From Changpingibacter yushuensis (lineage in GTDB: Bacteria > Actinomycetota > Actinomycetes > Actinomycetales > Actinomycetaceae): a DNA stretch of 64,000 nt. The stretch's first letter is position 1; the number at the start of each line of letters is the position of its first letter. The notes beneath the pieces were generated by a model. That model was not told the DNA's origin, did no database searches, and saw nothing but the letters and a program-made list of their open reading frames with translations. Both the position numbers and the translations under genes were made by a program. This document shows positions 1-64,000 of this stretch, piece by piece. Where the stretch lies: NCBI RefSeq assembly GCF_014041995.1, contig NZ_CP059492.1, positions 1,984,001 to 2,048,000 on the forward strand. The letters are read 5' to 3'.

Positions 1-2
1 TC

Positions 3-893
3 ATCCGCAATAGGGCGTCGGCCACCAACAATGCCGACCTGCCCATGCTCGCCGAGGCAGACCCCAGCAGGGGCGGAACCGGCAAGGAGGCGATCGCTGG
101 ATTTGAATATGCCGGCGAGATCGCCGCCGTCGGCCCGGACGCTGGCGACTGGAGAATCGGGGATGCTGTGATGGGGACATTCCCGTCCGCCTTCGCCGAG
201 TACCTAGTCGCTGATCACCGGTTTGTGTTGCCGCGTCCAGACGGGCTTGCGCCGGAGGTGGCCTGCGCGCTGCCGACCGCGTTGCTGACCGAGTTCGGCG
301 CACTCAGCGTCGCAGAGTACAAGTCTGGGCAGAGCGTACTCATTACGGGCGCGACCACCGGAATCGGCATGATCGGCATCCAAATCGCCAAGACCCTCGG
401 GGCCTCGCGCGTGGTCGCGACAACTCGGACCGCAGCCAAGAAGGACCTCCTCATGAGCCTGGGCGCGGACGCCGTGATCGTCACCGGAGAGGAAGACTTG
501 ACCGAGGCGGCGCTGGCCGCGACGGACGGGAAGGGCGCGGATGTGGTCCTTGACCACGTCGCCGGTAATACGTTTGCCCATTGCCTGCCCGCGACCGCTG
601 TCGATGGGCACGTGGTGAACATCGGCCGCCTCGACGGACCTGTCTCGACGATCAACCTTGACGCATTGTCGTACCGGCACCTGACCGTGCACGGAGTCTC
701 GTTCGGATTCTCCCGGGATTGGGAAACCGTTCCGATCCTAGAGGCGCTTCGCGATCAGGTTCTGCCCGCGGTCACCCGCGGCGACATCGCGCCGGTCATC
801 GACTCCCAGCTGGACGTCACCAGCTTCCAGCAGGCGACGGACCGGCTGCGCTCCGGAGAAACAGTTGGCAAGATCGTCCTGGTCTTTGAATGA
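3..893 (+). CDS. Zinc-type alcohol dehydrogenase/quinone oxidoreductase family protein, 5' end cut by window
   Basis: The reading frame is open to the left edge, so the true start lies outside the window; the first internal ATG is at 45. The visible part has the MDR-superfamily signature GFEYAGEIAAVG, followed by a Rossmann NAD(P)-binding segment with ITGATTGIGMIGIQIAK and a C-terminal region ending VGKIVLVFE, as in quinone-reductase-like MDR enzymes. I see no cluster of zinc-ligand cysteines, so a NADPH:quinone reductase-type activity is more likely than a zinc alcohol dehydrogenase. The substrate cannot be told from sequence. It stands alone on this strand, with about 280 bases without a convincing gene after it. 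Confidence 0.85.
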   Translation: MRNRASATNNADLPMLAEADPSRGGTGKEAIAGFEYAGEIAAVGPDAGDWRIGDAVMGTFPSAFAEYLVADHRFVLPRPDGLAPEVACALPTALLTEFGALSVAEYKSGQSVLITGATTGIGMIGIQIAKTLGASRVVATTRTAAKKDLLMSLGADAVIVTGEEDLTEAALAATDGKGADVVLDHVAGNTFAHCLPATAVDGHVVNIGRLDGPVSTINLDALSYRHLTVHGVSFGFSRDWETVPILEALRDQVLPAVTRGDIAPVIDSQLDVTSFQQATDRLRSGETVGKIVLVFE

Positions 894-1176
894 GCCCCGC
901 ACCCGTACCCGTACCCGAGCGGGCCTCGCGAATGAGGCGAGACCCCACGACGCCGCCCGAAAGGGAGGGGACTCAACCGCCTCGGAGTGCGCGGGCAGCG
1001 GCCACCCGAAGCGCGTCCTAGCGGAACACTTCTGGATACGCAGTAGACATCACAACATCCTCCTAGGCCAGCAAAAACTAGCCAAGCCAAATGCCACTTA
1101 ACCATGCAGCAGTCCCGTGTAATGTGGAGCACAAAACAGCGACATCGTGTTTGCCAGCTGGCTGGAAGAAGATCAA

Positions 1177-1347
1177 ATGTTCGCTCGAACAGTTGGGGGT
1201 GGCGCATGCGTCGCCGTCATAGTAGCTGCTGGCTTGTGGATTGCTGGTCATAGAGGTGTAGCGGATTTTGCTTTTGCGATATCTTCGGGAGTTGTCTTTG
1301 CTGTTTTCCTCCATTTACGGAAAAGACGACAAGATAAGAGACAGTGA
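1177..1347 (+). CDS. Small two-helix membrane protein, hypothetical
   Basis: A 56-residue frame starting at ATG 1177, preceded by a purine-rich GAAGAAG that could serve as ribosome binding site. The protein has two hydrophobic stretches, one around residues 11-26 and one around 33-48, and a basic tail (HLRKRRQDKRQ), which suggests a small inner-membrane protein with its C-terminus in the cytoplasm. I recognise no family. An upstream in-frame ATG at 1147 would add ten residues but lacks a clear binding site. The frame stands alone between an oxidoreductase and decayed sequence, so it could be a chance ORF. Confidence 0.35.
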   Translation: MFARTVGGGACVAVIVAAGLWIAGHRGVADFAFAISSGVVFAVFLHLRKRRQDKRQ

Positions 1348-1360
1348 TACCGGAAAATGA

Positions 1361-1560
1361 CTAGTCGTCGATACGGAAGAATAGCTTTTCCGTCTCGACG
1401 ACTACGCCTTTCGTCTTCACCAGTGCGCTTCTCATCTGCGCGGGATACGTAGACCTCACGACGCTCACAAGTCCAGTTACGAACCTGACGTTCTGATAAG
1501 CCTGTGCGCTCAGCAAGTTTGCGTGAAACATGCTAGCTGCGGGGCTGGCCTCCGGCACAA
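1361..1560 (-). pseudogene. Possible remnant of an HTH (plasmid Rep-like) protein
   Basis: One minus-strand frame reads RKLAERTGLSERQVRNWT followed by an arginine/glutamate-rich stretch. This resembles the helix-turn-helix found near the C-terminus of actinobacterial plasmid replication or regulatory proteins. No intact gene surrounds it. A different minus-strand frame over the same bases is open for 65 codons (1361-1558), so the coding assignment is uncertain. It fits the decayed mobile DNA further right. Confidence 0.25.
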
Positions 1561-1762
1561 GAGATCATTGCAACACCTCATGACTTGATGAGAATGGAGA
1601 TGATCGGTGCGCCAGAGGGCTTCCAAGCAATCATGCTCGGGGTGCTTGGTAATGAGAACGAATAGGCGCCGTCAACATCGACACTTCTGTGGAGCCCTTC
1701 AGTGACGGCGGCAGTGTGAGCAACAGGCTTCCTCCTCGCTGCCACCTTCATCAATATCGTAT

Positions 1763-2167
1763 CTAACCGACCGTAACTATATCGACTCCAAGGATGCTCG
1801 CGTACGAAAGGATACTCACCAGCTCGAAGAGCAGGTCCTTGCCATCCGGGGTTATGTACAGATTGCCGCAAGAAGTAATGACTGGGCTGAGCCTCCCGAG
1901 CCACGGCGCCTGCTTTGAGAGATCCGATTGGTCGTAGACCGCAAGTTCGGGCGGAACCTGGGTGAGTGCATCCCTAATCAAGTTGATCTGACGCGCGGTC
2001 TCCTGTGCATTATCAGCTGAACAAATGCCAGTCTTCAAGAATGAAACTGCCAATGGCACCGAAGACGCTAGATAAGTCAAATGAGTGTCGACGGTAGAGA
2101 GAACCGACCACGTCAGATCGCCGTCGCCGACATCTAAAGTGCGACGGTCATCAGAACTCTGTAACAT
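1763..2167 (-). CDS. Immunity protein (Imm70-like) for the adjacent toxin
   Basis: A 134-residue soluble protein without signal peptide or membrane helix. Its C-terminus (DGKDLLFELVSILSYAS) resembles, from memory, the Imm70 family of polymorphic-toxin immunity proteins, which end in a conserved helix of this kind. The ATG at 2167 has a GAGGTGAC ribosome binding site and lies only 6 bases after the stop of the toxin-tailed lipoprotein gene, so the two are surely co-transcribed. Position directly after the toxin is the classic place for a cognate immunity gene. The inferred role is to bind and neutralise the nuclease-like tail in the cytoplasm. The family assignment needs a profile search; the immunity role rests mainly on context. 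Confidence 0.55.
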   Translation of the reverse strand: MLQSSDDRRTLDVGDGDLTWSVLSTVDTHLTYLASSVPLAVSFLKTGICSADNAQETARQINLIRDALTQVPPELAVYDQSDLSKQAPWLGRLSPVITSCGNLYITPDGKDLLFELVSILSYASILGVDIVTVG

Positions 2168-2173
2168 CGTGTG

Positions 2174-3337
2174 TCACCTCAGGAAATCAATAGGGATATT
2201 GGGGTAGATCGGGTCGAGTTCTGAGACAAGGAAGTCCTTAACCTCTTTCAAGAATTTTCGAGAGTAGTTTCTCCCTCCGACATCGAGCGCGATTCTTTGG
2301 GTTTCACCTGCTGGAAGGTCAATCGTTCGCTGCGAGACTTGCCGTTTCAATTCCACAGACAACTGCTTCAGATTATTCTTCAAATCCCAGTTCTTAACTT
2401 CAATTGCGTCTGGTACACCGTTGAGGTTTCCTTCGATATCTATCCTGGTGGAACCAGGAGTCCCGTAGCTAACTTCCTTACCAGCTAAGTACGATTTTTG
2501 CGTGACACCGCCATACTTCTTGTGCGCATATTCCTCGGATTCCGTTGGAGTCCGGATTATCTGCTTCCCGGGTCGGCTAATTCCTAGCACTTTGGTAGCA
2601 CCACCAGCCACGACACCTGTGATGGCTCCCCACTTGAACCCCTCGCTAGCGCCCAAAGCTGCAGCCTTAAGTGCGGCTTCAGTATCTCGCGTTTCAAACC
2701 CTTCAACGATCCCGCTCGCAGCCCCACCAAGGGCAGCGGATGAAAGCGCGAACTTGGTGCCAGTCACTGCTGATGCCATAAAAAGCGTACTCACTGTTGC
2801 GCCAGTTGGAGCGGCAATCGTACCCGCTATCACAGAGACTGTTACCACGACCAGAATGACACCGGTACCTATGGCAACATCCTTGAGGACTTGGTCATAG
2901 GTACCGTCATAGGCTTCAAAGGGTCGGACCTCGGTTTCGCCGGCTGCGTTGAGCGCGAAGACGTACTTTGTGCCTTCGTATTGGGCCTCGATCTCTGACA
3001 GCTTGTACCCGAAGTAGATGTTCTCCTGCGTGTTGTAATTCAGTTCCTCTAGGTAATCCTTGGAGACATAGGTGGCCACAACCTGCTCAACTTTGTAGTC
3101 GTCACTGCTCAACCCCTCAATGGCTGAGGCATAGACAGTGTCTTCAACATACTGCAAGAGATCTTGGTCATCGAGGCTATCGAAGGCTAGGTCAGAATCT
3201 GGTGCAGTCGGCGCGGTGCCGTCAGACTCACGAATACCGGTGCTCGAACTCGATTGTGCACTCTCGGGCTCAGAGTGATCTGAACATCCTGAAAGCAGAA
3301 GTGCTGAACAGATGAGAATTGCCAAGAGTCGCTTCAT
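2174..3337 (-). CDS. Lipoprotein with C-terminal PD-(D/E)xK-like nuclease toxin domain
   Basis: 387 residues. A signal peptide with lipobox LLLSGC gives a lipid-modified Cys18. Residues about 20-60 are an acidic, Ser-rich linker and 60-150 a small soluble domain. Residues about 155-250 form an Ala/Gly-rich hydrophobic region like the pre-toxin segments of polymorphic toxins. The last about 110 residues contain GTPGSTRIDI, IEVKNWDL, RQVSQRTIDLP and ALDVGGR. This D...ExK arrangement is typical of restriction-endonuclease-fold toxin tips (the GTxGSTRPD...EVKNYDL type). The start lies 2 bases after the stop of the upstream surface-protein gene, and an immunity-like gene follows. The likely role is contact-dependent or surface-delivered antibacterial nuclease; the delivery route is unknown. 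Confidence 0.6.
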   Translation of the reverse strand: MKRLLAILICSALLLSGCSDHSEPESAQSSSSTGIRESDGTAPTAPDSDLAFDSLDDQDLLQYVEDTVYASAIEGLSSDDYKVEQVVATYVSKDYLEELNYNTQENIYFGYKLSEIEAQYEGTKYVFALNAAGETEVRPFEAYDGTYDQVLKDVAIGTGVILVVVTVSVIAGTIAAPTGATVSTLFMASAVTGTKFALSSAALGGAASGIVEGFETRDTEAALKAAALGASEGFKWGAITGVVAGGATKVLGISRPGKQIIRTPTESEEYAHKKYGGVTQKSYLAGKEVSYGTPGSTRIDIEGNLNGVPDAIEVKNWDLKNNLKQLSVELKRQVSQRTIDLPAGETQRIALDVGGRNYSRKFLKEVKDFLVSELDPIYPNIPIDFLR

Positions 3338-3339
3338 GA

Positions 3340-4644
3340 CTAATCGTTCTCCGTGGTATTGATCTGGGAAGGTTCAGAAGCGCGTCGCGTGCGTCGGAAT
3401 ATGGCGAACACAGAAACCAATGCAATAACTGCAGCGAGGCCAGTGATAACTCGACCTGCCTCAGTGTCCAACTGAGGCGCTGGCACGTCCGATGGTGCAT
3501 CTCCCAAGGCTTGACCTGACTGCCCATCGCTCTCGTTACTACCGGTGTCTCCGCTGTCAGTACCTGCTGCGTTGTCGGACTCAACTCCGATTGTTGGTCC
3601 GTTTACTGGCTTGATCGATCCGTCTTCGGCGATGGTTGCCCCATCCGCGAGCATCGAATTGATTGAGGATATCGATCGTCCTGTAGCCGCGTGAGCTTTA
3701 AGCACTTCGTCTGTGCCGACGTAGATTGTCTTTTCCGTTTCTTGATCGGTATATCGGTTGTGAACGGTGATGGTGTAGGTGCCTTCATCCGTGTACTCGC
3801 TGCCGTCTTTCGCGGGCTTGTTGAATCGAGTATCTTCGACAAGCCCACTGCTGCTCTCATTGAGAACTTCACGCCTAATGTCGATGTCTAGGTACCTGGA
3901 TCTCGCTAGGTCCAGCCGAAACCCGTTTGGGGTAGCTGCAGCATTTGTCAGTTCCTCGCCGGTCTTGACGTCGAATGGGAACACCATGCTGTTCCCATTC
4001 CGAACTGAAAACTCGAAAGTGATTTGGTAGTCGGTGTACTCGTAAGCCGGCTTCCATCCAAATAGGTTGATCCGTGGCTTCTTTAACTCGTAGTCAAGCG
4101 CGACCTCATAGTCGCCCTCCTCGAATAGCCCGACTTGAGTCGCGGCCGTCGTAGTGGCTTCAGCAGAGAGAAAGTCACTGTAGACCGTGGTCTTCGTGTC
4201 GTTCTTATAATCGGTATGCTTCACAATCAGCATGCCGCGTCCAAAGTTCTGTTGGGCTACCTGAAGGCGTTGATCCCAACCGTTCTTATCTTCGGCGACC
4301 GAAAGAGAGTCATCGCCGTTCAAGCGGTCAATATCTTGTTCTTGCTCAAACCAAAGGGCAACCTCATCACCAACGTTCTTCAGTAACACTGGATTGCCGT
4401 CTTCTTCGGTCACACGGGTGAAATCGCTTACGTAAAAACCACCAATTTGCCAGCCCCAATGCACGTCGTCCTTGGTAATTGCATCAGTTCTCGAAAACCC
4501 GTTGTCTTTACCAGTATTCACAAGCGAGTCTTCACCCAGTTGGTACCTCGTATCATCCGCGAAGACTTGGGTGGCAGGCGAAAGCACGACCATCGAAGCA
4601 ATAAGGAAGGCGGTCGTTAGCTTCCTATATGGTTGAGTCTTCAT
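3340..4644 (-). CDS. Exported surface protein with C-terminal membrane anchor, first gene of toxin operon
   Basis: 434 residues from ATG 4644; an upstream in-frame start at 4689 would put a hydrophilic extension before the signal peptide. The signal peptide is at about 1-30 (LTTAFLIASMVVLSPATQVFA). A large extracellular part follows, with no family I recognise, then a Ser/Gly/Asp-rich stalk around 350-390. The end is a single hydrophobic helix (VITGLAAVIALVSVFAIF) followed by RRTRRA. No LPxTG motif precedes the helix, so it is probably held by the membrane helix rather than by sortase. It is tightly coupled (2-base gap) to the toxin lipoprotein, so it may be its carrier, scaffold or exporter partner on the cell surface. 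That partnership is inferred from the operon only. Confidence 0.6.
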   Translation of the reverse strand: MKTQPYRKLTTAFLIASMVVLSPATQVFADDTRYQLGEDSLVNTGKDNGFSRTDAITKDDVHWGWQIGGFYVSDFTRVTEEDGNPVLLKNVGDEVALWFEQEQDIDRLNGDDSLSVAEDKNGWDQRLQVAQQNFGRGMLIVKHTDYKNDTKTTVYSDFLSAEATTTAATQVGLFEEGDYEVALDYELKKPRINLFGWKPAYEYTDYQITFEFSVRNGNSMVFPFDVKTGEELTNAAATPNGFRLDLARSRYLDIDIRREVLNESSSGLVEDTRFNKPAKDGSEYTDEGTYTITVHNRYTDQETEKTIYVGTDEVLKAHAATGRSISSINSMLADGATIAEDGSIKPVNGPTIGVESDNAAGTDSGDTGSNESDGQSGQALGDAPSDVPAPQLDTEAGRVITGLAAVIALVSVFAIFRRTRRASEPSQINTTEND

Positions 4645-4810
4645 CACGGCCCTAACTCTAGTCTGCTTTGCAGAGTCTCTGCGTATCATATTCGCTCACC
4701 ATCGACTTCACTTGGGCCGACGCGATGGGTAGGTCTTCCCGATTGGTAAGGCATAGCCGAGAAGGTGGCTCGCGGTACATTTTCTGGGCAGGTGGAGCCT
4801 TGATGCCACT

Positions 4811-5035
4811 ATGCCTGAATCCGACGGCGGTCGTGGCGTACATACGATTGATTTGGTCGAGCGCCTGGACGACGCGCCGGCCCTCAGACACTGGTCGAAC
4901 TAGCTTGATCAACTGCTGGCCGTAGGCTTGTCGCAGAACAGGGAGCTCAACACTGGCGCGGGCGTACCTGATGCCGTCTACCGGGAGAACTTCGGAATCA
5001 ACGCGCGTGCCGCCTTGCTGAGTCTGATCGAATGA
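4811..5035 (+). pseudogene. Gene fragment with internal stop, function unknown
   Basis: From ATG 4811 one frame runs to 5035 with a single TAG at 4901. It reads DLVERLDDAPALRHW before the stop codon and GVPDAVYRENFGINARAALL after it, ending naturally at TGA. Both halves look protein-like and lie in the same frame, which suggests the 3' end of a real gene with a nonsense mutation. I do not recognise the family. It borders relaxase remnants on the other strand and is probably part of the same decayed mobile DNA. Confidence 0.3.
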
Positions 5036-5104
5036 TCTGCGGGCGCCGAGAGCTCCAATGAGGTTTGGACACTGTGTTCAACCGTGCCGGGTCTGCCCAG
5101 CCCG

Positions 5105-6020
5105 TCATCGCTCACGCTGGCAAGCGGCCAGTGAGCGATCCTTTAGCACGATGCCGCACAGATTCTCGCTGGACGTAGAGCGAGATAACCGCTCCATCTC
5201 ACGCAAATCGATGAGCCTATCTGAGAAGCTGCAGCAGAAGATGGACTGGGTTTTTGCGGTCGGAGGGACCAGATCGATCCCTAGGCCTCCCGCTCGTCGA
5301 CGGTCGTTTCGTGAGCCAACAAGTCGGCGTCCGGATGTGAAGGACGCCGTCGAGGACGCTGAGGCCGGTGGCGGCCTGGTTGTCGCCGGGATGCGGAAAC
5401 CGCGAGAAGCATCGGGCTGGTCGACGACGACGTAGGCGACGTGGGCGTCGCGTCCGCTGGTCATGGCCACATAGGTTTTCCCGTGTTATGACGGAATCGA
5501 CGAGCACGTGGGCCGTGTCGGTGGTGATGCCTCGGGCACGGTGTGAGGTCACGGCGTACGCGAGTTACACATGCTCAGCGACGTAGTCGGCTGGAGCGAT
5601 GACGGTTCCACCCCATTGAGCACCGGCGCGCTGGAGAGTGACGGATCCGTCGTCGCAGGCATCAATAATGGTCCACCGATCGCGATTGCGGACCCAGCTT
5701 CTCCCGGCCAGAAGTCGCCTATGCCCGCCAGCAGGTCGGCGCGCTAGGCGGTGTAGATGGTATCGAGCATCTGCTCGGTCTCCCCCTCGTGGATGCTGCC
5801 GTGCGCATCGTAGGCGTCGATGATGTTGGTGCGGCCGTGGCGCGGGTCCAGGAAGGCGGTCGTCTCCAATGCGTAGGTGAAGCCGTGGACATCCACCAGC
5901 TCGGAGGCGTCTCCCCGGTCGTGGAAAAGAAGTCCGAAGGCGCCGCCCGCGTCGACGGGCTTGAGTTGGACGTCGTTGCCGACCAGCAGCACCTTCGCAC
6001 CGACCTTTGCCGCATGACAT
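5105..6020 (-). pseudogene. Degraded MobF/TraA-type conjugative relaxase-helicase fragment
   Basis: Minus-strand pieces in several frames match the helicase half of TrwC/TraA relaxases in the expected order. In one frame: LLVGNDVQLKPVDAGGAFGL (RecD-like motif), ELVDVHGFTYALETTAFLD, IHEGETEQML. In a second: GSVTLQRAGAQWGGTVIAP and ADYV. In a third: TTDTAHVLVDSVITREN, then MTSGRDAHVAYVVVDQPD. Frame changes near 5750 and near 5480 show that the gene is broken. The N-terminal nickase domain (histidine triad and catalytic tyrosines) is absent. It may once have been the relaxase of the conjugative element whose mating genes lie at 20-30 kb. Confidence 0.65.
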
Positions 6021-6131
6021 CTAAACAGGACAGCCCAGACTCGACAAGCACTTCAAGCGTCTCTAGAGTGTACGAACTTGTCATATGGTACGGATCAGGA
6101 TGACTTATAGTTCAACCTAAGAATCATCAAG

Positions 6132-6797
6132 TTGAGGATTCGTATATCACACAGAGTTCCACCATTTTCTGAAGACCCTCTACGACAGGGCGCATATGTT
6201 CCGTTCGGACTTGGTTTCAACTCGTCACGACTATTTCTGCCGTTTTCTGGTCAGAGCGACGTCCAAGAATTTTGTTGGTCTGAACTCGCTACATCTGCTG
6301 GCACATCTTTGCGCGCTGACACAATGCTCTATGACTTGCTTGATGAAGACAAGGCACAATCTATTCACCCGCTCGCAGAGGCGCAGAATAGCTGGATCAC
6401 TCGACTTCTCGACGTTCTTTCCTCTGCAGTTTCGATTGAAGACAGTTTCATATTTGCTAGATCCAAGGTCTATGCGGAGACAAGCCAGTCAGATACTGAG
6501 AACACGGCAGGCAGCGGTACCCAATTTCCTACAGTTACCCTCTCTAGCTCCCATATCGGACCATGGGATACAACAGATTTCAGCGTACGACTGGAACCCG
6601 TAACTCATCTAGAACAGAGCCTGAAGTTTCCCACCTACATCTGGTCCGACGACTTCAAGCTTGTTCTGACATGCCCCATTTATTCCGATTCAGTATTCTT
6701 GACGAGTCCGACGTTATTCGCTGAGGACTTCGTCCGCGCTGGACTAGAAGCCAGAGGAATCCTCAAGGACGACTATCTGCCAGTAACCGGAGATTGA
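6132..6797 (+). CDS. Hypothetical protein, AT-richer than neighbours
   Basis: 221 residues from a TTG at 6132. The frame is open without interruption and the composition is that of a soluble globular protein rich in Ser, Thr and aromatic residues. No signal peptide, membrane helix or known motif is visible. Codon use (many TCT, ACA, AGA) is less GC-rich than in the flanking metal and conjugation genes, which suggests separate acquisition. It sits between relaxase remnants and a BREX fragment, a setting where phage-defence, toxin or immunity genes are common, but nothing in the sequence assigns a role. The start is uncertain because no strong ribosome binding site is seen. Confidence 0.45.
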   Translation: MRIRISHRVPPFSEDPLRQGAYVPFGLGFNSSRLFLPFSGQSDVQEFCWSELATSAGTSLRADTMLYDLLDEDKAQSIHPLAEAQNSWITRLLDVLSSAVSIEDSFIFARSKVYAETSQSDTENTAGSGTQFPTVTLSSSHIGPWDTTDFSVRLEPVTHLEQSLKFPTYIWSDDFKLVLTCPIYSDSVFLTSPTLFAEDFVRAGLEARGILKDDYLPVTGD

Positions 6798-6817
6798 GTT
6801 GAATCGCTTCTTTTGGG

Positions 6818-7223
6818 CTACTGCCGTAAGCGGGCTCCCTTCGATGCATAGTAGATCCGTTCTTGCCTTTCACCAGCTGATCGGTCTTCACCATTCTGAA
6901 CTGGGTAACCAAAAGGCACGGAGACAACAACCACCTCCGCAGTGAACATCCCATAGGCAAGTTCCAGATCACGCAGCCAGTTCCCGATCCCCGCAGGAAC
7001 GACACCTTGCCGATAGACGAGAAACTTGTCATCCGGCTGCTCATGAAGCATCCGGTGCTCAAGCAGCATACTCATCGTTGGAAACCACCGACACGGTCAC
7101 ACCCGGTAGATTCACGCTGGCCAGCTCATCGGCGTAGTCACCATCGGGATCGTGCCAGAACACCAAACACTGGTGGGCGAACTGTTCTTCGAGGTGCGGC
7201 AGCACTGAGGTCAGCAAACTCAT
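6818..7223 (-). pseudogene. pglZ: BREX phosphatase PglZ, N-terminal fragment with frameshift
   Basis: From ATG 7223 the frame reads LPHLEEQFAHQCLVFWHDPD, then GDYADELASVNLPGVTVSVV, then SNDE. After a frame change near 7075 it continues LLEHRMLHEQPDDKFLVYRQ and NWLRDLELAYGMFTAEV. These are the conserved first about 130 residues of PglZ, the alkaline-phosphatase-fold protein of BREX phage defence (FWxDPDG..., PDxKFLxYR, NWLLDLELA). The rest of PglZ (700 or more residues) and all other BREX genes are missing. Its start overlaps the stop of the upstream wHTH ORF as ATGA, so they were once one operon. Confidence 0.7.
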
Positions 7224-7477
7224 TCGTGGTCCTGTTCTGTCAGCACGCGCCGAGCCAAGTCCGTCAATCGGTAGCGCTGTCCACGATGACGAGGATTCTC
7301 CGGGAGGGTGTACTCCAAGAGTCCAGCATCAAGCAGTGGCAATACGTGACGTGTGTAATTGCCATATGCGGTTGAGAGCCCAGTACCTTCCAAGAGCGCA
7401 TCCTTAGTCGCATGTTTGTCCACCACGGTGCGCAGCATCGACAAACCGTATGTTCCCAACGCACGGTTGATACTCAC
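7220..7477 (-). CDS. Winged-helix C-terminal part of an AlbA/RecG-like ATP-binding protein
   Basis: 85 residues from a GTG at 7477, with a winged-helix pattern (LSMLRTVVDKHATKDALLE, then HVLPLLDAGLLEYTLPE and YRLTDLARRVL). Such wHTH domains end the Schlafen-AlbA_2/RecG-like ATP-binding proteins, and pieces of that protein lie just upstream on the same strand (7549-7860). The GTG lies inside an 11-bp tandem repeat, so this is probably the 3' half of a gene split by repeat-length change rather than an independent gene. The stop overlaps the pglZ ATG (ATGA), which ties it to a BREX operon as an accessory gene. It could still be translated on its own from the GTG. Confidence 0.5.
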   Translation of the reverse strand: MSINRALGTYGLSMLRTVVDKHATKDALLEGTGLSTAYGNYTRHVLPLLDAGLLEYTLPENPRHRGQRYRLTDLARRVLTEQDHE

Positions 7478-7548
7478 TTGATACTCACTTGATACTCACT
7501 TGACTTGCTCACACGTTGCTCACACGTTGCTCACTCGTTGCTCACTCG
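7467..7548. repeat. 11-bp tandem repeat tract, two related units
   Basis: On the plus strand, three exact copies of TTGATACTCAC (7467-7499), a TTGAC spacer (7500-7504), then four copies of TTGCTCAC(A/T)CG (7505-7548). All units are 11 bases long, so gain or loss of one unit shifts the reading frame of the gene that crosses the tract on the minus strand. The tract separates the two halves of the AlbA/RecG-like protein and also contains the GTG start of the downstream half. Confidence 0.9.
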
Positions 7549-7860
7549 GGGAGCCGTCTTGATGGTCAACGATGGCACCAAGAGGGGCATCCGGGGCATG
7601 TGAGGGCACGTAGACAGTGAAGCGCAGCCGGTCCACCACCTCTTCAATACGAGGCTCGGGGAGAACCTCCTCGGCAATCTACTCGAAGACGCGCTGGAGG
7701 CCCGTACCCCACTGCTCCATGATCCCGGCCTCACGGAAGATCCGCGCCACCGACGGATTGCACAGGCGGGAGGCCGGCCGCATCGACTCCACCGTTATCC
7801 CCGGCAACAGTAGGCCCGGACTTGTGACGCATTCTCCCTGACCCGCACGGCACAGCACCT
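7508..7860 (-). pseudogene. AlbA_2/RecG-like ATP-binding protein, internal fragment
   Basis: The minus strand reads NPSVARIFREAGIMEQWGTG and LQRVFE, then a TAG stop, then in the same frame IAEEVLPEPRIEEVVDRLRF and TVYVPS, and runs into the repeat tract as SEQRVSNV before a TGA. The NPxxARxFxEAGxxEQWGTGL block is diagnostic of the C-terminal half of Schlafen-AlbA/RecG-related ATP-binding proteins. Upstream sequence (to about 8000) shows only scattered similarity in shifting frames. The gene is therefore inactivated by at least one nonsense codon and by the frame change at the repeats. Confidence 0.6.
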
Positions 7861-8025
7861 GAAACGGACCCAGCCCTGACGGCGTGCACACTGCGGACCC
7901 GAACAAGAACAGTTGGAGTTGCCACCGGAAATATTTGGGATAGCCTTCGCTCGCTTCGGCAGCGATCCCACCTATGCCCCACAGCTGGAGCGAGTTGTTG
8001 AAGTGGGGAAATATCAACAGAAAGA

Positions 8026-8493
8026 TTGGGGTCCCTGCGTAGAAAGTTCTCAAACCCCACCCCGAAGCTGAAATCGTTGATTTCTCGCTGGAAACGAGGG
8101 GTATACCGGGTATCGCAGCGGGCCGATAATACCCCGATTCACGACGTACGAGGGCCTTGCGTAAGGAGGATTGGAAAACCTCAAACCTCTCTCACCCCCG
8201 CAGAAGTAGATCGACTTGTCGACGATTACCTCACTGGTTTCAGCGTCGGATACCTCGCTCAGAAGTATGGTGTGCACCGTGCAACCTTCTCGAAGCATCT
8301 CACCCGGAGCAACGTCGTGCGCCGCCAGCACGGCCTCACAATCGAGGAAGCCGCAGAGATAGTGAAGCTGCACGGCGGTGGCATCTCAATGCGCGCTATC
8401 TCACGCACTCTCGGTGTCGACCGTAAGCAGGTTCGCATCTCCTTAGTCGCAGCTGGGGCACTCGTCGATCAAGCCTCGACCATGAGAATTTAA
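8026..8493 (+). CDS. Helix-turn-helix protein, recombinase-associated type
   Basis: 155 residues from a weak TTG; the convincing part begins near 8158 (RRIGKPQTSLTPAEVDRLVD). It carries two HTH-like units, FSVGYLAQKYGVHRATFSKH and ISMRAISRTLGVDRKQVRIS. This is the layout of the small DNA-binding proteins that accompany serine recombinases in actinobacterial mobile elements (RLGKPQxxLTPxxVDxLxxxY...). The N-terminal 40 residues look unlike the rest and may be non-coding, and no recombinase is adjacent, so this may be a 5'-truncated relic. It converges with the ankyrin gene; the two frames overlap by 4 bases. Confidence 0.45.
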   Translation: MGSLRRKFSNPTPKLKSLISRWKRGVYRVSQRADNTPIHDVRGPCVRRIGKPQTSLTPAEVDRLVDDYLTGFSVGYLAQKYGVHRATFSKHLTRSNVVRRQHGLTIEEAAEIVKLHGGGISMRAISRTLGVDRKQVRISLVAAGALVDQASTMRI

Positions 8494-9158
8494 ACGAAGC
8501 CTTCCTCGACAAGCACACAACCGCTCTCGGTAATGACATGGGCCTGGCCTGAACCGCCAACGACTCGGCTCCAACTCTCAACCAGCAATCGACCCTTGAA
8601 TATCGACATCGAGAAGCTGCCGTACATACCTGGATAACCAAAGTACAGATTGTCCAATGTCTCCAACGCGATGATCTCGGAAGGGATTGGCCGAATCTTT
8701 ACGGGCTCCAAAGACTCGGTACGTTCCTGAATCAGTTCAGATAGGTGCTTGTCCCATGCAGTAAACTTTCGCAACTCGTTGTCGCTCAGATCACGCACGG
8801 TCAGAGCATCAGCAAGATGCTGATGATTGCGTTTCAAAGCAATAACGATTGGACGATCGCCTTCAGCGTTCCGTAACGAACGCCATGCTCCGCGGCGGAT
8901 GAGTTCATCCACGACCTCGGATGAGGCGCCGAGCCAAGCTGCCTGGTGAAGTGGTGTGAACCAAGAGTCACCAGCGATTCTCCATTGATTTACGCTCAGA
9001 AATCGCTCTCGATCAAGAAGACGAAATACCGCCTCCCAATTGCCGACTTTGGCAACGTCCGCAAGACGATTGATGTTGTCGACGTGACTCTCCCTGAGAA
9101 GTCCCTCCTCTATCACGCCTGGCCAATCAACGTCCAACTGCCACCCTACGCTCGACAT
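8490..9158 (-). CDS. Ankyrin-repeat protein
   Basis: 222 residues, soluble, ATG at 9158. Residues about 30-110 contain ankyrin-like repeats: NINRLADVAKVGNWEAVFRL, then TPLHQAAWLGASSEVVDELI with the diagnostic TPLHxAA turn, then SLRNAEGDRPIVIALKRNH. The C-terminal half (about 115-222) is a separate domain of unknown fold with a YFGYPGMYGSFSM core. Ankyrin proteins with such tails occur as immunity-like or effector-binding proteins in toxin loci, and a toxin operon lies 5 kb away, but there is no direct link. It appears intact, unlike most of its neighbours. Confidence 0.6.
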   Translation of the reverse strand: MSSVGWQLDVDWPGVIEEGLLRESHVDNINRLADVAKVGNWEAVFRLLDRERFLSVNQWRIAGDSWFTPLHQAAWLGASSEVVDELIRRGAWRSLRNAEGDRPIVIALKRNHQHLADALTVRDLSDNELRKFTAWDKHLSELIQERTESLEPVKIRPIPSEIIALETLDNLYFGYPGMYGSFSMSIFKGRLLVESWSRVVGGSGQAHVITESGCVLVEEGFV

Positions 9159-9175
9159 TCGGACGGTGTAACCAG

Positions 9176-9437
9176 AACTACTGCTGCGGATCTACATCAC
9201 TTGCCGTTGCAAGAGTCGGCAACTCGGCAGAATCAAGACCAGCAAGTTCAAGTGCTGCCTGTCCAGCTAAGTGAGCCGAACGCACAGACGGGAGTGCTGC
9301 ACGGATAGGTGACAGTTCTAGTCACGCCGCCAGTGCGACGGCACTCGATCTCCTCTGCAACCCGTCAGACTTTGACCAAACCTTTTCGACCGGCGCACGG
9401 CAAAGTAGCGCCTGGTACTTCTCAACAGCTTCTGCCA
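9176..9437 (-). pseudogene. Possible broken ORF, function unknown
   Basis: One minus-strand frame starts at ATG 9437 (MAEAVEKYQALL), meets a TGA after 38 codons, and continues in the same frame with IRAALPSVRSAHLAGQAALE and LAGLDSAELPTLATASD before a stop. Both parts look like real helical protein. I do not recognise the family. It lies directly upstream of, and in the same direction as, the ankyrin gene. Confidence 0.25.
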
Positions 9438-9539
9438 TTCACTCTACAAGTCTGGGTCGGAAGACGAACTGCTTGAAGGTCGGTGAGTAAAGGCAGTAGC
9501 GCGGCGATCTGCGGAGCGCTGTCGATGTGATCCGACTCT

Positions 9540-9732
9540 GACGCAAGACGCTCGGCACCATCAAGACGAACCTGTCTTGGGCGTTCGCCTATAACGTGGC
9601 AGCGATTCCGGTCGCAGCGTTCGGTATGCTCAACCCAATGCTCGCCGGCGATGGCGTTCTCGAGCGTCTTCGTCGTTGGCAACAGCCTGCGTCTGCGCGG
9701 CTTCACGTCCATCACCAAGCAGGCTGCCTAGC
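9540..9732 (+). pseudogene. 3' remnant of a copper P-type ATPase (copA-like)
   Basis: The plus strand reads [35 protein letters not shown] and, after a one-base frame change, [19 protein letters not shown] and a stop. This is the highly conserved C-terminal membrane segment of CopA-type Cu+ ATPases (IxQNLFWAFxYNxxxIP...NSLRL). Everything upstream is missing. It shows that a copA gene once preceded the copB-like gene that starts 38 bases later. Confidence 0.75.
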
Positions 9733-9769
9733 ACACCGGGCCCGGTCGCCCAGCCGAGAGGAGACACCC

Positions 9770-11880
9770 ATGACGAAGCCACACTCGGGCCACGGGCACG
9801 ACCACGGGCCTCACAGTGGCCACGAGCAGCACGAGCGCACTGGGCACGAGGATCACGGTGGTCACGCTGGCCATATGGGCCACTGCGGTCGCGGCGGCCA
9901 CGGCGATCATGTGGCACAGTTTCGGCGCCTGTTCTGGGTGAATCTCGTGCTCGCGGTGCCAGTCGTCGCGTTCTCGCCAATGTTTGCCATGATCCTCGGC
10001 TATTCAGTACCAGGCTGGGCCACGTGGATCGCACCTGTTATCGGCACCGTGATGTATGTCTGGGGCGGCTCCCCATTCTTGACGGGCACGGTGAGCGAAA
10101 TCAAGGCCCGCAAACCGGGCATGATGCTGCTGATCGCCCTGGGCATCACCGTGGCCTTCCTCGCATCGTAGGGCGCAACACTCGGGCTGTTGCATCACGA
10201 GCTCGAATTCTGGTGGGAACTCGCGCTGCTGGTGGTCATTACGCTGCTCGGGCACTGGATCGAGATGCGTTCGCTCGCCCAGACCACTTCTGCGCTCGAC
10301 TCCCTCGCGGCGCTTCTGCCCGACGAAGCCGAGCGGGTCGAGGGTGAAACGGCCGTCACGGTGAGCCCGGCGGAGTTGCGCGTTGATGATCTCGTGATCG
10401 TGCGCCCGGGCGGCAGCGTGCCGGCCGACGGCATGATTGTTGACGGACGTGCAGCCATGGATGAATCGATGATCACCGGCGAATCGCACCCCGCGACCCG
10501 CAGCGAGGGCGATGCGGTGACCGCCGGCACGGTCGCGACCGATTCGGGGCTGCGGGTCAGAGTCACCGCCATCGGAGACGACACGACACTTGCCGGCATC
10601 AACCGACTCGTCGCCGACGCACAGAACTCGTCGTCTCGGGCGCAGCGCATCGCCGACCGGGCTGCAGGGTGGCTGTTCTGGTTCGCCCTCGCCGCAGCGG
10701 TCATCACCGCGATCGTTTGGATGCTCGTGGGCGACCCAGATGCGGCCGTGATGCGCACCATTACCGTGCTAGTGATCGCCTGCCCGCACGCGCTCGGCTT
10801 GGCGATTCCGCTCGTGGTTTCCATCGCCACCGAGCGCGCGGCTCGCGGCGGGGTGCTCGTGAAAGATCGTCTCGCGCTCGAGACGATGCGCCAAGTCGAC
10901 GCGGTGCTCTTCGACAAGACGGGCACACTCACCAAGGGCGAACCGGTTGTCACCGGTGTCGCGCCAGTCGGCGATGTTGACGAGCACGCCCTGCTGGCCC
11001 TGGCCGCCGCGACCGAGGCCGACAGCGAGCCCCCCTCGCCAAAGCGATCGTCGCCGCGGCGAGCGACCGAGGCCTCAGCCTTGCACCCGCCACCGGGTTC
11101 TCTTCTCCACCGGCGGTTGGCGTCACCGCCACCGTGGCCGGCCACGAGATTCAGGTCGGTGGGCCCCGGCTTCTGGAAGAAACCGGGCAGCCCGAGATCG
11201 GTGCAGCCGATGCCTGGCGGGCCGACGGTGCCATCATTCTGCATGTCGTTCGTGACGGAATCATGATCGGCGGGCTGAAGCTCGCCGATGAGATTCGCCC
11301 GGAGTCGCGCGATGCCCTCGCCGCACTGCATCGGCTCGGTGTTGAGGTCGTGATGATCACCGGTGACGCTGCAGCCGTCGCGGGGGAGGTTGCTCGCGAA
11401 CTCGGTATCGACCGTGTGTTCGCGGGCGTGCGCCCCAAAGATAAGGCCGCGAAGGTGGCCGAGTTGCAACACGAAGGCACGGCTGTCGCGATGGTCGGCG
11501 ACGGCGTCAACGATGCCCCCGCCCTCGTGCAAGCCGATGTTGGTATCGCTATCGGGGCGGGCACCGATGTGGCGATCGCGTCGGCAGGGGTGATCCTCGC
11601 CAGCTCTGACCCGCGTTCGGTGCTCTCAGTGATCGAACTCTCACGTGCTGCCTACCGCAAGATGAAACAGAACCTGTGGTGGGCGGCGGGGTACAACTTG
11701 ATTTCGGTGCCGCTTGCCGCCGGTGTGCTCGACCGCGTCGGGTTCGTGCTGCCGATGTCGGTCGGAGCGATTCTGATGTCGCTGTCGACGATCGTCGTGG
11801 CGCTGAATGCCCAGCTCTTGCGCCGCATCGATCTCAGCCCAGAAGCCAGCACTCGCGCCGTGCTCGAACGCACGAACTGA
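9770..11880 (+). pseudogene. copB: CopB-type (CPH) heavy-metal P-type ATPase, inactivated
   Basis: A His-rich N-terminus of about 45 residues (repeats of GHxxHGHxxH) is followed by P1B ATPase domains: the phosphatase-type TGES loop, the membrane motif CPHALGLAIP, the phosphorylation motif DKTGTLT near 10915 and GDGVNDAP near 11500. CPH plus a His-rich tail marks the CopB (P1B-3) group of copper/silver exporters. Two lesions are visible: a TAG at 10169-10171 where TAC would restore the frame, and a one-base loss near 11030 that turns EADSEHPLAK out of frame. The start has a strong GAGAGGAG ribosome binding site. Without repair or sequencing error the pump is not made; the downstream csoR is still intact. 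Confidence 0.8.
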
Positions 11881-11904
11881 CCTCACGCAGCCCAGGATCA
11901 GCAC

Positions 11905-12216
11905 ATGTCATCAACCACTGAATCGCACGCGTCGCACCACGGGTATATCGGCGATAAGAAGCGCTACCTGCAGCGCATGAAACGAATCGAAGGTTTGGCC
12001 CGGGGCATCGCGAATATGATCGACGAAGAGCACTACTGTATCCACATTCTGACCCAGGTCAGTGCGCTCACCCGCTCGCTGCAGGGGGTGGCGACGGGGC
12101 TGCTCGATGATTACCTGAAGCACTGTGTGCTCGATGCCGCCAAGCTTAGCGACGAGGCCGCCCACGAGAAGATTCAGGAGGCCACTGCCGCGGTCAACCG
12201 GCTGATCCGATCGTGA
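11905..12216 (+). CDS. csoR: CsoR/FrmR family metal-sensing repressor
   Basis: 103 residues, the normal length for the DUF156 family of all-helical tetrameric repressors that release DNA on binding Cu(I) or a related thiol-reactive signal. The core KKRYLQRMKRIEGLARGIAN, EEHYCIHILTQVSALT and DYLKHCVLDA supplies the Cys, His and Cys needed for the copper-type C-H-C site. ATG 11905 follows the copB-like pseudogene by 24 bases with an AGGA ribosome binding site, so it was in the same operon. It faces a second P-type ATPase gene on the other strand, 22 bases away, and probably controlled the metal genes here. Confidence 0.85.
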   Translation: MSSTTESHASHHGYIGDKKRYLQRMKRIEGLARGIANMIDEEHYCIHILTQVSALTRSLQGVATGLLDDYLKHCVLDAAKLSDEAAHEKIQEATAAVNRLIRS

Positions 12217-12238
12217 CTGTGTGAGTCGGCCTCGCGGG

Positions 12239-14162
12239 TTAGCCTACCGGCACTTCCCGCCGAGCAGGGCTCTCGCGCCGCGCACCCCGGTGCGCTCGGA
12301 GCGCGCGGAGCGCCGACAGAATGGCCACAAGGTCAACAATTTCTTGCAGCAGCGCTCCCACCACCGCCGGCAAATAGCCGGATGCGGCGACGAGCATCAA
12401 ACCGACTGAGATGATGATGCCCATCCAGATCGACTGGAGGGCGATCTGCACCGTGCGCCGCGAGACATAGGCCACATCTGCCACTCGCGCGATGTCGTTC
12501 GAGGTGATCACCGCCGCTGCTGACTCGCTCGCGACCGTTGCACCCCTGCCCGCCATCGCAACACCGACGTCGGCGGCCGCCAGCACCGGGGCATCATTGA
12601 TCCCATCGCCGACCATGAGTACGGGTCTCGGCCGCATCGCCTGCACAATCCGCACCTTGGTCTGGGGAGTGGTCTCAGCGTGCACCGTCTGAATGTCGAC
12701 CGCGTGTGCGACAGACTCCGCGGTCGACGTGATATCACCGGTCACCATCGCGATCTCGGCTACGCCTGCTCGGCGAAGACGGGACACCGTCTCTGCAGAC
12801 TGCTCACGAATCGGGTCGGACAAGATGATCACTCCGGCGAGCTCGTCACCGACCGATACGTAGACGGCCGTCTCCCCAGCTGAGAGTACGGGTCGATCGA
12901 TCGCCCCGGTCACCTCTTCGATAAATGAGGGCTTGCCCACTCGCACCGAGGTGCCGTCTGCCAGGGAGGCGAGGACACCGTTTGTTGCCACCTCGTCGGC
13001 CGCCACCACTTCGGGAAGCTCAAGTTGCTGTGTGCGTGCCGATGCCACGATCGGATCGGCGAACACGTGCACGGAGTACTGCTCGGCGGCGGCCGCGAGC
13101 TGCAGCGTCTCGTCTACGGCGCGAGCAGCAGGGTGAATCTCGACGACGTCGGCTTTACCTTCGGTCAAGGTGCCGGTCTTGTCGAATGCGACTGCACGGA
13201 CCCGGGCGAGCACCTCTAACACGCCACCGTCTTTGATGATGACGTTGAGCTTTGCCGCGGAACTCATCCCGCCCATGAACGCGACCGGGGTGGCGATGAG
13301 CAGCGGGCACGGCGTCGCCACGACGAGCACCTCGGCAAACCGCACCGGGTCCCCGCTGAGAAACCACGCGAAGCCCGCAATCAGCAATGACACAATGGTG
13401 AACGGCACCGCATAACGGTCGGCGAGTCGCACCATCGGTGCCCGGGAGTCCACGGCCTCCTCGACCAACCGTACGATCGAGGCGTAGTTCGAATCGGCTG
13501 CCACCTTCTGCGCGCATCGTGAAGCTCGTCGTGCTGTTGACCGTTCCAGAAAGCAGTGGGTCGCCCGCGTGGTAGTTCACCGGGATCGGTTCACCGGTCA
13601 CGGATGATTCATCAATCGTCGCGTGATTCGATAGGAGCACCCCGTCGACGGGGAGGATCTCTGAGGAACGCACCAGCAGTTCGTCGCCGACTTTCACCTC
13701 TTCGATCGCGATGCGTTCGACCTCACCTGTTACCGGGTGAATTCGACCCGCGAATGCTGGGGCTCGGCTCAACAGTTGGTCGAGTTCTCGGCTCGCGCGG
13801 CGAGCGGCGAGGTCTTCGAGTGCTTCCCCTCCGGTGAGCATCAACGCGATGATGAGCCCCGCGACATGTTCCTGTACGGCGAGTGTCGCGATCATGGCGA
13901 TGACCGCAAGAATGTCGAGCCCCCAATGCCCGCGCATCAGATCTTTGAACATGTCGATCGCGGTGATCACGATCACGATACCGAGCACCAAGTATGCGGT
14001 GACCCCGAGAGCCATCTCTGCGCCGGTCAGCCAGAGCATAACCCCGGTCGCCAAACCGACGAGCACGAACATCATGAGCTTGCGGTTGCGAAGAAATTCC
14101 CCCGTCGATGACATTGCGTGTGACGCTTCCGAGGTACGTGGGGCGATGGTCTGGGCTGGCAC
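12239..14162 (-). pseudogene. Heavy-metal P-type ATPase with CPL motif, frameshifted
   Basis: Two overlapping minus-strand frames (13155-14162 and 12239-13504) together make one P1B-type ATPase of about 640 residues. The 5' frame carries the first membrane helices and SSVTGEPIPV. The 3' frame carries VVATPCPLLIATPVAFMGG, AFDKTGTLTEGK, LMVGDGINDAPVLAAADVG and the final helices. The switch is near 13500, where TMRAEGG should become the VAADSNYASI frame, consistent with loss of about one or two bases. The ion-site motif is CPL instead of CPC. No HMA domain is present. Unless sequencing error explains it, the gene is disrupted. It is oriented with the Crp/Fnr gene just upstream (10-base gap). Confidence 0.75.
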
Positions 14163-14172
14163 GGTGCTGTTC

Positions 14173-14892
14173 TCAGTCTCTCTTCGAGAGGGTTGAGAGT
14201 GCGGTCACATCAGTGATCGTGATCCGCCCCTGTTCCTGTTGTGAGATCACCCCGGTGTCGGTGAGTTTGCGAAGTTGCCGACTGAGGGACTCTGGTGTCG
14301 TGGACAGGAGCGAAGCGATGTCCTTCTTTGCGAGCGGCAGCGTCACGTCGATGGCTCCTCGCGGCCCTGGCGTCGCAGGGAGCGAGAGCAGGTAATCGGC
14401 GAGACGAGATCTCACGTTTCCGAAGATGACAGAAGCCAGCCGCGCCTCAGTATCTTCCAAGCGCTGACTCACTCCTTGCAGCATGCGCAGCCCGATGCTC
14501 GGATGCTTCTCGACGAGACGCCCGAGATCGGCATGACGGAACACGCACAGTTCGGTATGCACGAGCGCTTCTGCTGCGTGATCGGGTCTCGTGCCGGTGA
14601 GAAACGCGGATTCTCCGATGAAGTCGCCCGGACCGAGGACCCGGATCACCTGCTCGTGCCCAGCCGCACTTGTACGAGCGATCTTCACCTGACCGGTGTG
14701 CACCACCATCAACTGCGATATATCCGAGCCTGCTGTATACGCCTGCTCGACAGCGTCTAATCGGACGGTACGTGCAAATCCCGCAACTTCCACTTGCTGC
14801 GCATGTGTGAGCCCTTGAAACAGCGGTACACGGGCCACGCAGAGATCATTTGCTGGATCAGCATCCACATCGGTTGAAACAGCCAACGGCAT
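14173..14892 (-). CDS. Crp/Fnr family transcriptional regulator
   Basis: 239 residues from ATG 14892, chosen over 14928 because a purine-rich GGGAAGGGAAGG lies directly before it. Residues about 15-130 form the cyclic-nucleotide-binding beta-roll (VPLFQGLTHAQQVEVAGFAR, GPGDFIGESAFLTGTRPDH). Residues about 165-225 form the Crp winged helix with recognition segment KKDIASLLSTTPESLSRQLR. The four-cysteine iron-sulfur signature of true FNR is absent, so it senses something other than an oxygen-labile cluster of that type. A CTTGA-N6-TCAAG site upstream of the HMA gene at 19.4 kb is a candidate target. It is followed closely by the CPL ATPase gene and probably governs this metal/stress block. Confidence 0.85.
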   Translation of the reverse strand: MPLAVSTDVDADPANDLCVARVPLFQGLTHAQQVEVAGFARTVRLDAVEQAYTAGSDISQLMVVHTGQVKIARTSAAGHEQVIRVLGPGDFIGESAFLTGTRPDHAAEALVHTELCVFRHADLGRLVEKHPSIGLRMLQGVSQRLEDTEARLASVIFGNVRSRLADYLLSLPATPGPRGAIDVTLPLAKKDIASLLSTTPESLSRQLRKLTDTGVISQQEQGRITITDVTALSTLSKRD

Positions 14893-14940
14893 CCTTCCCT
14901 TCCCTTCTAGTATGGCGACTCGTGGCACAACACACGCGCT

Positions 14941-15609
14941 TCAGCTGAAGCCAGGGGTGGCGCGTGCAGTGATGTACGCGTGTGGCGTCCGCAGGTTCGA
15001 GCGCTGCCCGATCACCTCGAACCCGGCGTAGGTGAGGGCTTCGACCATTTTGTTCATCGGCCACCGGTTTGCGGCGGCGATCGGATGGTCGAATGCCTCC
15101 CGCCGCGGCCCCGCGAAAAAGGACATCAGCAGCGATCCGCCGTCACCCAGCCGAGTGCGCAGTGTTGCGAGCGCGTGTAGGAGCTCTTCTGAGCTCATGT
15201 GAATGGTCGAATACCAGGCGAGGATCCCGCCCCAGCGGGTCTCGCAACGGGCGAGATCTTCGATGGAATCGTGATGGAACACAACCGCGGGATGTCTGGC
15301 TCGGGCAATCGTGATGAGGCGATCCGATGGCTCGAGCCCTTTCACCGTGTGTCCGAGGCGTGCCAGGTGACCGGTCCAACGCCCGGTACCCGCGCCGACA
15401 TCAAGAATGGGGCCATCGACTGCCGCGGCCCACGGCTCGATGACCGCACGGTCAGGGTCATCCGGTGAGATCTCGGCGCCGAGAATGCCCTCGATATCAA
15501 CCTCAGGCGACCCGTATGCATCGGCCACCCGGTTTATTGAGGCCACAGGATCAGACGTCCGTGCTGCTGTGAATACGGCGTCCGTCGGTGCCTCAGGCCG
15601 CTGGGTCAT
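14941..15609 (-). CDS. Class I SAM-dependent methyltransferase
   Basis: 222 residues. Motif I is ILDVGAGTGRWTGHLARLG at about residue 69, followed by KGLEPSDRLITIARARHPAV (motif II region with the acidic ribose-binding residue) and ILAWYSTIHMSSEELLHAL (post-I region), the order expected for Rossmann-fold methyltransferases of the UbiE/Methyltransf_11 type. The substrate is unknown. Its start overlaps the end of the neighbouring quinone-reductase gene (ATGA-like coupling at 15606-15609), so the two are co-translated. The local set of reductase, cupin, ATPase and HMA protein suggests a stress/metal operon rather than housekeeping. Confidence 0.85.
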   Translation of the reverse strand: MTQRPEAPTDAVFTAARTSDPVASINRVADAYGSPEVDIEGILGAEISPDDPDRAVIEPWAAAVDGPILDVGAGTGRWTGHLARLGHTVKGLEPSDRLITIARARHPAVVFHHDSIEDLARCETRWGGILAWYSTIHMSSEELLHALATLRTRLGDGGSLLMSFFAGPRREAFDHPIAAANRWPMNKMVEALTYAGFEVIGQRSNLRTPHAYITARATPGFS

Positions 15610-16511
15610 GGTTCGATGATCACTTTGCCGGCAGTGTGCCCAGCCTCCACCATGGCGACGGCCTCCGCAGCCCGATCGAGACTGTACCGGTCCGTCACCT
15701 GCGGGTCGACGAGACCGTACTGCGCGACGCCGGTGACCTTCTCGAGCCCTTCACGCGTGCGCACCACCGCTACGCCACCGAGTTGCTGCACGGTGGTCGG
15801 GTCTGCGGTACTGATGATGACGCTCGGGTCTTTGGCGACGACCGCGAGATCACGAAGCGCCTGCCCACCGACCAGGTCGATGAGCACATCAACACCCTCC
15901 GGCGCGATGGCACGCACCCGGTCAGCCGCACCCTCCCCGGAGGCAACGAACGCCGCACCGGTCGACTCCACCAGTTCCTGCTTCGCTGCACTGGCCACAC
16001 CGATGACCGTGAACTTGTGCACATTGCCGATCTGCGCCGCCATCAGCCCGACCCCACCTCCGGCGCCAAGAATCAGCATCGCCTGACCAGGTTCCAGCTC
16101 GATCTGATGCGTCACGTCATACGCAGTCGCCCCTGCGACAGGCAGTGCTGCAGCGTCAGCAAAGGAAAGCTCTTCGGGCTTCTGGACGGTTTGTGCCGCA
16201 TCCAACACCGTGTGCTTCGCGAACGTTCCCTGTCCTTTGGCCGCGAGGCCGAGCACCATGTCACCGACAGCGAAGTTCTCGACCTCTGCGCCTACGGCGG
16301 TGACGACACCGGAGGCCTCTCGGCCCATCGGTGCGGGAAGCGGCCAGTGGGAGCCCATCTGCCCCGCACGGATCTTCCAGTCAGCAGGATTCACCCCGGC
16401 CGCTTTCACTTCGATCGCGAGCTCTCCAGGCCCAGGCGCCGGAGCGGGGCGTTCAACGAGTTCCTGCGTCTCGGGGCCGCCATAGGCGGCGAAGACCAGC
16501 GCTTTCGACAT
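15606..16511 (-). CDS. NADP-dependent quinone oxidoreductase (MDR family)
   Basis: 301 residues from ATG 16511. It has VKAAGVNPADWKIRAGQMG near the N-terminus, GVVTAVGAEVENFAVGDMV for the catalytic-domain barrel, and LILGAGGGVGLMAAQIGNV for the NADP-binding fold, typical of zinc-free quinone reductases/crotonyl-CoA-reductase-like MDR enzymes. The first bases of the gene are duplicated by a 45-bp tandem repeat, so a second in-frame ATG with the same ribosome binding site exists at 16556 and would add 15 residues; 16511 matches the usual family start. It is translationally coupled to the downstream methyltransferase gene. Confidence 0.85.
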   Translation of the reverse strand: MSKALVFAAYGGPETQELVERPAPAPGPGELAIEVKAAGVNPADWKIRAGQMGSHWPLPAPMGREASGVVTAVGAEVENFAVGDMVLGLAAKGQGTFAKHTVLDAAQTVQKPEELSFADAAALPVAGATAYDVTHQIELEPGQAMLILGAGGGVGLMAAQIGNVHKFTVIGVASAAKQELVESTGAAFVASGEGAADRVRAIAPEGVDVLIDLVGGQALRDLAVVAKDPSVIISTADPTTVQQLGGVAVVRTREGLEKVTGVAQYGLVDPQVTDRYSLDRAAEAVAMVEAGHTAGKVIIEP

Positions 16512-16580
16512 TATTAACTTCTCCTCATTCTCCACGAAGACCAGCGCTTTCGACATTATTGACTTCTCCTCATTCTCCAG
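16491..16580. repeat. 45-bp tandem duplication covering RBS and start codon
   Basis: 16491-16535 and 16536-16580 are two adjacent 45-base copies that differ at only two positions. Each contains, on the minus strand, a GAGGAGAAG ribosome binding site, an ATG and the codons for MSKALVF. Since 45 is a multiple of three and the copy has no stop codon, both starts are in frame with the oxidoreductase. Confidence 0.92.
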
Positions 16581-16591
16581 GTGAGTGACAC

Positions 16592-17023
16592 TTACGTGGT
16601 TGCCTGTGGCGGAGCGTCTTCACCCGAAGCCTCTGCCGCATCAGCGAGTTCCTTCGTGGCATACTCCGCGTCAATTGCGTGCTCCGGAGGTGAATAGACG
16701 GTGTAGAGCACCAAAGGCTCATCGCCAGTGTTGCGGAAGTTGTGGCGAGTACCGGCCGGGACAGCGCACAGGTCGCCAGCATCAACGGTGTGCGTCTCGC
16801 CGTCAAGGTCGGCCTCTCCGCTGCCCGACACAAAACTCAGCAACTGGTCGGTGGTGTCATGCACCTCGTCGCCGATCTCCCCGCCCACCGGAATCGTCAT
16901 CGCAACGAGTTGGGAATGCTTTCCCGTCCAGAGCACCTGACGAAAATTCGTGTTTGCTTTCGCGACCTCGTCGATGATGAAGTGCGTCGCCTTCTCGCCG
17001 ACGCCGAACTGGTTCTCACTCAT
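16592..17023 (-). CDS. Cupin-domain protein
   Basis: 143 residues, a single small cupin barrel. Motif 1 is around VGGEIGDEVHDTTDQLLSFV with metal-ligand-like E and H, and motif 2 is AVPAGTRHNFRNTGDEPL. The tail (SPPEHAIDAEYATKELADA) is charged and probably flexible. Cupins with this HDTTDQ-type motif and tail are common small proteins often linked to stress genes; the chemistry is not known from sequence. ATG 17023 follows the P-type ATPase stop by 15 bases in the same direction, with a GAAAGGA-type ribosome binding site, so they form one transcript. Confidence 0.85.
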   Translation of the reverse strand: MSENQFGVGEKATHFIIDEVAKANTNFRQVLWTGKHSQLVAMTIPVGGEIGDEVHDTTDQLLSFVSGSGEADLDGETHTVDAGDLCAVPAGTRHNFRNTGDEPLVLYTVYSPPEHAIDAEYATKELADAAEASGEDAPPQATT

Positions 17024-17038
17024 GTGTGTGGTCCTTTC

Positions 17039-19078
17039 TTAAGATGGAAGTTCGGATGAACTCTGGGCCGTGGCTGGTTCGACCGGGCGGCCTGTTTCAT
17101 GTGCGGCTCGGGCGCGTTCACTCCTCGACAACGCAGTGGCTCCTTGGGTGTTGCGCAGCAGGCGCATCGCGTTGAGGATTACGATGAGCACCGATCCCTC
17201 GTGCACGAGCATGCCGATAGCCATCGTGACACCCCCTGCGAAGACCCCGACGAGCAGCACGACAACGGTGATGAGCGCGATCCAGATGTTCTGGCGCATG
17301 ACGTTCACGGTGCGTTTGGCGAGGCTGATTGCTTCGGGCAGTTTCAAGAGGTTGTCGCCCATCAGGGCAATGTCTGCCGTCTCCACGGCCACCGCTGAGC
17401 CCGCTGCGCCCATGGCAACACCAATGTCGGCGGTCGCGAGGGCCGGGGCGTCGTTCACGCCGTCGCCCACCATCGCGACCGTGTGCCCCTCGCGCTGCAA
17501 CCGCGCGACAGCGTCGAGCTTGTCCTCGGGTAGCAACGAAGCATGGATCTCATCGATACCGACCGCCTCACCGATGGCTTCGGCGACAAGGCGCGTATCT
17601 CCGGTGAGCATCACCACCTTCTGCACCCCGCTAGCGTGCAAGCGCCTGATCATCTCGGGGGCATCCTCGCGGATCGTATCTGCGACACCGATTACGCCAA
17701 GCACGCTCTCATCGACCGCAACAATCATGGGGGTCTTGCCTGCCGCTGCCAGTTTGTTCGCAGCCACAGCCGCCCCCGCGTCGTTCACGATCCCGTACTG
17801 TTCGAGCAGCGGCACGTTACCGATGAGTACCCGCTTGCCGTGAGCGTCGGCCACGATCCCCTTGCCCACGACCGGTGTGACCGATCCCGGAAGGCCCTCG
17901 GGGGCCACTCCTTCTTCTCGTGCGGTGTCGAGGATCAGGCGGGCAAGTGGGTGCTCGGACCCTGCTTCTGCGGCGGCTGCCCAGCGAAGCACCTCGCGCC
18001 GATCCGCTTCAGGATTGAGCACAACGATGTCGGTGGGTACCGGGCGGCCCTCGGTGAGAGTCCCCGTCTTATCGACTGCGACGGCCGAGATCTTGGCCGA
18101 GGTTTCGAGGTACTCGCCGCCCTTGATGAGAATCCCGTTGCGGGCCGAGCGGCCGATTCCCGCTACGATCGCCACGGGAATCGAGATGACGAGCGCGCCC
18201 GGGCAACCGATCACGAGCAACGTGAGGCCGAGCACTACGTCACCAGAGATGAGGCCCGCCGCAAGCGCGAGTACCATCACCGCGGGCGTGTACCACTTCG
18301 AGAATCGGTCGATGAATGCCTGCGTTTTCGCTTTCGTATCCTGCGCTTCTTCGACACGGTGAATGATGCGCGCGAGCGTCGTGTCGGCTCCGATGCCGGT
18401 CGCCATGACCTGTAGGAATCCGCCCCGCGAGATCGTGCCCGCAAACACGTGATCTGACTTCGTCTTTTCGACAGGGATCGACTCACCCGTGATCGATGCC
18501 TCGTCGATCGCTCCGGTGCCTGACGCGACCTGCCCGTCGACGGGAACTTTCGCTCCGTTCTTTACGAGCACGATCTCGCCCATGCGCACCTGATGTGCGG
18601 CGATCTCGACCTGCTCACCGTCGCGCATCACGACTGCAACGTCGGGTGCCACCGCGACCAACTCAGCGAGCGCTGCACGGGTCTTGTTCATCGTGCCGGC
18701 TTCGAGTGCGTGACCGATCGCGAAGAGGAACGTCACGGCGGCAGCTTCCCAGAAGTTGCCGATGAGTATCGCGCCGATCGCTGCAATCGATACGAGCAGG
18801 TCGATACTGATGAACTTTACGAGCAGTGCCCGGACGGCCTTCACGACGATTCCGTACCCCGCGACAATTGCTGCGGCGAGCATGAACGTGTTCGCAAGGG
18901 TAAACACATGACCAGAACCGTGGGCGTGTTCGCCAGCGTCGATCCACCATTGCGGACCGACCGTGACGTTCCAGCTGCCGCCGAAGAGCTTTTCGACGCC
19001 GAACGACACGAGAATGAGGAGGCCCGAGACAACGGGAATGAACCAGTTGCCATACCGCCACTTACGGAACGCTTTCAC
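17039..19078 (-). CDS. Heavy-metal P-type ATPase with CPG motif
   Basis: 679 residues, uninterrupted. It has N-terminal membrane helices, the actuator motif ASITGESIPVEKTKSD, the membrane ion-site segment VIGCPGALVISIPVAIVAG, then VAVDKTGTLTEGRP, the HP motif SEHPLARLIL, and GDGVNDAPALATADIGVAMG. The frame matches ZntA/CadA-like P1B ATPases, but the usual CPC is CPG here and there is no built-in HMA domain; the separate HMA protein encoded 51 bases upstream may supply metal. Unlike the other two pumps in the window it looks intact. The metal is uncertain because the changed CPx motif alters a ligand. First substantial gene of a minus-strand transcript running to the cupin gene. Confidence 0.85.
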   Translation of the reverse strand: MKAFRKWRYGNWFIPVVSGLLILVSFGVEKLFGGSWNVTVGPQWWIDAGEHAHGSGHVFTLANTFMLAAAIVAGYGIVVKAVRALLVKFISIDLLVSIAAIGAILIGNFWEAAAVTFLFAIGHALEAGTMNKTRAALAELVAVAPDVAVVMRDGEQVEIAAHQVRMGEIVLVKNGAKVPVDGQVASGTGAIDEASITGESIPVEKTKSDHVFAGTISRGGFLQVMATGIGADTTLARIIHRVEEAQDTKAKTQAFIDRFSKWYTPAVMVLALAAGLISGDVVLGLTLLVIGCPGALVISIPVAIVAGIGRSARNGILIKGGEYLETSAKISAVAVDKTGTLTEGRPVPTDIVVLNPEADRREVLRWAAAAEAGSEHPLARLILDTAREEGVAPEGLPGSVTPVVGKGIVADAHGKRVLIGNVPLLEQYGIVNDAGAAVAANKLAAAGKTPMIVAVDESVLGVIGVADTIREDAPEMIRRLHASGVQKVVMLTGDTRLVAEAIGEAVGIDEIHASLLPEDKLDAVARLQREGHTVAMVGDGVNDAPALATADIGVAMGAAGSAVAVETADIALMGDNLLKLPEAISLAKRTVNVMRQNIWIALITVVVLLVGVFAGGVTMAIGMLVHEGSVLIVILNAMRLLRNTQGATALSRSERARAAHETGRPVEPATAQSSSELPS

Positions 19079-19129
19079 GAATGTGCCGCCTTTCGAATTG
19101 GTGAACTTAGTGCGTTAGGAGCCGTTTGG

Positions 19130-19366
19130 CTAGAACGCGGTGGCCTTCGACTTATAGCCGGCCTTATCGACAGCAGCAATGAGATCGTCGACGGAACTTC
19201 TTGTCTCATCGTGGTCGATCTCAACGCGACCCGAGGCGAAGTGCACCGTCACGTTCTCGACGCCATCGAGCTTGCCGACCTGCTTCTCGATCTTGGTCAC
19301 GCACGACGGGCACGAGAAACCCTCGGCGCGCAGCAGAGTGTGGGTGGTGTCAGTAGCGTTCGCCAT
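19130..19366 (-). CDS. Heavy-metal-associated (HMA) metallochaperone
   Basis: 78 residues forming one ferredoxin-like HMA domain. The metal-binding loop is EGFSCPSCVTKIEKQVGKLD (CPSC, i.e. CxxC), followed by VENVTVHFASGRVEIDHDE and VDDLIAAVDKAGYKSKA. CopZ-type proteins of this size carry Cu(I) or a similar soft metal to a P-type ATPase. It lies just upstream of the CPG-type ATPase gene in the same direction. ATG 19366 has a GAAAGGAC ribosome binding site, and a leader hairpin (CCCCGTTTCGGGG, about 19384-19397) lies just before it. The upstream region carries a Crp/Fnr-like palindrome. Confidence 0.88.
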   Translation of the reverse strand: MANATDTTHTLLRAEGFSCPSCVTKIEKQVGKLDGVENVTVHFASGRVEIDHDETRSSVDDLIAAVDKAGYKSKATAF

Positions 19367-19457
19367 GATGAGTCCTTTCGCTTCACCCCGAAACGGGGAT
19401 CGACCAGGAGGTTCCTGGCCTTCACGACCCAGACTACTGTGTTGACAGAGCCTCCGC

Positions 19458-19473
19458 CTTGACCTAGATCAAG
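19458..19473. promoter_or_regulatory. Crp/Fnr-type operator palindrome
   Basis: CTTGACCTAGATCAAG is a CTTGA-N6-TCAAG inverted repeat that fits the FNR/DNR-type consensus TTGAT-N4-ATCAA in spacing and nearly in sequence. It lies about 92 bases before the ATG of the HMA gene (minus strand), a sensible activator or repressor position. The Crp/Fnr protein encoded at 14173-14892 is the obvious candidate ligand; that link is inference. Confidence 0.5.
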
Positions 19474-19554
19474 TCGTGCTCGGAGCTCCTCTCTGTGGCT
19501 CACCAGCTACTTGGGTGCTGTGAGTCGCTTCTTGGTTGATCTGCTGGGCGCCAT

Positions 19555-19749
19555 GAAGGTCTACAAGACCGAACTGATCCGTCAGCAAGGCCCTGGCGGA
19601 CGGTCGAGCAGGTCGAGCTTGCGACCCTCGAATACGTGTGGTGCTGGAACCATGAGCGGCTCCACGGGGAACTCGATATGCGTACTCCGATCGAGGTCGA
19701 ACAGGCGTACTACGCTGAAACCGAGACACTTCTGTCACCGACCGGCTGA
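19555..19749 (+). pseudogene. 3' remnant of an IS3-family transposase (OrfB)
   Basis: Reads VYKTELIRQQGP, then after a one-base frame change WRTVEQVELATLEYVWCWNH, ERLHGELDMRTPIEVEQAYY and a stop. This is the C-terminal DDE-region tail of IS3/IS51-group transposases (YKTELI...GPW...VELAT.EW..W.N..RLH). The rest of the element and its left end are missing, and no inverted repeat is evident. It marks the junction between the metal block and the conjugation block. Confidence 0.75.
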
Positions 19750-20128
19750 CAGGGAAACCGGTCGGAACAAGAACCAGGCCAATTCAAAATGCTTCTTCCT
19801 GCCAAGCGTAGAGACCAAGGCGCCCGTCTTCGAGCGGATGCAAAGGAAGAGCTGCACTCAGCTCGGGCTGCACCATCATCGGCATCGTGTCCATATAACT
19901 GATATTGCCATTACCCTCCGACATTCTTGGATTGAGTGCGTGGGATTCTGTTTTCGGTTGAGCGACTATTTGGAATTTCGGGTTCCCAGCACACAAGCCT
20001 TCGGCGTATGCTGAGGGCAGGCGGCCTCTACCTGCTACGTCATCGCCACAATCGGTGACACAACTCAACGGCCTTGGCTGAACAGTTTTCTTCCTCCTGT
20101 CGCCCTCGACTTGGAGAGGACTGTCACC
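19750..20128. other. Intergenic stretch before conjugation genes
   Basis: No convincing gene. A minus-strand frame ending at 19784 reads LSAALPLHPLEDGRLGLYAW in its last part, which looks protein-like but is too short and unplaced to call. The strand switch and the adjacent IS3 remnant suggest a junction between two acquisitions. The ribosome binding site for the next gene (GGAGAGG) lies at its right end. Confidence 0.4.
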
Positions 20129-20494
20129 ATGTTTCGCCTGATCTGGATCATCAGCATCTACGTTCGCAGCTTCATGCGGCGCTTCATGCCTAGCAATATT
20201 GCGATCACCACACTCCGCACTCGCAGCGGCCTCAAGTGGGCCGCACCGGCGATGCTTCTGTCAGTGCCGTACTTGTTCGCTGCAAGCTACGTCTCGACTC
20301 TTGTCGACGGTGGCGCATCGAAATGGCTCTATGTCGTCTTCTTCGTGTGCATCTGGAACGCGTTGAAGTTCTTAGCGAACGGCCTCGTCTGCATGGGGCT
20401 CCTCGCGCGCGTTCGTGTTCACGAGCGGCGACTCCAGAGGTCTGCTGCCGAAGCGCCAACCGTACGCGCGAACGAGCAACTAGTCGACGCCTGA
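20129..20494 (+). CDS. Conserved small membrane protein of actinobacterial conjugative elements
   Basis: 121 residues from ATG 20129 (GGAGAGG ribosome binding site; the in-frame start at 20111 lies before it). The sequence MFRLIWIISIYVRSF, RRFMPSNI, LRTRSGLKWAAPAMLL and WNALKF matches a protein often found next to TrbL/VirB6-like genes in integrative elements of Micrococcales and relatives, sometimes labelled sulfate permease without basis. Two hydrophobic segments (about 40-60 and 68-92) and a basic C-terminal tail are seen. A role in the mating pore is likely from context only. The next gene has lost its 5' end, so a deletion begins just after this stop. Confidence 0.7.
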   Translation: MFRLIWIISIYVRSFMRRFMPSNIAITTLRTRSGLKWAAPAMLLSVPYLFAASYVSTLVDGGASKWLYVVFFVCIWNALKFLANGLVCMGLLARVRVHERRLQRSAAEAPTVRANEQLVDA

Positions 20495-20510
20495 TGCCGA
20501 AACCAGCGAC

Positions 20511-21447
20511 CCTCCTCGCGCGCTGAACTACGCCGCATTGGGGCTAGCGAAATCTGTCCTTGGATCGTTCGTGGCCATCACACTCACGGCACTGCTGCTG
20601 GAAGTCGTCGATCAGCTGTGCATCGGGATCGTGCAGGCCGCCGGGGAGACCACCGAGTCGATGGGCGACAAGATCGCCCTCCTCGCCGCCGGACTAGTCG
20701 GCATCAACATCACCGCCGCCGCGATCGTGTGGCTGTCGCTGCTGGTGAGGAAGGCGCTGCTGCTGGTCGCGGTCGTGTTCGCGCCGCTCGCGTTCAGCGG
20801 CGCATCCTGGGACGCCAGCCGGGGATGGATCGGGAAGTGGGCGATGTTCGTCGTCGCCCTGATCTGCTCCAAGCTCGTCCTCGTCGTCATGTTCCTGGTC
20901 GCGATCACCCAGGTGTCCGCACCCATCGACGCGGACCTGGCGTCGGTCAGTGATCCCATCGCGGGGATCGTGCTGATGGCGATGGCCGCGTTCGCGCCCT
21001 ATCTCACCGACAAGTTCATCGCGTTCGTCGGGTTCGACATGTACCACGCGATCGGCTCCGAGCAGGACGCCAAGAGCGCTCTCAACCGTCCGATCCCGGT
21101 CCCGTCCAGGCCGCAAGGCGGCGCAGAGCCGAAGAAGGTACTCGACGGCAGCAGTGGCGGTGGAAGCTCTGGCGGAGGGGGCGGGGGCAGCGCGCCACCG
21201 CCGCCGAAGACCCCGTCACCGACACCCGCCGCGAGCAGCGGAGGAGCGGCAGGCGGTGGAGGTGCCGCAGCAGGCGGAAGCGGCGCAGCCGCAGCCGGTC
21301 CCGTGGCCGCGGGCGTGGTGATCGGAGCGAGTGTCGCCAAGGGTGCCGCCACCGCCGGACCCAAGGCCGGGACGACGCTCGGAGCCCAGGGCGAGCACGC
21401 CGCCGAAGCAGCCCCCGCCGCCCGCGCCGCGCCCCACGAAGGAGTAG
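20511..21447 (+). pseudogene. trbL: TrbL/VirB6-like mating-channel protein, 5'-deleted and 3'-frameshifted
   Basis: From about 20511 the frame reads RALNYAALGLAKSVLGSFVA and continues through four or more hydrophobic helices (20540-21030), which is the middle of an actinobacterial TrbL-like polytopic protein. The first half with its signal helix is absent and no start or ribosome binding site is present. A Gly/Ala/Pro-rich tail follows (21130-21400). The expected ending PRPTKE plus stop (21430-21447) is in another frame, so a frameshift lies near 21395; without it the frame runs on uselessly to 23075. The mating channel subunit is therefore defective. Confidence 0.7.
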
Positions 21448-21450
21448 ACG

Positions 21451-22920
21451 ATGAACAGCATGAACAACGACCGGCAGGCCCCGGGCGAGCTGGTGCCGGT
21501 GAAGTTTTCCCGCCTCACCCGACGCGGTGTCCTTCTCGGCCTTTCGCTGACCCAGCTCATCACCCTCGCCGTCGGCGGAGCGACGTTGATCGGCGCGTTC
21601 TACGCCGGAGACGGGATGCTTCTGGCGTACACCGCCCCGGTCTGGGTCCTCGCTGCCGCGTTTACCTGGATACCTATCGCGGGCCGACCGATCGTGGAAT
21701 GGCTGCCCATCGCCTGCTGGTGGTTGTGGCGCACCACCGGCGGACAACTACTGTACCGACGCAGGATCGTCATCCCGCGTCCCGTCGGAACCCTCGCACT
21801 GCCCGGCGACATGGGACGGCTGCGCGAGTACACCGACCCCGAGACCGGAGTCGGGATGATCCACGACCCCCACGCCGCCACGTTGACGGTGGTGTGCGAG
21901 GTCACCCATCCCGCGTTCGTGCTCCTCGGCCCCGGAGAACAGGAACGCCGCGTCAGCTCCTGGGGTCGCGTGCTCGCCACCGTCTGCCGCTCCGGACGGA
22001 TCGCCACTCTTCAGGTCTTGGAGCGGACCCTCCCAGACTCCGGCACCGGCCTGGCCGAATGGTGGGCCACCCACGGCACCCCCGACGGCTCGTGGGCGGC
22101 CGACACCTACGCCGAACTCATCAACCGTGCCGGACCCGCCGGCGAACGCCACGCCACCACGCTCTCGCTGTCGCTGGACATGAAGACGAGCGCGCGGCAG
22201 ATCAGGACTGCGGGAGGCGGGATACGCGGTGCCGCCGCCGTGCTGCGGCAAGAGATGAATACCCTCGTCGCCGCGCTCCGCTCCGCCGACCTCTCACCGT
22301 CGGGATGGATGACCCCGGGGCAGATCGCGGTCATGCTGCGCTCCGCCTACGACCCAGCCATCGCCGCCACCCTGGAGCGGCACGGGAGGCTCGGCCAGTC
22401 GCTCGCGACTGCGGGGCCGGTTGCGGTCACGGAAACCTGGGGCAGGCTGCGCACCGACTCCGCTCACCACGCGGTGCTCTGGGTCAGCGAGTGGCCGCGG
22501 TCGCTGGTGTATCCGGGGTTCTTGTCGCCGGTGCTGCTGTCCACCGGCATCCATCGGTCGTTCTCACTGATCTGCACCCCGATGCGCTCCGACCAGGCCG
22601 CTCGCGACATCCGCAAGAAGAAGGTCGAGCACATCTCCGACCAAACCCAACGTTCGAAGATCGGCCAGATCGAGGACGCCTCCCAGACCGCCGAATACCA
22701 CGACGTGCTCCAGCAAGAAGCCGACCTCACCGCCGGCCACGGCATCCTGCGCTACACCGGCCTCATCGCCGTCTCCGCACCCACCGTCGAAGAGCTCGAC
22801 GCAGCCGTCGCCGCCATCGAGCAAGCCGCGATCCAAGCATCCTGCGAGACCCGGCTCCTCGTCGGACAGCAAGCCGCAGCGTTCACCGCCGCCGCACTCC
22901 CGCTGTGTCGCAAGGTGTAG
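21451..22920 (+). CDS. SCO6880-like T4SS protein
   Basis: 489 residues, complete. N-terminal PrgI-like part with two close membrane helices (about 28-75: LLGLSLTQLITLAVGGATLI, AYTAPVWVLAAAFTWIPI), then a large soluble region with LREYTDPETGVGMIHDPHAA and LLGPGEQERRVSSWGRVLAT, as in the SCO6880 family found next to VirB4 in Gram-positive conjugation systems. It is thought to cooperate with or partly replace the VirB3/VirB4 N-terminal portion at the inner membrane. Its ATG lies 3 bases after the TAG of the TrbL-like frame. The operon is then interrupted by an antisense gene before the rest of the T4SS set. Confidence 0.8.
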   Translation: MNSMNNDRQAPGELVPVKFSRLTRRGVLLGLSLTQLITLAVGGATLIGAFYAGDGMLLAYTAPVWVLAAAFTWIPIAGRPIVEWLPIACWWLWRTTGGQLLYRRRIVIPRPVGTLALPGDMGRLREYTDPETGVGMIHDPHAATLTVVCEVTHPAFVLLGPGEQERRVSSWGRVLATVCRSGRIATLQVLERTLPDSGTGLAEWWATHGTPDGSWAADTYAELINRAGPAGERHATTLSLSLDMKTSARQIRTAGGGIRGAAAVLRQEMNTLVAALRSADLSPSGWMTPGQIAVMLRSAYDPAIAATLERHGRLGQSLATAGPVAVTETWGRLRTDSAHHAVLWVSEWPRSLVYPGFLSPVLLSTGIHRSFSLICTPMRSDQAARDIRKKKVEHISDQTQRSKIGQIEDASQTAEYHDVLQQEADLTAGHGILRYTGLIAVSAPTVEELDAAVAAIEQAAIQASCETRLLVGQQAAAFTAAALPLCRKV

Positions 22921-22923
22921 AGG

Positions 22924-24615
22924 CTACGCGGACGGTGACTCAGCAGCAGCGATGGCAGCCCGCGCTTCGGTGCGACCAGAGGCGCCGTCTGCGATCGCGG
23001 TCACCAGGGCATCAATGCTCTCGTGGTCGGCATCAGCAGGAAACATCCACTGGACATCACTTCGTTCTGTGGTGACGCCGATGGTTGGCCGCACTCGCTC
23101 GTCGTGATTCGTTCTCGGCCGCACGTATTTCACCTCATCGAGTGGGTACGTGATGCCAAGCTCGCCACGGCGTAGAAGCGTCTTCGGTGTCGCGGTGACG
23201 ATTCGACGGTCAGTTACCGCGACGAAGGTGCTGGACGTGAGTGTTTCGACGATCGCGCCGGCTCTTCCTGGGGCGAGCGCGTCCCAGGCGGTATCGACAC
23301 GCTTGGCCAGGAGCGCTGGCACCACTCCTGTGAGGTTGTGCGCGCCGGTCTCGTATGGGAACGCAATGCTGCGGAGTTGCTCTCCGTCCTCCAAGAACCA
23401 CCGAAGCACGTGCAGATAGGGATCAAGATCGAGCCCTTCGGGTGCGCACACCGTATCCGGAACGGCAGGCATGTCGACGGCAGGATGGAGCATGTCGGCC
23501 AAGGGCTCGATGGCTTCCAGGAGCTGCCCGCAAGTGAGCTGAGACGCCTTTGCGTCCTTCCGCTTCTTCGTGAGAGGCACGGTGGCGCGGCCAGGGAGTT
23601 CGGCGATGATCCGCAACTCCCGGACGAGCGACTCGGTCAGCGAACGCACTTCGGAGAGCGATTCGTCTATCTCGACGGGAGTGTTCCGAGCGATCCGGTC
23701 GAAGAGCTGCGCCTCGCTCTCGTCGTTGGTGCTTCGTGTTCTGGCGAGGGCAGCTCGGACAGTCTGGTACTCCGCGTGGGTCTTGAGCGAGCTGAGAAGC
23801 GCGTACGTATCGAAGACGATCGCTTCGGCGTTAGATTCGAGATACTGGCGGCGAGCACGACCGTCGAGCTTCCCGAGTTCATGGACATGGCCAGCCACGT
23901 TCTTGCGGTACAACTTCAACTGCTTGCGGATGTTGGGACCGCTAGGAGCAATGGGCTCCCAGACAGAGTCCGTGATGGCGTCGAGTTCGCGGGTCTCCTT
24001 GACTGCCTCATCCACGGACTCCGCCAGTCCTTCAAGCTCTGCCCATTGCTCGTTCCGGATGGCCTTGAGCGTCTGCGTCGTGAGTTGAATGTTGGAGCGA
24101 ACGAGGCCCGAAATCTCACCGAGCTGCATCTGAAGCGCGATCATGGCGACAGCCGGCCCGATGGCTGCGATCGCCGTGGCGGCCGTCATCGACGCGGGGA
24201 TGAAGCGTGCCTGCGCGACCAGTTCACCGTTCTTGAAGATCGCTCCGAGCTTCGCGCCGTCCTTCGCGGCCATCTCACCGCCGCTTTTCAACAGAGACAG
24301 CGTCGCATCGTTAACGCGGAAGAGGCCTTGCGCGCTCGACACAGCCTCCGCGACGTTCCCGACGATCGTGCCTGCGTTGCCGAAGGAACCGAGAGCGGTG
24401 GCGAGCTGAGCACGGTCAAAGGACGGCACCATGTCAAGGCTGATGAGTTCAAGACCGTCGGGGACTTCGCCAAATACGACTGCGACGCCTGGCGTCACCT
24501 CGACGAGGGTCGTGGACGCTGCGAGTTCAAGTGCGTCGGACCTGATCTGACCATCCTCCGAGGGCTGCCTGCCAACGGCATCGTCGCTATCGGACTCGTC
24601 ACGCGGGTCGTCCAT
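22924..24615 (-). CDS. Antisense cargo gene: hydrophobic-core protein with PH-like C-terminal domain
   Basis: 563 residues from ATG 24615 (GGAGAG ribosome binding site six bases away). Residues about 130-170 are Ala-rich and membrane-prone (FIPASMTAATAIAAIGPAVA), flanked by helical, coiled-coil-like regions. Near residues 470-540, SSTFVAVTDRRIVTATPKTL, then LGITYPLDEVKYVRPRT resembles a bacterial PH/YokE-like domain (bPH). No enzyme motif is seen. It lies head-on against the mating operon, exactly between the SCO6880-like gene and its usual partner, and has its own promoter region, so it is inserted cargo. Function unknown; a defence or exclusion role is possible but not shown by sequence. 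Confidence 0.6.
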   Translation of the reverse strand: MDDPRDESDSDDAVGRQPSEDGQIRSDALELAASTTLVEVTPGVAVVFGEVPDGLELISLDMVPSFDRAQLATALGSFGNAGTIVGNVAEAVSSAQGLFRVNDATLSLLKSGGEMAAKDGAKLGAIFKNGELVAQARFIPASMTAATAIAAIGPAVAMIALQMQLGEISGLVRSNIQLTTQTLKAIRNEQWAELEGLAESVDEAVKETRELDAITDSVWEPIAPSGPNIRKQLKLYRKNVAGHVHELGKLDGRARRQYLESNAEAIVFDTYALLSSLKTHAEYQTVRAALARTRSTNDESEAQLFDRIARNTPVEIDESLSEVRSLTESLVRELRIIAELPGRATVPLTKKRKDAKASQLTCGQLLEAIEPLADMLHPAVDMPAVPDTVCAPEGLDLDPYLHVLRWFLEDGEQLRSIAFPYETGAHNLTGVVPALLAKRVDTAWDALAPGRAGAIVETLTSSTFVAVTDRRIVTATPKTLLRRGELGITYPLDEVKYVRPRTNHDERVRPTIGVTTERSDVQWMFPADADHESIDALVTAIADGASGRTEARAAIAAAESPSA

Positions 24616-24750
24616 GTGGGCTCTCCTTCTCGCCGGTGACTGCCTTGTGCCTCCCTCCGACGCCTCCGTCAAGTATATCAGCCGCCTCCGACAGCGCCGG
24701 GGTGCTAGGCAGCGCACCTCCTCATCACACGACTCCCGAGGAGGCCGACC

Positions 24751-25581
24751 ATGCCCACGTTCTTCGATTCGACTGCCGACGCCGCGGAGGCATCCGAGGC
24801 TCTGCGGGGGTTGGCTCACGCGAGCCGTACGTTCGATCTGCCCGCGCAGATGTACGGGGTGATCGGCGACCTCTCGTCGGGGATGCGGTCGCTGCAACAG
24901 GTGCTCGACCAGATCGCCGATGTTCACGAGCGTAAGGCCGCGCACGCGTTCAATGACGACGGGAACCACGAGGCAGGCGTGCGGGAGGCGCCCGCTGCTG
25001 CGGAAGAGTTGCGTCAGGCCGCGAACCTCGTCGACCGGGCCTACGACCGGCTCGCGGAAGGGTTCATCGCTGCGGGGCGGATCGCTTGGCACCCCGAGCC
25101 CGCCGTCGAGGAGGCCGCGCCGTCCAGGTGGGTCAACGTGGTGTTCCTACAGGGCAATGAGGCCGACTGGCCGTTGCGCATCCTCGGCGAGCTGGGGCAT
25201 GTCGATGCGGTGGACTTCCTCGCGCAGTGGGACTACGGCGAGGAGACCACGCAGGCCGCGCTGGAGAACGGGTACGTCTACGACGAACCCGGCGAGGGTA
25301 CCAGCGACCAAGTGGCGCTCTCGGGCGACTACGCGCTGGTCGTCAACCCGCACGTCGGCTACGTGTCGCTGCTGCACCGCTACACCGAACCGGATGCAGA
25401 GCCCCAGGACGCCGAACAGGTCGAGTCCGCTCCGGTGCAGGCTGGGCCGGAGCTGTTGGCGTCGTACTCGTCGCCGGGCGCCCCAGAGCGGACCGACCTA
25501 CCAACGGCGAAGCGGGACAGGTCGTGGTTCGAGCCGGCCAAGATCACGGCGGTCAAGCAGTCGCGGGGGCTGGTGCTGTGA
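24751..25581 (+). CDS. Conserved protein of the T4SS operon
   Basis: 276 residues, ATG 24751 with GGAGGCCGACC ribosome binding site. Acidic and soluble. The N-terminal 110 residues are helical (SSGMRSLQQVLDQIADVHER, AAAEELRQAANLVDRAYDRL). The middle has a compact domain with NVVFLQGNEADWPLRILGEL, and the tail is disordered, ending RSWFEPAKITAVKQSRGLVL. Proteins of this type precede the VirB4 ATPase in many actinobacterial integrative elements and have no established role. Its stop overlaps the VirB4 GTG start (GTGA), so translation is coupled. Confidence 0.7.
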   Translation: MPTFFDSTADAAEASEALRGLAHASRTFDLPAQMYGVIGDLSSGMRSLQQVLDQIADVHERKAAHAFNDDGNHEAGVREAPAAAEELRQAANLVDRAYDRLAEGFIAAGRIAWHPEPAVEEAAPSRWVNVVFLQGNEADWPLRILGELGHVDAVDFLAQWDYGEETTQAALENGYVYDEPGEGTSDQVALSGDYALVVNPHVGYVSLLHRYTEPDAEPQDAEQVESAPVQAGPELLASYSSPGAPERTDLPTAKRDRSWFEPAKITAVKQSRGLVL

Positions 25582-27062
25582 CCGAGGATCGAGCACGGCT
25601 GCACACCGCCGTTCTGGTGGCGCCGTCGAAGGAACGGCGGAAGCTCCGCAAGCAGCGCCGCAAGGCCGAGGCACGACTCCACGCAGAGCAGCGAAGGATC
25701 ACGCTCGCCGCTGCAAAGGCGAAGGCCGAGGATGAGCGTGCCGAGCGGCGCGCCACGAGCTACCTGCCGAAGTCGGGCGAGCCTGGCGCTGCGCAGTTGC
25801 GCACGCCGGGTCGGTTCCATCTGACGCGGCATCAGGACACGTCGGCGACGCTGGCGGGTGCGTACCCGTTCGTCGCCGAGGGCGGTCTCGGCGCCGATGG
25901 CGTGTTCGTCGGCCAAGACCTCTACTCGGGCGGGAGTTTCGTCTACGACCCGTGGGTGCTCTACGCACGCGGCATCATCACCGCACCCAACGTGGTGCTG
26001 GCCGGGATCGTCGGCTCCGGCAAGTCATCGCTGGCCAAGTCCCTCTACACGCGCTCGCTACCGTTCGGACGGCGCGTATACGTGCCCGGCGACCCGAAGG
26101 GCGAACACACCGCCGTCGCCAACGCCGTCGGCGGACGCGCCATCGTCCTCGGCCACGGACTCAACACTCGCCTGAATCCACTCGACGAAGGCCACCGGCC
26201 CAGCGGACTCTCGGATGAGCAGTGGGCCTCGACCGTCGCTGCGCGACGCCGTGACCTGATCGGCGCCCTCGCGGAGACCGTGCTCGCGCGCGGCTTGTCG
26301 CCGTTGGAGCACACCGCGATCGACATCGCCCTGACTCAGACGGTGCGGGAGAACGACGTGCCGATCCTGCCGATGGTCGTTGATCGCATCCTCGCCCCGA
26401 GTGCGGATGCCGACGGCAGGTTGGCCGAGGACGGCAGGCTTGTCGGCCATGCGCTGCGCCGCCTCGTGGCCGGTGACCTGGCCGGGCTGTTCGATGGGCC
26501 TTCGACGGTCGCGTTCGATCCGTCGTTGCCGATGATCTCGCTCGATCTCTCGCGGGTCACCGAGAACTCGACGCTCATTTCGGTGTTGATGACGTGCTCG
26601 TCGGCGTGGATGGAGTCTGCGCTGCTCGACCCGAACGGTGGGCAGCGGTGGGTGATCTACGACGAGGCCTGGCGGCTCATGTCCCACCCGGCTCTGTTGC
26701 GGCGGATGGATGCGCACTGGCGACTCGCCAGGCACTACGGGATCGCGAACATGCTGATCTTCCACAAGCTCACCGACCTCGACAACGTGGGCGACCAGGG
26801 CTCCGCCATGCGCTCGCTGGCCAACTCACTGCTTGCGAACGCCGAGACGCGGATCGTGTACCGGCAGGAGTCCGACCAACTCGGACCGACCGCTACCGCT
26901 CTCGGCCTGACCGGCACCGAGCAGCAGCTCTTGCCAAACCTCGGCGTCGGACAAGGCCTATGGCGGATCAAGGCCAGAAGCTTCGTCTGCCAACACCAAC
27001 TCCACCCCGACGAACTCGCACTATTCGACACCAGCAGCCGTGCAGCCGGAGGCCACCGATGA
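25578..27062 (+). CDS. virB4: VirB4-type conjugation ATPase
   Basis: 494 residues from GTG 25578, which overlaps the previous stop; a longer open frame exists upstream but only duplicates the neighbour's coding region. Walker A is IVGSGKSSLAKSLY at about residue 145. GDPKGEHTAVANAVGG and the hydrolysis motif VIYDEAWRL (about 358) follow, then the arginine-finger region and C-terminal QGLWRIKARSF. This is the ATPase half of VirB4, with the N-terminal VirB3/4 part supplied by the separate SCO6880-like gene. It powers assembly or transport in the mating channel at the cytoplasmic face. Very GC-rich codon use matches the rest of the module. Confidence 0.88.
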   Translation: MTEDRARLHTAVLVAPSKERRKLRKQRRKAEARLHAEQRRITLAAAKAKAEDERAERRATSYLPKSGEPGAAQLRTPGRFHLTRHQDTSATLAGAYPFVAEGGLGADGVFVGQDLYSGGSFVYDPWVLYARGIITAPNVVLAGIVGSGKSSLAKSLYTRSLPFGRRVYVPGDPKGEHTAVANAVGGRAIVLGHGLNTRLNPLDEGHRPSGLSDEQWASTVAARRRDLIGALAETVLARGLSPLEHTAIDIALTQTVRENDVPILPMVVDRILAPSADADGRLAEDGRLVGHALRRLVAGDLAGLFDGPSTVAFDPSLPMISLDLSRVTENSTLISVLMTCSSAWMESALLDPNGGQRWVIYDEAWRLMSHPALLRRMDAHWRLARHYGIANMLIFHKLTDLDNVGDQGSAMRSLANSLLANAETRIVYRQESDQLGPTATALGLTGTEQQLLPNLGVGQGLWRIKARSFVCQHQLHPDELALFDTSSRAAGGHR

Positions 27063-27607
27063 ACCTCAATGGCCCACGCCGATCCACCACGACCGACGAC
27101 GAGAACACGGCTCCCGTCGAGCTGCCGCATGTCCTCGTGACCGTCGCCGAAGACGGCACCCTCGCCGCGATGGTCGATGGGACACCGTTCGCGTCGCCGG
27201 ACGCGGGCGACTGGACGCGCGCGACGTTCGGGCCGCTCATGGATGCCATCACCAACGACCGCACCATCGCAGTCCGAGTCGAGGTGCGCGAGAACGACGG
27301 CAGCGTCTTCACCGACATCCTCCGCACCCGCAAACCCCGACGCGCAGTCGCACCGTCCGAGACCCCTGCGCCGGAAACTCGTCGAAGTCGCCACGCCCGA
27401 CGGGTGCCGCGCTTGGCTGAGGTCACCGCGGGCGGGTTCGTGCCTGGCGAGGATGTCGCTGTCGCGACGATCGTCTCCCACACCGACGCTACCGGGACCG
27501 GCGAAGCCCGGACGCTCATCGACCTCGACGACCTACCCGACGGCACACACGAGGTGATCCTGTTCGGGCGCATCTCGGGCACGCTCGCGGTGCGGCGGCT
27601 GACATGA
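27059..27607 (+). CDS. Small conserved protein between VirB4 and VirD4
   Basis: 182 residues, ATG 27059 overlapping the VirB4 stop (ATGA) and its own stop overlapping the VirD4 start, so it is embedded in a translationally coupled set. The first half reads LPHVLVTVAEDGTLAAMVDG and ATFGPLMDAITNDRTIAVRV. A basic linker (RTRKPRRA, RRSRHARRVPR) leads to a second small beta-rich part (GFVPGEDVAVATIVSHTD, RTLIDLDDLPDGTHEVILFG). No membrane helix. Homologues occupy the same place in related actinobacterial elements; the function is unknown. Confidence 0.7.
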   Translation: MNLNGPRRSTTTDDENTAPVELPHVLVTVAEDGTLAAMVDGTPFASPDAGDWTRATFGPLMDAITNDRTIAVRVEVRENDGSVFTDILRTRKPRRAVAPSETPAPETRRSRHARRVPRLAEVTAGGFVPGEDVAVATIVSHTDATGTGEARTLIDLDDLPDGTHEVILFGRISGTLAVRRLT

Positions 27608-29382
27608 ACCAGCGGCAGGCCGGGGGCATGGGCGACGAACTCACCAATGCCGCCCTCATTGGGCTGATCGGCATGTTCGGGATCGCCCTCGTTCTCCGCG
27701 CCGGTGGCAGTGTCGCCGCGTTCCTCACCGGCACACCCCAGCCAGACGCCGGCGCAGCGGCGGGACTCGCCGTGCTGTTCAACCCCGGCGACCCGGCAAC
27801 CGCGCTCGGTGCCGACGGTCTCAACCCGGTCGCCTACTGGCTCGTCAGCGCGGCACTGCTCGGCGGACTCGCCACCGGGATCGTCTGGGTGTGGATCGTG
27901 CTGCGCCGCCACACGCGGAAGACCGAGACCGACCCGCACCGCCTTGCCGGGATCGCGACCAGCCATGAAGTCAAGACCGCAGCATCCGCGAAGGCACTGC
28001 TGCACCGCGCGGCCACACTGCGCCCCTCCTTGGAATCACCAGCCCCGCAGGATGTCGGCTACCTCCTCGGTGCCAGTCGCGGGACGAAGGTCTGGGCATC
28101 TGTCGAAGACTCGATCCTGCTGATCGGCCCACCCCGCTCAGGCAAGGGCCTACATGTCGTCATCAACGCGATCCTCGACGCACCCGGAGCGGTCGTCACC
28201 ACCAGCACCAGGCCCGACACCCTCACCGCGACCCTCCGCGCCCGACGCCGCAGGGGCGGACCGGTCGCGGTGTTCGACCCGCAACACCTCGCCGAAGGCA
28301 TCCCCGCCGGGCTGCGCTGGTCGCCCATTCGCGGCTGTGACGATCCGCTGACCGCGATGATCCGCGCTAACGGCCTCGCAGCCGCCACAGGACTCAGCGC
28401 CGGAGGGGTCGAGTCCGGCGGGTTCTGGGAAGGCAAAACCCGCACCGCACTCCAAAGCCTGCTGCATGCCGCCGCGCTCGACGGCCGCCAGCCAGCCGAG
28501 CTGTTCAGATGGACCCTCGACCCCAGCGCCGCGTCCGAAGCCGTCGCCATCCTCAACTCACACCCGAACGCCGCGATGGGCTGGAACGACTCACTGGCCG
28601 CGATGATCGACGCCGACCCCAAGACCCGCGACAGCATCTGGCAAGGCGTCTCCCTCGCACTCGCCGCACTCGCCGACCCGCGCGTACTCGATGCCGTCAC
28701 GTCAGGCCCGCACGAGCACTTCGACCCCGAGACCTTCCTCACCGAACAAGGCACCCTGTACCTGCTCGCCACCGGAGCAGGAGCAGGAGCCTCGGCATCG
28801 CTGGTCGCGGCATTCGTCGAAGACCTCATCGAAACCGCCCGCCGACTTGCCGCCCGCTCGCCCGGAGCACGGCTCGACCCGCCGCTACTGCTCGCGCTCG
28901 ACGAGATCGGGAATCTCGCCCCGCTGCCGTCACTTCCGACGCTCATGGCCGAAGGCGGTGGCACCGGGATCACGACAATGCCGGTCTTGCAGTCCCTCGC
29001 ACAGGCTCGCGACAGGTGGAGTGAACACCAGGCCGGCGCGATCTGGGACGCTAGCATCGTCAAGATCATCCTCGGCGGCGCATCCAACAGCCGCGACCTC
29101 CAAGACCTCTCCACGCTCATCGGAGAGCGCGACGAGTACACCGACAGCGTGACCCTCGGCGACCACGGCACCCGCTCCAACCAGCGCTCGATCCGCCGCG
29201 TCCCGATCCTGCCGCCAGACCGCATCCGCACCCTGCCATTCGGCACCGGCATTGCGATGCTGCGCTCCGCGCCGCCCATCGTCACCGACCTCCGCGCCTG
29301 GCCGACTCGCCCCGATGCCGCGCAACTCCGCAGCGACCGCGACGAACTCGAAACACTGCTGCGCCACCGCCCCGTCACCTGA
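27604..29382 (+). CDS. virD4: VirD4/TraG-family type IV coupling protein
   Basis: 592 residues. Two N-terminal membrane helices (about 15-35 and 78-100) anchor it. Walker A is LIGPPRSGKGLHVVINAILD at about residue 172. A conserved TSTRPDTL and GFWEGKTRTALQSLLHAAAL region follows, then Walker B LLLALDEIGNLAPLPSLPTL at about 430 and GGASNSRDLQDLSTLIGERD near 495. T4CPs bind relaxase-DNA and feed it to the mating channel. It is coupled (ATGA) to the preceding gene. The protein looks intact although no intact relaxase for it to serve exists in the window. Confidence 0.88.
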   Translation: MNQRQAGGMGDELTNAALIGLIGMFGIALVLRAGGSVAAFLTGTPQPDAGAAAGLAVLFNPGDPATALGADGLNPVAYWLVSAALLGGLATGIVWVWIVLRRHTRKTETDPHRLAGIATSHEVKTAASAKALLHRAATLRPSLESPAPQDVGYLLGASRGTKVWASVEDSILLIGPPRSGKGLHVVINAILDAPGAVVTTSTRPDTLTATLRARRRRGGPVAVFDPQHLAEGIPAGLRWSPIRGCDDPLTAMIRANGLAAATGLSAGGVESGGFWEGKTRTALQSLLHAAALDGRQPAELFRWTLDPSAASEAVAILNSHPNAAMGWNDSLAAMIDADPKTRDSIWQGVSLALAALADPRVLDAVTSGPHEHFDPETFLTEQGTLYLLATGAGAGASASLVAAFVEDLIETARRLAARSPGARLDPPLLLALDEIGNLAPLPSLPTLMAEGGGTGITTMPVLQSLAQARDRWSEHQAGAIWDASIVKIILGGASNSRDLQDLSTLIGERDEYTDSVTLGDHGTRSNQRSIRRVPILPPDRIRTLPFGTGIAMLRSAPPIVTDLRAWPTRPDAAQLRSDRDELETLLRHRPVT

Positions 29383-29464
29383 CGCTGCGTCTGGGTGCCG
29401 AAGCGCACCTGCCTGACACAGCGGCCACACACGGCTGGTCGCCCGAGTTCAGGAGGACGCCATC

Positions 29465-29902
29465 ATGGCCATTCGTACCCACCAGTCCATCTCCGGCTTT
29501 GTCGCCTCGGACCCGCAGCTCAGCTACACCGACCGCGGCGACGCACGGCTCTACATGAAGGTCGGCATCGAGCACTACCGCAAGGAGCCCGACAACTCCT
29601 TCACGCAACTGGAGACGACGTTCCACGACCTCATTGCGTATCGCGGTGCTGCCGAGCAGGGAGCCGAGCGGCTCGCCAAGGGCGACAACATCATCGCCGA
29701 CGGACGGGTGCGCGACTACTCCTACGAGCGCAACGGCCAGCGGTACGAGGGCGAGGAGTTCATCGCGACGCGCATCGGACACGACCTCGCCCGCAACCGC
29801 TACGAGGTGGATCGCAGCGAACGCACTTCCGGCCGAGACGCCGCGGCGTTCACCGGACCTCAGCAGGCCGCGCCGTCCACCGCGGCTGCCATCGGAATGT
29901 GA
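29465..29902 (+). CDS. Single-stranded DNA-binding (SSB-like) protein
   Basis: 145 residues. An OB-fold pattern is visible: ISGFVASDPQLSYTDRGDAR, LYMKVGIEHYRKE, then TTFHDLIAYRGAAEQGAERL and AKGDNIIADGRVRDYSYERN, the order of strands in SSB. The Gln/Ala tail ends without the acidic DDDIPF-type tip of housekeeping SSB, as usual in element-borne copies. It would coat transferred or replicating single strands of the element. ATG 29465 with GAGGAC ribosome binding site, 82 bases after virD4. Confidence 0.8.
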   Translation: MAIRTHQSISGFVASDPQLSYTDRGDARLYMKVGIEHYRKEPDNSFTQLETTFHDLIAYRGAAEQGAERLAKGDNIIADGRVRDYSYERNGQRYEGEEFIATRIGHDLARNRYEVDRSERTSGRDAAAFTGPQQAAPSTAAAIGM

Positions 29903-29913
29903 GCGATCCCGCC

Positions 29914-30477
29914 ATGAGCGATCAGTTCCACCCTGAGCACGACGACATGCCACCCGAGGCAGGTCTCGCGTCCCCGCGTTTCGACGTGCCCGAGCCGCCG
30001 CATCCGGTCAACTGGAATCTGCTGACCGCCAACGATCTCGAAGCCGAGTTGCTCGAACTGAACCGTTGGGTGGACTGGCTTCGCCACACCTACGGACTTC
30101 CGGCCAGCGTCGTTCCGCCCTACTGGCACCGTCACCCCGAGCTCCTCTGGGAACTGTCGGCGCTGCACCTGCACTGGCTGTGCGCATACGACCCCGAGCA
30201 GAATGGGTCGGCACCGCTCGGCTGGCACCGCGACTTCGCCGATGCCCGTGCCCGCCTTCGTGATTGGGTGTCGGCCTGCGGTACGCGGCTCGACCGAGAC
30301 CGCCCGACTCGCCAGACGAGCTGGCCCGGTGAAGACCCCACTCAGCCCATCGAGGACTCACCGATCACGGATCGCGACGAAGACTTCGTTCGGTTCGTGA
30401 TCGACATGGTGGATGCGCGCCAGGAAGCAGAGGATGCCTTCTTCGCGGGCATCGACCCGGAGACGGGCGAGGTGTGA
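29914..30477 (+). CDS. Conserved acidic protein of conjugative elements
   Basis: 187 residues from ATG 29914, 11 bases after the SSB stop. The core reads VNWNLLTANDLEAELLELNR, WVDWLRHTYGLPASVVPPYW, ELLWELSALHLHWLCAYD and GWHRDFADARARLRDWVSAC. Proteins with this NWxxLTxxDxxxxxxxLxxWVxWLRxxYxLP...PPCWYRH pattern are common downstream of virD4 and ssb in actinobacterial integrative elements. No catalytic or membrane motif is seen. Function unknown. The next small gene starts 3 bases after the stop. Confidence 0.7.
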   Translation: MSDQFHPEHDDMPPEAGLASPRFDVPEPPHPVNWNLLTANDLEAELLELNRWVDWLRHTYGLPASVVPPYWHRHPELLWELSALHLHWLCAYDPEQNGSAPLGWHRDFADARARLRDWVSACGTRLDRDRPTRQTSWPGEDPTQPIEDSPITDRDEDFVRFVIDMVDARQEAEDAFFAGIDPETGEV

Positions 30478-30480
30478 ATC

Positions 30481-30687
30481 GTGGCGCGCCGCTATGAACG
30501 GAAGACCGGGCAGCGTCAACAGAGCGAGCGCGAGCTGACGATCCGCGCCGAGTTCCACGAGCCGCCCGACCTGGACAAGCTCTGCGAGCTGCTGATCCGC
30601 CTGGCGCTCCAACAGTCGGGAGCGTGCCGTTCGGAGGGATCGACGCGACCGAAGCGCCCTCGTGCCTCCGCGAGCGCGTCGTCGTAG
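30481..30687 (+). CDS. Small basic protein of the element
   Basis: 68 residues from a GTG 3 bases after the previous gene. N-terminal ARRYERKTGQRQQSERELTI is very basic, the middle reads ELTIRAEFHEPPDLDKLCEL and LLIRLALQQ, and the tail is Ser/Arg-rich. The last gene of the conjugation transcript before the recombinase. I know of similar short proteins at the same place in related elements but no function. The reading frame is well supported by operon position and codon use. Confidence 0.6.
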   Translation: MARRYERKTGQRQQSERELTIRAEFHEPPDLDKLCELLIRLALQQSGACRSEGSTRPKRPRASASASS

Positions 30688-30710
30688 AATGGAGGCATCC
30701 GTCGCGGATG

Positions 30711-30817
30711 GCGGATGTTGTGGTCCTAGCGCTTCGCCGCCACGGCGAGGCAAAGTAAATGTGGCCGACTCGGCCTAGTCCTACAGCCTTCGGGCTCTTC
30801 TCACGATCAACATCCGC
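30711..30817 (+). ncRNA. Candidate structured RNA in the leader of the serine recombinase gene
   Basis: GCGGATGTTG (30711-30720) pairs perfectly with CAACATCCGC (30808-30817), closing a junction that holds three further hairpins: GCTTCGCCG/CGGCGAGGC (30731-30751), GGCCG-act-CGGCC (30763-30775) and AGCC-TTCG-GGCT with a UUCG tetraloop (30785-30796). A small hairpin CATCCG-tcg-CGGATG (about 30696-30710) precedes it. Linkers such as CAAAGTAAAT are unpaired and A-rich. The recombinase ATG lies 46 bases downstream. It could be a regulatory leader, a transcribed element RNA, or part of a recombination site; I know of no named family that it matches. Confidence 0.5.
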
Positions 30818-30863
30818 TCTCACAAGTCCGCGTCGGCAGGACCAGTGACTGTGGAGAAGAGCC

Positions 30864-32600
30864 ATGACGATCATCGACGCGGACCGAACCGCGATAGACA
30901 GCCTCGTAGCGCCCACCCCGTTCCCCGGATCATTCGCCGTCTCCTACCTACGGGTCTCCACGAAGGAGCAGGCGGAGAAGGGCGGCCAGGCGGAGGGCTT
31001 CTCGATCCCGGCCCAGCGCGAGGCGAACCAGCGCAAGGCCGACCAGCTCGGAGCAACGATCATCGAGGAGTTCGTCGACGCGGGCGAGTCCGCGCGCAAG
31101 GCCGACCGGCCCGAACTGATGCGGATGATCCAGTACGTCGCGAAGCACAAGACGAACTACTGCATCGTCCACAAGGTCGACCGGCTCGCCCGCAACCGAG
31201 CCGACGACGTGACCATCCACCTCGCCCTCAAGGACGCCGGCGTCACGCTGGTGTCGGCCACGGAGAACATCGACGAGACCCCGTCCGGGATGCTGCTGCA
31301 CGGCATCATGTCCTCGATCGCGGAGTTCTACTCCCGCAACCTCGCCACCGAGGTCGTCAAGGGTCTGTCGCAGAAGGCCGCGCAGGGCGGCACCGTGACG
31401 AAGGCACCCATCGGCTACCGCAACGTCGGCGTGCGCGACGAGTTCGGGCGGGAAGTACGCACCGTCGAGATCGACGAGGAGCGAGCCCCGTTGGTGCGGT
31501 GGGCGTTCCAGGTGTTCGCATCCGGCGACTGGACGACGAGCCAGCTTCACCAGGAGCTCGTAGCGCGCGGGCTCACGACAGCGGCGTCGCCGCGGCGACC
31601 GTCCCGACCCATCGTGAAGTCGTCGGTGCATCGGATGCTGACGAACCCGTACTACAAGGGCAGCGTCCGCTACCAGGGCGTGACCTATGCCGGAGCGCAC
31701 GAGGCCATCGTCCCCAACGAGGTGTGGGACTAGGTGCAGACCGTGCTCGGCACGCACCGCTGGGCAGCAGATGCAACGCAAGTCCACGAGCACTACTTGA
31801 AGGGGACGGTGTTCTGCGGCCAGTGCGGCTCGCGGCTACTGGTGTGCAACGCCAAGAGCAGCCAGGGCACGATCTACCCGTACTTCGTGTGCGCGAGCAG
31901 GCATGGTGGCAGAGGCGACTGCACCCGGCAGGCGATGCTCATCGAGCAGGTCGAACGGCTCATCGAGCGCTTCTATGCCAAGGTGCAGTTCGATCCCGAG
32001 ACGACGCAGGCGGTTTCGGCGATGATCCATGCCCGGTTCGACGAGATGATGGCCGAAGGAGCCGCCGAACTTGCCGACCTCGCGTCCCGGAGAACCCAAC
32101 TCGAAGGCGAGCAGCAGAAGTTGCTGCAAGCCCACTACGCCGGAGCCATCCCGCTCGACCTGCTCAAGAAGGAGCAGGACCGGATCACCGCGTCGTTGGA
32201 GACCATCGAGCACCGGATCACCGCTCACCACGGCCACTATGCCGACGCGCGGGCGAACCTCGACGACTCGCTGAAACTGCTGTCCAACGCAGCCGACCTC
32301 TACGAGCACGCCGACGACGCGAACCGCCGACTGTGCAACCAAGCACTGTTCAGGGCGATCTACATCGACGAGGACAACGACGTGCGCGTCGGCTACCGGA
32401 ACCCGTATGACGGACTGAGCCTCTCCGGCCTCCACGCCGACGCCCTGAGCTGGGCCGCCGAGGCGAAGAAAATGGGCCAGGCGCGAACCGCGACCAAGGG
32501 TGGCCCCTTGGTCGCAAGTTCACACCTGACCCGTTTGGGGTGGAAGACGGGACTTGAACCCGCGACCCCCTGGACCACAACCAGGTGCTCTGCCAACTGA
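30864..32600 (+). pseudogene. Large serine recombinase (integrase) with in-frame stop
   Basis: ATG 30864 with GGAGAAGAG ribosome binding site. Resolvase domain with catalytic serine in SYLRVSTKEQAEKGGQAEGF, then RLARNRADDVTIHL and SIAEFYSRNLATEV. Recombinase domain with PIGYRNVGVRDEFGREV and MLTNPYYKGSVRYQGVTYAG. After VPNEVWD a TAG (31731-31733) interrupts; a CAG there would continue to VQTVLGTHRW and the zinc ribbon GTVFCGQCGSRLL...YFVCASR. A long coiled-coil region follows. The same frame runs on to 32600, with its last about 20 codons inside tRNA-His read backwards, as seen for integrases abutting a tRNA att site. Either the element is stuck or the stop is read through. Confidence 0.85.
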
Positions 32601-32612
32601 GCTACATCCACC
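32536..32612 (-). tRNA. tRNA-His (anticodon GTG)
   Basis: Cloverleaf readable on the minus strand: acceptor GTGGATG with 3' partner CTTCCAC (one T-T mismatch), D-arm GCTCAGTTGGCAGAGC, anticodon arm CCTGG-TTGTGGT-CCAGG giving GTG, T-arm GCGGG-TTCAAGT-CCCGT and an encoded CCA. An extra G before position 1 (32612) pairs with C73, the hallmark of tRNA-His. Its 3' end is the border of the integrated element. Confidence 0.93.
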
Positions 32613-32703
32613 ATTGGTTACTGGAATACCAGCAACGAACAACAACTATATCTGACGAACTGCGTTGTGCCGAATCGCCGCATCGTGACACCCACCACTA
32701 GCT

Positions 32704-32766
32704 CAGGTCTTACCACCGCCGCCGCAGGTCTTACCACCGCCGCTGCAGGTCTTACCACCGCCGCTG
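32704..32766. repeat. Three 21-bp tandem repeats
   Basis: CAGGTCTTACCACCGCCGC(C/T)G occurs three times head to tail, the second and third copies identical. A minus-strand frame over it (32618-32833) would encode PAAAVVR repeats, but its ends have no supporting features, so I treat the tract as non-coding. It lies between tRNA-His and the next gene. Confidence 0.8.
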
Positions 32767-32885
32767 CGGGCCCACCACCATCTTTCCCCAAACCCTGTTG
32801 CCAAAAAGGTGGAGTGCTATTAGTGTTTTCCATACGCGTATAACATTGAGGTCTAGGCGCCAGTCACAGCAGGAAATGGGCCACC

Positions 32886-33638
32886 ATGTACACCATCGAT
32901 GAAGTTGTCAGCCGAACAGCGGAAAATCCCACTGCATTCTCAATTGCGGCAGTCATGGTCTGGGTGATCGGGTTCGCCCAGTACTTCTACGCAATCGCGC
33001 TTCAGATCCGGGAGAAGCTATCCCCGTGGCACTTCTACCAGCATGCGTGGTACTTTGCGCATGATCTGACGTTCGTGCTCTTATTCCACCAGTGGTTCTA
33101 CGAAGTGGACTTTTGGACCTTCAAGGTCATGTGGGCCGGCTGCATTGTGTTCGTCTTCATCGAGTTATACTGCCTATACCGTTCCGTCAGACACGAACGC
33201 GATGAGCTTTGGGGTACCTACAGCGATGGCCCCGTCAGCGAACGATCTGCGTGGACTCGTGGAATTACCTACTACGTCCTCGCGGTCGCACTATTCGTTA
33301 TTGCACGCATCGCAATAGGTGATCCGATGCTGCTCACCCTTACGATGTCCACCAACTTCATGGTGGCTGTGTTCCCACTTCTCATCGTTCAACGCCGCCG
33401 CAGCCGCTGGGGTGGTTCGATTGTGCTTGGCTGGTTCGTGATCGTCGGCACGCTGTTCACGTTTGCCCCACGCATTGGCTACTGGACGCAGGCTGCTGCT
33501 GTGTTCAACGAACCCGGGTACTTCTTCCTTGGTGCAATTGCGGTGGTTGGCGCAGTCTGGAATGTTGTGGCCACTGCGCGCCTACCACGCAAGACTGCGC
33601 AGAACGCACCCGAACCCGCACTCCGCCCGATGCCGTAG
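32886..33638 (+). CDS. Polytopic membrane protein, unknown function
   Basis: 250 residues with six or seven hydrophobic helices (for example FSIAAVMVWVIGFAQYFYAI, YVLAVALFVIARIAIG, FMVAVFPLLIV, SIVLGWFVIVGTLFTFA, GYFFLGAIAVVGAVWNVVAT). Short charged loops include the conserved-looking REKLSPWHFYQHAWYFAHDL. I recognise no transporter or enzyme motif. ATG 32886 follows AGGAAATGGGCCACC. A TetR gene converges on it from the right; TetR proteins often control a neighbouring membrane gene, but here the two are tail to tail, so the link is weak. Confidence 0.65.
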   Translation: MYTIDEVVSRTAENPTAFSIAAVMVWVIGFAQYFYAIALQIREKLSPWHFYQHAWYFAHDLTFVLLFHQWFYEVDFWTFKVMWAGCIVFVFIELYCLYRSVRHERDELWGTYSDGPVSERSAWTRGITYYVLAVALFVIARIAIGDPMLLTLTMSTNFMVAVFPLLIVQRRRSRWGGSIVLGWFVIVGTLFTFAPRIGYWTQAAAVFNEPGYFFLGAIAVVGAVWNVVATARLPRKTAQNAPEPALRPMP

Positions 33639-33654
33639 ATCGCTTCGAGCCACA

Positions 33655-33735
33655 CCTTGGCCCGGCACCCAGCACACGAGCGCCCAGCACCCAGCACACA
33701 AGCGCCCAGCACCTCACACAACAGGCCCACACAGC
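33655..33735. repeat. Short imperfect repeats, CCCAGCACaCgAGCG type
   Basis: Between the convergent membrane-protein and TetR genes, GCGCCCAGCACCCAGCACAC-like blocks recur (CACCCAGCACAC, GAGCGCCCAGCAC, AAGCGCCCAGCAC). No hairpin terminator with a T run is apparent. This may be a simple expansion of a C/A-rich linker. Confidence 0.6.
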
Positions 33736-33740
33736 CCATC

Positions 33741-34406
33741 TCAGGACTGCGGCATCTCCGGGAGTTCTCGCCGCATCTTGTGTGCCAAGTCAAAGGTCTT
33801 CTTCGCGTCCAGTTCGGCGCCCTCTAGTACACGTCGGGCATCCGCAGCCCCAGTGCCCGTGAGCGTCATGAACGCGATCAGCATGCGCCGGACAGTGCCG
33901 ACGACGTCGACCTTCTCACCGCGGCTGAGGTGGAGATAACACAGGTCATAGGTTCCGCCTACGACCATTGCGAAGGCTTCTTCAGACTCGCCTTCAACCC
34001 GCAGATTGGGACTCAAGAAATCATCTGCCCACCGTTGGTTGAGAAATAGGAGTTCAGAAGAGATCTCGCGATCGGCCATCACATCCAAGGTGAGTCGCCG
34101 CAACTGTTCATCTTGAAACAGGAACGTGAAGTAGATCTGGCCGGCTCGGAACAGCGTCGCGTAGCCGTCAGATCCCCGCAAACCGTATGTGTCAATGTAA
34201 CGAATGGAAAGATCTAGCGCCCTATTGAGAAGGCCCGTTACGATCTGCGCCTTCTTTGGGAAGTAATACTGCACCTGTGCGCGAGGAACCGAAGCTTGTT
34301 CGGCGATCATGGCATATGACGTGGAGCGGTAGCCGTGCTCCATCATCAATCTCTCCGCAATGATGCGGATTGATTCTCGCTTCTCAAGGTTTCTTGGGCG
34401 CGCCAT
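33741..34406 (-). CDS. TetR family transcriptional regulator
   Basis: 221 residues from ATG 34406 (MARPRNLEK; the frame has another start two codons earlier). The DNA-binding domain spans about 8-58: IIAERLMMEHGYRSTSYAMI, AEQASVPRAQVQYYFPKKAQ, with the typical YYFPKK recognition end. The C-terminal helical domain (YATLFRAGQIYFTFLFQDEQ and beyond) is divergent, so no ligand can be named. It stands between a convergent membrane gene and a co-directional ATP-grasp gene that ends 64 bases upstream of it. Confidence 0.88.
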   Translation of the reverse strand: MARPRNLEKRESIRIIAERLMMEHGYRSTSYAMIAEQASVPRAQVQYYFPKKAQIVTGLLNRALDLSIRYIDTYGLRGSDGYATLFRAGQIYFTFLFQDEQLRRLTLDVMADREISSELLFLNQRWADDFLSPNLRVEGESEEAFAMVVGGTYDLCYLHLSRGEKVDVVGTVRRMLIAFMTLTGTGAADARRVLEGAELDAKKTFDLAHKMRRELPEMPQS

Positions 34407-34470
34407 GCTCACCAGTTCCCAACCAGAATGCGCCGCTTATCACGCCGCACATCCAGCCGCTATAGTCTTG

Positions 34471-35397
34471 TCACCAAAAAGCGCGCATCGCGACGGCGTC
34501 GGCGAACTTGGCCATGTGGCTTGGATCTGCAGAGAGATAAAGGGAGCCGTCGATGAGAGAAACCTCCAGGACGTAGAACTCGTGTTCATCGTCCGGCCCA
34601 CCGCGCACCAAGTCCACGCGGTTATACAGCAGCAGTTCATCGCGGCCGGATTCGTCTGCAATATAGCTGTGTAGGGCGCTGCGGATTTCCTCACCCCAAC
34701 GCCATTCGGCTTCGGAAGCGGTGGCTGTTCCAACAACCACTTCTTCTTGAACGGTATCGCCGGCTCGGAAACGAGGATGAAGCATTGCTTGCTTGTCCAC
34801 GCGGTAGGAGGGAACGCCGTTCAAGTAAATGAGCGAGATTTCGCCACTGCGATCGATCTCTGAGAGGTAGCGCTGCACCATGACGGAGCGGCCCTTGTCC
34901 AGTTCGTGCTTCGCGTGGCGAATGGCTTCGCCGCGGGACAGGGGGTCAGTAGCTGTGTAGCGCCCGGTGCCGCGCCCGCCCGATGATACGGCTGGCTTGA
35001 CCACGAAGTCGCCGTGCGCGGGGAAACGCGTGTGCACTTGATGCTTCGAGTAATGCTCTTCCGGCTCCAACCACGTGGTGGGAATGGTGGGCAAGCCACG
35101 CTTGGCCAACTCACGCAGGTAATGCTTGTCAGAGTTCCACCTGATCACCGATGGCTGATTAAGGAGCCGCGGAACCGATGTTGCCCATTCCAGGAAGGCG
35201 GTGCGATCCTTGGCGTAATCGCGTACGGATCGCATGACGTTGAGGGACGATTTGGTCCAATCAACCGAGGGGTCACTCCAGACTTCGATCCGTGGCTCGA
35301 GGCCGCGTTCTCGCAGCGCATCGGGCAAACCGGCTTCGTCAGGATCAAGGTGCGGAAGATCGGCGCTTGTAATGAGCGTCACGATTGGAGCAGACAT
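34471..35397 (-). CDS. ATP-grasp family ligase
   Basis: 308 residues from ATG 35397; the frame is open further upstream but that part lacks conservation signs and the start fits MSAPIVTLITSADLPHL. Residues 90-300 show the ATP-grasp fold: TTWLEPEEHY, FVVKPAVSSGGRGTGRYT (phosphate-binding loop), SVMVQRYLSEIDRSGEISLI, YNRVDLVRGGPDDEHEFYVL and EVSLIDGSLYLS with metal-binding acidic residues. This matches the RimK/DcsG-like group that joins a carboxylate to an amine. The substrate is unknown and no biosynthetic genes adjoin. It reads away from the transporter gene at 35573. Confidence 0.82.
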   Translation of the reverse strand: MSAPIVTLITSADLPHLDPDEAGLPDALRERGLEPRIEVWSDPSVDWTKSSLNVMRSVRDYAKDRTAFLEWATSVPRLLNQPSVIRWNSDKHYLRELAKRGLPTIPTTWLEPEEHYSKHQVHTRFPAHGDFVVKPAVSSGGRGTGRYTATDPLSRGEAIRHAKHELDKGRSVMVQRYLSEIDRSGEISLIYLNGVPSYRVDKQAMLHPRFRAGDTVQEEVVVGTATASEAEWRWGEEIRSALHSYIADESGRDELLLYNRVDLVRGGPDDEHEFYVLEVSLIDGSLYLSADPSHMAKFADAVAMRAFW

Positions 35398-35572
35398 GTT
35401 TCCAATCTTACTGAATCCGGTGAGCATCACGCGCATTGTTCGCTCAGTATGATGGAGAATGCACAAGTTGAGGCGAACGTCTCTGGCACGCGAGCTGCCG
35501 CCATCGTACGTCTCGGCGATCGCAGCAGCATGTGAGTGCCGCATCCGTATGTCATAAAGGGACCAAGGACAA

Positions 35573-37144
35573 ATGATCGAAATCCTGGCGGATAACCCTC
35601 TTCTCACCCTGTTCATTGTTGTTGCAGGTGGCGCGATTCTGGGCGCTTTCCCATTTGGGAAGGTGAGGTTGGGAGCCGCGGGCGCCCTGTTCATTGGTCT
35701 CGCCTTATCGGCAGCTGCTCCTGAACTGGGCGACGGCATGGCAATCGTCCAGTCGCTCGGACTCGCTTTGTTTGTATATACGGTGGGCGTGGGCGCGGGT
35801 GCGGCGTTCTTTAGTCAGGTGCGCCGCCAGCTCCCGCTCATGGCTACGGCCGCGGTCTGCTCGGTGCTTGGTGCAGTGGTGACACTCCTTTTTGCGTGGC
35901 TCCTCGATGTTCCGCGAGCGCTGGCCACCGGCTTGTTTACGGGCGCCCTCACGGCCGCTCCTGCGCTCGACGCCGCCAGCCGCATCGCTGGTTCCGGTGA
36001 ACCATCGGTGGGTTATGCGTTCGGATATCCGATCGGTGTGGTGGTGGGCATCCTCGTAGTTTCGATGATTTCCGGGCGTGCCTGGCGTGGCGAAAAGGAC
36101 ACGCCTTCGCTGGTGGGCCAAGGCCTCACATCGATATCAGTGTGCGTGAATCGGCATGTCAATCTACGCAATATTCCCGAATGGCGGGAACAGCGGGTGC
36201 GTATTTCCTACCTTCACCGTGGCGACACTGTGCGTGTTGCTATTCCCGGTGAAGATTTGGAGGTCGACGACGAAGTCGTGATCGTAGGTGTGCCAGCCGA
36301 CGTAGAAGCTGCCGCACAGCATGTGGGCACTATTCTGGATATCCACTTGGCCGATGATCGAAGCAACGTTGACTTCGAACGAATTGTCGTTTCCAACCCC
36401 GACCTTGCATCGCGGACAATTGCTGAACTGAACCTGCCTGCCACCTATGGTGCGGTCGTTACCCGGGTCAAACGCGGAGACTTGGATCTCTTGGCCCGCG
36501 ACGATTTTGCATTGCAGATGGGTGACCGGGTGGCCGTCGTGGTACCACGGGACCAACTGGATGCGGTCCAAGACTTCTTTGGAGATTCGGAACGGCAGGT
36601 CTCTGAGATCGACGCTCTGGGACTCGGCTTAGGGTTGGTCTTGGGAATGTTCCTTGGGACCGTTACGTTACCGATGCCCGGTGGTGCGCAGTTCTCGCTC
36701 GGGCCAGCGGCAGGGCCATTGATCGTTGGAATGATGTTGGGCGCGCTACGCAAGACGGGCCCGATCATTTGGACGCTACCTGAAGCAGCCAACCTGACCA
36801 TCCGCCAGCTCGGGCTGCTGCTCTTCTTGGCAGGACTCGGGTTGACGGCAGGGCCCAAGTTCGCCTCGGTCCTGACATCGTCGATGGCGTGGCGGGCAGG
36901 GCTCCTCGCGCTGGTGGTGGCCCTCGTTTCTTGCTTGGGCGTTGTGGTAGCCGGGAAGTGGATCAATAAGCTCTCAGCGCCGCGAACCGCAGGCGGCGTG
37001 GCGGGTTTCCTCGGTCAGCCGGCAGTATTGTATGCGGCCGAATCCAAGGTGGCCGATGAACGGATCTCTTCGGCATATGCGGCGCTATTTGCCTTTTCGA
37101 TCGTCGTAAAGATCATCCTAGTTCCACTCGTCTGGAATCTCTGA
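35573..37144 (+). CDS. AspT/YidE-family transporter with RCK_C domain
   Basis: 523 residues. Two membrane blocks (about 1-170 and 345-523) flank a cytoplasmic region with TrkA_C/RCK_C-like sequence (GDTVRVAIPGEDLEVDDEVV, GDLDLLARDDFALQMGDRVA). Each block carries the glycine-rich AspT duplication signature (ALFVYTVGVGAGAAFFS; LLFLAGLGLTAGPKFASVLT). This is the aspartate-alanine antiporter/YidE-YbjL superfamily; the actual substrate is not predictable. ATG 35573 with GGACAA upstream, reading divergently from the ATP-grasp gene. Intact and of the expected length. Confidence 0.85.
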   Translation: MIEILADNPLLTLFIVVAGGAILGAFPFGKVRLGAAGALFIGLALSAAAPELGDGMAIVQSLGLALFVYTVGVGAGAAFFSQVRRQLPLMATAAVCSVLGAVVTLLFAWLLDVPRALATGLFTGALTAAPALDAASRIAGSGEPSVGYAFGYPIGVVVGILVVSMISGRAWRGEKDTPSLVGQGLTSISVCVNRHVNLRNIPEWREQRVRISYLHRGDTVRVAIPGEDLEVDDEVVIVGVPADVEAAAQHVGTILDIHLADDRSNVDFERIVVSNPDLASRTIAELNLPATYGAVVTRVKRGDLDLLARDDFALQMGDRVAVVVPRDQLDAVQDFFGDSERQVSEIDALGLGLGLVLGMFLGTVTLPMPGGAQFSLGPAAGPLIVGMMLGALRKTGPIIWTLPEAANLTIRQLGLLLFLAGLGLTAGPKFASVLTSSMAWRAGLLALVVALVSCLGVVVAGKWINKLSAPRTAGGVAGFLGQPAVLYAAESKVADERISSAYAALFAFSIVVKIILVPLVWNL

Positions 37145-37328
37145 GCGCCCACGTGAGCCAGAGATCGCTGCCTCATCCATGCGCTTAGGCGGGCCGGCTT
37201 CTCTCCAGAAGACGATCCCGCCCATTCACTCTTGATACAGGCGCAGTTACGCTGCGCCAAACAGCGCAAACTGTGCGAAATGCTCACCAAAAGGCGTGCG
37301 TCCGGCACCCAAGAAAGCTAAGGCTCCA

Positions 37329-38264
37329 TCAAAGAGCTTGGTCCTCACCGATGGGCTTCGCCGGTCCAAGCGAGTACCCCGAACGCCATATGTAGACGGC
37401 AGCGATGATCAGTGAACCGCCAAGTGCGACCGCCCACCACGGGAATCCGGGTAGATCCGATGTCGCCTGAGCCGCGGTAACATCTTGAAGCGGCGTGGGC
37501 GAAATCCGCTCCCCCGTAACAAGGATTCGATGGCTGTTGATCCCCAGAGGAGTACAGGTGACGAGCGTGACGAGGTCACGATCAGGATCCGCGAGGATCT
37601 CTTTGGTTTCCGACGGCTCAATCACTTGGAACTCAATGACCTTGTAGGTGAGAACTTGATCTAGGACCGAAATAGTGAAGGTATCCCCCACTTTCGCTTG
37701 ATCCAAATGCGTGAACAACGTAGCGGAAGGCAGCCCGCGATGAGCTGTGAGAACCGAACGTGTCCCCACCCCACCTACTGGCAGTGACGTGCCTTCCAAA
37801 TGCCCGACCCCTATCGCAAGAGTCTCATCACTCGTGCCATGGTAGATCGGCAGATCAATGTCCAGCGCAGAGTACTGCAGTCTGCCCATGAATCCGTGGT
37901 CCGCATTGTTAAGCAGATCATCGTAGGTGAACCCGAGGGCGGTTGAATCACCTTGGCCCGTAGCTAACCGTTCGTTCGCCCGGTAGACTGCACCGGAAGC
38001 GAGCGCATCGTTGTAAGCGTGGGCGAGCGAAAGCTCATTGTCACGATAAGAGGCGTCATCGTATGGAGGGCTTTCCAGCGCCTCCTGGGCAAGTTCTGTT
38101 ACCCGCGACTGTTCTTTCTGTGAGAACCACGAAGCGGCATGAGGATAGAGAAACAAACCCACACCGGCCAGGATTACGAGGCAAGCCACGAATGGTAGCC
38201 ACGGGAATCTCCATGTCCGATCCTTGTGAACAGTATTGCCGGTTGTGGCCGTATCGACACTCAT
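37329..38264 (-). CDS. Class C (pilus) sortase
   Basis: 311 residues from ATG 38264 (GGAAGG ribosome binding site). N-terminal helix FPWLPFVACLVILAGVGLFL, sortase barrel with the catalytic His in LTAHRGLPSATLF, catalytic Cys in LVTLVTCTPLGINSHRILVT with the downstream Arg, and a C-terminal membrane helix (WWAVALGGSLIIAAVYIW), the double-anchor arrangement of class C enzymes. The DLPIYHGTSDETLAIGVGHL lid-side segment is also typical. It polymerises pilins through the LPLTG threonine onto a pilin lysine. Last gene of the pilus operon, 87 bases after the major pilin. Confidence 0.92.
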   Translation of the reverse strand: MSVDTATTGNTVHKDRTWRFPWLPFVACLVILAGVGLFLYPHAASWFSQKEQSRVTELAQEALESPPYDDASYRDNELSLAHAYNDALASGAVYRANERLATGQGDSTALGFTYDDLLNNADHGFMGRLQYSALDIDLPIYHGTSDETLAIGVGHLEGTSLPVGGVGTRSVLTAHRGLPSATLFTHLDQAKVGDTFTISVLDQVLTYKVIEFQVIEPSETKEILADPDRDLVTLVTCTPLGINSHRILVTGERISPTPLQDVTAAQATSDLPGFPWWAVALGGSLIIAAVYIWRSGYSLGPAKPIGEDQAL

Positions 38265-38351
38265 CGCTCTGCCTTCCAAGTCAGTTTATGAGACTGGCGG
38301 CGGTACCTTCGGCACCGCCGCCAGCTCATGTCAGTTCGCTAAGGGATGGCT

Positions 38352-39842
38352 TCAGGACATTGAGTTACGACGACGACGGGATGCCGCGATCGCTCCTCCA
38401 CCCACAACCACCAGGAGGAGGCCGCCGATGGTCATGGCGGCCGTTCCCTGCGCGCCGGTCAAAGGAAGGTCTGGGCCATCGGTCTTGTAGTTGACTACCG
38501 TCACTTCCCTCACTGCGGCCGTGCCAACCGAGATAGTGACCTTTTGCCCGGCTGCGGAGGCGGTGTGGCCTGCCGGAGCCTTTGTCTCATATAGGCAGTA
38601 GTCCTTCGTGGGGGCAGTTAGAGGTGTATTGGAGTTCGCGATCCACAGCCCGAGCACGTTAGTTGGCGTTACACCAGCCCACTGCACAACACCATTTGCA
38701 TCGGATACTCCCGTGGCAATCGCGCCAGTAGTGGGTGCGGTTGCTTCACACTGGCCACCTGCATTAGGCAAGTACACCGTGAACTCTGCGTCCTTGAGGT
38801 ACTTGACAGGCGACGAGTTATCGGCCTTGAGGACCTTCAACTGGCCCCAGTAGGTGTACGGGACTGGCCCGCCGGGAACCGTCGTGCCGTTGAATGTGCT
38901 CGAGTAATCGTCATTGGGGATCGCACCGTCACCTACAGATGTGACCGTTGTGACCAGATCAATGGTGATTGTGCCGCCCTGAGCTGCATCAAGCAACTCC
39001 CTGCCATCATCGTTGAACGTCCATGTGAGACCCGTTGGGTCGAACACGTAGTTCGTTGCCGAAATCGTATTGTCATTGATCTTCACAACGGACGATGAAT
39101 AGGCAAGCCGCGGGTCTAGGACATCCTTGACAACTGCTTCGGTGAACTCTTCATCGTTGTTCAACGTTGGAACTGGCACCGTCAAGGTCCACGTGACGGT
39201 ACTGCCAATCACTAGGGCTGATGGTTGTTCAGCGATGACCTTGGATGGCGCGTCCATTACCTGGTTCTTGGGGTCGGCCACAACGTTGTAGTTCCAGCCA
39301 TCGGCAGTTTCACCCGCGGAAGTTGGGATTGAGACGTAGAAGTTAGGAACCTTCGAAACAATGTTGTTTCCGCCATTGTCTCCAGTCTCTACAACGTAGT
39401 AGATACCAACTGGCAAGTCGAAGACTACTTGACCGTCTACTGTCTCATCAACGTATGTTGTGGTTGTGGGGCAGAAGTCGCCAGTGGGCGCTGCTGGTGC
39501 TGAATCGAACAAGTCCGTGAGGCCGGCCCACTGGGAGTCGACCGTCAGATCAATCGGGGTACACACTCCCGCAACCAATCGTCCAACCCGGGTCACCGTG
39601 AATTCGACTCCGTCCATGAGGTCATCCGGGTCCGGAGTGGCGGTGTGGCCTCCCGAGTACTTATTAATTGTCAGAGTTCCAGCTGTTGGAGCCCCAGGCT
39701 GCCCGGGCGCGACGTTGGAGGCGACTGCCTTGTCACCCTCGTCGGCCGAAGCGACTCCCATGGCTAGTGCGCCGGTCACTGCGACGGCGATAGCACCTAC
39801 GCCTGCAGCAAACCGCTGCAGCCTAGTTCTGTTCGTGGACAT
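38352..39842 (-). CDS. Major pilin, SpaH/FimP-like, LPLTG-anchored
   Basis: 496 residues. Signal peptide 1-33 (AVAVTGALAMGVASA). A pilin-type motif is seen in WNYNVVADPKN, where the Lys would accept the sortase link. The isopeptide-type middle domain includes VTWTLTVPVPTLNNDEEFTE; a later Cna_B/SpaA-like domain carries YLKDAEFTVYLPNAGGQ and YCLYETKAPAGH (E-box). The cell-wall sorting signal is LPLTG, a hydrophobic helix and RRRRNSMS. ATG 39842 has an AGGAAAA ribosome binding site. Encoded between the large adhesin and the class C sortase, so it is the shaft of the pilus. Confidence 0.92.
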   Translation of the reverse strand: MSTNRTRLQRFAAGVGAIAVAVTGALAMGVASADEGDKAVASNVAPGQPGAPTAGTLTINKYSGGHTATPDPDDLMDGVEFTVTRVGRLVAGVCTPIDLTVDSQWAGLTDLFDSAPAAPTGDFCPTTTTYVDETVDGQVVFDLPVGIYYVVETGDNGGNNIVSKVPNFYVSIPTSAGETADGWNYNVVADPKNQVMDAPSKVIAEQPSALVIGSTVTWTLTVPVPTLNNDEEFTEAVVKDVLDPRLAYSSSVVKINDNTISATNYVFDPTGLTWTFNDDGRELLDAAQGGTITIDLVTTVTSVGDGAIPNDDYSSTFNGTTVPGGPVPYTYWGQLKVLKADNSSPVKYLKDAEFTVYLPNAGGQCEATAPTTGAIATGVSDANGVVQWAGVTPTNVLGLWIANSNTPLTAPTKDYCLYETKAPAGHTASAAGQKVTISVGTAAVREVTVVNYKTDGPDLPLTGAQGTAAMTIGGLLLVVVGGGAIAASRRRRNSMS

Positions 39843-39963
39843 GTGTTTTCCTTTCTTACCTCAGCCGCCTGTGCGGCTGAGCTGAGAACGAGACTCGTTG
39901 GATTGGCAAGCTATGCAAGATCGCCGTCATGTGGTGATCTGAAGAAGGTTGGGTCTGGAAGGA

Positions 39964-42900
39964 TCAAACCTGCGAACGGCGATTGCGGCGGCGCACGAGG
40001 CCCATACCACCCAGCCCCATCACGACGACGAGAGCTCCACCGATGAAGAATGCGTCACGTCCGATTCCGCCCGAGAGGGGCAGGTCCGGACCGTTAATCG
40101 GAAGGTTGACAATTGGTTCAAGCGTGAGATCGAGGGAACCTTCCCCGATCGTGAAGTTGACTGGATCAGCCGGGTAGTAGCCCGCCGGTGCCCTTGTTTC
40201 AGTCAGGGTGTATTCGCCCCACAAGAGGTTCTCCATGCGGAACTGCCCTGCCACGGGATCCTTGTCTGGCCCGGCACACGGAGCACCTGTGCAATCAAGG
40301 ACTGCGACAGTCTCACCCGAAGCACCCGGCCCCTTCACTGACCATTCAGAGCCACTAAGCGTGATGCCCTCGCCGTCGACCTTGGTCCACGTGACAGAAC
40401 CCAGAACGCGAGTCGTCTTATTCGTGACTGTGATGATCTTGAGCGGAGTGGTGTTGACTGCAGCTACAGACGTACCAAGGTCTGCATCACCGTCCCACAC
40501 ATATGACGGGTCCCCAGCAACAGGAGAACCGGGGCGAACCTCAGTAGCTACAGAACACGTGGCGCCAAGTGGAATCGCATCTGCGTTGGTTGATGTCCAC
40601 GTGGCACCCGCGGCGATCTGGCCCCAGGTTCCTGTCTTGACTTCATTACCAAGGCTGCACGTCCACGTACCCGTGAACGTCATTCCGCTGTCGACAGTGC
40701 TGCTTACCGGCACGAACTTCGTCACGGAGAAGTTGCCATAGATCCGCTTGGCCTTGTTTGTGACAGTTACTGTGCCAGTTTGGTTGGAAGAAATAGGGAC
40801 TGCGGCACTCGCGGAGTAGGTATCCCATTCGTACGAGGTGTTCGGCAATCCGCCGCTGCCCGTAGGCTGATTCTCAGTGGCTGAACAAGTTGCTCCGGCC
40901 GGAATAGCGTTGGCCGCTGGCGATCCCGCCGCGGGTGTAAGCGTCGCCGCACCCGTGCCGGTCCTTGTCCATGTTCCGGTTGCAACGACCTGGCCAGAGA
41001 TGAGGCAGCTGTAGTCTCCCGTGAAAACCGTAGAGTTGCCTGAACCTGACGGCACCGAGTTGTCAAAAGCCTTCATGATGGCAAAGGTTCCAGGTGACGC
41101 CTTGTTGACGTAGGTACAGTCAAGTACGTCTCCAGGTCCAACACCAGTAATAGGAGCGGATGTCACTGAACTGAGCGAAACCGTGGATTCGTCGCCGTTT
41201 GCCTTTGTAATGTCACATTGGCCGGAGACGAACTGATACCCATCACTAGGTTGCTCAGAGACAACTACCGAAGCTCGTCCTGTGGCTGCACCAAATGTGT
41301 AGCTCCACGTGGCCGTTCCCGAACTGTTTGTTGCCTGCGTGGTAGCACTTGGCTCACCAGAGACAGTCCCGGTGGTTGCCGATGCCACAGACCCCACGAT
41401 CCAGCCACTGCGTGGTGACGTGGTTCCGTCATTCGCCTGAATCAACTTGTTCACGTGCACAGTGGCAACCAGAGGAGAGTTTGTGAATTGGCAGAGAACT
41501 GCAGCACCCGTGGCCGGAATGGTCACAGTTCCACTACTACCCGTGCCGTTGGCACCGCTGATGGCCACCCCATCAACCGTGCACTGCCATTGAGCGGCGT
41601 ACTTACTCAAAGACGATACCGATCCGCTTGTCATGACCTCCGAGAAGGTCAGAGTCACGCCCCGCGCGGTCGGGAGAGGTCCAATCCGCTGAGTCTGTAC
41701 ACCCGTAGATGCACCAGAGGTTTCGGCCGTACCAAGATCGGTGCTGCCCTGCCGAAGCGTTAACTTGAATTGGTCACTCGGATCGACTCTTCCGTTGACG
41801 ACCTTTTCGACTTCGATGGTCGCCGGTGACGAGCACGAGGCCAGATCCGTTCCGGAGTAAGTTCCACTCGTAATCGCGTTGGTACTGCCCGTCCAGTTGG
41901 GCATCGTGTATGAATAGACAGTGTTATTGGTCCCCAGATAACCCCTGCCACTAGCATCAAAGGTGACCCCGTTGACGTTTGACTCAGTGGTGAAACTCGC
42001 TGACTGAGAAGCTGTTATCCGCCCCCCTGTCGCCGAGCCTAGATCCGAAGCAGTCAGGCTATAGACAGTAGTCGTGTCTCCGCTTCCTCTGACAACAAAC
42101 AGGTTTCCCTGTGAGTCAAAAGCCATGTCGCCGTTCTGGGCTGTAGCCGTTGATCCTGTCGGAAAGTAGCCCACATACTGAACACTTGTGCCCACAAGCT
42201 TCCACAGATGGAACTGCGAGCCGTTACTTGTGAACCCTCCGAAGTAGTAGACGCTCGTATTGAGGTCCACTGCTCCGGTAACAAGTCCGTTTCCCAGGTT
42301 GGTGTCATACGCCGACGTAACGGAAGCCCATGCCCCTGTCGCGGTATTGAACTTGTAGATCGTCGCGTTATCCGCCTGATTTCCTGACCTGTTGTACCCA
42401 TAGATTGGGTCGCCGCCACGGCCGATGCCGAGGCCATTAAAGCTGTTGGCACCAGAAACGCTGGAGCCTATGTTTGTCACTACACCAGCCGGGGTGATCT
42501 GTTGGATCTGACCTGATGAACTGACGCCATACACATATCCCGAACTGCACTGTGCGGCGTAACTTCCGTTCTGGCCCACGAGGATGGAGCTGAATCCGTG
42601 AACACGGTTATTCCACTGACCGGCGCTTGGCGAGTTCGAGTTGCCGGAGATCGTATCCCAATCGTCCCCCGCTGTGAAGCTGTAGCTTGCCGGTGGTGTT
42701 TCTTGACGAATCCGATACCTATTTGAGTCGGAAATTCGATGGGAGCCGATCCACATCACGGCAAACTCACCGGGATCAGTGTCCACATCCGCGCCGCTGT
42801 AGCCAGCTTGACCTGTGTTGTCCAGCACCGATATCGAAGATCCCCAATTGGTGCGTCCCGCGCGCGGGCCCTGCAATGTCACCGTAGCTCCACCGACCTT

Positions 42901-43404
42901 TGTGCCGCTGGACGTCTGGACATTCCAGTACACATAGGGAGCAGTCAAGCCTGAACCATCCGGGCCTGCGAGCAACGGAGTAATTGCCACGTCGTCTGAC
43001 GTGATAAGCGCGTCACTGCTTGAGAGGTCTGATTCGCTGTCTGGCGGTGCCGCGGTAACTTGATCTGGCTCTGCGGCCGTGGTGCTCTGCGTACCTGATG
43101 GCGTCGGCGAAGCTGTGGCCGTCGACGTGGGGGCCGTGGTTGGAGTTGTGGTTGGAGTCGTAACTTCCGGCGCCGCAGTTGTAGTTGTGGTGGATTGCGG
43201 TGTTGGTGAAGTGGTGGCATCTTCAGATCCCTCAGAATCTGCATCCTGCACAGAAAGCTCAGAGGATGCCGCAGAGTCCTCTGCAGCAGCGACAGTTGAT
43301 GTTGCGTCCACTCCGAACGCAGGAACCATGGACGCTATAAGGCCGATCAACATGCCGAACGCCACAGCAAATGCTAAAAGTCGAGATTTGCGCAAATTGT
43401 GCAT
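39964..43404 (-). CDS. Large LPLSG-anchored pilus adhesin/tip protein
   Basis: 1146 residues from ATG 43404 (GGGAGGTGAG ribosome binding site; a GTG four codons earlier overlaps that site). Signal peptide 1-35, then a Thr/Pro/Ser-rich stretch (about 50-110). Residues about 140-530 contain repeated short YxFNTATGAW and DSQGNLFVVRGSGDTTTVYS type segments, suggesting a beta-propeller-like adhesive head. Residues about 540-1000 hold tandem DUF5979-like repeats, each with (T/S)C...GATCSxxE and TVTNK. Residues about 1010-1100 form a SpaA-like prealbumin domain with the E-box ETRAPAGYYP, followed by LPLSG, a membrane helix and RRRNRRSQV. First gene of the pilus operon and probably its tip. Confidence 0.88.
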   Translation of the reverse strand: MHNLRKSRLLAFAVAFGMLIGLIASMVPAFGVDATSTVAAAEDSAASSELSVQDADSEGSEDATTSPTPQSTTTTTAAPEVTTPTTTPTTAPTSTATASPTPSGTQSTTAAEPDQVTAAPPDSESDLSSSDALITSDDVAITPLLAGPDGSGLTAPYVYWNVQTSSGTKVGGATVTLQGPRAGRTNWGSSISVLDNTGQAGYSGADVDTDPGEFAVMWIGSHRISDSNRYRIRQETPPASYSFTAGDDWDTISGNSNSPSAGQWNNRVHGFSSILVGQNGSYAAQCSSGYVYGVSSSGQIQQITPAGVVTNIGSSVSGANSFNGLGIGRGGDPIYGYNRSGNQADNATIYKFNTATGAWASVTSAYDTNLGNGLVTGAVDLNTSVYYFGGFTSNGSQFHLWKLVGTSVQYVGYFPTGSTATAQNGDMAFDSQGNLFVVRGSGDTTTVYSLTASDLGSATGGRITASQSASFTTESNVNGVTFDASGRGYLGTNNTVYSYTMPNWTGSTNAITSGTYSGTDLASCSSPATIEVEKVVNGRVDPSDQFKLTLRQGSTDLGTAETSGASTGVQTQRIGPLPTARGVTLTFSEVMTSGSVSSLSKYAAQWQCTVDGVAISGANGTGSSGTVTIPATGAAVLCQFTNSPLVATVHVNKLIQANDGTTSPRSGWIVGSVASATTGTVSGEPSATTQATNSSGTATWSYTFGAATGRASVVVSEQPSDGYQFVSGQCDITKANGDESTVSLSSVTSAPITGVGPGDVLDCTYVNKASPGTFAIMKAFDNSVPSGSGNSTVFTGDYSCLISGQVVATGTWTRTGTGAATLTPAAGSPAANAIPAGATCSATENQPTGSGGLPNTSYEWDTYSASAAVPISSNQTGTVTVTNKAKRIYGNFSVTKFVPVSSTVDSGMTFTGTWTCSLGNEVKTGTWGQIAAGATWTSTNADAIPLGATCSVATEVRPGSPVAGDPSYVWDGDADLGTSVAAVNTTPLKIITVTNKTTRVLGSVTWTKVDGEGITLSGSEWSVKGPGASGETVAVLDCTGAPCAGPDKDPVAGQFRMENLLWGEYTLTETRAPAGYYPADPVNFTIGEGSLDLTLEPIVNLPINGPDLPLSGGIGRDAFFIGGALVVVMGLGGMGLVRRRNRRSQV

Positions 43405-43900
43405 TCTGGTTCTCACCTCCCAGAATAAATCGTTGATAACGTGAAGAGACTCACGCCACTATTGATTCACACTTTAGCTGTAACACTTCGATAACTCGAC
43501 AGTCAGATTGTAACGATCTCATATCTTGTCAGTTTGGTAGATCTTTCCACTAATCACGTTACTGTAGTGTTTTCTTCACCCCGAGGTACAATTTGAGCAG
43601 CTCATTGACTGATATATGCCACATTTGTAACAAGATCTTTTCTTCGCCAATTCTGCCTTTTCTCACGAGTTTGACAGCATTTCACAAGGGGAGCCTGACC
43701 TTAATGGTACCGGTACAGATCCAGCCTGAAGGGTCGTTCGCGTTGCTACAATATGAACCAAATCGAGAACATGAGAGTCAGAGTTTGCAACGAAATGGGA
43801 CTGCACCGTCCCATAATCGGCCCACTCAGAACCCTGACTGACACCTCGAGGAGGCGCCCCAAGCTCTTCCGTTCGTGAACAGAGTTGCACCTACATGCAG
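43405..43900. other. Upstream region of the pilus operon
   Basis: AT-rich relative to its surroundings, with several near-consensus sigma-70-like hexamers (for example GTTGATAACGTGAAG and TTGTAACGATCTCATATCTTG) that could drive the pilus genes leftward. A plus-strand frame (43593-43841) has no ribosome binding site or protein-like pattern, so I do not call it. The long leader leaves room for regulator binding. Confidence 0.4.
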
Positions 43901-43926
43901 AACGCCTGGCTTTTCAGCCAGGCGTT
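43901..43926. terminator. Hairpin, 10-bp stem
   Basis: AACGCCTGGC-ttttca-GCCAGGCGTT, followed by T on the plus strand. Almost the same hairpin (one base pair changed, same loop) recurs at 45472-45499 behind tRNA-Lys, on the other side of the IS insertion. Confidence 0.7.
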
Positions 43927-44008
43927 TCATGGTCAGTGCGTTACCCAGGAAGAGAACCTTGGATCCACATTCTCAGGACGGAAGCTACGCAGCGGTCAGT
44001 TCGACCCC

Positions 44009-45424
44009 CCATTCAAGGGTTAAAGGCCAGGATTGGTGTTTTTATGTCTGGGTTTTCGGTGTGATGGTGGGGAAAGGTCGGGATCGTCTTGCTTGTGAGG
44101 CAAGATGAGGCGTGATTGTGTCTGCTTCTCCCACTTTCCTCTGGTTATGTGGTAGCGCCTTGGAATGCCTGCATATGGGTGTGTGGGAAGACAACGATCA
44201 ACACGACCCTGCTCCATCTGCGCGTGTGGCCCAGTCCTGAAGAATGGGTACCGCAACGGAAGAATCCGATACCGGTGCGCGACCTGCGGCCAAGATCCAC
44301 ACCGCCTCAGTGCTGGACGGCCAGATATTACCGACACAGCTGTTCTGACCCGATTCCTTGAATATGTGACGGGCACCAGCACACAGGCACACATGACTGG
44401 CACCAGCCTGAGAACTCAGCGCCGTGACTGGCAATGGTGCTGGAGCATTCCTACTCCGCAGGTAGAACCAACAGGCGAGGTCTACTCCCAAGTCTTCATT
44501 GACGGCATCTACCTTCCCTACGGCTGGTGCCTGCTGATCGCTCGTAGCCAGAGTCATGTTGTTACCTGGCAGTGGACGACACGCGAAACGAAAGCCGCCT
44601 ACATGGCGTTACTGGACCAGATCGCTCCTCCCTGTCTTGTCACCACCGACGGGGCCGGTGGAGCCCTGAAAGCCCTCCATGACCTGTGGCCTGATACTCC
44701 TGTTCAACGCTGCCTGGTCCATGTTCACCGCAACAACCTACGCGATCTGACCCACCGTCCTGCCACCCCTGCAGGGAAAGCTCTTTATGGCTTATCCATC
44801 CGACTCTTGAAAGTCAAAACCCGGCAGGAAGCAGCGGCTTGGTCTGGTCTGCTTGTCCAGCTCCACACCCAGTACCAGGCCTATTTCACGGAACGAACCT
44901 GGGCCCGTGATGTCCCGGCCTCCCAGCGTCGGGAAGGGCGAACATGGTGGTACACCCATGAACGTGACAGGCGTGTCTACCACCGCCTGGCACGCCTCCA
45001 ACAAGAGGGAAGCCTCTTCGCCTTCCTCGACTTCGACCCGCCACAGGAACGCACCACGAACCCTGTCGAATCAATCAACTCACGCATCCGCGCACTCACC
45101 TACGCACATCGGGGAATGACGGAAACACACATGCAAGCAATGATCAACTGGTACCTGCATTCCACAACCGAAAACCCTCAATCAGCCAGCCACATACTCC
45201 GAGAATGGAACACAGCTGGCAGGCCACAACGCCGCACAATCCCAAAGAGAAAGACCAAAGCCAAACTCAAACCCACCGTCGGGGACATGCCCGTCCACTA
45301 CGACACCGCACTCACCAAAGAAGAAGGCCTCTGGCCCCGAAAAGGCTGGGCAGGACGATCACACTAAACCGCAACACACCCACCAAAATAAAAACACCAC
45401 TTTTGGCCTTTAACCCCCATTCAA
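44009..45424 (+). mobile_element. IS256-type (IS1249-like) insertion sequence with 8-bp target duplication
   Basis: The element proper is 44017-45416 (1400 bp). Its ends are imperfect inverted repeats beginning GGGTTAAAGGCCA and sharing GGTGTTTTTAT further in. They are flanked by a perfect direct repeat CCATTCAA at 44009-44016 and 45417-45424, the 8-bp duplication expected for IS256-family transposition. The perfect duplication and intact transposase point to a recent, possibly still active insertion. It split a stretch between two near-identical terminator hairpins. Confidence 0.93.
44165..45367 (+). CDS. IS256/IS1249-family transposase
   Basis: 400 residues filling the element. N-terminal zinc ribbon CSICACGPVLKNGYRNGRIR plus YRCATCG, as in IS1249 and its relatives. 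The DDE domain has VFIDGIYL, LVTTDGAGGALKALHDLWPD (second Asp), VQRCLVHVHRNNLRDLT, the C/H-type insertion and a C-terminal ERTTNPVESINSRIRAL holding the catalytic Glu. The tail is basic (RRTIPKRKTKAKLK). The gene is uninterrupted and ends 49 bases before the right inverted repeat, so the transposase should be functional. Confidence 0.92.
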   Translation: MPAYGCVGRQRSTRPCSICACGPVLKNGYRNGRIRYRCATCGQDPHRLSAGRPDITDTAVLTRFLEYVTGTSTQAHMTGTSLRTQRRDWQWCWSIPTPQVEPTGEVYSQVFIDGIYLPYGWCLLIARSQSHVVTWQWTTRETKAAYMALLDQIAPPCLVTTDGAGGALKALHDLWPDTPVQRCLVHVHRNNLRDLTHRPATPAGKALYGLSIRLLKVKTRQEAAAWSGLLVQLHTQYQAYFTERTWARDVPASQRREGRTWWYTHERDRRVYHRLARLQQEGSLFAFLDFDPPQERTTNPVESINSRIRALTYAHRGMTETHMQAMINWYLHSTTENPQSASHILREWNTAGRPQRRTIPKRKTKAKLKPTVGDMPVHYDTALTKEEGLWPRKGWAGRSH

Positions 45425-45471
45425 ACCCCATGGCCGCCTCGCTGTTCTGAGTAGCGTTACGGTGCAAAGCA

Positions 45472-45499
45472 AAACGCCCGGCTTTTCAGCCGGGCGTTT
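45472..45499 (-). terminator. Terminator of tRNA-Lys
   Basis: On the minus strand, after the tRNA 3' end: AAACGCCCGGC-tgaaaa-GCCGGGCGTTT and a T run (TTTTGC), an 11-bp perfect stem 9 bases past the tRNA. Confidence 0.85.
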
Positions 45500-45508
45500 C
45501 ATATTCTG

Positions 45509-45581
45509 TACACCGCCAGGGACTCGAACCCTGAACCCATTGATTAAGAGTCAATTGCTCTGCCAGTTGAGCTAGCGGTGC
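45509..45581 (-). tRNA. tRNA-Lys (anticodon CTT)
   Basis: Minus-strand cloverleaf: acceptor GCACCGC/GCGGTGT, D-arm GCTCAACTGGCAGAGC, anticodon arm ATTGA-CTCTTAA-TCAAT giving CTT, T-arm CAGGG-TTCGAGT-CCCTG, discriminator A. CCA is not encoded (the next bases are CAG). 73 nt. Confidence 0.94.
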
Positions 45582-45785
45582 TGACAAGGAAATAACTTAC
45601 CCACGTTCGCGGATTCAGGCAAATCGACGAGTCGCGTTTTTCAGGTCCTGCGCTTCTTTGAGGCCTCACGCCAACCTACATTTCGGCGCGATATCAATGT
45701 TTCACGTGGTTCGAGTCAGGTTCGTCACGTGCTCCGCGATGCTCTCCGCTCAGCATCGAAACCCGCAGTATGGCACCCTTGATAG

Positions 45786-48512
45786 GTGGCCGCTTCCTCT
45801 TCAGAGTCCCCAGGGATTCGCGTTTCTCCTCAACCAGCCCTCAACCTTGCACTCGACAAGCTCGAGGACGCATTCGGCATCGATCCCACACCGGATTCAA
45901 TCTATGACGCCTTCACACAGTGGGCTGATTCCACCGGACGTCCGTTGTACCCACATCAGGAAGAAGCTCTTCTGGCAGCCCTTGAGGGCGACCACCTGAT
46001 CATTGCCACACCCACGGGCTCGGGGAAATCGATGGTGGCGCTCGCCGCCATCTTTGCCGGGCTCGCAAACGGCAAGACTGCCTATTACACCGCTCCGCTT
46101 AAGGCGCTTGTCTCAGAGAAGTTCTTCGACCTCATTCACGTGTTCGGTGCTGAGAACGTCGGCATGGTTACCGGTGACTCATCGATTAACGCCGGTGCGC
46201 CGATTGTGTGTGCCACCGCTGAGATCGTGGCCAACATGGCTCTGCGCAACGGAGACGATTCAGACATCGGCGTGCTGGTTCATGATGAGTTCCATTTCTA
46301 TGGTGATCCTCAGCGCGGTTGGGCTTGGCAAGTTCCGATTCTGGAACTCTCCTCCACCCAACACGTGTTGCTCTCCGCAACCCTCGGCGACACCACGTTC
46401 CTTGAGCAAGACATCGAGCGCCGCACATCCCGCCATGTGTCCGTTATCAAGGATGCACCCCGGCCGGTACCTCTCAGCTACTTCTACTCCCGTGAGCCTC
46501 TGGGCGAGCTCGTGAAGGAAATGACGGTCACTCACCGCTCCCCTGTATACGTGGTGCACTTTTCTCAGAAGGAAGCCGTCACGCAAGCTCAGGCGCTGTT
46601 GCCAATAAACCTCGTCACAAAGGAGCAGAAGGCAGCGATCGTGGCTGCGATAGGGTCTTTCGCATTTGGCCCCGGGTTCGGCCAGACCCTTTCCAAACTG
46701 CTGAGGGCCGGCATTGGAGTTCACCATGCTGGCCTGCTCCCCCGGTACCGCAGGCTGGTTGAACGCCTCACCCAGCAAGGCCACCTCCAAGTCATCTGTG
46801 GCACTGACACGCTTGGTGTGGGTATCAACGTGCCGATCCGCACGGTCCTTCTCACATCGCTGTCTAAGTTCGATGGAACCAAGTCGCGTCATCTCTCGGC
46901 TCGAGAGTTTCACCAAATCGCCGGGCGAGCCGGGCGCGCAGGGTTCGATACCGTCGGCGACGTCGTCGTGCAAGCACCCGAATACGAAATAGAGAACGCA
47001 CGGGCGATAGCCAAGGCGGGCGATGATCCAAAGAAGCTACGCAAGATTCAGAAGAAGAAGGCACCCGAAGGTGTGGTGCTGTGGTCTGAGAAGACCTTTG
47101 ACTACCTTCAGACCGCCGAACCAGAGACTCTGACGTCGCATATGCACGTCAACCACGCGATGATCCTCAATATTCTGCAGCGCCCCGGGGATGCGGTGGC
47201 AGCCGCCACCAAACTCCTCACCGATAACCACGAACCCACAAGCGAATCCAACCCTCTGCTTCGTCGCGAGGTAGAGATCTACTCATCTCTTCATGCGGCC
47301 GGCGTGTTAGTGCATCACGATTTGCAATGGCAAGAGGCTCATCCTGGGGAGTCAGCAATTGGATTCGCGCACGAAGTTCCCGATGATTTCGCACTCAACT
47401 CTCCGCTGGCGCCATTCGCTCTGGCCGCGCTCTCACTTCTTGACAAGGAATCCGAAGAATATGCGCTGGACGTGGTCAGCGTAATGGAGTCGGTGCAGGA
47501 AAACCCCAACCCCTTGCTCTACGCGCAGCAGCGCGCAGCGAAGGGCGAAGCTATCGGCCGGATGAAGGCCGCCGGTATGGGGTATGACGAACGCATGGCC
47601 GAAGCCGACCAGATTATGTGGCCTCAACCTCTCGCAGAGGAGCTTCGGGCCGCGTTGGCAACCTACCGTCAGACAAACCCGTGGGTAGACGAATACGAGC
47701 TCTCACCAAAATCGGTCGTTCGAGAGATGGTGGAGCGGGCCCTCACGTTCTCCGAACTCATCTCCACATACGATCTGGCACGTTCAGAGGGCGTGGTACT
47801 GAGGTACCTCACCGATGTCTACAAGGCTCTCCGCCAAACCGTTCCGCTTGAGGCGCGGACGCAGGAACTCGACGCGATCATCGACTGGCTCGGCGCGTTG
47901 GTGCGATCCGTGGATTCATCCTTGCTCGATGAATGGGAAGCGCTGCGGGACGGAACGCTGACCACACAAGAAATTACGGAACTTGAAGGCGATCCCAAGG
48001 GCGGAGAACGCGAGCTTGCCTTCGGTGCCGATTCCGATGGCAACGTTGCGTTCACGCGCAACCGGCATGCCCTTCGGACCGCCGTACGAAACGCCATGTT
48101 CCGCCGTGTGGAGGCCCTCCAACGCGAGGACTACGACCTCCTAGATACTCTAGCCAGTGCCCCGTTGTGGCCGGGTGCGCCAGTCTGGGACGGCGACGCT
48201 TGGGCTGATGCCACCGATTCCTATTTCGATGAGTATGAGAGCGTGGGTATTGATAACGCCGCGCGTGGGTCTGCATACTTTGAGGTCGACGACGCCGTCG
48301 AACCTTCCGCACTTATTGACGCGGGAATGGACGCGGAGCACGCTCAACGCATCGCTGACGCGCATGAGAAGGGCCGGCTGTGGCTGGTGCGCCAAACATT
48401 TGATGATGGACGAGGTGATGGTTCGTGGGGTTTCTGGGCGCTTGTGGATCTGGATGCATCTGACGAACAAAACAGCCTGCGCCTCTCCGTTATTTCGGTG
48501 GGAGAACGATAG
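45786..48512 (+). CDS. DEAD/DEAH-box RNA helicase, Ski2-like with DUF3516 C-terminus
   Basis: 908 residues from GTG 45786. Motif I ATPTGSGKSMVALAAIFAGL, PLKALVSEKF, motif II DEFHFYGDPQRGWAW (DEVH-type box as DEFH), motif III LLSATLGDTTF, motifs IV-VI including GIGVHHAGLLPRYRRLVERL, VICGTDTLGVGINVPIRTVL and HQIAGRAGRAGFDTVGD. The remaining about 450 residues are the long C-terminal region usual in this actinobacterial family. Such proteins are thought to act in RNA processing or decay. No ribosome binding site is seen before the GTG, so the message may be leaderless. Its stop abuts the next gene's ATG directly. Confidence 0.88.
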   Translation: MAASSSESPGIRVSPQPALNLALDKLEDAFGIDPTPDSIYDAFTQWADSTGRPLYPHQEEALLAALEGDHLIIATPTGSGKSMVALAAIFAGLANGKTAYYTAPLKALVSEKFFDLIHVFGAENVGMVTGDSSINAGAPIVCATAEIVANMALRNGDDSDIGVLVHDEFHFYGDPQRGWAWQVPILELSSTQHVLLSATLGDTTFLEQDIERRTSRHVSVIKDAPRPVPLSYFYSREPLGELVKEMTVTHRSPVYVVHFSQKEAVTQAQALLPINLVTKEQKAAIVAAIGSFAFGPGFGQTLSKLLRAGIGVHHAGLLPRYRRLVERLTQQGHLQVICGTDTLGVGINVPIRTVLLTSLSKFDGTKSRHLSAREFHQIAGRAGRAGFDTVGDVVVQAPEYEIENARAIAKAGDDPKKLRKIQKKKAPEGVVLWSEKTFDYLQTAEPETLTSHMHVNHAMILNILQRPGDAVAAATKLLTDNHEPTSESNPLLRREVEIYSSLHAAGVLVHHDLQWQEAHPGESAIGFAHEVPDDFALNSPLAPFALAALSLLDKESEEYALDVVSVMESVQENPNPLLYAQQRAAKGEAIGRMKAAGMGYDERMAEADQIMWPQPLAEELRAALATYRQTNPWVDEYELSPKSVVREMVERALTFSELISTYDLARSEGVVLRYLTDVYKALRQTVPLEARTQELDAIIDWLGALVRSVDSSLLDEWEALRDGTLTTQEITELEGDPKGGERELAFGADSDGNVAFTRNRHALRTAVRNAMFRRVEALQREDYDLLDTLASAPLWPGAPVWDGDAWADATDSYFDEYESVGIDNAARGSAYFEVDDAVEPSALIDAGMDAEHAQRIADAHEKGRLWLVRQTFDDGRGDGSWGFWALVDLDASDEQNSLRLSVISVGER

Positions 48513-49268
48513 ATGAAAGACGCTGTGGACCTCACAGTTGTGCCGCCCGTGGAAGAGATCGCCGGGCGCTTCCAAGCCTTACAGGAGCAGGTGGCCAAAG
48601 CTGCCATCAATGCCGGGCGCAAACCCACTGACGTAGCAATTGAACTGGCCGTCAAATATCAGGCACCAGAGCGTGTGATGGCGGCACTGGCCGCGGGCGG
48701 CACGCTCATGGGCCACAACATAATTCAACAGCTCGAGGCCACCGAAACCGCACTTCAGGAAGCCAACGCGCCCGCTCATCGCACACATGTGATCGGGCAC
48801 GTCCAGAAGAACAAAGCCAAGAAAGCCGTTCAGTACGCGCAGTGCATTGAAACGCTCGATTCGATCAAGCTGGCCAAGCGCATCAATATGCTCCAACAGG
48901 TGCGGCGGGATTCCGGGGAGGCTCACGGCCCCTTCGACGTCATGCTCCAAGTGAACTCATCAGGCGCCGAATCCCAGTACGGGATCGAGCCAGCAGCAGT
49001 CAGCGAACTTGCCAGTCAGGTTCTCGAGCTACCGAATTTGCGCATCGTTGGCCTCATGACCATCGGCGCACACACAGAGGATACGGCCGGGATCGCACAC
49101 TCATTTCAGATCGTGCGCACGCTTCGCGATTCCCTAATCGCGGCGGGTATCGCGAGCGCTACCGAGCTCTCCATGGGCATGACTCATGACATGGATATCG
49201 CGATCGCAGAAGGATCTACGATCATCCGGGTTGGCACCGCGGTGTTCGGGCCGCGCGAAATTGCGTAG
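48513..49268 (+). CDS. YggS/PLPBP-type pyridoxal-phosphate homeostasis protein
   Basis: 251 residues, ATG immediately after the helicase stop. It has VAIELAVKYQAPERVMAAL (the PLP lysine is in AVKYQ, where most homologues have AVSKxxP), LMGHNIIQQLEATETAL (GENRxQE-like region, diverged), HVIGHVQKNKAKKAVQYAQC for the H(L/F)IGxLQxNK motif, VMLQVNSSGAESQYGIEP and LSMGMTHDMDIAIAEGSTII with the final phosphate-binding RVGTAVFG. PLPBP keeps free PLP in balance; it has no known catalytic activity. The changes in the first two motifs are unusual for the family but the fold-defining parts are present. Confidence 0.85.
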   Translation: MKDAVDLTVVPPVEEIAGRFQALQEQVAKAAINAGRKPTDVAIELAVKYQAPERVMAALAAGGTLMGHNIIQQLEATETALQEANAPAHRTHVIGHVQKNKAKKAVQYAQCIETLDSIKLAKRINMLQQVRRDSGEAHGPFDVMLQVNSSGAESQYGIEPAAVSELASQVLELPNLRIVGLMTIGAHTEDTAGIAHSFQIVRTLRDSLIAAGIASATELSMGMTHDMDIAIAEGSTIIRVGTAVFGPREIA

Positions 49269-49288
49269 TGCGTGCGGCCGCAGAACTG

Positions 49289-50917
49289 TTACTCACAATC
49301 CCCGCTCGGTTCATCAACGCGAGGTTCCACGCCAACACGCATCAGCCCATAGATGTAGCCGTCGGTCAGCGCCTCCCATGAGGCCTCGACGACGTCGGCA
49401 CCAACGCCCACCGTGTGCCACACCTTGTGCCCGTCCGACAGTTCGATCATGACGCGGGTGGTCGCACCCGTGCCCTGGTGGGTGTCTAAAATTCTCACCT
49501 TGAAATCGATGAGTTCGATGGCCAGCAGTTCGGGGTACACGTTCTTTAACGCGGTGCGCAGCGCACGATCTAGCGCCTCAACAGGGCCCACGCCCTCCCC
49601 CACTCGCATGTAGCGCCGCCCGCCCGCGTACAACTTGACTGTGGCTTCCGAGAAGGTATCGCCCGCTTGGGAGTAGTTGGGCGACGTAGAGATGTTCGCC
49701 CTCCATGCTTCGACCTGGAAGTATTCGGGAAGTTCGCCGACGACGGCGCGCACCAACAGTTCGAAGGACGCATCCGCAGCGTCGTACGTGTACCCCTGAG
49801 CTTCAGCCGCTTTGACACGGTTTGTGATCGCGATGAGGGCATCCTTGCGTCCAGCCAGATCGATTCCGAACTCTCTGGCCTTCAGTTCGATGGATGCGCG
49901 CCCGGCCATATCGGAAATGACCATCCGCATGTCATTGCCCACGGCCAATGGATCAGTGTGCTGGTAGAGATCTGGATTGACCCGGATGGCTGAGGCGTGC
50001 AGGCCAGCCTTATGCGCAAACGCGGACGCACCCACGTATGGCTGGCGCCCATACGGAGAGATGTTTGTGATCTCCGAAGCTGTGTGAGATACGGACGTCA
50101 GCTGCGAAAGCTCTTCTGGTGTGGCAACATCGAAGTCCGTCTTCAACGCGAGGTTCGCGATAATCGTGAGTAGGTTTGCGTTGCCGGTGCGCTCTCCGTA
50201 GCCATTGATGGTTCCCTGAACCTGACGGCACCCAGCGCGTACCGCAGCGATCGTGTTCGCAACCGCGCATCCGGCGTCGTCGTGCGCGTGAATGCCCAGA
50301 TACGGATCGGTGATACCAACGGCGGCCAGGCGTTCCAGCAACTCGTGAACGATGTGGAAGACCTCGTGGGGCAAGGATCCACCGTTTGTATCGCAGAGCA
50401 CAGCGCACTTTGCGCCGGAGGCAAACGATTCGGCCACAACGGATGTGGTGTACTCCGGATCGAATCGGTAGCCGTCAAAGAAGTGTTCGACGTCGATCAT
50501 GACCTCGCGGCCTTGGGAACGCACGTACTCCACCGAATCGCGCACCATCGCAAGGTTCTCCGTGGGGGTGGTACGCAGGGCCTGCTCCACGTGGCGGATG
50601 TCTGACTTTGCGACCAGCGTGATAACGGGCGCACCCGAATCGATCAAGGCGGCGATCTGGGGATCGGTGGCGGCGGTCAACCCAGCTTTGCGGGTGGCAC
50701 CGAAAGCAGTCAGCTTCGCAGTGTGAAGCGAACTCTGATCCACTTGAGCGAAGAACTGGGTATCCCGCGGAATGGCGCCGGGCCACCCGCCCTCAATATA
50801 GTCCGCACCAATTGACTCGATGAGCGGCAGGAGCGCCAACTTGTCTGAGACAGACAAGTTGATGCCCTCCTGCTGCGCACCGTCGCGCAGAGTCACGTCG
50901 TAAACGTCGATCTTCAT
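49289..50917 (-). CDS. cimA: (R)-Citramalate synthase
   Basis: 542 residues. Catalytic TIM barrel with VTLRDGAQQEGINLSVSDKL, YIEGGWPGAIPRDTQFF, CDTNGGSLPHEVFHIVHELL and HAHDDAGCAVANTIAAVRAG (metal-binding HxH and downstream asparagine in GYGERTGNANLLTI). A C-terminal LeuA-type regulatory/dimer domain follows from about 410. The overall pattern and the lack of the longer LeuA N-terminus favour CimA (acetyl-CoA plus pyruvate, the threonine-independent route to 2-oxobutyrate) over isopropylmalate synthase. It lies downstream of ilvE and leuB in the same direction, so all three serve branched-chain amino acid synthesis. Confidence 0.85.
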   Translation of the reverse strand: MKIDVYDVTLRDGAQQEGINLSVSDKLALLPLIESIGADYIEGGWPGAIPRDTQFFAQVDQSSLHTAKLTAFGATRKAGLTAATDPQIAALIDSGAPVITLVAKSDIRHVEQALRTTPTENLAMVRDSVEYVRSQGREVMIDVEHFFDGYRFDPEYTTSVVAESFASGAKCAVLCDTNGGSLPHEVFHIVHELLERLAAVGITDPYLGIHAHDDAGCAVANTIAAVRAGCRQVQGTINGYGERTGNANLLTIIANLALKTDFDVATPEELSQLTSVSHTASEITNISPYGRQPYVGASAFAHKAGLHASAIRVNPDLYQHTDPLAVGNDMRMVISDMAGRASIELKAREFGIDLAGRKDALIAITNRVKAAEAQGYTYDAADASFELLVRAVVGELPEYFQVEAWRANISTSPNYSQAGDTFSEATVKLYAGGRRYMRVGEGVGPVEALDRALRTALKNVYPELLAIELIDFKVRILDTHQGTGATTRVMIELSDGHKVWHTVGVGADVVEASWEALTDGYIYGLMRVGVEPRVDEPSGDCE

Positions 50918-50990
50918 GATGCATCCTTCAGGGCTGGGAAGTACCGGAGCCCCCTGACCGGCGGGGAGCCGTGCACGTGACGGTCCATCC

Positions 50991-52136
50991 TCACATCAGG
51001 CGGTAGGTCCAGCCGAACGTGTCTTCAACATGGCCAAGCTGAATGGCCGTGAGTTCGTCGTAGATGTTCTTCGTGGTGGGACCTGTTGGGATTTTCACGT
51101 GGAAGTCCTCGCTGGTCAAGGAGCCAATCGCGGTGACCACTGCTGCGGTGCCGCACGCGAACATCTCCACTGCTTGACCGGAACCGAATTCTTCAAGCAG
51201 TTCTGCCAGAGGAATCGTTTCCTCGGTGACGCTACGACCTTGGGAGCGAAGCAGCTGAATGATGCAGGAGCGGGTATTGCCTGCCAAGATGTTGCCTGTC
51301 AGCTGTGGAGTCTTGATCGAACCATCTGCCATGACGATGAAGACGTTCATGCCGCCTAGTTCGTCAAGGTTCTTGTCCGTCTTAGCGTCGAGGAAGAGCA
51401 CTTCATCGTAGCCGGCATCGTGTGCCTTGACCTTGGGGAGCAAAGAGGCGGCGTAGTTTCCGCCCGTCTTGGCATCTCCCATTCCACCCGGGCCAGCGCG
51501 ATGGTAGGTGGGCTCAACCCACACGTTGATCGGCTGGAATCCGTGAGTGAAGTAGGGGCCGGATGGAGATGCGATCACGTAGTACTCATAGCGCGATGCC
51601 GCAGCCACGCCCAAGAAGGCCTCGGAAGCGAAGATAAACGGCCGCAAGTAGAAGGAGGAACCAGGAACATCAGGCACCCATTCGTTATCCGCGCGCACCA
51701 AGTCAACGATCGATGCCATGAAATCTTCATGTGTGAGTTCGGGAATTGCCAGGCGGCGGCTTGAATGGTTGAGGCGAGCCGCGTTGTAGGTGGGCCGGAA
51801 CGTCCAGATGGAACCATCATCGTGACGGTAGGCCTTGAGGCCTTCGAATACTTCCTGACCGTAGTGCAGCACCGCGGCCGCCGGATCTAGCGACAAGGCG
51901 CCGTAGGGCTCAATGGCCCGGTTGTGCCAGCCATCTTCCGTGGTCCAAGTGGCATGCGCCATGGAATCGGAGAAGTCCTTACCAAACAAGAGCTTAGCCA
52001 TCTTGGCTTCACGGACCTCTTGCGTGGCTTTGTTGTTGTTGGGCTGGAGCTCATACGTTCCAGCAAGTTCATCGGCGCTCGGAACGGCCTCGGCTGCTGC
52101 TACTTCCAGAGCCGTGGGCGTAAACGACGTTGTCAT
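50991..52136 (-). CDS. ilvE: Branched-chain amino acid aminotransferase
   Basis: 381 residues, PLP fold-type IV. Key segments are SMAHATWTTEDGWHNRAIEP, VFEGLKAYRHDDGSIWTFRP, the PLP lysine in GGNYAASLLPKVKAHDAGYD and EVLFLDAKTDKNLDELGGMN, and TAAVVTAIGSLTS near the end. It catalyses the final amination of Leu, Ile and Val precursors. It sits between cimA and leuB; spacing to leuB (174 bases with a terminator-like hairpin) suggests a separate promoter. Confidence 0.93.
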   Translation of the reverse strand: MTTSFTPTALEVAAAEAVPSADELAGTYELQPNNNKATQEVREAKMAKLLFGKDFSDSMAHATWTTEDGWHNRAIEPYGALSLDPAAAVLHYGQEVFEGLKAYRHDDGSIWTFRPTYNAARLNHSSRRLAIPELTHEDFMASIVDLVRADNEWVPDVPGSSFYLRPFIFASEAFLGVAAASRYEYYVIASPSGPYFTHGFQPINVWVEPTYHRAGPGGMGDAKTGGNYAASLLPKVKAHDAGYDEVLFLDAKTDKNLDELGGMNVFIVMADGSIKTPQLTGNILAGNTRSCIIQLLRSQGRSVTEETIPLAELLEEFGSGQAVEMFACGTAAVVTAIGSLTSEDFHVKIPTGPTTKNIYDELTAIQLGHVEDTFGWTYRLM

Positions 52137-52257
52137 GACAGTCCCTTCTTGTGACTGGTCTCAAGAGTACTCAAATATGGATCGCGACGTTCGTTCTCTG
52201 TCTGGGTCAGTCGAACGAGGGTGGCGGAAAGAATCGGGATGCCAGCCAGATGCACCA

Positions 52258-52286
52258 AACGCAGGTGAGGATTGCTCACCTGCGTT
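52258..52286 (-). terminator. Terminator downstream of leuB
   Basis: AACGCAGGTGAG-loop-CTCACCTGCGTT, a 12-bp perfect stem with a 5-base loop, followed on the minus strand by TTTGG. It lies 24 bases past the leuB stop. Confidence 0.8.
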
Positions 52287-52309
52287 CGCCTGCGAAGCTG
52301 TGCAACCCC

Positions 52310-53371
52310 TCAGACGAGCAGTTCGGTAATCGCCTCGCCTACTTCACTGGTGGATCGCACCAGCGGGGCGCCGGCTTCCGCGGCGGCAGCGCGGTCGGCC
52401 ATATCGGCGTCGATTGCTGCTTCAATCTTGCGTGCTTGCTCCGCAAATCCCAGATGGTCCAGGAGGAGCGCCACGGAAGCAATGGTTGCCGTGGGATCTG
52501 CCAACTGCTTGCCAGCAATATCGGGGGCCGAACCGTGGATGGGTTCGAACATGGAGGGGAAGGCACCTTCGGGATTAATGTTGCCCGATGCTGCCAGTCC
52601 TACGCCTCCGGTAACTGCACCTGCTTCGTCCGTCAGAATGTCACCAAACAGGTTGTCGGTAACCATGACGTCGAAGCGGCCTGGATCGGTGACCAGGAAG
52701 ATTGTTGCGGCGTCAACATGCAGGTAGTCCACGCTCACCTCGGGGTACTCTGCGCCAACGGCCTCAACCGTGCGGCGCCACAGGTGGCCGGCGTTCACAA
52801 GCACGTTGTGCTTGTGAACGTAGGTGAGCTTCTTGCGCGGACGCGCATTTGCCTTTTCGAACGCGTAGCGCACCACACGCTCCACACCAAACGCGGTGTT
52901 GACGGAAACCTCAGTTGCGACCTCATGTGGGGTGCCTTCGCGCAGCACGCCTCCGTTGCCGCAGTAGAGGCCCTCGGTACCCTCGCGAACTACCAAGAAG
53001 TCGATTTCGCCCGGGTTGGCAAGCGGTGTGGGAACGCCCGGGTAGTACTTGTTGGGGCGAAGGTTGACGTACTGATCCAAAGAGAAGCGGAGCTTGAGCA
53101 GCAGGCCGCGCTCCAAGACTCCGGACGGAACGGAAGGATCGCCCACTGCGCCCAGAAGGATGGCGTCATGCCCCTTGATGGATTCGAGCTCCTCATCAGG
53201 CAAAACCTCGCCCGTGCGATGCCACCGGGCAGCTCCCAGATCGTAGCTCTGCGTACTGACCTCTACATCAGTCCCGGCAAGAACGGCATCAAGGACTTTC
53301 AGGCCTTCGGCTACTACTTCGGGGCCGATGCCATCGCCAGGAATAACGGCGAGATCAAGAGAGCGTGTCAT
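52310..53371 (-). CDS. leuB: 3-Isopropylmalate dehydrogenase
   Basis: 353 residues. It shows [76 protein letters not shown] and [20 protein letters not shown], plus [20 protein letters not shown] with the catalytic acids, and [20 protein letters not shown], the NAD-binding signature (not NADP). It oxidises and decarboxylates 3-isopropylmalate in leucine synthesis. This is the shorter actinobacterial LeuB type. First of the BCAA genes on this strand. Confidence 0.94.
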
Positions 53372-53515
53372 GGATTCAATGCTAGGACTGTGCTCAAAGG
53401 GTGGGACAACGGTCTCAGATCATGGACGCTGCGAAGGGTGCCACAGCGTTCACGTGGCACCCTTCCACAATCGTCACACAGTGGCACTAAAACCGCCATA
53501 TCGTGCCATTCTGCA

Positions 53516-54622
53516 CTACTGCGCTAGGGCCTTCTCCACGGTCGCGAGCAACGACTTCCACGAGGCAATGAACTTGTCCACTCCCTCACTTTCGAGCACG
53601 CGCGTGACATCCTCGAAATCAACGCCGGCCTTCTCCACATCCGCGAACACCTGAGCAGAATCGTCGTAGGTTCCGTGAATGGTGTCACCCTCGAAAACGC
53701 CCTCATCGCGAGTCACCAGAAGCGTCTTTTCCGGCACCGTATTGACCACGCTTGGCGCCACGAGCCCAGCCACATACAGATAGCCCGGCAAGCGTGGGTC
53801 CTTCACACCAGTGGACGCCCACAGCGGGCGCTGCACATTGGCCCCGGCCGCTTCAAGCACTTGCCAACGCTCTGTGGCAATCGACTTCTCAAACTCCTCA
53901 TACGCGAGGCGTGCGTTGGCGAGTCCTGCCTTCGAACGCAACGCTGCGGCGGCGTCGTCGCCAATCTCAGCGAGCCTGCGATCAACCTCCGTATCAACGC
54001 GGGAGACGAAGAACGATGCTACCGATCGAATTTGGGAGAGATCCTTGTTATCGGCAATCGCCAGTTCTAGGCCGGCCATATACGCATCGATGACTTCACG
54101 GTAGCGCTCCAGGCTGAAGATGAGCGTGACATTCACGCTGATACCCTGGGCGATCGTAGCCGTGATAGCCGGCAAGCCTGCCTTCGTGGCCGGGATCTTG
54201 ATCATCGCATTGGGCTTGTTGACCCTCTTCCACAACTCCACCGCCTGGGAGGCCGTGGCGGCCGTATCGTGCGCCAGAAGCGGCGAGACCTCGATGGAGA
54301 CGCGGCCGTCGCGGCCATCACTTGCCTCAAACACGGGCGCAAACACGTCACATGCCTTGGCCACGTCCTCAATCATGACGGCAAAGGCGGCTTGCTCTGG
54401 ATCTGCGGTGTTCGCCGCAACGAGGGCGCCGTTGTACACCGCGCCATTTGATATGGCGGCATCGAAAATGGACGGATTCGTGGTCACGCCTACCACCTCA
54501 ATGCGCGCAATCAGCTCGTCTAGACTTCCATCATTAAAGCGTTGGCGCGAAAGGTCATCCAGCCACAAGCTGACGCCTGCCTCCGAAATGCTTGCAAGAA
54601 CGCCGCCATTACCGTCTGCCAT
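53516..54622 (-). CDS. tal: Transaldolase (actinobacterial long form)
   Basis: 368 residues. [20 protein letters not shown] and [16 protein letters not shown] open the barrel. [20 protein letters not shown] carries the Schiff-base lysine, [20 protein letters not shown] follows, and [40 protein letters not shown] complete it. The length matches the Tal form of Actinobacteria (often fused or adjacent to pgi or tkt), but here tal stands alone, 144 bases from leuB. It transfers a dihydroxyacetone unit in the non-oxidative pentose phosphate pathway. Confidence 0.93.
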
Positions 54623-54740
54623 ATGTGCCCCCTGAGTATCACTTCTCTTTGGTAGTGAATCCTAACGCTCTTGATTGCGCGCGCTGATGCACGAACTCCG
54701 CGTTGGACAATCAGCCACAACGGCCTCCTATTCACAGAAA

Positions 54741-55385
54741 CTACAGATCCACTACGCCGGCGTCGGGCCTCACGAACCCCATGACGAAGTCCTTGGTGCG
54801 AACCAGCCATTCACGCGCCCGCCACTGCACGGCCTTCTCGTACTCTTGGCGGTCTGCGCGCACTGCCGTTACCTCGAGCCCTTGCCGTTCTCCGTCCCAG
54901 ATGATGCGCGCCAGATGGAAATCCTGCGACACTGCGATCACCGATGAGTATCGGTACTCGTGGCGCGCCCGCCACATCGTGTCATATGTGCTGATGCCCT
55001 GATCGTCCCGCACAATCGCTGACTCATTCACCCCGTGGCTCACCAACCACTGAGCCATCGCGTCCACTTGGTAGTTTGCTTGGGCCGAGTTGTCCCCCGA
55101 GACCACAATGACTGGCGCCGCCTCGGCTTCCATCAGATCGAGCCCTGTGTGAAGGCGGTCCTCCAGTATGGGGCTGGGAGTCCCGTTTGCATACACCCTC
55201 GCTCCAAGCACGACGACGGCGTCCGCACCCGCTTGCGACGCTTGCGCCAGTCCCACCACCGAATCGTTCGTGGAGGTGGAAATAAAGACATTGATGCCGA
55301 TACAGGCGCAGCTTAGGGCAGCCACGGCTCCCCCTGCTGCCAGCGCGATTGCTCGGCGCCACTTTCTTGAACGCATATGATCCAC
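54741..55385 (-). CDS. YdcF/SanA-like (DUF218) membrane-anchored protein
   Basis: 214 residues. An N-terminal helix (RAIALAAGGAVAALSCACIG) anchors a periplasmic-side DUF218 domain: ADAVVVLGARVYANGTPSPI, LEDRLHTGLDLMEAEAAPVI, VVSGDNSAQANYQVDAMAQW, and FHLARIIWDGERQGLEV. In SanA homologues this fold is linked to envelope integrity and vancomycin exclusion; the activity is not defined. A start codon at 55385 or 4 codons later (MRSRKWRR) is possible. It is divergent from the ABC transporter genes. Confidence 0.85.
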   Translation of the reverse strand: MDHMRSRKWRRAIALAAGGAVAALSCACIGINVFISTSTNDSVVGLAQASQAGADAVVVLGARVYANGTPSPILEDRLHTGLDLMEAEAAPVIVVSGDNSAQANYQVDAMAQWLVSHGVNESAIVRDDQGISTYDTMWRARHEYRYSSVIAVSQDFHLARIIWDGERQGLEVTAVRADRQEYEKAVQWRAREWLVRTKDFVMGFVRPDAGVVDL

Positions 55386-55609
55386 ACTGCCGTGAAATAG
55401 GTACTCACCACAACTATCGGTGGCTTATATCTAGGTCACACACCCAGATGCAGACGTCTGGCGCGGTGAGGTTCCCCTTTCAGTGAAACTGGAGGCCCAG
55501 CAACCCGCCGCCACTATCCTCCCAATTGTTTCGGTGTCACAATGTATAAAATGTACGGCACTGCGACACCTGTCGCTATCAGCAGGAATTCATCAGTTGG
55601 AAGGGCATC

Positions 55610-56659
55610 GTGTTTCTAGCATTCAACGAAATCCGACACGAGGTGCGCCACTACACCCTCATCACGGCGATGATCACGCTGGTGGGCCTGCTGGTGTTCT
55701 TCCTGACAGGGTTGGCGGTGGGACTGAACAGCGCGATGACGAGTTCCATCAGAAGCTGGCCCGCCAGTACCGTGTACTTGTCGTCCACATCGAACGAGTC
55801 AGTCCTAGCATCCTTTGTCCCAGAAGAGTCGGCTTCCGCCCTTCAAGGCACTGACACAGCCCTATTTGGCCTCACATCCGTCACAGTGGAACAGTCCGAT
55901 GGATCGCAAGTCAACGCATTTGCGATGGGTATGGATGCGGATTCATTCATTGCTCCCAAACTGACTGAAGGTGACGTGTGGGCGCAGCCCGGCGACGCCG
56001 TCGTCGACGAATCTATGCGTGATGAGGGATACGCAATAGGCGATACATTTACGCTTGCACAATCGGATCAAGAACTGACGATCACAGGATTCACCGATAA
56101 CGCCACGTACTCCTCGTATCCCGTCATGTACATTTCTATTGCAGATTGGCAGGCCCTGGGCGTTCAGTATGACGGAATGGTCAGCGGTGTTGCAACAGAC
56201 GGGGATGTGGATACCGCCAGCGTCAGCGGTGATCTGACGGCGCTTTCCACAACAGACTTCATCAACGCCATTCCGGGAGTATCGGCTCAGAACATCACTT
56301 TCGGGTTGATGATTGCAGCGTTGATTATCATATCTGCGGTTGTGCTCGGCGTGTTCACGTACGTGCTTACGCTGCAAAAACAGAAGGTATTTGGGGTGAT
56401 GAAGGCCCAGGGAATATCAAATGGGATGATCGGGTGGTCCGTGCTATGGCAGACCGCATTTCTTTCGATATTTGGCTCGGTTTTCGCGGTTGCCGTTTCG
56501 ACTGCGCTTGGGGTCATTCTTCCTGATGGCGTGCCATTCACCATTCCAGTCTTCTTCTGGATCGTGATTGGGGCGATTATCGTGGTATTCAGTTTGATTG
56601 GAGCATTGTTCTCCGTGAGAAGCGCGACCAAGATTGATCCGCTGGAAGCGCTGCGATAG
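55610..56659 (+). CDS. ABC transporter permease, MacB/FtsX-like (DevC type)
   Basis: 349 residues from GTG 55610 with GGAAGGGC ribosome binding site. One N-terminal helix (ITLVGLLVFFLTGLAVGLNS), a large extracytoplasmic MacB-core-like domain (about 45-215), and three C-terminal helices (NITFGLMIAALIIISAVVLG, LWQTAFLSIFGSVFAVAVST, PVFFWIVIGAIIVVFSLIGA) in the FtsX arrangement, ending DPLEALR. Such permeases couple to a LolD/DevA-type ATPase for lipoprotein or peptide export. A TATAAA-type -10 box at about 55544 may be its promoter. The ATPase gene follows after 8 bases. Confidence 0.88.
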   Translation: MFLAFNEIRHEVRHYTLITAMITLVGLLVFFLTGLAVGLNSAMTSSIRSWPASTVYLSSTSNESVLASFVPEESASALQGTDTALFGLTSVTVEQSDGSQVNAFAMGMDADSFIAPKLTEGDVWAQPGDAVVDESMRDEGYAIGDTFTLAQSDQELTITGFTDNATYSSYPVMYISIADWQALGVQYDGMVSGVATDGDVDTASVSGDLTALSTTDFINAIPGVSAQNITFGLMIAALIIISAVVLGVFTYVLTLQKQKVFGVMKAQGISNGMIGWSVLWQTAFLSIFGSVFAVAVSTALGVILPDGVPFTIPVFFWIVIGAIIVVFSLIGALFSVRSATKIDPLEALR

Positions 56660-56667
56660 GAGTAATC

Positions 56668-57351
56668 ATGGCAATTGCTGAAACACATGACGTGTACAAA
56701 GACTTCGTTCAGGGTGACGAGACGATTCATGCGCTCAAGCCCACGAACTTCGCAGCAGAACCAGGGCAATTCATCGCACTGATTGGGCCGTCCGGTTCTG
56801 GGAAATCAACGCTGTTGACGCTGTTAGGCGGACTTCAAGCACCCACGGGCGGATCAGTTTTTGTGGATGGCAAAGACCTCGCGTCGATGGATGATAAAGA
56901 ACGCTCACGCACGCGCTTAAGGTCAATTGGATTCATTCTTCAGTCTGCGAACCTCGTGCCGTTTCTGACAGTCAATCAGCAACTCGAGTTGCACGACCGT
57001 GCTGCTGGGAATAGGGCTGCGCGGCAGAAGGATCGCGATGAACTGCTGGATTCGCTTGGGATACTCAAACTAGCTAAGAAGTATCCGCGTGAGCTTTCAG
57101 GCGGCGAGCAACAGCGTGCGGCGATCGCACGTGCACTATATGGCTCCCCCGCGCTGATACTTGCAGACGAACCTACCGCGGCGCTTGACACGAGCCGAGC
57201 GTTTGACGTGGCGGACCTTCTGCGCGAACAGGCCCGCAGCCGTAACACGGCAATCATTATGGTGACCCATGATGAACGGCTTGTGGAGCACGTAGATAGA
57301 GTCTTGCATATCGCCGATGGCGCCCTCGAAGAGGTCACTGGCGGCCGTTAG
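56668..57351 (+). CDS. ABC transporter ATP-binding protein (LolD/DevA type)
   Basis: 227 residues. Walker A LIGPSGSGKSTLLTLLGGLQ, Q-loop IGFILQSANLVPF, signature ELSGGEQQRAAIARALYG, Walker B ALILADEPTAALDTSRAFDV and H-loop VTHDERLVEHVDRVLHIADG are all intact. Strong GGAG ribosome binding site. It is the energising partner of the MacB/FtsX-like permease directly upstream. Substrate unknown; the pair resembles exporters of antimicrobial peptides or lipids in Gram-positives. Confidence 0.93.
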   Translation: MAIAETHDVYKDFVQGDETIHALKPTNFAAEPGQFIALIGPSGSGKSTLLTLLGGLQAPTGGSVFVDGKDLASMDDKERSRTRLRSIGFILQSANLVPFLTVNQQLELHDRAAGNRAARQKDRDELLDSLGILKLAKKYPRELSGGEQQRAAIARALYGSPALILADEPTAALDTSRAFDVADLLREQARSRNTAIIMVTHDERLVEHVDRVLHIADGALEEVTGGR

Positions 57352-57358
57352 GTTGTTG

Positions 57359-57492
57359 CCGCGTGGCAGGTAACGGTGCCCGCCACGCGGCAGATTCGGA
57401 GCTGGTCACGTGGCAGGTGCCGGAGCTATTCGCGTGGCGAAACTGGAGCCGTTCGCGTGGTGAAACTGGAGCCAGTCACGTGGTGAAACTGG
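57359..57492. repeat. Hairpin plus imperfect 23-24-bp tandem repeats after the ABC operon
   Basis: CCGCGTGGC (57359-57367) pairs with GCCACGCGG (57382-57390), a 9-bp stem that may act as terminator. From about 57398 to 57492 the sequence repeats a 23-24-base unit of the type GGAGCyrkTCrCGTGGyGAAACT about four times with small changes; the later three copies share CGTGG(T/C)GAAACTGGA. CACGTGG blocks could form alternative hairpins with one another. Confidence 0.7.
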
Positions 57493-57574
57493 ACGTGCCA
57501 CGGAGGTCTGCCGACGCAGGCTATGCGCATTCCCGCCGGTGGCGGGTACGCACATTCTTGCCGATGCCGGCTAC

Positions 57575-57688
57575 TTAACGCCGATGCCGCATCTCCCGAA
57601 CGAATATCCAGATGAGCCAGAACCCTGCGGTGATGACGGTCATGATGACGTCGCCGAGAAAGCTAAAGAGGCCGTATCGCTTGGCCAT
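57575..57688 (-). CDS. Small membrane protein (37 residues)
   Basis: Too short for usual ORF calling. From ATG 57688 the protein begins MAKRYGLFSFLGDVIMTVIT and ends AGFWLIWIFVREMRHRR, with a GAAAGG ribosome binding site nine bases upstream. One hydrophobic helix followed by a strongly basic tail. Tiny proteins with the pattern KYG...DxxxTxxTxGxWLIWxxxRExR occur in many Gram-positives next to unrelated genes and are usually left unannotated. Role unknown; a membrane-associated regulatory or type I toxin-like peptide is conceivable. The conserved GFWLIWxxxRE shape and good ribosome binding site support translation. Confidence 0.65.
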   Translation of the reverse strand: MAKRYGLFSFLGDVIMTVITAGFWLIWIFVREMRHRR

Positions 57689-58174
57689 GGCCGTGCCTTT
57701 CGTTCAGTTAGTATCGTGGTCCCCCAAGCCTACTAGCCTCTAGGCTGCGTCTGCGGTGCATTACTCTTTGAGCGCCGTTCAGTCGGATCTAAGGGCATTC
57801 ATCGTTCAGCGGTTCGAATGACGATTAAGCGAAGGGCTTCCGGAGAACTGCATGTACCGCCGGGCTGAGGCAGTGCAGGCTGCTGCGCGCGGCCAGATCT
57901 CGGGATCACACAGTAGATATGAGAGTCAATCTAGACCCGGACCATATCTGGCCCAAAGCAGCCGTGGGCCTAAATCATCCTTTGATCTGCGGGAGAAGAC
58001 CTATCGCCATGGCGTTCCATGATCGCCCGTCAGAGGAGCGAATTCACCTTCTGTCCTGGACAGACCAAGATCAACCGCTTCGCTCGGTCAAGAGTGAATC
58101 TGTAACTAACCGAAGGTGAACCCAAATGCGAGGACGCAGCGCGACGTGCGTGCTCCTCTCTTGAAGCTGGACCA
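57689..58174. other. Non-coding stretch left of the CRISPR remnant
   Basis: No protein-like frame on either strand; short open frames here have no ribosome binding site or family pattern. It is likely the decayed distal part of a former CRISPR-cas locus, since the array's oldest repeat lies at its right edge. Confidence 0.4.
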
Positions 58175-58325
58175 TGGATGGCCTTACGTGTCCGTGAAAC
58201 ATGTGTAGGAGCCGAGCCCGGGGTCGGTAACGGCAAGAATGCGCCCGCGTGCGCGGGGAACGGTGAGTCGGCAGAGCGATTCACTCGTAATGAATAGGAA
58301 TACCCCCGCGTGCGCGGGGAGCGGA
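58175..58325 (-). CRISPR. Degenerate type I-E-like CRISPR, three repeats of 61-bp period
   Basis: Repeats at 58297-58325 and 58236-58264 share GAAT, CCCGCGTGCGCGGGGA and CGG. On the minus strand this is the actinobacterial type I-E form CTCCCCGCGCACGCGGGG. Exactly 61 bases further left (58175-58203) a much decayed copy keeps ACGTGtcCGtGaaAC. 29-nt repeats plus 32-nt spacers is the type I-E geometry. The decayed end is the leader-distal end, so the leader should lie at the right, towards cas5e. Spacers about 58204-58235 and 58265-58296. Confidence 0.65.
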
Positions 58326-58436
58326 CTAATGGCCCTCGCCTCTCTCTACAGAGCTTCCCCATTCTGTGCAGCTTGCCGACGAGGAATCAACCGAATGCCG
58401 TCAAAGTCGTAGACCGTCGGTGCACCTTGCCCATAC

Positions 58437-59180
58437 GTGCGTATGGCGCCAATGGCTGAGTCTCTCTATCTCAGATTGGCTGGCCCACTTCAATCATGGG
58501 CTGGCCCTAGAGTCACTGGAAACGTGGTGAGAACTGAGGCACGACCTACGAGGAGTGGACTGGAAGGTCTGCTGGCGGCGGCAATGGGATGGCGTCGTGG
58601 CGAGTGGGAAGAATGGATCCGGGATACGAGCATCTCAGTGCGTTCCGATCGTCTCGGAAATCGTGTTGACGAGTTTCAGACGATCAATCCCCGCGACGAG
58701 GATCTCGAGTACCAAGAACGCGCCTATCTGCTAATGACAGGAAGGAGGTGGAGCAAGAGAGCGAACTTCACGCCTGATGGCCAGAACAAGACGTCAATCG
58801 TGAACCGCACATATATTGCCGATGCCGTTTTTCTCGTGGAAGTCTCAGATGGAACAAGACTCGAGCAAATCAAAAGCGCATTGAGAAAGCCACAGTTCAC
58901 TTCCTATTTAGGCCGGAAGGCATTTGCACCCACCTTTCCCTTCTTCTTGGGGGTAGGCCCGGAAGGAGCGCTCAAGGACCTTCCAACTGTCAAACAGACG
59001 GCCAGAGCAGTCCAGCTCTCCAACGACTACTTCGATGCGTTAGCTGGCCCCGAACGCCCACAGCTGAGAATCGACCATCTCGGCTGCACGGGAACGCACT
59101 CCCCTGAGTTCGTGAATGTGGAAGCGTTACCACAAAATGATTGGATCAAGTTGATCTCGGATACATTCGACCGCACGTGA
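58437..59180 (+). CDS. cas5e: Orphan type I-E Cascade subunit Cas5e (CasD)
   Basis: 247 residues from GTG 58437; ATG 58443 and ATG 58452 are also in frame and the last fits the family start. N-terminal LYLRLAGPLQSWAGP and TEARPTRSGLEGLLAAAMGW (the Cas5 RAMP signature where the CRISPR 5' handle and Cas7 bind), TFPFFLGVGPEGALKDL, and a conserved DQNKTSIVNRTYIADAVFL-like stretch match Cas5e/CasD. The size is normal and the frame intact. No cas3, cse1, cse2, cas7, cas6e, cas1 or cas2 gene is in the window, and the array on its left is degenerate. It may be a dying remnant, or retained for another purpose. Confidence 0.82.
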   Translation: MRMAPMAESLYLRLAGPLQSWAGPRVTGNVVRTEARPTRSGLEGLLAAAMGWRRGEWEEWIRDTSISVRSDRLGNRVDEFQTINPRDEDLEYQERAYLLMTGRRWSKRANFTPDGQNKTSIVNRTYIADAVFLVEVSDGTRLEQIKSALRKPQFTSYLGRKAFAPTFPFFLGVGPEGALKDLPTVKQTARAVQLSNDYFDALAGPERPQLRIDHLGCTGTHSPEFVNVEALPQNDWIKLISDTFDRT

Positions 59181-59293
59181 GTCTTGTGACCGTGTGATGG
59201 TCCGAGCCAACGTTTACGAGGCCCACATGAGCGGAGAAATGTTCGAAACGCCCGGACCATGATCAGAATGGACAGATGTTCAACACTAAGTAC

Positions 59294-59335
59294 AAGGATG
59301 CCGGGTGGCAGTTTTCACTGCCACCCGGCATCCTT
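59294..59335. terminator. Bidirectional terminator between cas5e and PEPCK
   Basis: AAGGATGCCGGGTGGCAG-ttttca-CTGCCACCCGGCATCCTT, an 18-bp perfect stem with the TTTTCA loop seen in other hairpins here. It separates the two convergent genes. A plus-strand frame across it (59276-59560) is not a gene. Confidence 0.92.
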
Positions 59336-59444
59336 TACGTCAGGGGCAAGAAGACACCGGCAAACCCAATTGACCTGAGCCTTGGATCGGCCCCAATTGA
59401 GTCCGGCGAGCCGCTTGCCTACACCGAGCTAGGCGCCCAGTTGC

Positions 59445-62400
59445 TCAGCGGGCATCCCACGTTACCTGGCGGCCCAGCGTGCCACTCAGTTCCTCCAGCG
59501 GAGCCTCACGCAGCCGATCACGTTCGGCCACAAGACGAGCCTTTCGATCAGCTAGATTGAGGCGTCGCTTAGCGGCGTCACCTTGCGGCCGATTAAGGAA
59601 GTCCTCCAGCGCAGCCACTTCACGCTCTGCGAACGATATCTGCGAGGCTCGCTGTGCTTCGAGGCGTTCCCTGTACCAGTCGGAGGCGAGTACATTTTCC
59701 CGCCCAAACATGCCACGGAACTCCTCGTCGGCCAGCGTCCAACCCTCAGATGAATGGCCATTCGCCATGATCTCAAGCAACGCCCTGATCGGGGGAACGC
59801 CCAGCGGCAAGGTGCCGTCGTCGATATATGACTGAGCCACACGCCTATGAGTCTCCACAATCGTGGCCACCGATTCCGCATACACCGCTTCATCCTGAAG
59901 CTCAGGCCGCAGCATCTCCTGCGTAAACACTAGATGCGGATGTAGGAAGATACGTCCAAAGTACTTTGTGGCGAAGCGCTTGGTCATGCGATAGCCCAAG
60001 CGGCTGGCTTCCACCAGCTTGCCGTCCACCATCAGATCAGCCACCGGCTCCAGCGAGCCCTCCGCAAGAAGATTCTTTGCAGAGCGTTCCTCCGAAGACA
60101 TTCGCGAGAATACTTCCGGAATCAACATGCTGATGTCGTGATCAACGCGCACCTGCGGCCCCACATAGCCAGCCGAAGAAAGCCAGCCGTCATACCCGGT
60201 TAGCGCGAAGGACAAGAATGCAGCATTGAGATCCACAATGGAGGGCAACGCATTGAACGGCCCCTTGGTCATCGCGCCCTCAGATCCGGCACCAGTGGTC
60301 GATGGCGACTTGCCTGTCATCGAACTGATGAACTCCATGAACAGCTCAGGAAGCTCCATGTAATGCAACGGAGCGTATGAAGCAAGTGGTGGTACGCCGT
60401 CGTCGGCAGGATTATTACGACGGCCGGCAGCGATCACATCAACAGGTGATTCGAACGGCGTTGCCATTGAGATCCGCGCATGAATACGGGACGCAAGATC
60501 TGCACTCGCCGTTGCCTCCGGATGCGAAATATCCGGGCGGATCTGCAGGTAGCGGGGATTCTTTGAAGGCTTGCCACCAACAAGGCGAGGATGCGCCGAA
60601 GAGACCACATAGCCCGCTTGATCAGTATCACCAAATGCGGCCTTGCGAATGACGTCCTGCATAGGTTCGGTGTAGCTGCTGAATCCAACAGCATCCTCAA
60701 CCAGTGCAACGGCCTGTTCCCGTGAAAGCGGCTCGTAGTTACTCAGGAACGTATCCGGCCCTGCGATATCCTTCTCCGCCTGCTTGTCATAGCCGCGGTG
60801 AATCGCCTCGTCTGGGCGCTGGAAAAGCAACTCCTCGCAGTTACGAACGTACTTGCGTGAGAGCCCGCCATCCTTGCCTGGAGCAACGATGCTCGCCGTG
60901 ATGTCATCCTCCGTCTGAACCTTCGCGGCTGGGTGAAAGTCATGGCGCAAGCCAAAAAGCCGCCACGATCCATCGGGTTCATAACCCACGCGAAGCATTG
61001 AGACTCGAATCTTGTCCCCATCAAGGCGAAGGGAGGTGCCCTTGCGGCCATTAACCACGCCAGTTGTGAAGTGGCTCAGCCAATCTTCACCCCATTCTGG
61101 CTGATAGAAACGCTTGACGATAAACACCAGTTCCCTGATGTAATCCGGGATGGAATCCAGCCACGCATTGTATTCGTCCGTGTAATCCGAGCTGGGCGTC
61201 AACAGCTTGATAACTGAACCCACAGAACGACGATCGGAGAGAATCCTCCGGCTGTTCTGACTGACGTTCGCCGGATCAACAAATCGATACTGGAAATCGC
61301 GAGCGAGGATTTCTCCAACTTCCTTCATATCAGCATCGAAGTTTGCTGAGTAGGCATCGCCATTAATGACTGCATCGGAGATCGCCTTGGAAATCTCCGA
61401 CTTCCCACCACCTGAGACCGTTGCCGGCTTATGGCACGTGGTCGCTTCTGGCGCGGTGCCGATCAGCGTCCACTGCGAGGGATCATTCTCAAGCTGAGCG
61501 AGATGGACTTGATAACCATCAGGAAGCACATAGGCCGTGCCGTTGTGAAGCGGCACAGAGTGCTTTGCTCCGTTGATCTTCCACGAAACAGTGCTGGTGC
61601 GAAGGCTGAAAGTGGTGCCTGCTGGCACGAAAACGTTGTTCTTGTTCTCGAGATCCAACAGGTAGCCGTCGGCTTGCGGCACGAAGCGTTGCGGATCCCG
61701 TTCTACGATCTCCGCAAGCGTGTAGCTCGCATCGCAATGTGATTCCGTGTAGTGCTGGCCCAAGTTGTACTGCGGATAAACTCGAGCGCCGCCAGCATGT
61801 TCCTCTTCGACCAAACCAAAGAGATTTGCCGAATAGCTAATCTGTGCCTTAACTTCCTTCTTGCAATAGCCGAAGTAGTTATCCGCGATAACCGTAGTAA
61901 TGACACCACGCTCATCACGAGCACAACACTTGAAAGCGCCACCGTTGTTATACAGCTCGTTCGGATCAGACCAACACTGACCATCGCGACGCTGGCGCTC
62001 TGTGGCGTCGTCGTAATGAGGAAGGCCGAGTTCCTTCTTCGTGAGCTTGGTGAGATGCGGTGCCAAAACGACGAGTCCCGTATGCCCAGTCCACGCCTCC
62101 GGATCCAAGGAAGCATCGAAATCTGGCAGGTACGGATCCCCGCCGTTTCCGAAGATACCCTCAACGAAATCGAGATTTGCAACCAGTGTTCCTGGTGCAA
62201 AGAAACGAGTTTCCATCGAACGTTGACGGCTAAATCCGGGAACTCCTGGGACGACGACGGGGCGCAGCAACAGAGATACCCAGCAGCCAACGGGATGATC
62301 AGTGCCCGCGGTATATGGCAAGGTGAGCGCATCTTCCGGTGGTTGGAAAGCGTGCTCGAGAAGGCGTCCAAACACCTCGCGCGGCACCTCGATCTTGTCA

Positions 62401-62822
62401 TCTTGCACGGGTAGACCACCGTCAGCGATGTGGAATACACCCTTGGTCGTGCGCCGGTCATTGGCCGGATTGTGCAAAACTCCATTGAGAATCCGGTAAC
62501 TAGTCAGATGTTCTGACGTGAAGGAATCACCATTGAGTGGAAGCGAAAGCGTACGGGAGAGCCCGCGCTGATCGAGCACAAAGGTCTCACGCGGGAGCTT
62601 CGGAGCAGCTCCAGTCCCCTCTAGGTAAGAATCCAAGAATGCTTGGATGCGTGAATCCGCGGCGGGCAGGCGATGCGCAAGCCGGCGATCCAGTTCGCGC
62701 TGACGCGCGATGATCGGTTCGACTAAGTGAGTCGCATCGGCACCCTGAGTTCCGCTCGGCACTGGAAGGCCAAGCAGTTCGAGGCGAAGGTTTACAGCGG
62801 CGATGTCCAAATTGTTGTCCAC
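59445..62822 (-). CDS. Probable PPi-type phosphoenolpyruvate carboxykinase
   Basis: 1125 residues, no signal or membrane helix. Size and motifs fit the PPi-PEPCK family known from Propionibacterium and Entamoeba: NNGGAFKCCARDERGVITTV, IADNYFGYCKKEVKAQISYS (about 292-330) resemble the PEPCK active-site core, and ATVSGGGKSEISKAISDAVI (about 468-487) is a Gly-rich nucleotide/phosphate-loop-like motif. The enzyme interconverts oxaloacetate + PPi and PEP + CO2 + Pi, a switch between glycolysis and C4 acids that needs no nucleotide. Most homologues carry no functional name, so the assignment is from recalled family features. The last about 90 residues are coiled coil. Own terminator downstream. Confidence 0.68.
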   Translation of the reverse strand: MDNNLDIAAVNLRLELLGLPVPSGTQGADATHLVEPIIARQRELDRRLAHRLPAADSRIQAFLDSYLEGTGAAPKLPRETFVLDQRGLSRTLSLPLNGDSFTSEHLTSYRILNGVLHNPANDRRTTKGVFHIADGGLPVQDDKIEVPREVFGRLLEHAFQPPEDALTLPYTAGTDHPVGCWVSLLLRPVVVPGVPGFSRQRSMETRFFAPGTLVANLDFVEGIFGNGGDPYLPDFDASLDPEAWTGHTGLVVLAPHLTKLTKKELGLPHYDDATERQRRDGQCWSDPNELYNNGGAFKCCARDERGVITTVIADNYFGYCKKEVKAQISYSANLFGLVEEEHAGGARVYPQYNLGQHYTESHCDASYTLAEIVERDPQRFVPQADGYLLDLENKNNVFVPAGTTFSLRTSTVSWKINGAKHSVPLHNGTAYVLPDGYQVHLAQLENDPSQWTLIGTAPEATTCHKPATVSGGGKSEISKAISDAVINGDAYSANFDADMKEVGEILARDFQYRFVDPANVSQNSRRILSDRRSVGSVIKLLTPSSDYTDEYNAWLDSIPDYIRELVFIVKRFYQPEWGEDWLSHFTTGVVNGRKGTSLRLDGDKIRVSMLRVGYEPDGSWRLFGLRHDFHPAAKVQTEDDITASIVAPGKDGGLSRKYVRNCEELLFQRPDEAIHRGYDKQAEKDIAGPDTFLSNYEPLSREQAVALVEDAVGFSSYTEPMQDVIRKAAFGDTDQAGYVVSSAHPRLVGGKPSKNPRYLQIRPDISHPEATASADLASRIHARISMATPFESPVDVIAAGRRNNPADDGVPPLASYAPLHYMELPELFMEFISSMTGKSPSTTGAGSEGAMTKGPFNALPSIVDLNAAFLSFALTGYDGWLSSAGYVGPQVRVDHDISMLIPEVFSRMSSEERSAKNLLAEGSLEPVADLMVDGKLVEASRLGYRMTKRFATKYFGRIFLHPHLVFTQEMLRPELQDEAVYAESVATIVETHRRVAQSYIDDGTLPLGVPPIRALLEIMANGHSSEGWTLADEEFRGMFGRENVLASDWYRERLEAQRASQISFAEREVAALEDFLNRPQGDAAKRRLNLADRKARLVAERDRLREAPLEELSGTLGRQVTWDAR

Positions 62823-63146
62823 GGTTTCCAGCCTAAGCGCTCAACGTCGTTTCATCCACGACGTCCGTCCCTCGGAGCACCGATGAGGGACTGTTTCATT
62901 GGGTGAGACTTCGCACAATGCGTGCCGCCACCTTCTTGGGCTTGCTGCACTGTACAAACAAGCGCCATCGGGTCTCCAGAAACCGCGCCGTTATGCCTAT
63001 TGGGCCTTTCTTCCCTGTACGGCTCAACGACGAAAACCCAAGGCTTACACGACGGCGTTGCCCCAACAGCGAACGATCATGAGAGGTTCAACATTCGGAC
63101 AAATCTCGAAAACTGACGGCATAAGCAACCGCGCAGGCGGGGCACG
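62823..63146. other. Intergenic, PEPCK promoter region and gap to ilvC terminator
   Basis: No supported gene. A plus-strand frame (62899-63168) shows no protein pattern and ends in the terminator. It should contain the promoter of the long minus-strand gene. Confidence 0.4.
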
Positions 63147-63182
63147 AAGTGGGGGTCCAGCTGTTTAGCTGGACCCCCACTT
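63147..63182. terminator. Terminator downstream of ilvC
   Basis: AAGTGGGGGTCCAGCT-gttt-AGCTGGACCCCCACTT, a 16-bp perfect stem. On the minus strand it lies 90 bases after the ilvC stop. It may work in both directions. Confidence 0.92.
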
Positions 63183-63272
63183 CTTGACTTCTTCAGTTAT
63201 TGCTCATGATGCACGTGCCGCCACTAGACCAACGGCCCGCTGGCAGCCACGCCGCCCGCATCACGTGCTAGA

Positions 63273-64000
<728 letters not shown>

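Follow-up and report, generated by a model that had tools for sequence, protein, structure and literature searches.

An orphan cas5e and a two-repeat array in Changpingibacter yushuensis: a probable relic of a type I-E CRISPR locus with a spacer matching tRNA-Thr(CGT)

An intact CRISPR effector gene that stands without its partners raises the question of whether it has been kept for a new task or is what remains of a lost system. Such a gene occurs in the window analysed here, a stretch of 64,000 bp that corresponds to bases 1984001-2048000 of the single-contig, 2.66-Mb genome of Changpingibacter yushuensis (family Actinomycetaceae). In this window, cas5e lies 127 bp away from the nearer of two good type I-E repeats. 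To answer the question, it is necessary to consider the state of the gene and the array, the layout of related loci, the genes that are missing, and the single spacer that has survived.

The gene and the array remnant

The cas5e (casD) gene is located on the plus strand at 58452..59180 and encodes 242 amino acids from ATG 58452. Its assignment is based on family models, an alignment, and a predicted fold. The casD_Cas5e model TIGR01868 matches the open reading frame with an E-value of 1.8e-31, its 109.6 bits exceeding the cut-off of 68.95, and PF09704 matches the same frame at 1.9e-28. The reading frame 58437-59180 contains no internal stop, and the original prediction of a full-length, uninterrupted cas5e was thus borne out. 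Three candidate starts are available (GTG 58437, ATG 58443, and ATG 58452), and the alignment of relatives favors the last. Six solved sequences were matched, five of them named Cas5e or CasD and one unnamed. The AlphaFold2 model has a mean pLDDT of 76.9, with values below 50 at residues 13-23, 104-112, 151-160, and 194-197, and its best structural match is 6c66_M, a Cascade chain (E 1.2e-12, TM 0.62). A score above the curated cut-off together with a predicted Cas5 fold places the protein in the Cas5e (CasD) family.

Two repeats are found on the minus strand, the strand being inferred from relatives: r2, on the leader side, at 58297..58324, and r1, leader-distal, at 58236..58263. They are 24/28 identical and set 61 bp apart, and no other pair so spaced within the window agrees as well. 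Their 16-base core, allowing at most one mismatch, occurs only at these two sites in the 2.66-Mb genome, and both closely resemble the consensus repeat that related arrays give, such as CTCTTCCCCGCACACGCGGGGGTATTTCC. The minus-strand folds reach -13.9 kcal/mol for r2 and -10.4 kcal/mol for r1, which is ordinary compared with shuffled sequences (z -1.62 and -1.19). The 3' end of r1 is altered, as is often the case for the terminal repeats of arrays. A type I-E CRISPR array is marked by palindromic repeats of 28-29 nt, a period of 61 bp, and unique spacers, and the two repeats with the 33-nt spacer between them (58264..58296, minus strand) can be classified from sequence as such an array.

A strongly degenerate candidate for a third repeat is located at 58175..58202 (minus strand). 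It agrees with r1 at 15/28 positions and with r2 at 14/28, levels reached by 0.34% and 0.88% of the 28-mers in the window, respectively, and its fold is weak (z -0.29); as a repeat it is plausible but unproven, and the resemblance is suggestive only. The position 61 bp to the right of the repeats holds no repeat (9/28). Consequently, of the relic array of three repeats originally described, two good repeats stand and the third is a candidate, while the count of two spacers has to be reduced to one, the only spacer bounded by two good repeats. The 127 bp between r2 and cas5e (58325..58451, no strand assigned) form a scar region in which no leader, cas2, or cas7 sequence can be recognized and no Shine-Dalgarno sequence is evident ahead of cas5e.

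Several features surround this locus. At 57398-57497, past an ABC transporter gene, a short unit of about 23 bp recurs in tandem. On the other side, an inverted repeat (59294-59335) whose 19-bp arms pair perfectly around a loop of 4 bases lies between cas5e and a convergent gene; it is perhaps a two-way terminator, absent from the list of the terminator scan. The convergent gene (59445-62822, minus strand) encodes a protein of 1125 amino acids that matches neither Pfam nor NCBIfam models at E 0.001 and has an 82% identical counterpart in the genus mate G094 and none matched in G092 or G093.

Related loci and missing genes

Cas5e-like matches are present in 96 of 213 genomes of the family, including the genome studied, and the closest set (42-55% identical) comprises 21 genomes besides it. 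The loci of 20 of these 21 relatives were fetched; G073, with its match on a 3.5-kb contig, was left out. All eight cas genes are present in 17 of the 20 loci, and the related order is array-cas2-cas1-cas3-cas6e, divergent from cas8e-cas11e-cas7e-cas5e, with cas5e as the last gene of the effector operon. It mostly begins at the end of cas7 or a few bases from it, often as ATGA. In 14 of the 20 loci, the array is located upstream, on the cas2 side, and 7,584-8,578 bp separate its last repeat from cas5e, compared with 127 bp in the window.

The incomplete loci are L045 (no cas2, partial cas1), L049 (four effector genes), and L050 (contig beginning within cas8e). As for the position of the array, the exceptions include an upstream array missed by the search pattern (L041), two loci with none shown (L050 and L052), and the rearranged L049. 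In L042 and L043, the array is found downstream of cas5e rather than beside cas2. In L049, the four effector genes and a long array adjoining cas8e occupy 9371-16500, with a few repeats in opposite orientation at 16235-16505; cas1, cas3, and cas6e were not found in this stretch, and cas2 gave a short match only. L050, also recorded as L101, has an early stop in cas5e after about 20 residues. Relatives in named contigs were missed with a single Cas5e as the query and found with an alignment query. Among the best 23 of 80 such loci, drawn partly from the same genomes, 16 have the full set of eight, in a few cases differently ordered. Within the genus, G092 carries a different, distant type I-E system (L055), and G093 and G094 gave no Cas5e match.

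Profile searches of the single-contig genome revealed no Cas1, Cas7e, Cas8e, or Cas6e and a single copy of Cas5. The Cas3 core gave five matches genome-wide of 24-43 bits, all below the cut-off of 102, while the Cas3 of a relative, used as a positive control, scores 176 bits. A tblastn search of the window, for which two relatives supplied the eight Cas proteins, matched only cas5e, in agreement with the earlier claim that the other type I-E genes are absent from it; Cas11e and Cas2, sought in the window by this method, were not found. A weak tblastn match at 1117-878 (E 0.018) was taken as chance. Since the proteins of a related locus are recognized by the Pfam profiles of Cas7e, Cas8e, and Cas6e, the genome-wide negatives carry weight. 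That for Cas8e is weaker because the Cas8e proteins of relatives are divergent, scoring 62-72 bits in Pfam, and no NCBIfam model matches the one from L036. Of the type I-E effector set, only Cas5e was thus found, with no match to Cas7e, Cas8e, or Cas6e in the genome or to Cas11e in the window. The description of an orphan cas5e beside a relic array is consequently supported: no other type I-E gene set was found in the genome, and the locus resembles two ends whose middle is missing.

A probable deletion and its possible cause

The locus is most probably, with a probability of about 0.88, a relic of the type I-E clade of Actinomycetaceae, Rothia, and Corynebacterium that arose through internal deletion. 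It shares with the complete systems of these bacteria the Cas5e clade, the repeat family, the 61-bp period, and the order of array and cas5e, and differs from them in that seven of the eight cas genes and the leader are gone and two or three repeats survive. The lost part would comprise cas2, cas1, cas3, cas6e, cas8e, cas11e, and cas7e together with the array's leader end, taken out by a single internal deletion of about 8 kb or by several within that stretch. The leader-distal array end would have been left beside the last gene, cas5e. Both locus ends are kept in the order and orientation of the relatives, 127 bp apart. The leader of a type I-E array is located on its cas2 side and would therefore have been lost as well. 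We infer that the deletion happened once and recently, and that the locus, lacking leader, Cas6e, Cascade, and Cas3, is now functionless.

The junction itself adds little to this description. The neighbor cas7, which cas5e adjoins in relatives, is gone, and when the 127 bp were compared with five related loci, both forward and reverse scores fell inside the range of 60 shuffles each. A junction peptide, KVVD, resembles the Cas7 end of relatives, but its frame differs and its position is further upstream, and the likeness was put down to chance. As no cas7 or cas2 leftover is recognizable, the junction does not fix the breakpoints, and the history may be more complex. Within the genus, DNA similarity to G094 stops where the gene for the 1125-residue protein ends, so that the site before deletion is not visible. 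Other points that weigh against the deletion are that it is deduced from the loci of other genera and not from a full locus of the same species, and that a retained function would also look alike, as an intact gene after the loss of its partners.

The surviving spacer provides information on what the system may have targeted. It matches the tRNA-Thr(CGT) gene of its own genome at 32 of 33 bases; this gene is located at about 227.46 kb, some 847 kb from the spacer if the contig is circular. A 33-base segment of the gene is identical to 31 bases of the spacer joined with GG from the repeat, and the two spacer bases outside it bring the count to 32 of 33. The same segment is present in the tRNA-Thr(CGT) of three genus mates. 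The spacer spans the D-arm to the anticodon stem, and its crRNA strand is antisense to the tRNA. Given a near-full match to the chromosome outside arrays, it would qualify as a self-targeting spacer. Nothing comparable was seen among related spacers: from 16 related arrays, 277 were extracted (258 distinct), and the longest run that any of these shares with the tRNA is 11 bases, compared with 31 here, while the T-arm motif occurs in none of them. No self spacer directed at a tRNA was recognized in the literature when an open library was searched for exact phrases.

The tRNA match of this spacer can be read in two ways, of which derivation from a mobile element is the more probable, although its probability is somewhat below even. 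The source would have been a phage or integrating element with a copy of tRNA-Thr or of its attachment site, and the self match would be a by-product. The 33-base segment is found in five IMG/VR contigs, and ARAGORN calls tRNA-Thr(CGT) in four of them; in the fifth, the end of the contig interrupts it. In L080 and L081, the only two whose neighbors were tested, a phage integrase gene lies 77 bp from the tRNA gene, which appears to be a phage attachment site in these contigs. According to an excerpt of PMC3119063, the haloviruses HF1 and HF2 likewise carry a tRNA-Thr gene that is truncated and lies close to an integrase gene. However, the tRNA in the IMG/VR contigs may be host flank. The spacer, moreover, covers the D-arm to the anticodon stem and not the 3' part of the tRNA, which is the part that attachment sites usually hold.

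The surroundings of the tRNA-Thr gene in the genome studied also count against a mobile source, as no integrase was found among the eight proteins scanned beside it (two of the eight without a match). Genes for a topoisomerase, a thymidylate kinase, a DNA polymerase III delta-type protein, and a hydrolase are located on one side, and a frame about 6 kb away may encode a Mutator-type transposase. The proposal to compare the spacers with phages was fruitful in part. Matches exist, in the five IMG/VR contigs and in phage records, where 16 of the 20 listed are annotated with tRNA-Thr or tRNA-Asn at the match; those in phage records are all weak. Among plasmids, the best match is to a Monoglobus record (96.8% across 31 bases), from a table that contains no RNA genes. 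The two possible further spacers, 58203-58235 and 58325-58357, had no phage match.

The second explanation adds a cause to the deletion and is more tentative: a spacer directed against the cell's own tRNA-Thr(CGT) gene could have made the system toxic, so that cells with deleted cas genes survived. The near-complete match of the only firm spacer, set against at most 11 shared bases among the related spacers, speaks for it, as do precedents. Self-targeting CRISPR is toxic and is escaped through cas mutation among other routes (PMC3630108, in excerpt). An apparent loss of the whole cas cassette is mentioned for Lactobacillus acidophilus with self-targeting spacers in part of a review (PMC6990116), and passages of a Methylococcus study suggest the same cas loss for one strain (PMC12924245). 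Excerpted text of PMC3886909 likewise reports self-targeting spacers in Listeria strains without cas genes. In the cases outlined in these parts of PMC6990116, PMC3630108, and PMC3886909, as here, a spacer matches the chromosome of its own cell and a working cas set is lacking; in contrast, the target in the window is a tRNA gene, the candidate PAM is ACC, and the case is known from sequence alone.

Three observations argue against autoimmunity as the cause. The PAM-side flank of the target is ACC, both in the genome studied and in all three genus mates, and not the AAG of E. coli. Searching five related arrays against phage records for the PAM of the clade, no protospacer was recognized: one array had no match, and the other four had weak matches (69-75%) that are probably other arrays. 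Furthermore, the spacer is located at the leader-distal, older end of the array, and the other spacers are gone and beyond judging.

Alternative uses proposed for the remnant

The intactness of cas5e was the main reason to consider a new use. The protein retains 31 of the 32 alignment columns that are invariant across 19 relatives (L050 was left out for the stop in its cas5e). In the tree, it groups with L034, a complete eight-gene locus, with support of 99/98 and a branch of 0.65 compared with 1.44 for L034; L095 was dropped by the program, and the placement of long rows such as L034 was flagged as unsure. With the same reservation on long rows, no acceleration is seen on the Cas5e branch. 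How long such a gene can remain intact by chance was estimated with a neutral simulation of substitutions only, in which a gene counted as surviving if it had acquired no stop and had changed in no more than one of the 32 invariant columns. Intactness has a probability of 0.63 when 0.01 substitutions per site have accumulated and falls to 0.165 and 0.035 when the figure is 0.03 and 0.05, respectively. Cas5e has not decayed, and the data fit a young deletion as well as a gene that remains under constraint. A young deletion is preferred because it needs no extra assumption, and recent decay, named from the start as the simpler account, is also what a layout made of the ends of a standard locus indicates.

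That Cas5e is kept for a new job, for example as an RNA-binding or decoy protein, is accordingly very unlikely. The open frame, the conserved columns, the lack of acceleration, and a fold like that of solved Cas5e proteins would all be expected, but a young deletion predicts the same intactness, and the suggestion has gained no positive support. Signals for expression were not seen either: no sigma-70-like promoter was found in 57340-59450 (shuffles give a mean of 0.9) by a consensus scan, which misses other promoter types, no Shine-Dalgarno sequence is evident, and the junction with cas7 is lost. Finally, a locus with cas5e only was found neither among the 20 fetched relatives nor among the best 23 of the 80 named loci. 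An intact orphan cas gene alone does not count as evidence for a new function.

Even less credible is the view that the array remnant has been adopted as a guide, the two-repeat unit with its tRNA spacer serving as a CreTA-like or transposon-homing crRNA. Its nearest functional analogues are, by comparison, the delocalized crRNAs of CRISPR-associated transposons, which match a tRNA gene (PMC8730458, in excerpt), and the creA genes, which are likewise two-repeat units with degenerate repeats (PMC8501985, in excerpt). The likeness to the former, as far as the excerpt describes them, is a guide-like unit matching a tRNA gene; the differences are that no transposon genes are found among the neighbors scanned here, that no effector was found, and that the target is far away. 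Both CreTA and transposon homing need a CRISPR effector, and no Cascade was found in the genome; CreTA further involves an adjacent toxin RNA gene that Cascade represses. No Tn7-like gene was detected among nine window proteins (44-64 kb) or the eight beside the tRNA, and the distance of about 847 kb to the tRNA, if the contig is circular, does not favor homing. A genome-wide search for TniQ gave no match, but its controls were silent too. The repeats are, moreover, 24/28 alike and located where an array end is expected. It is similarly far-fetched that minus-strand RNA from the leftover unit, antisense to 32 bases of tRNA-Thr(CGT) including the anticodon, is bound by Cas5e and tunes the amount or use of this tRNA, which, if true, would be a two-part Cascade remnant acting on tRNA-Thr(CGT).

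The deletion relic therefore remains the preferred reading. Loci of this type are already known, and the new point is the tRNA-matching spacer. Isolated CRISPR and cas remnants have been read either as remnants of lost systems or as partners of distant parts (PMC5294841, in excerpt); the survey described in that excerpt set a minimum of three genes for a cas locus to be counted, whereas a single cas gene with a mini-array is found here. The fact that both ends of the locus remain allows the missing middle to be read from relatives, which gives a view of how a CRISPR locus disappears. The surviving spacer, in turn, offers a testable cause of the loss, namely self-targeting of a tRNA gene.
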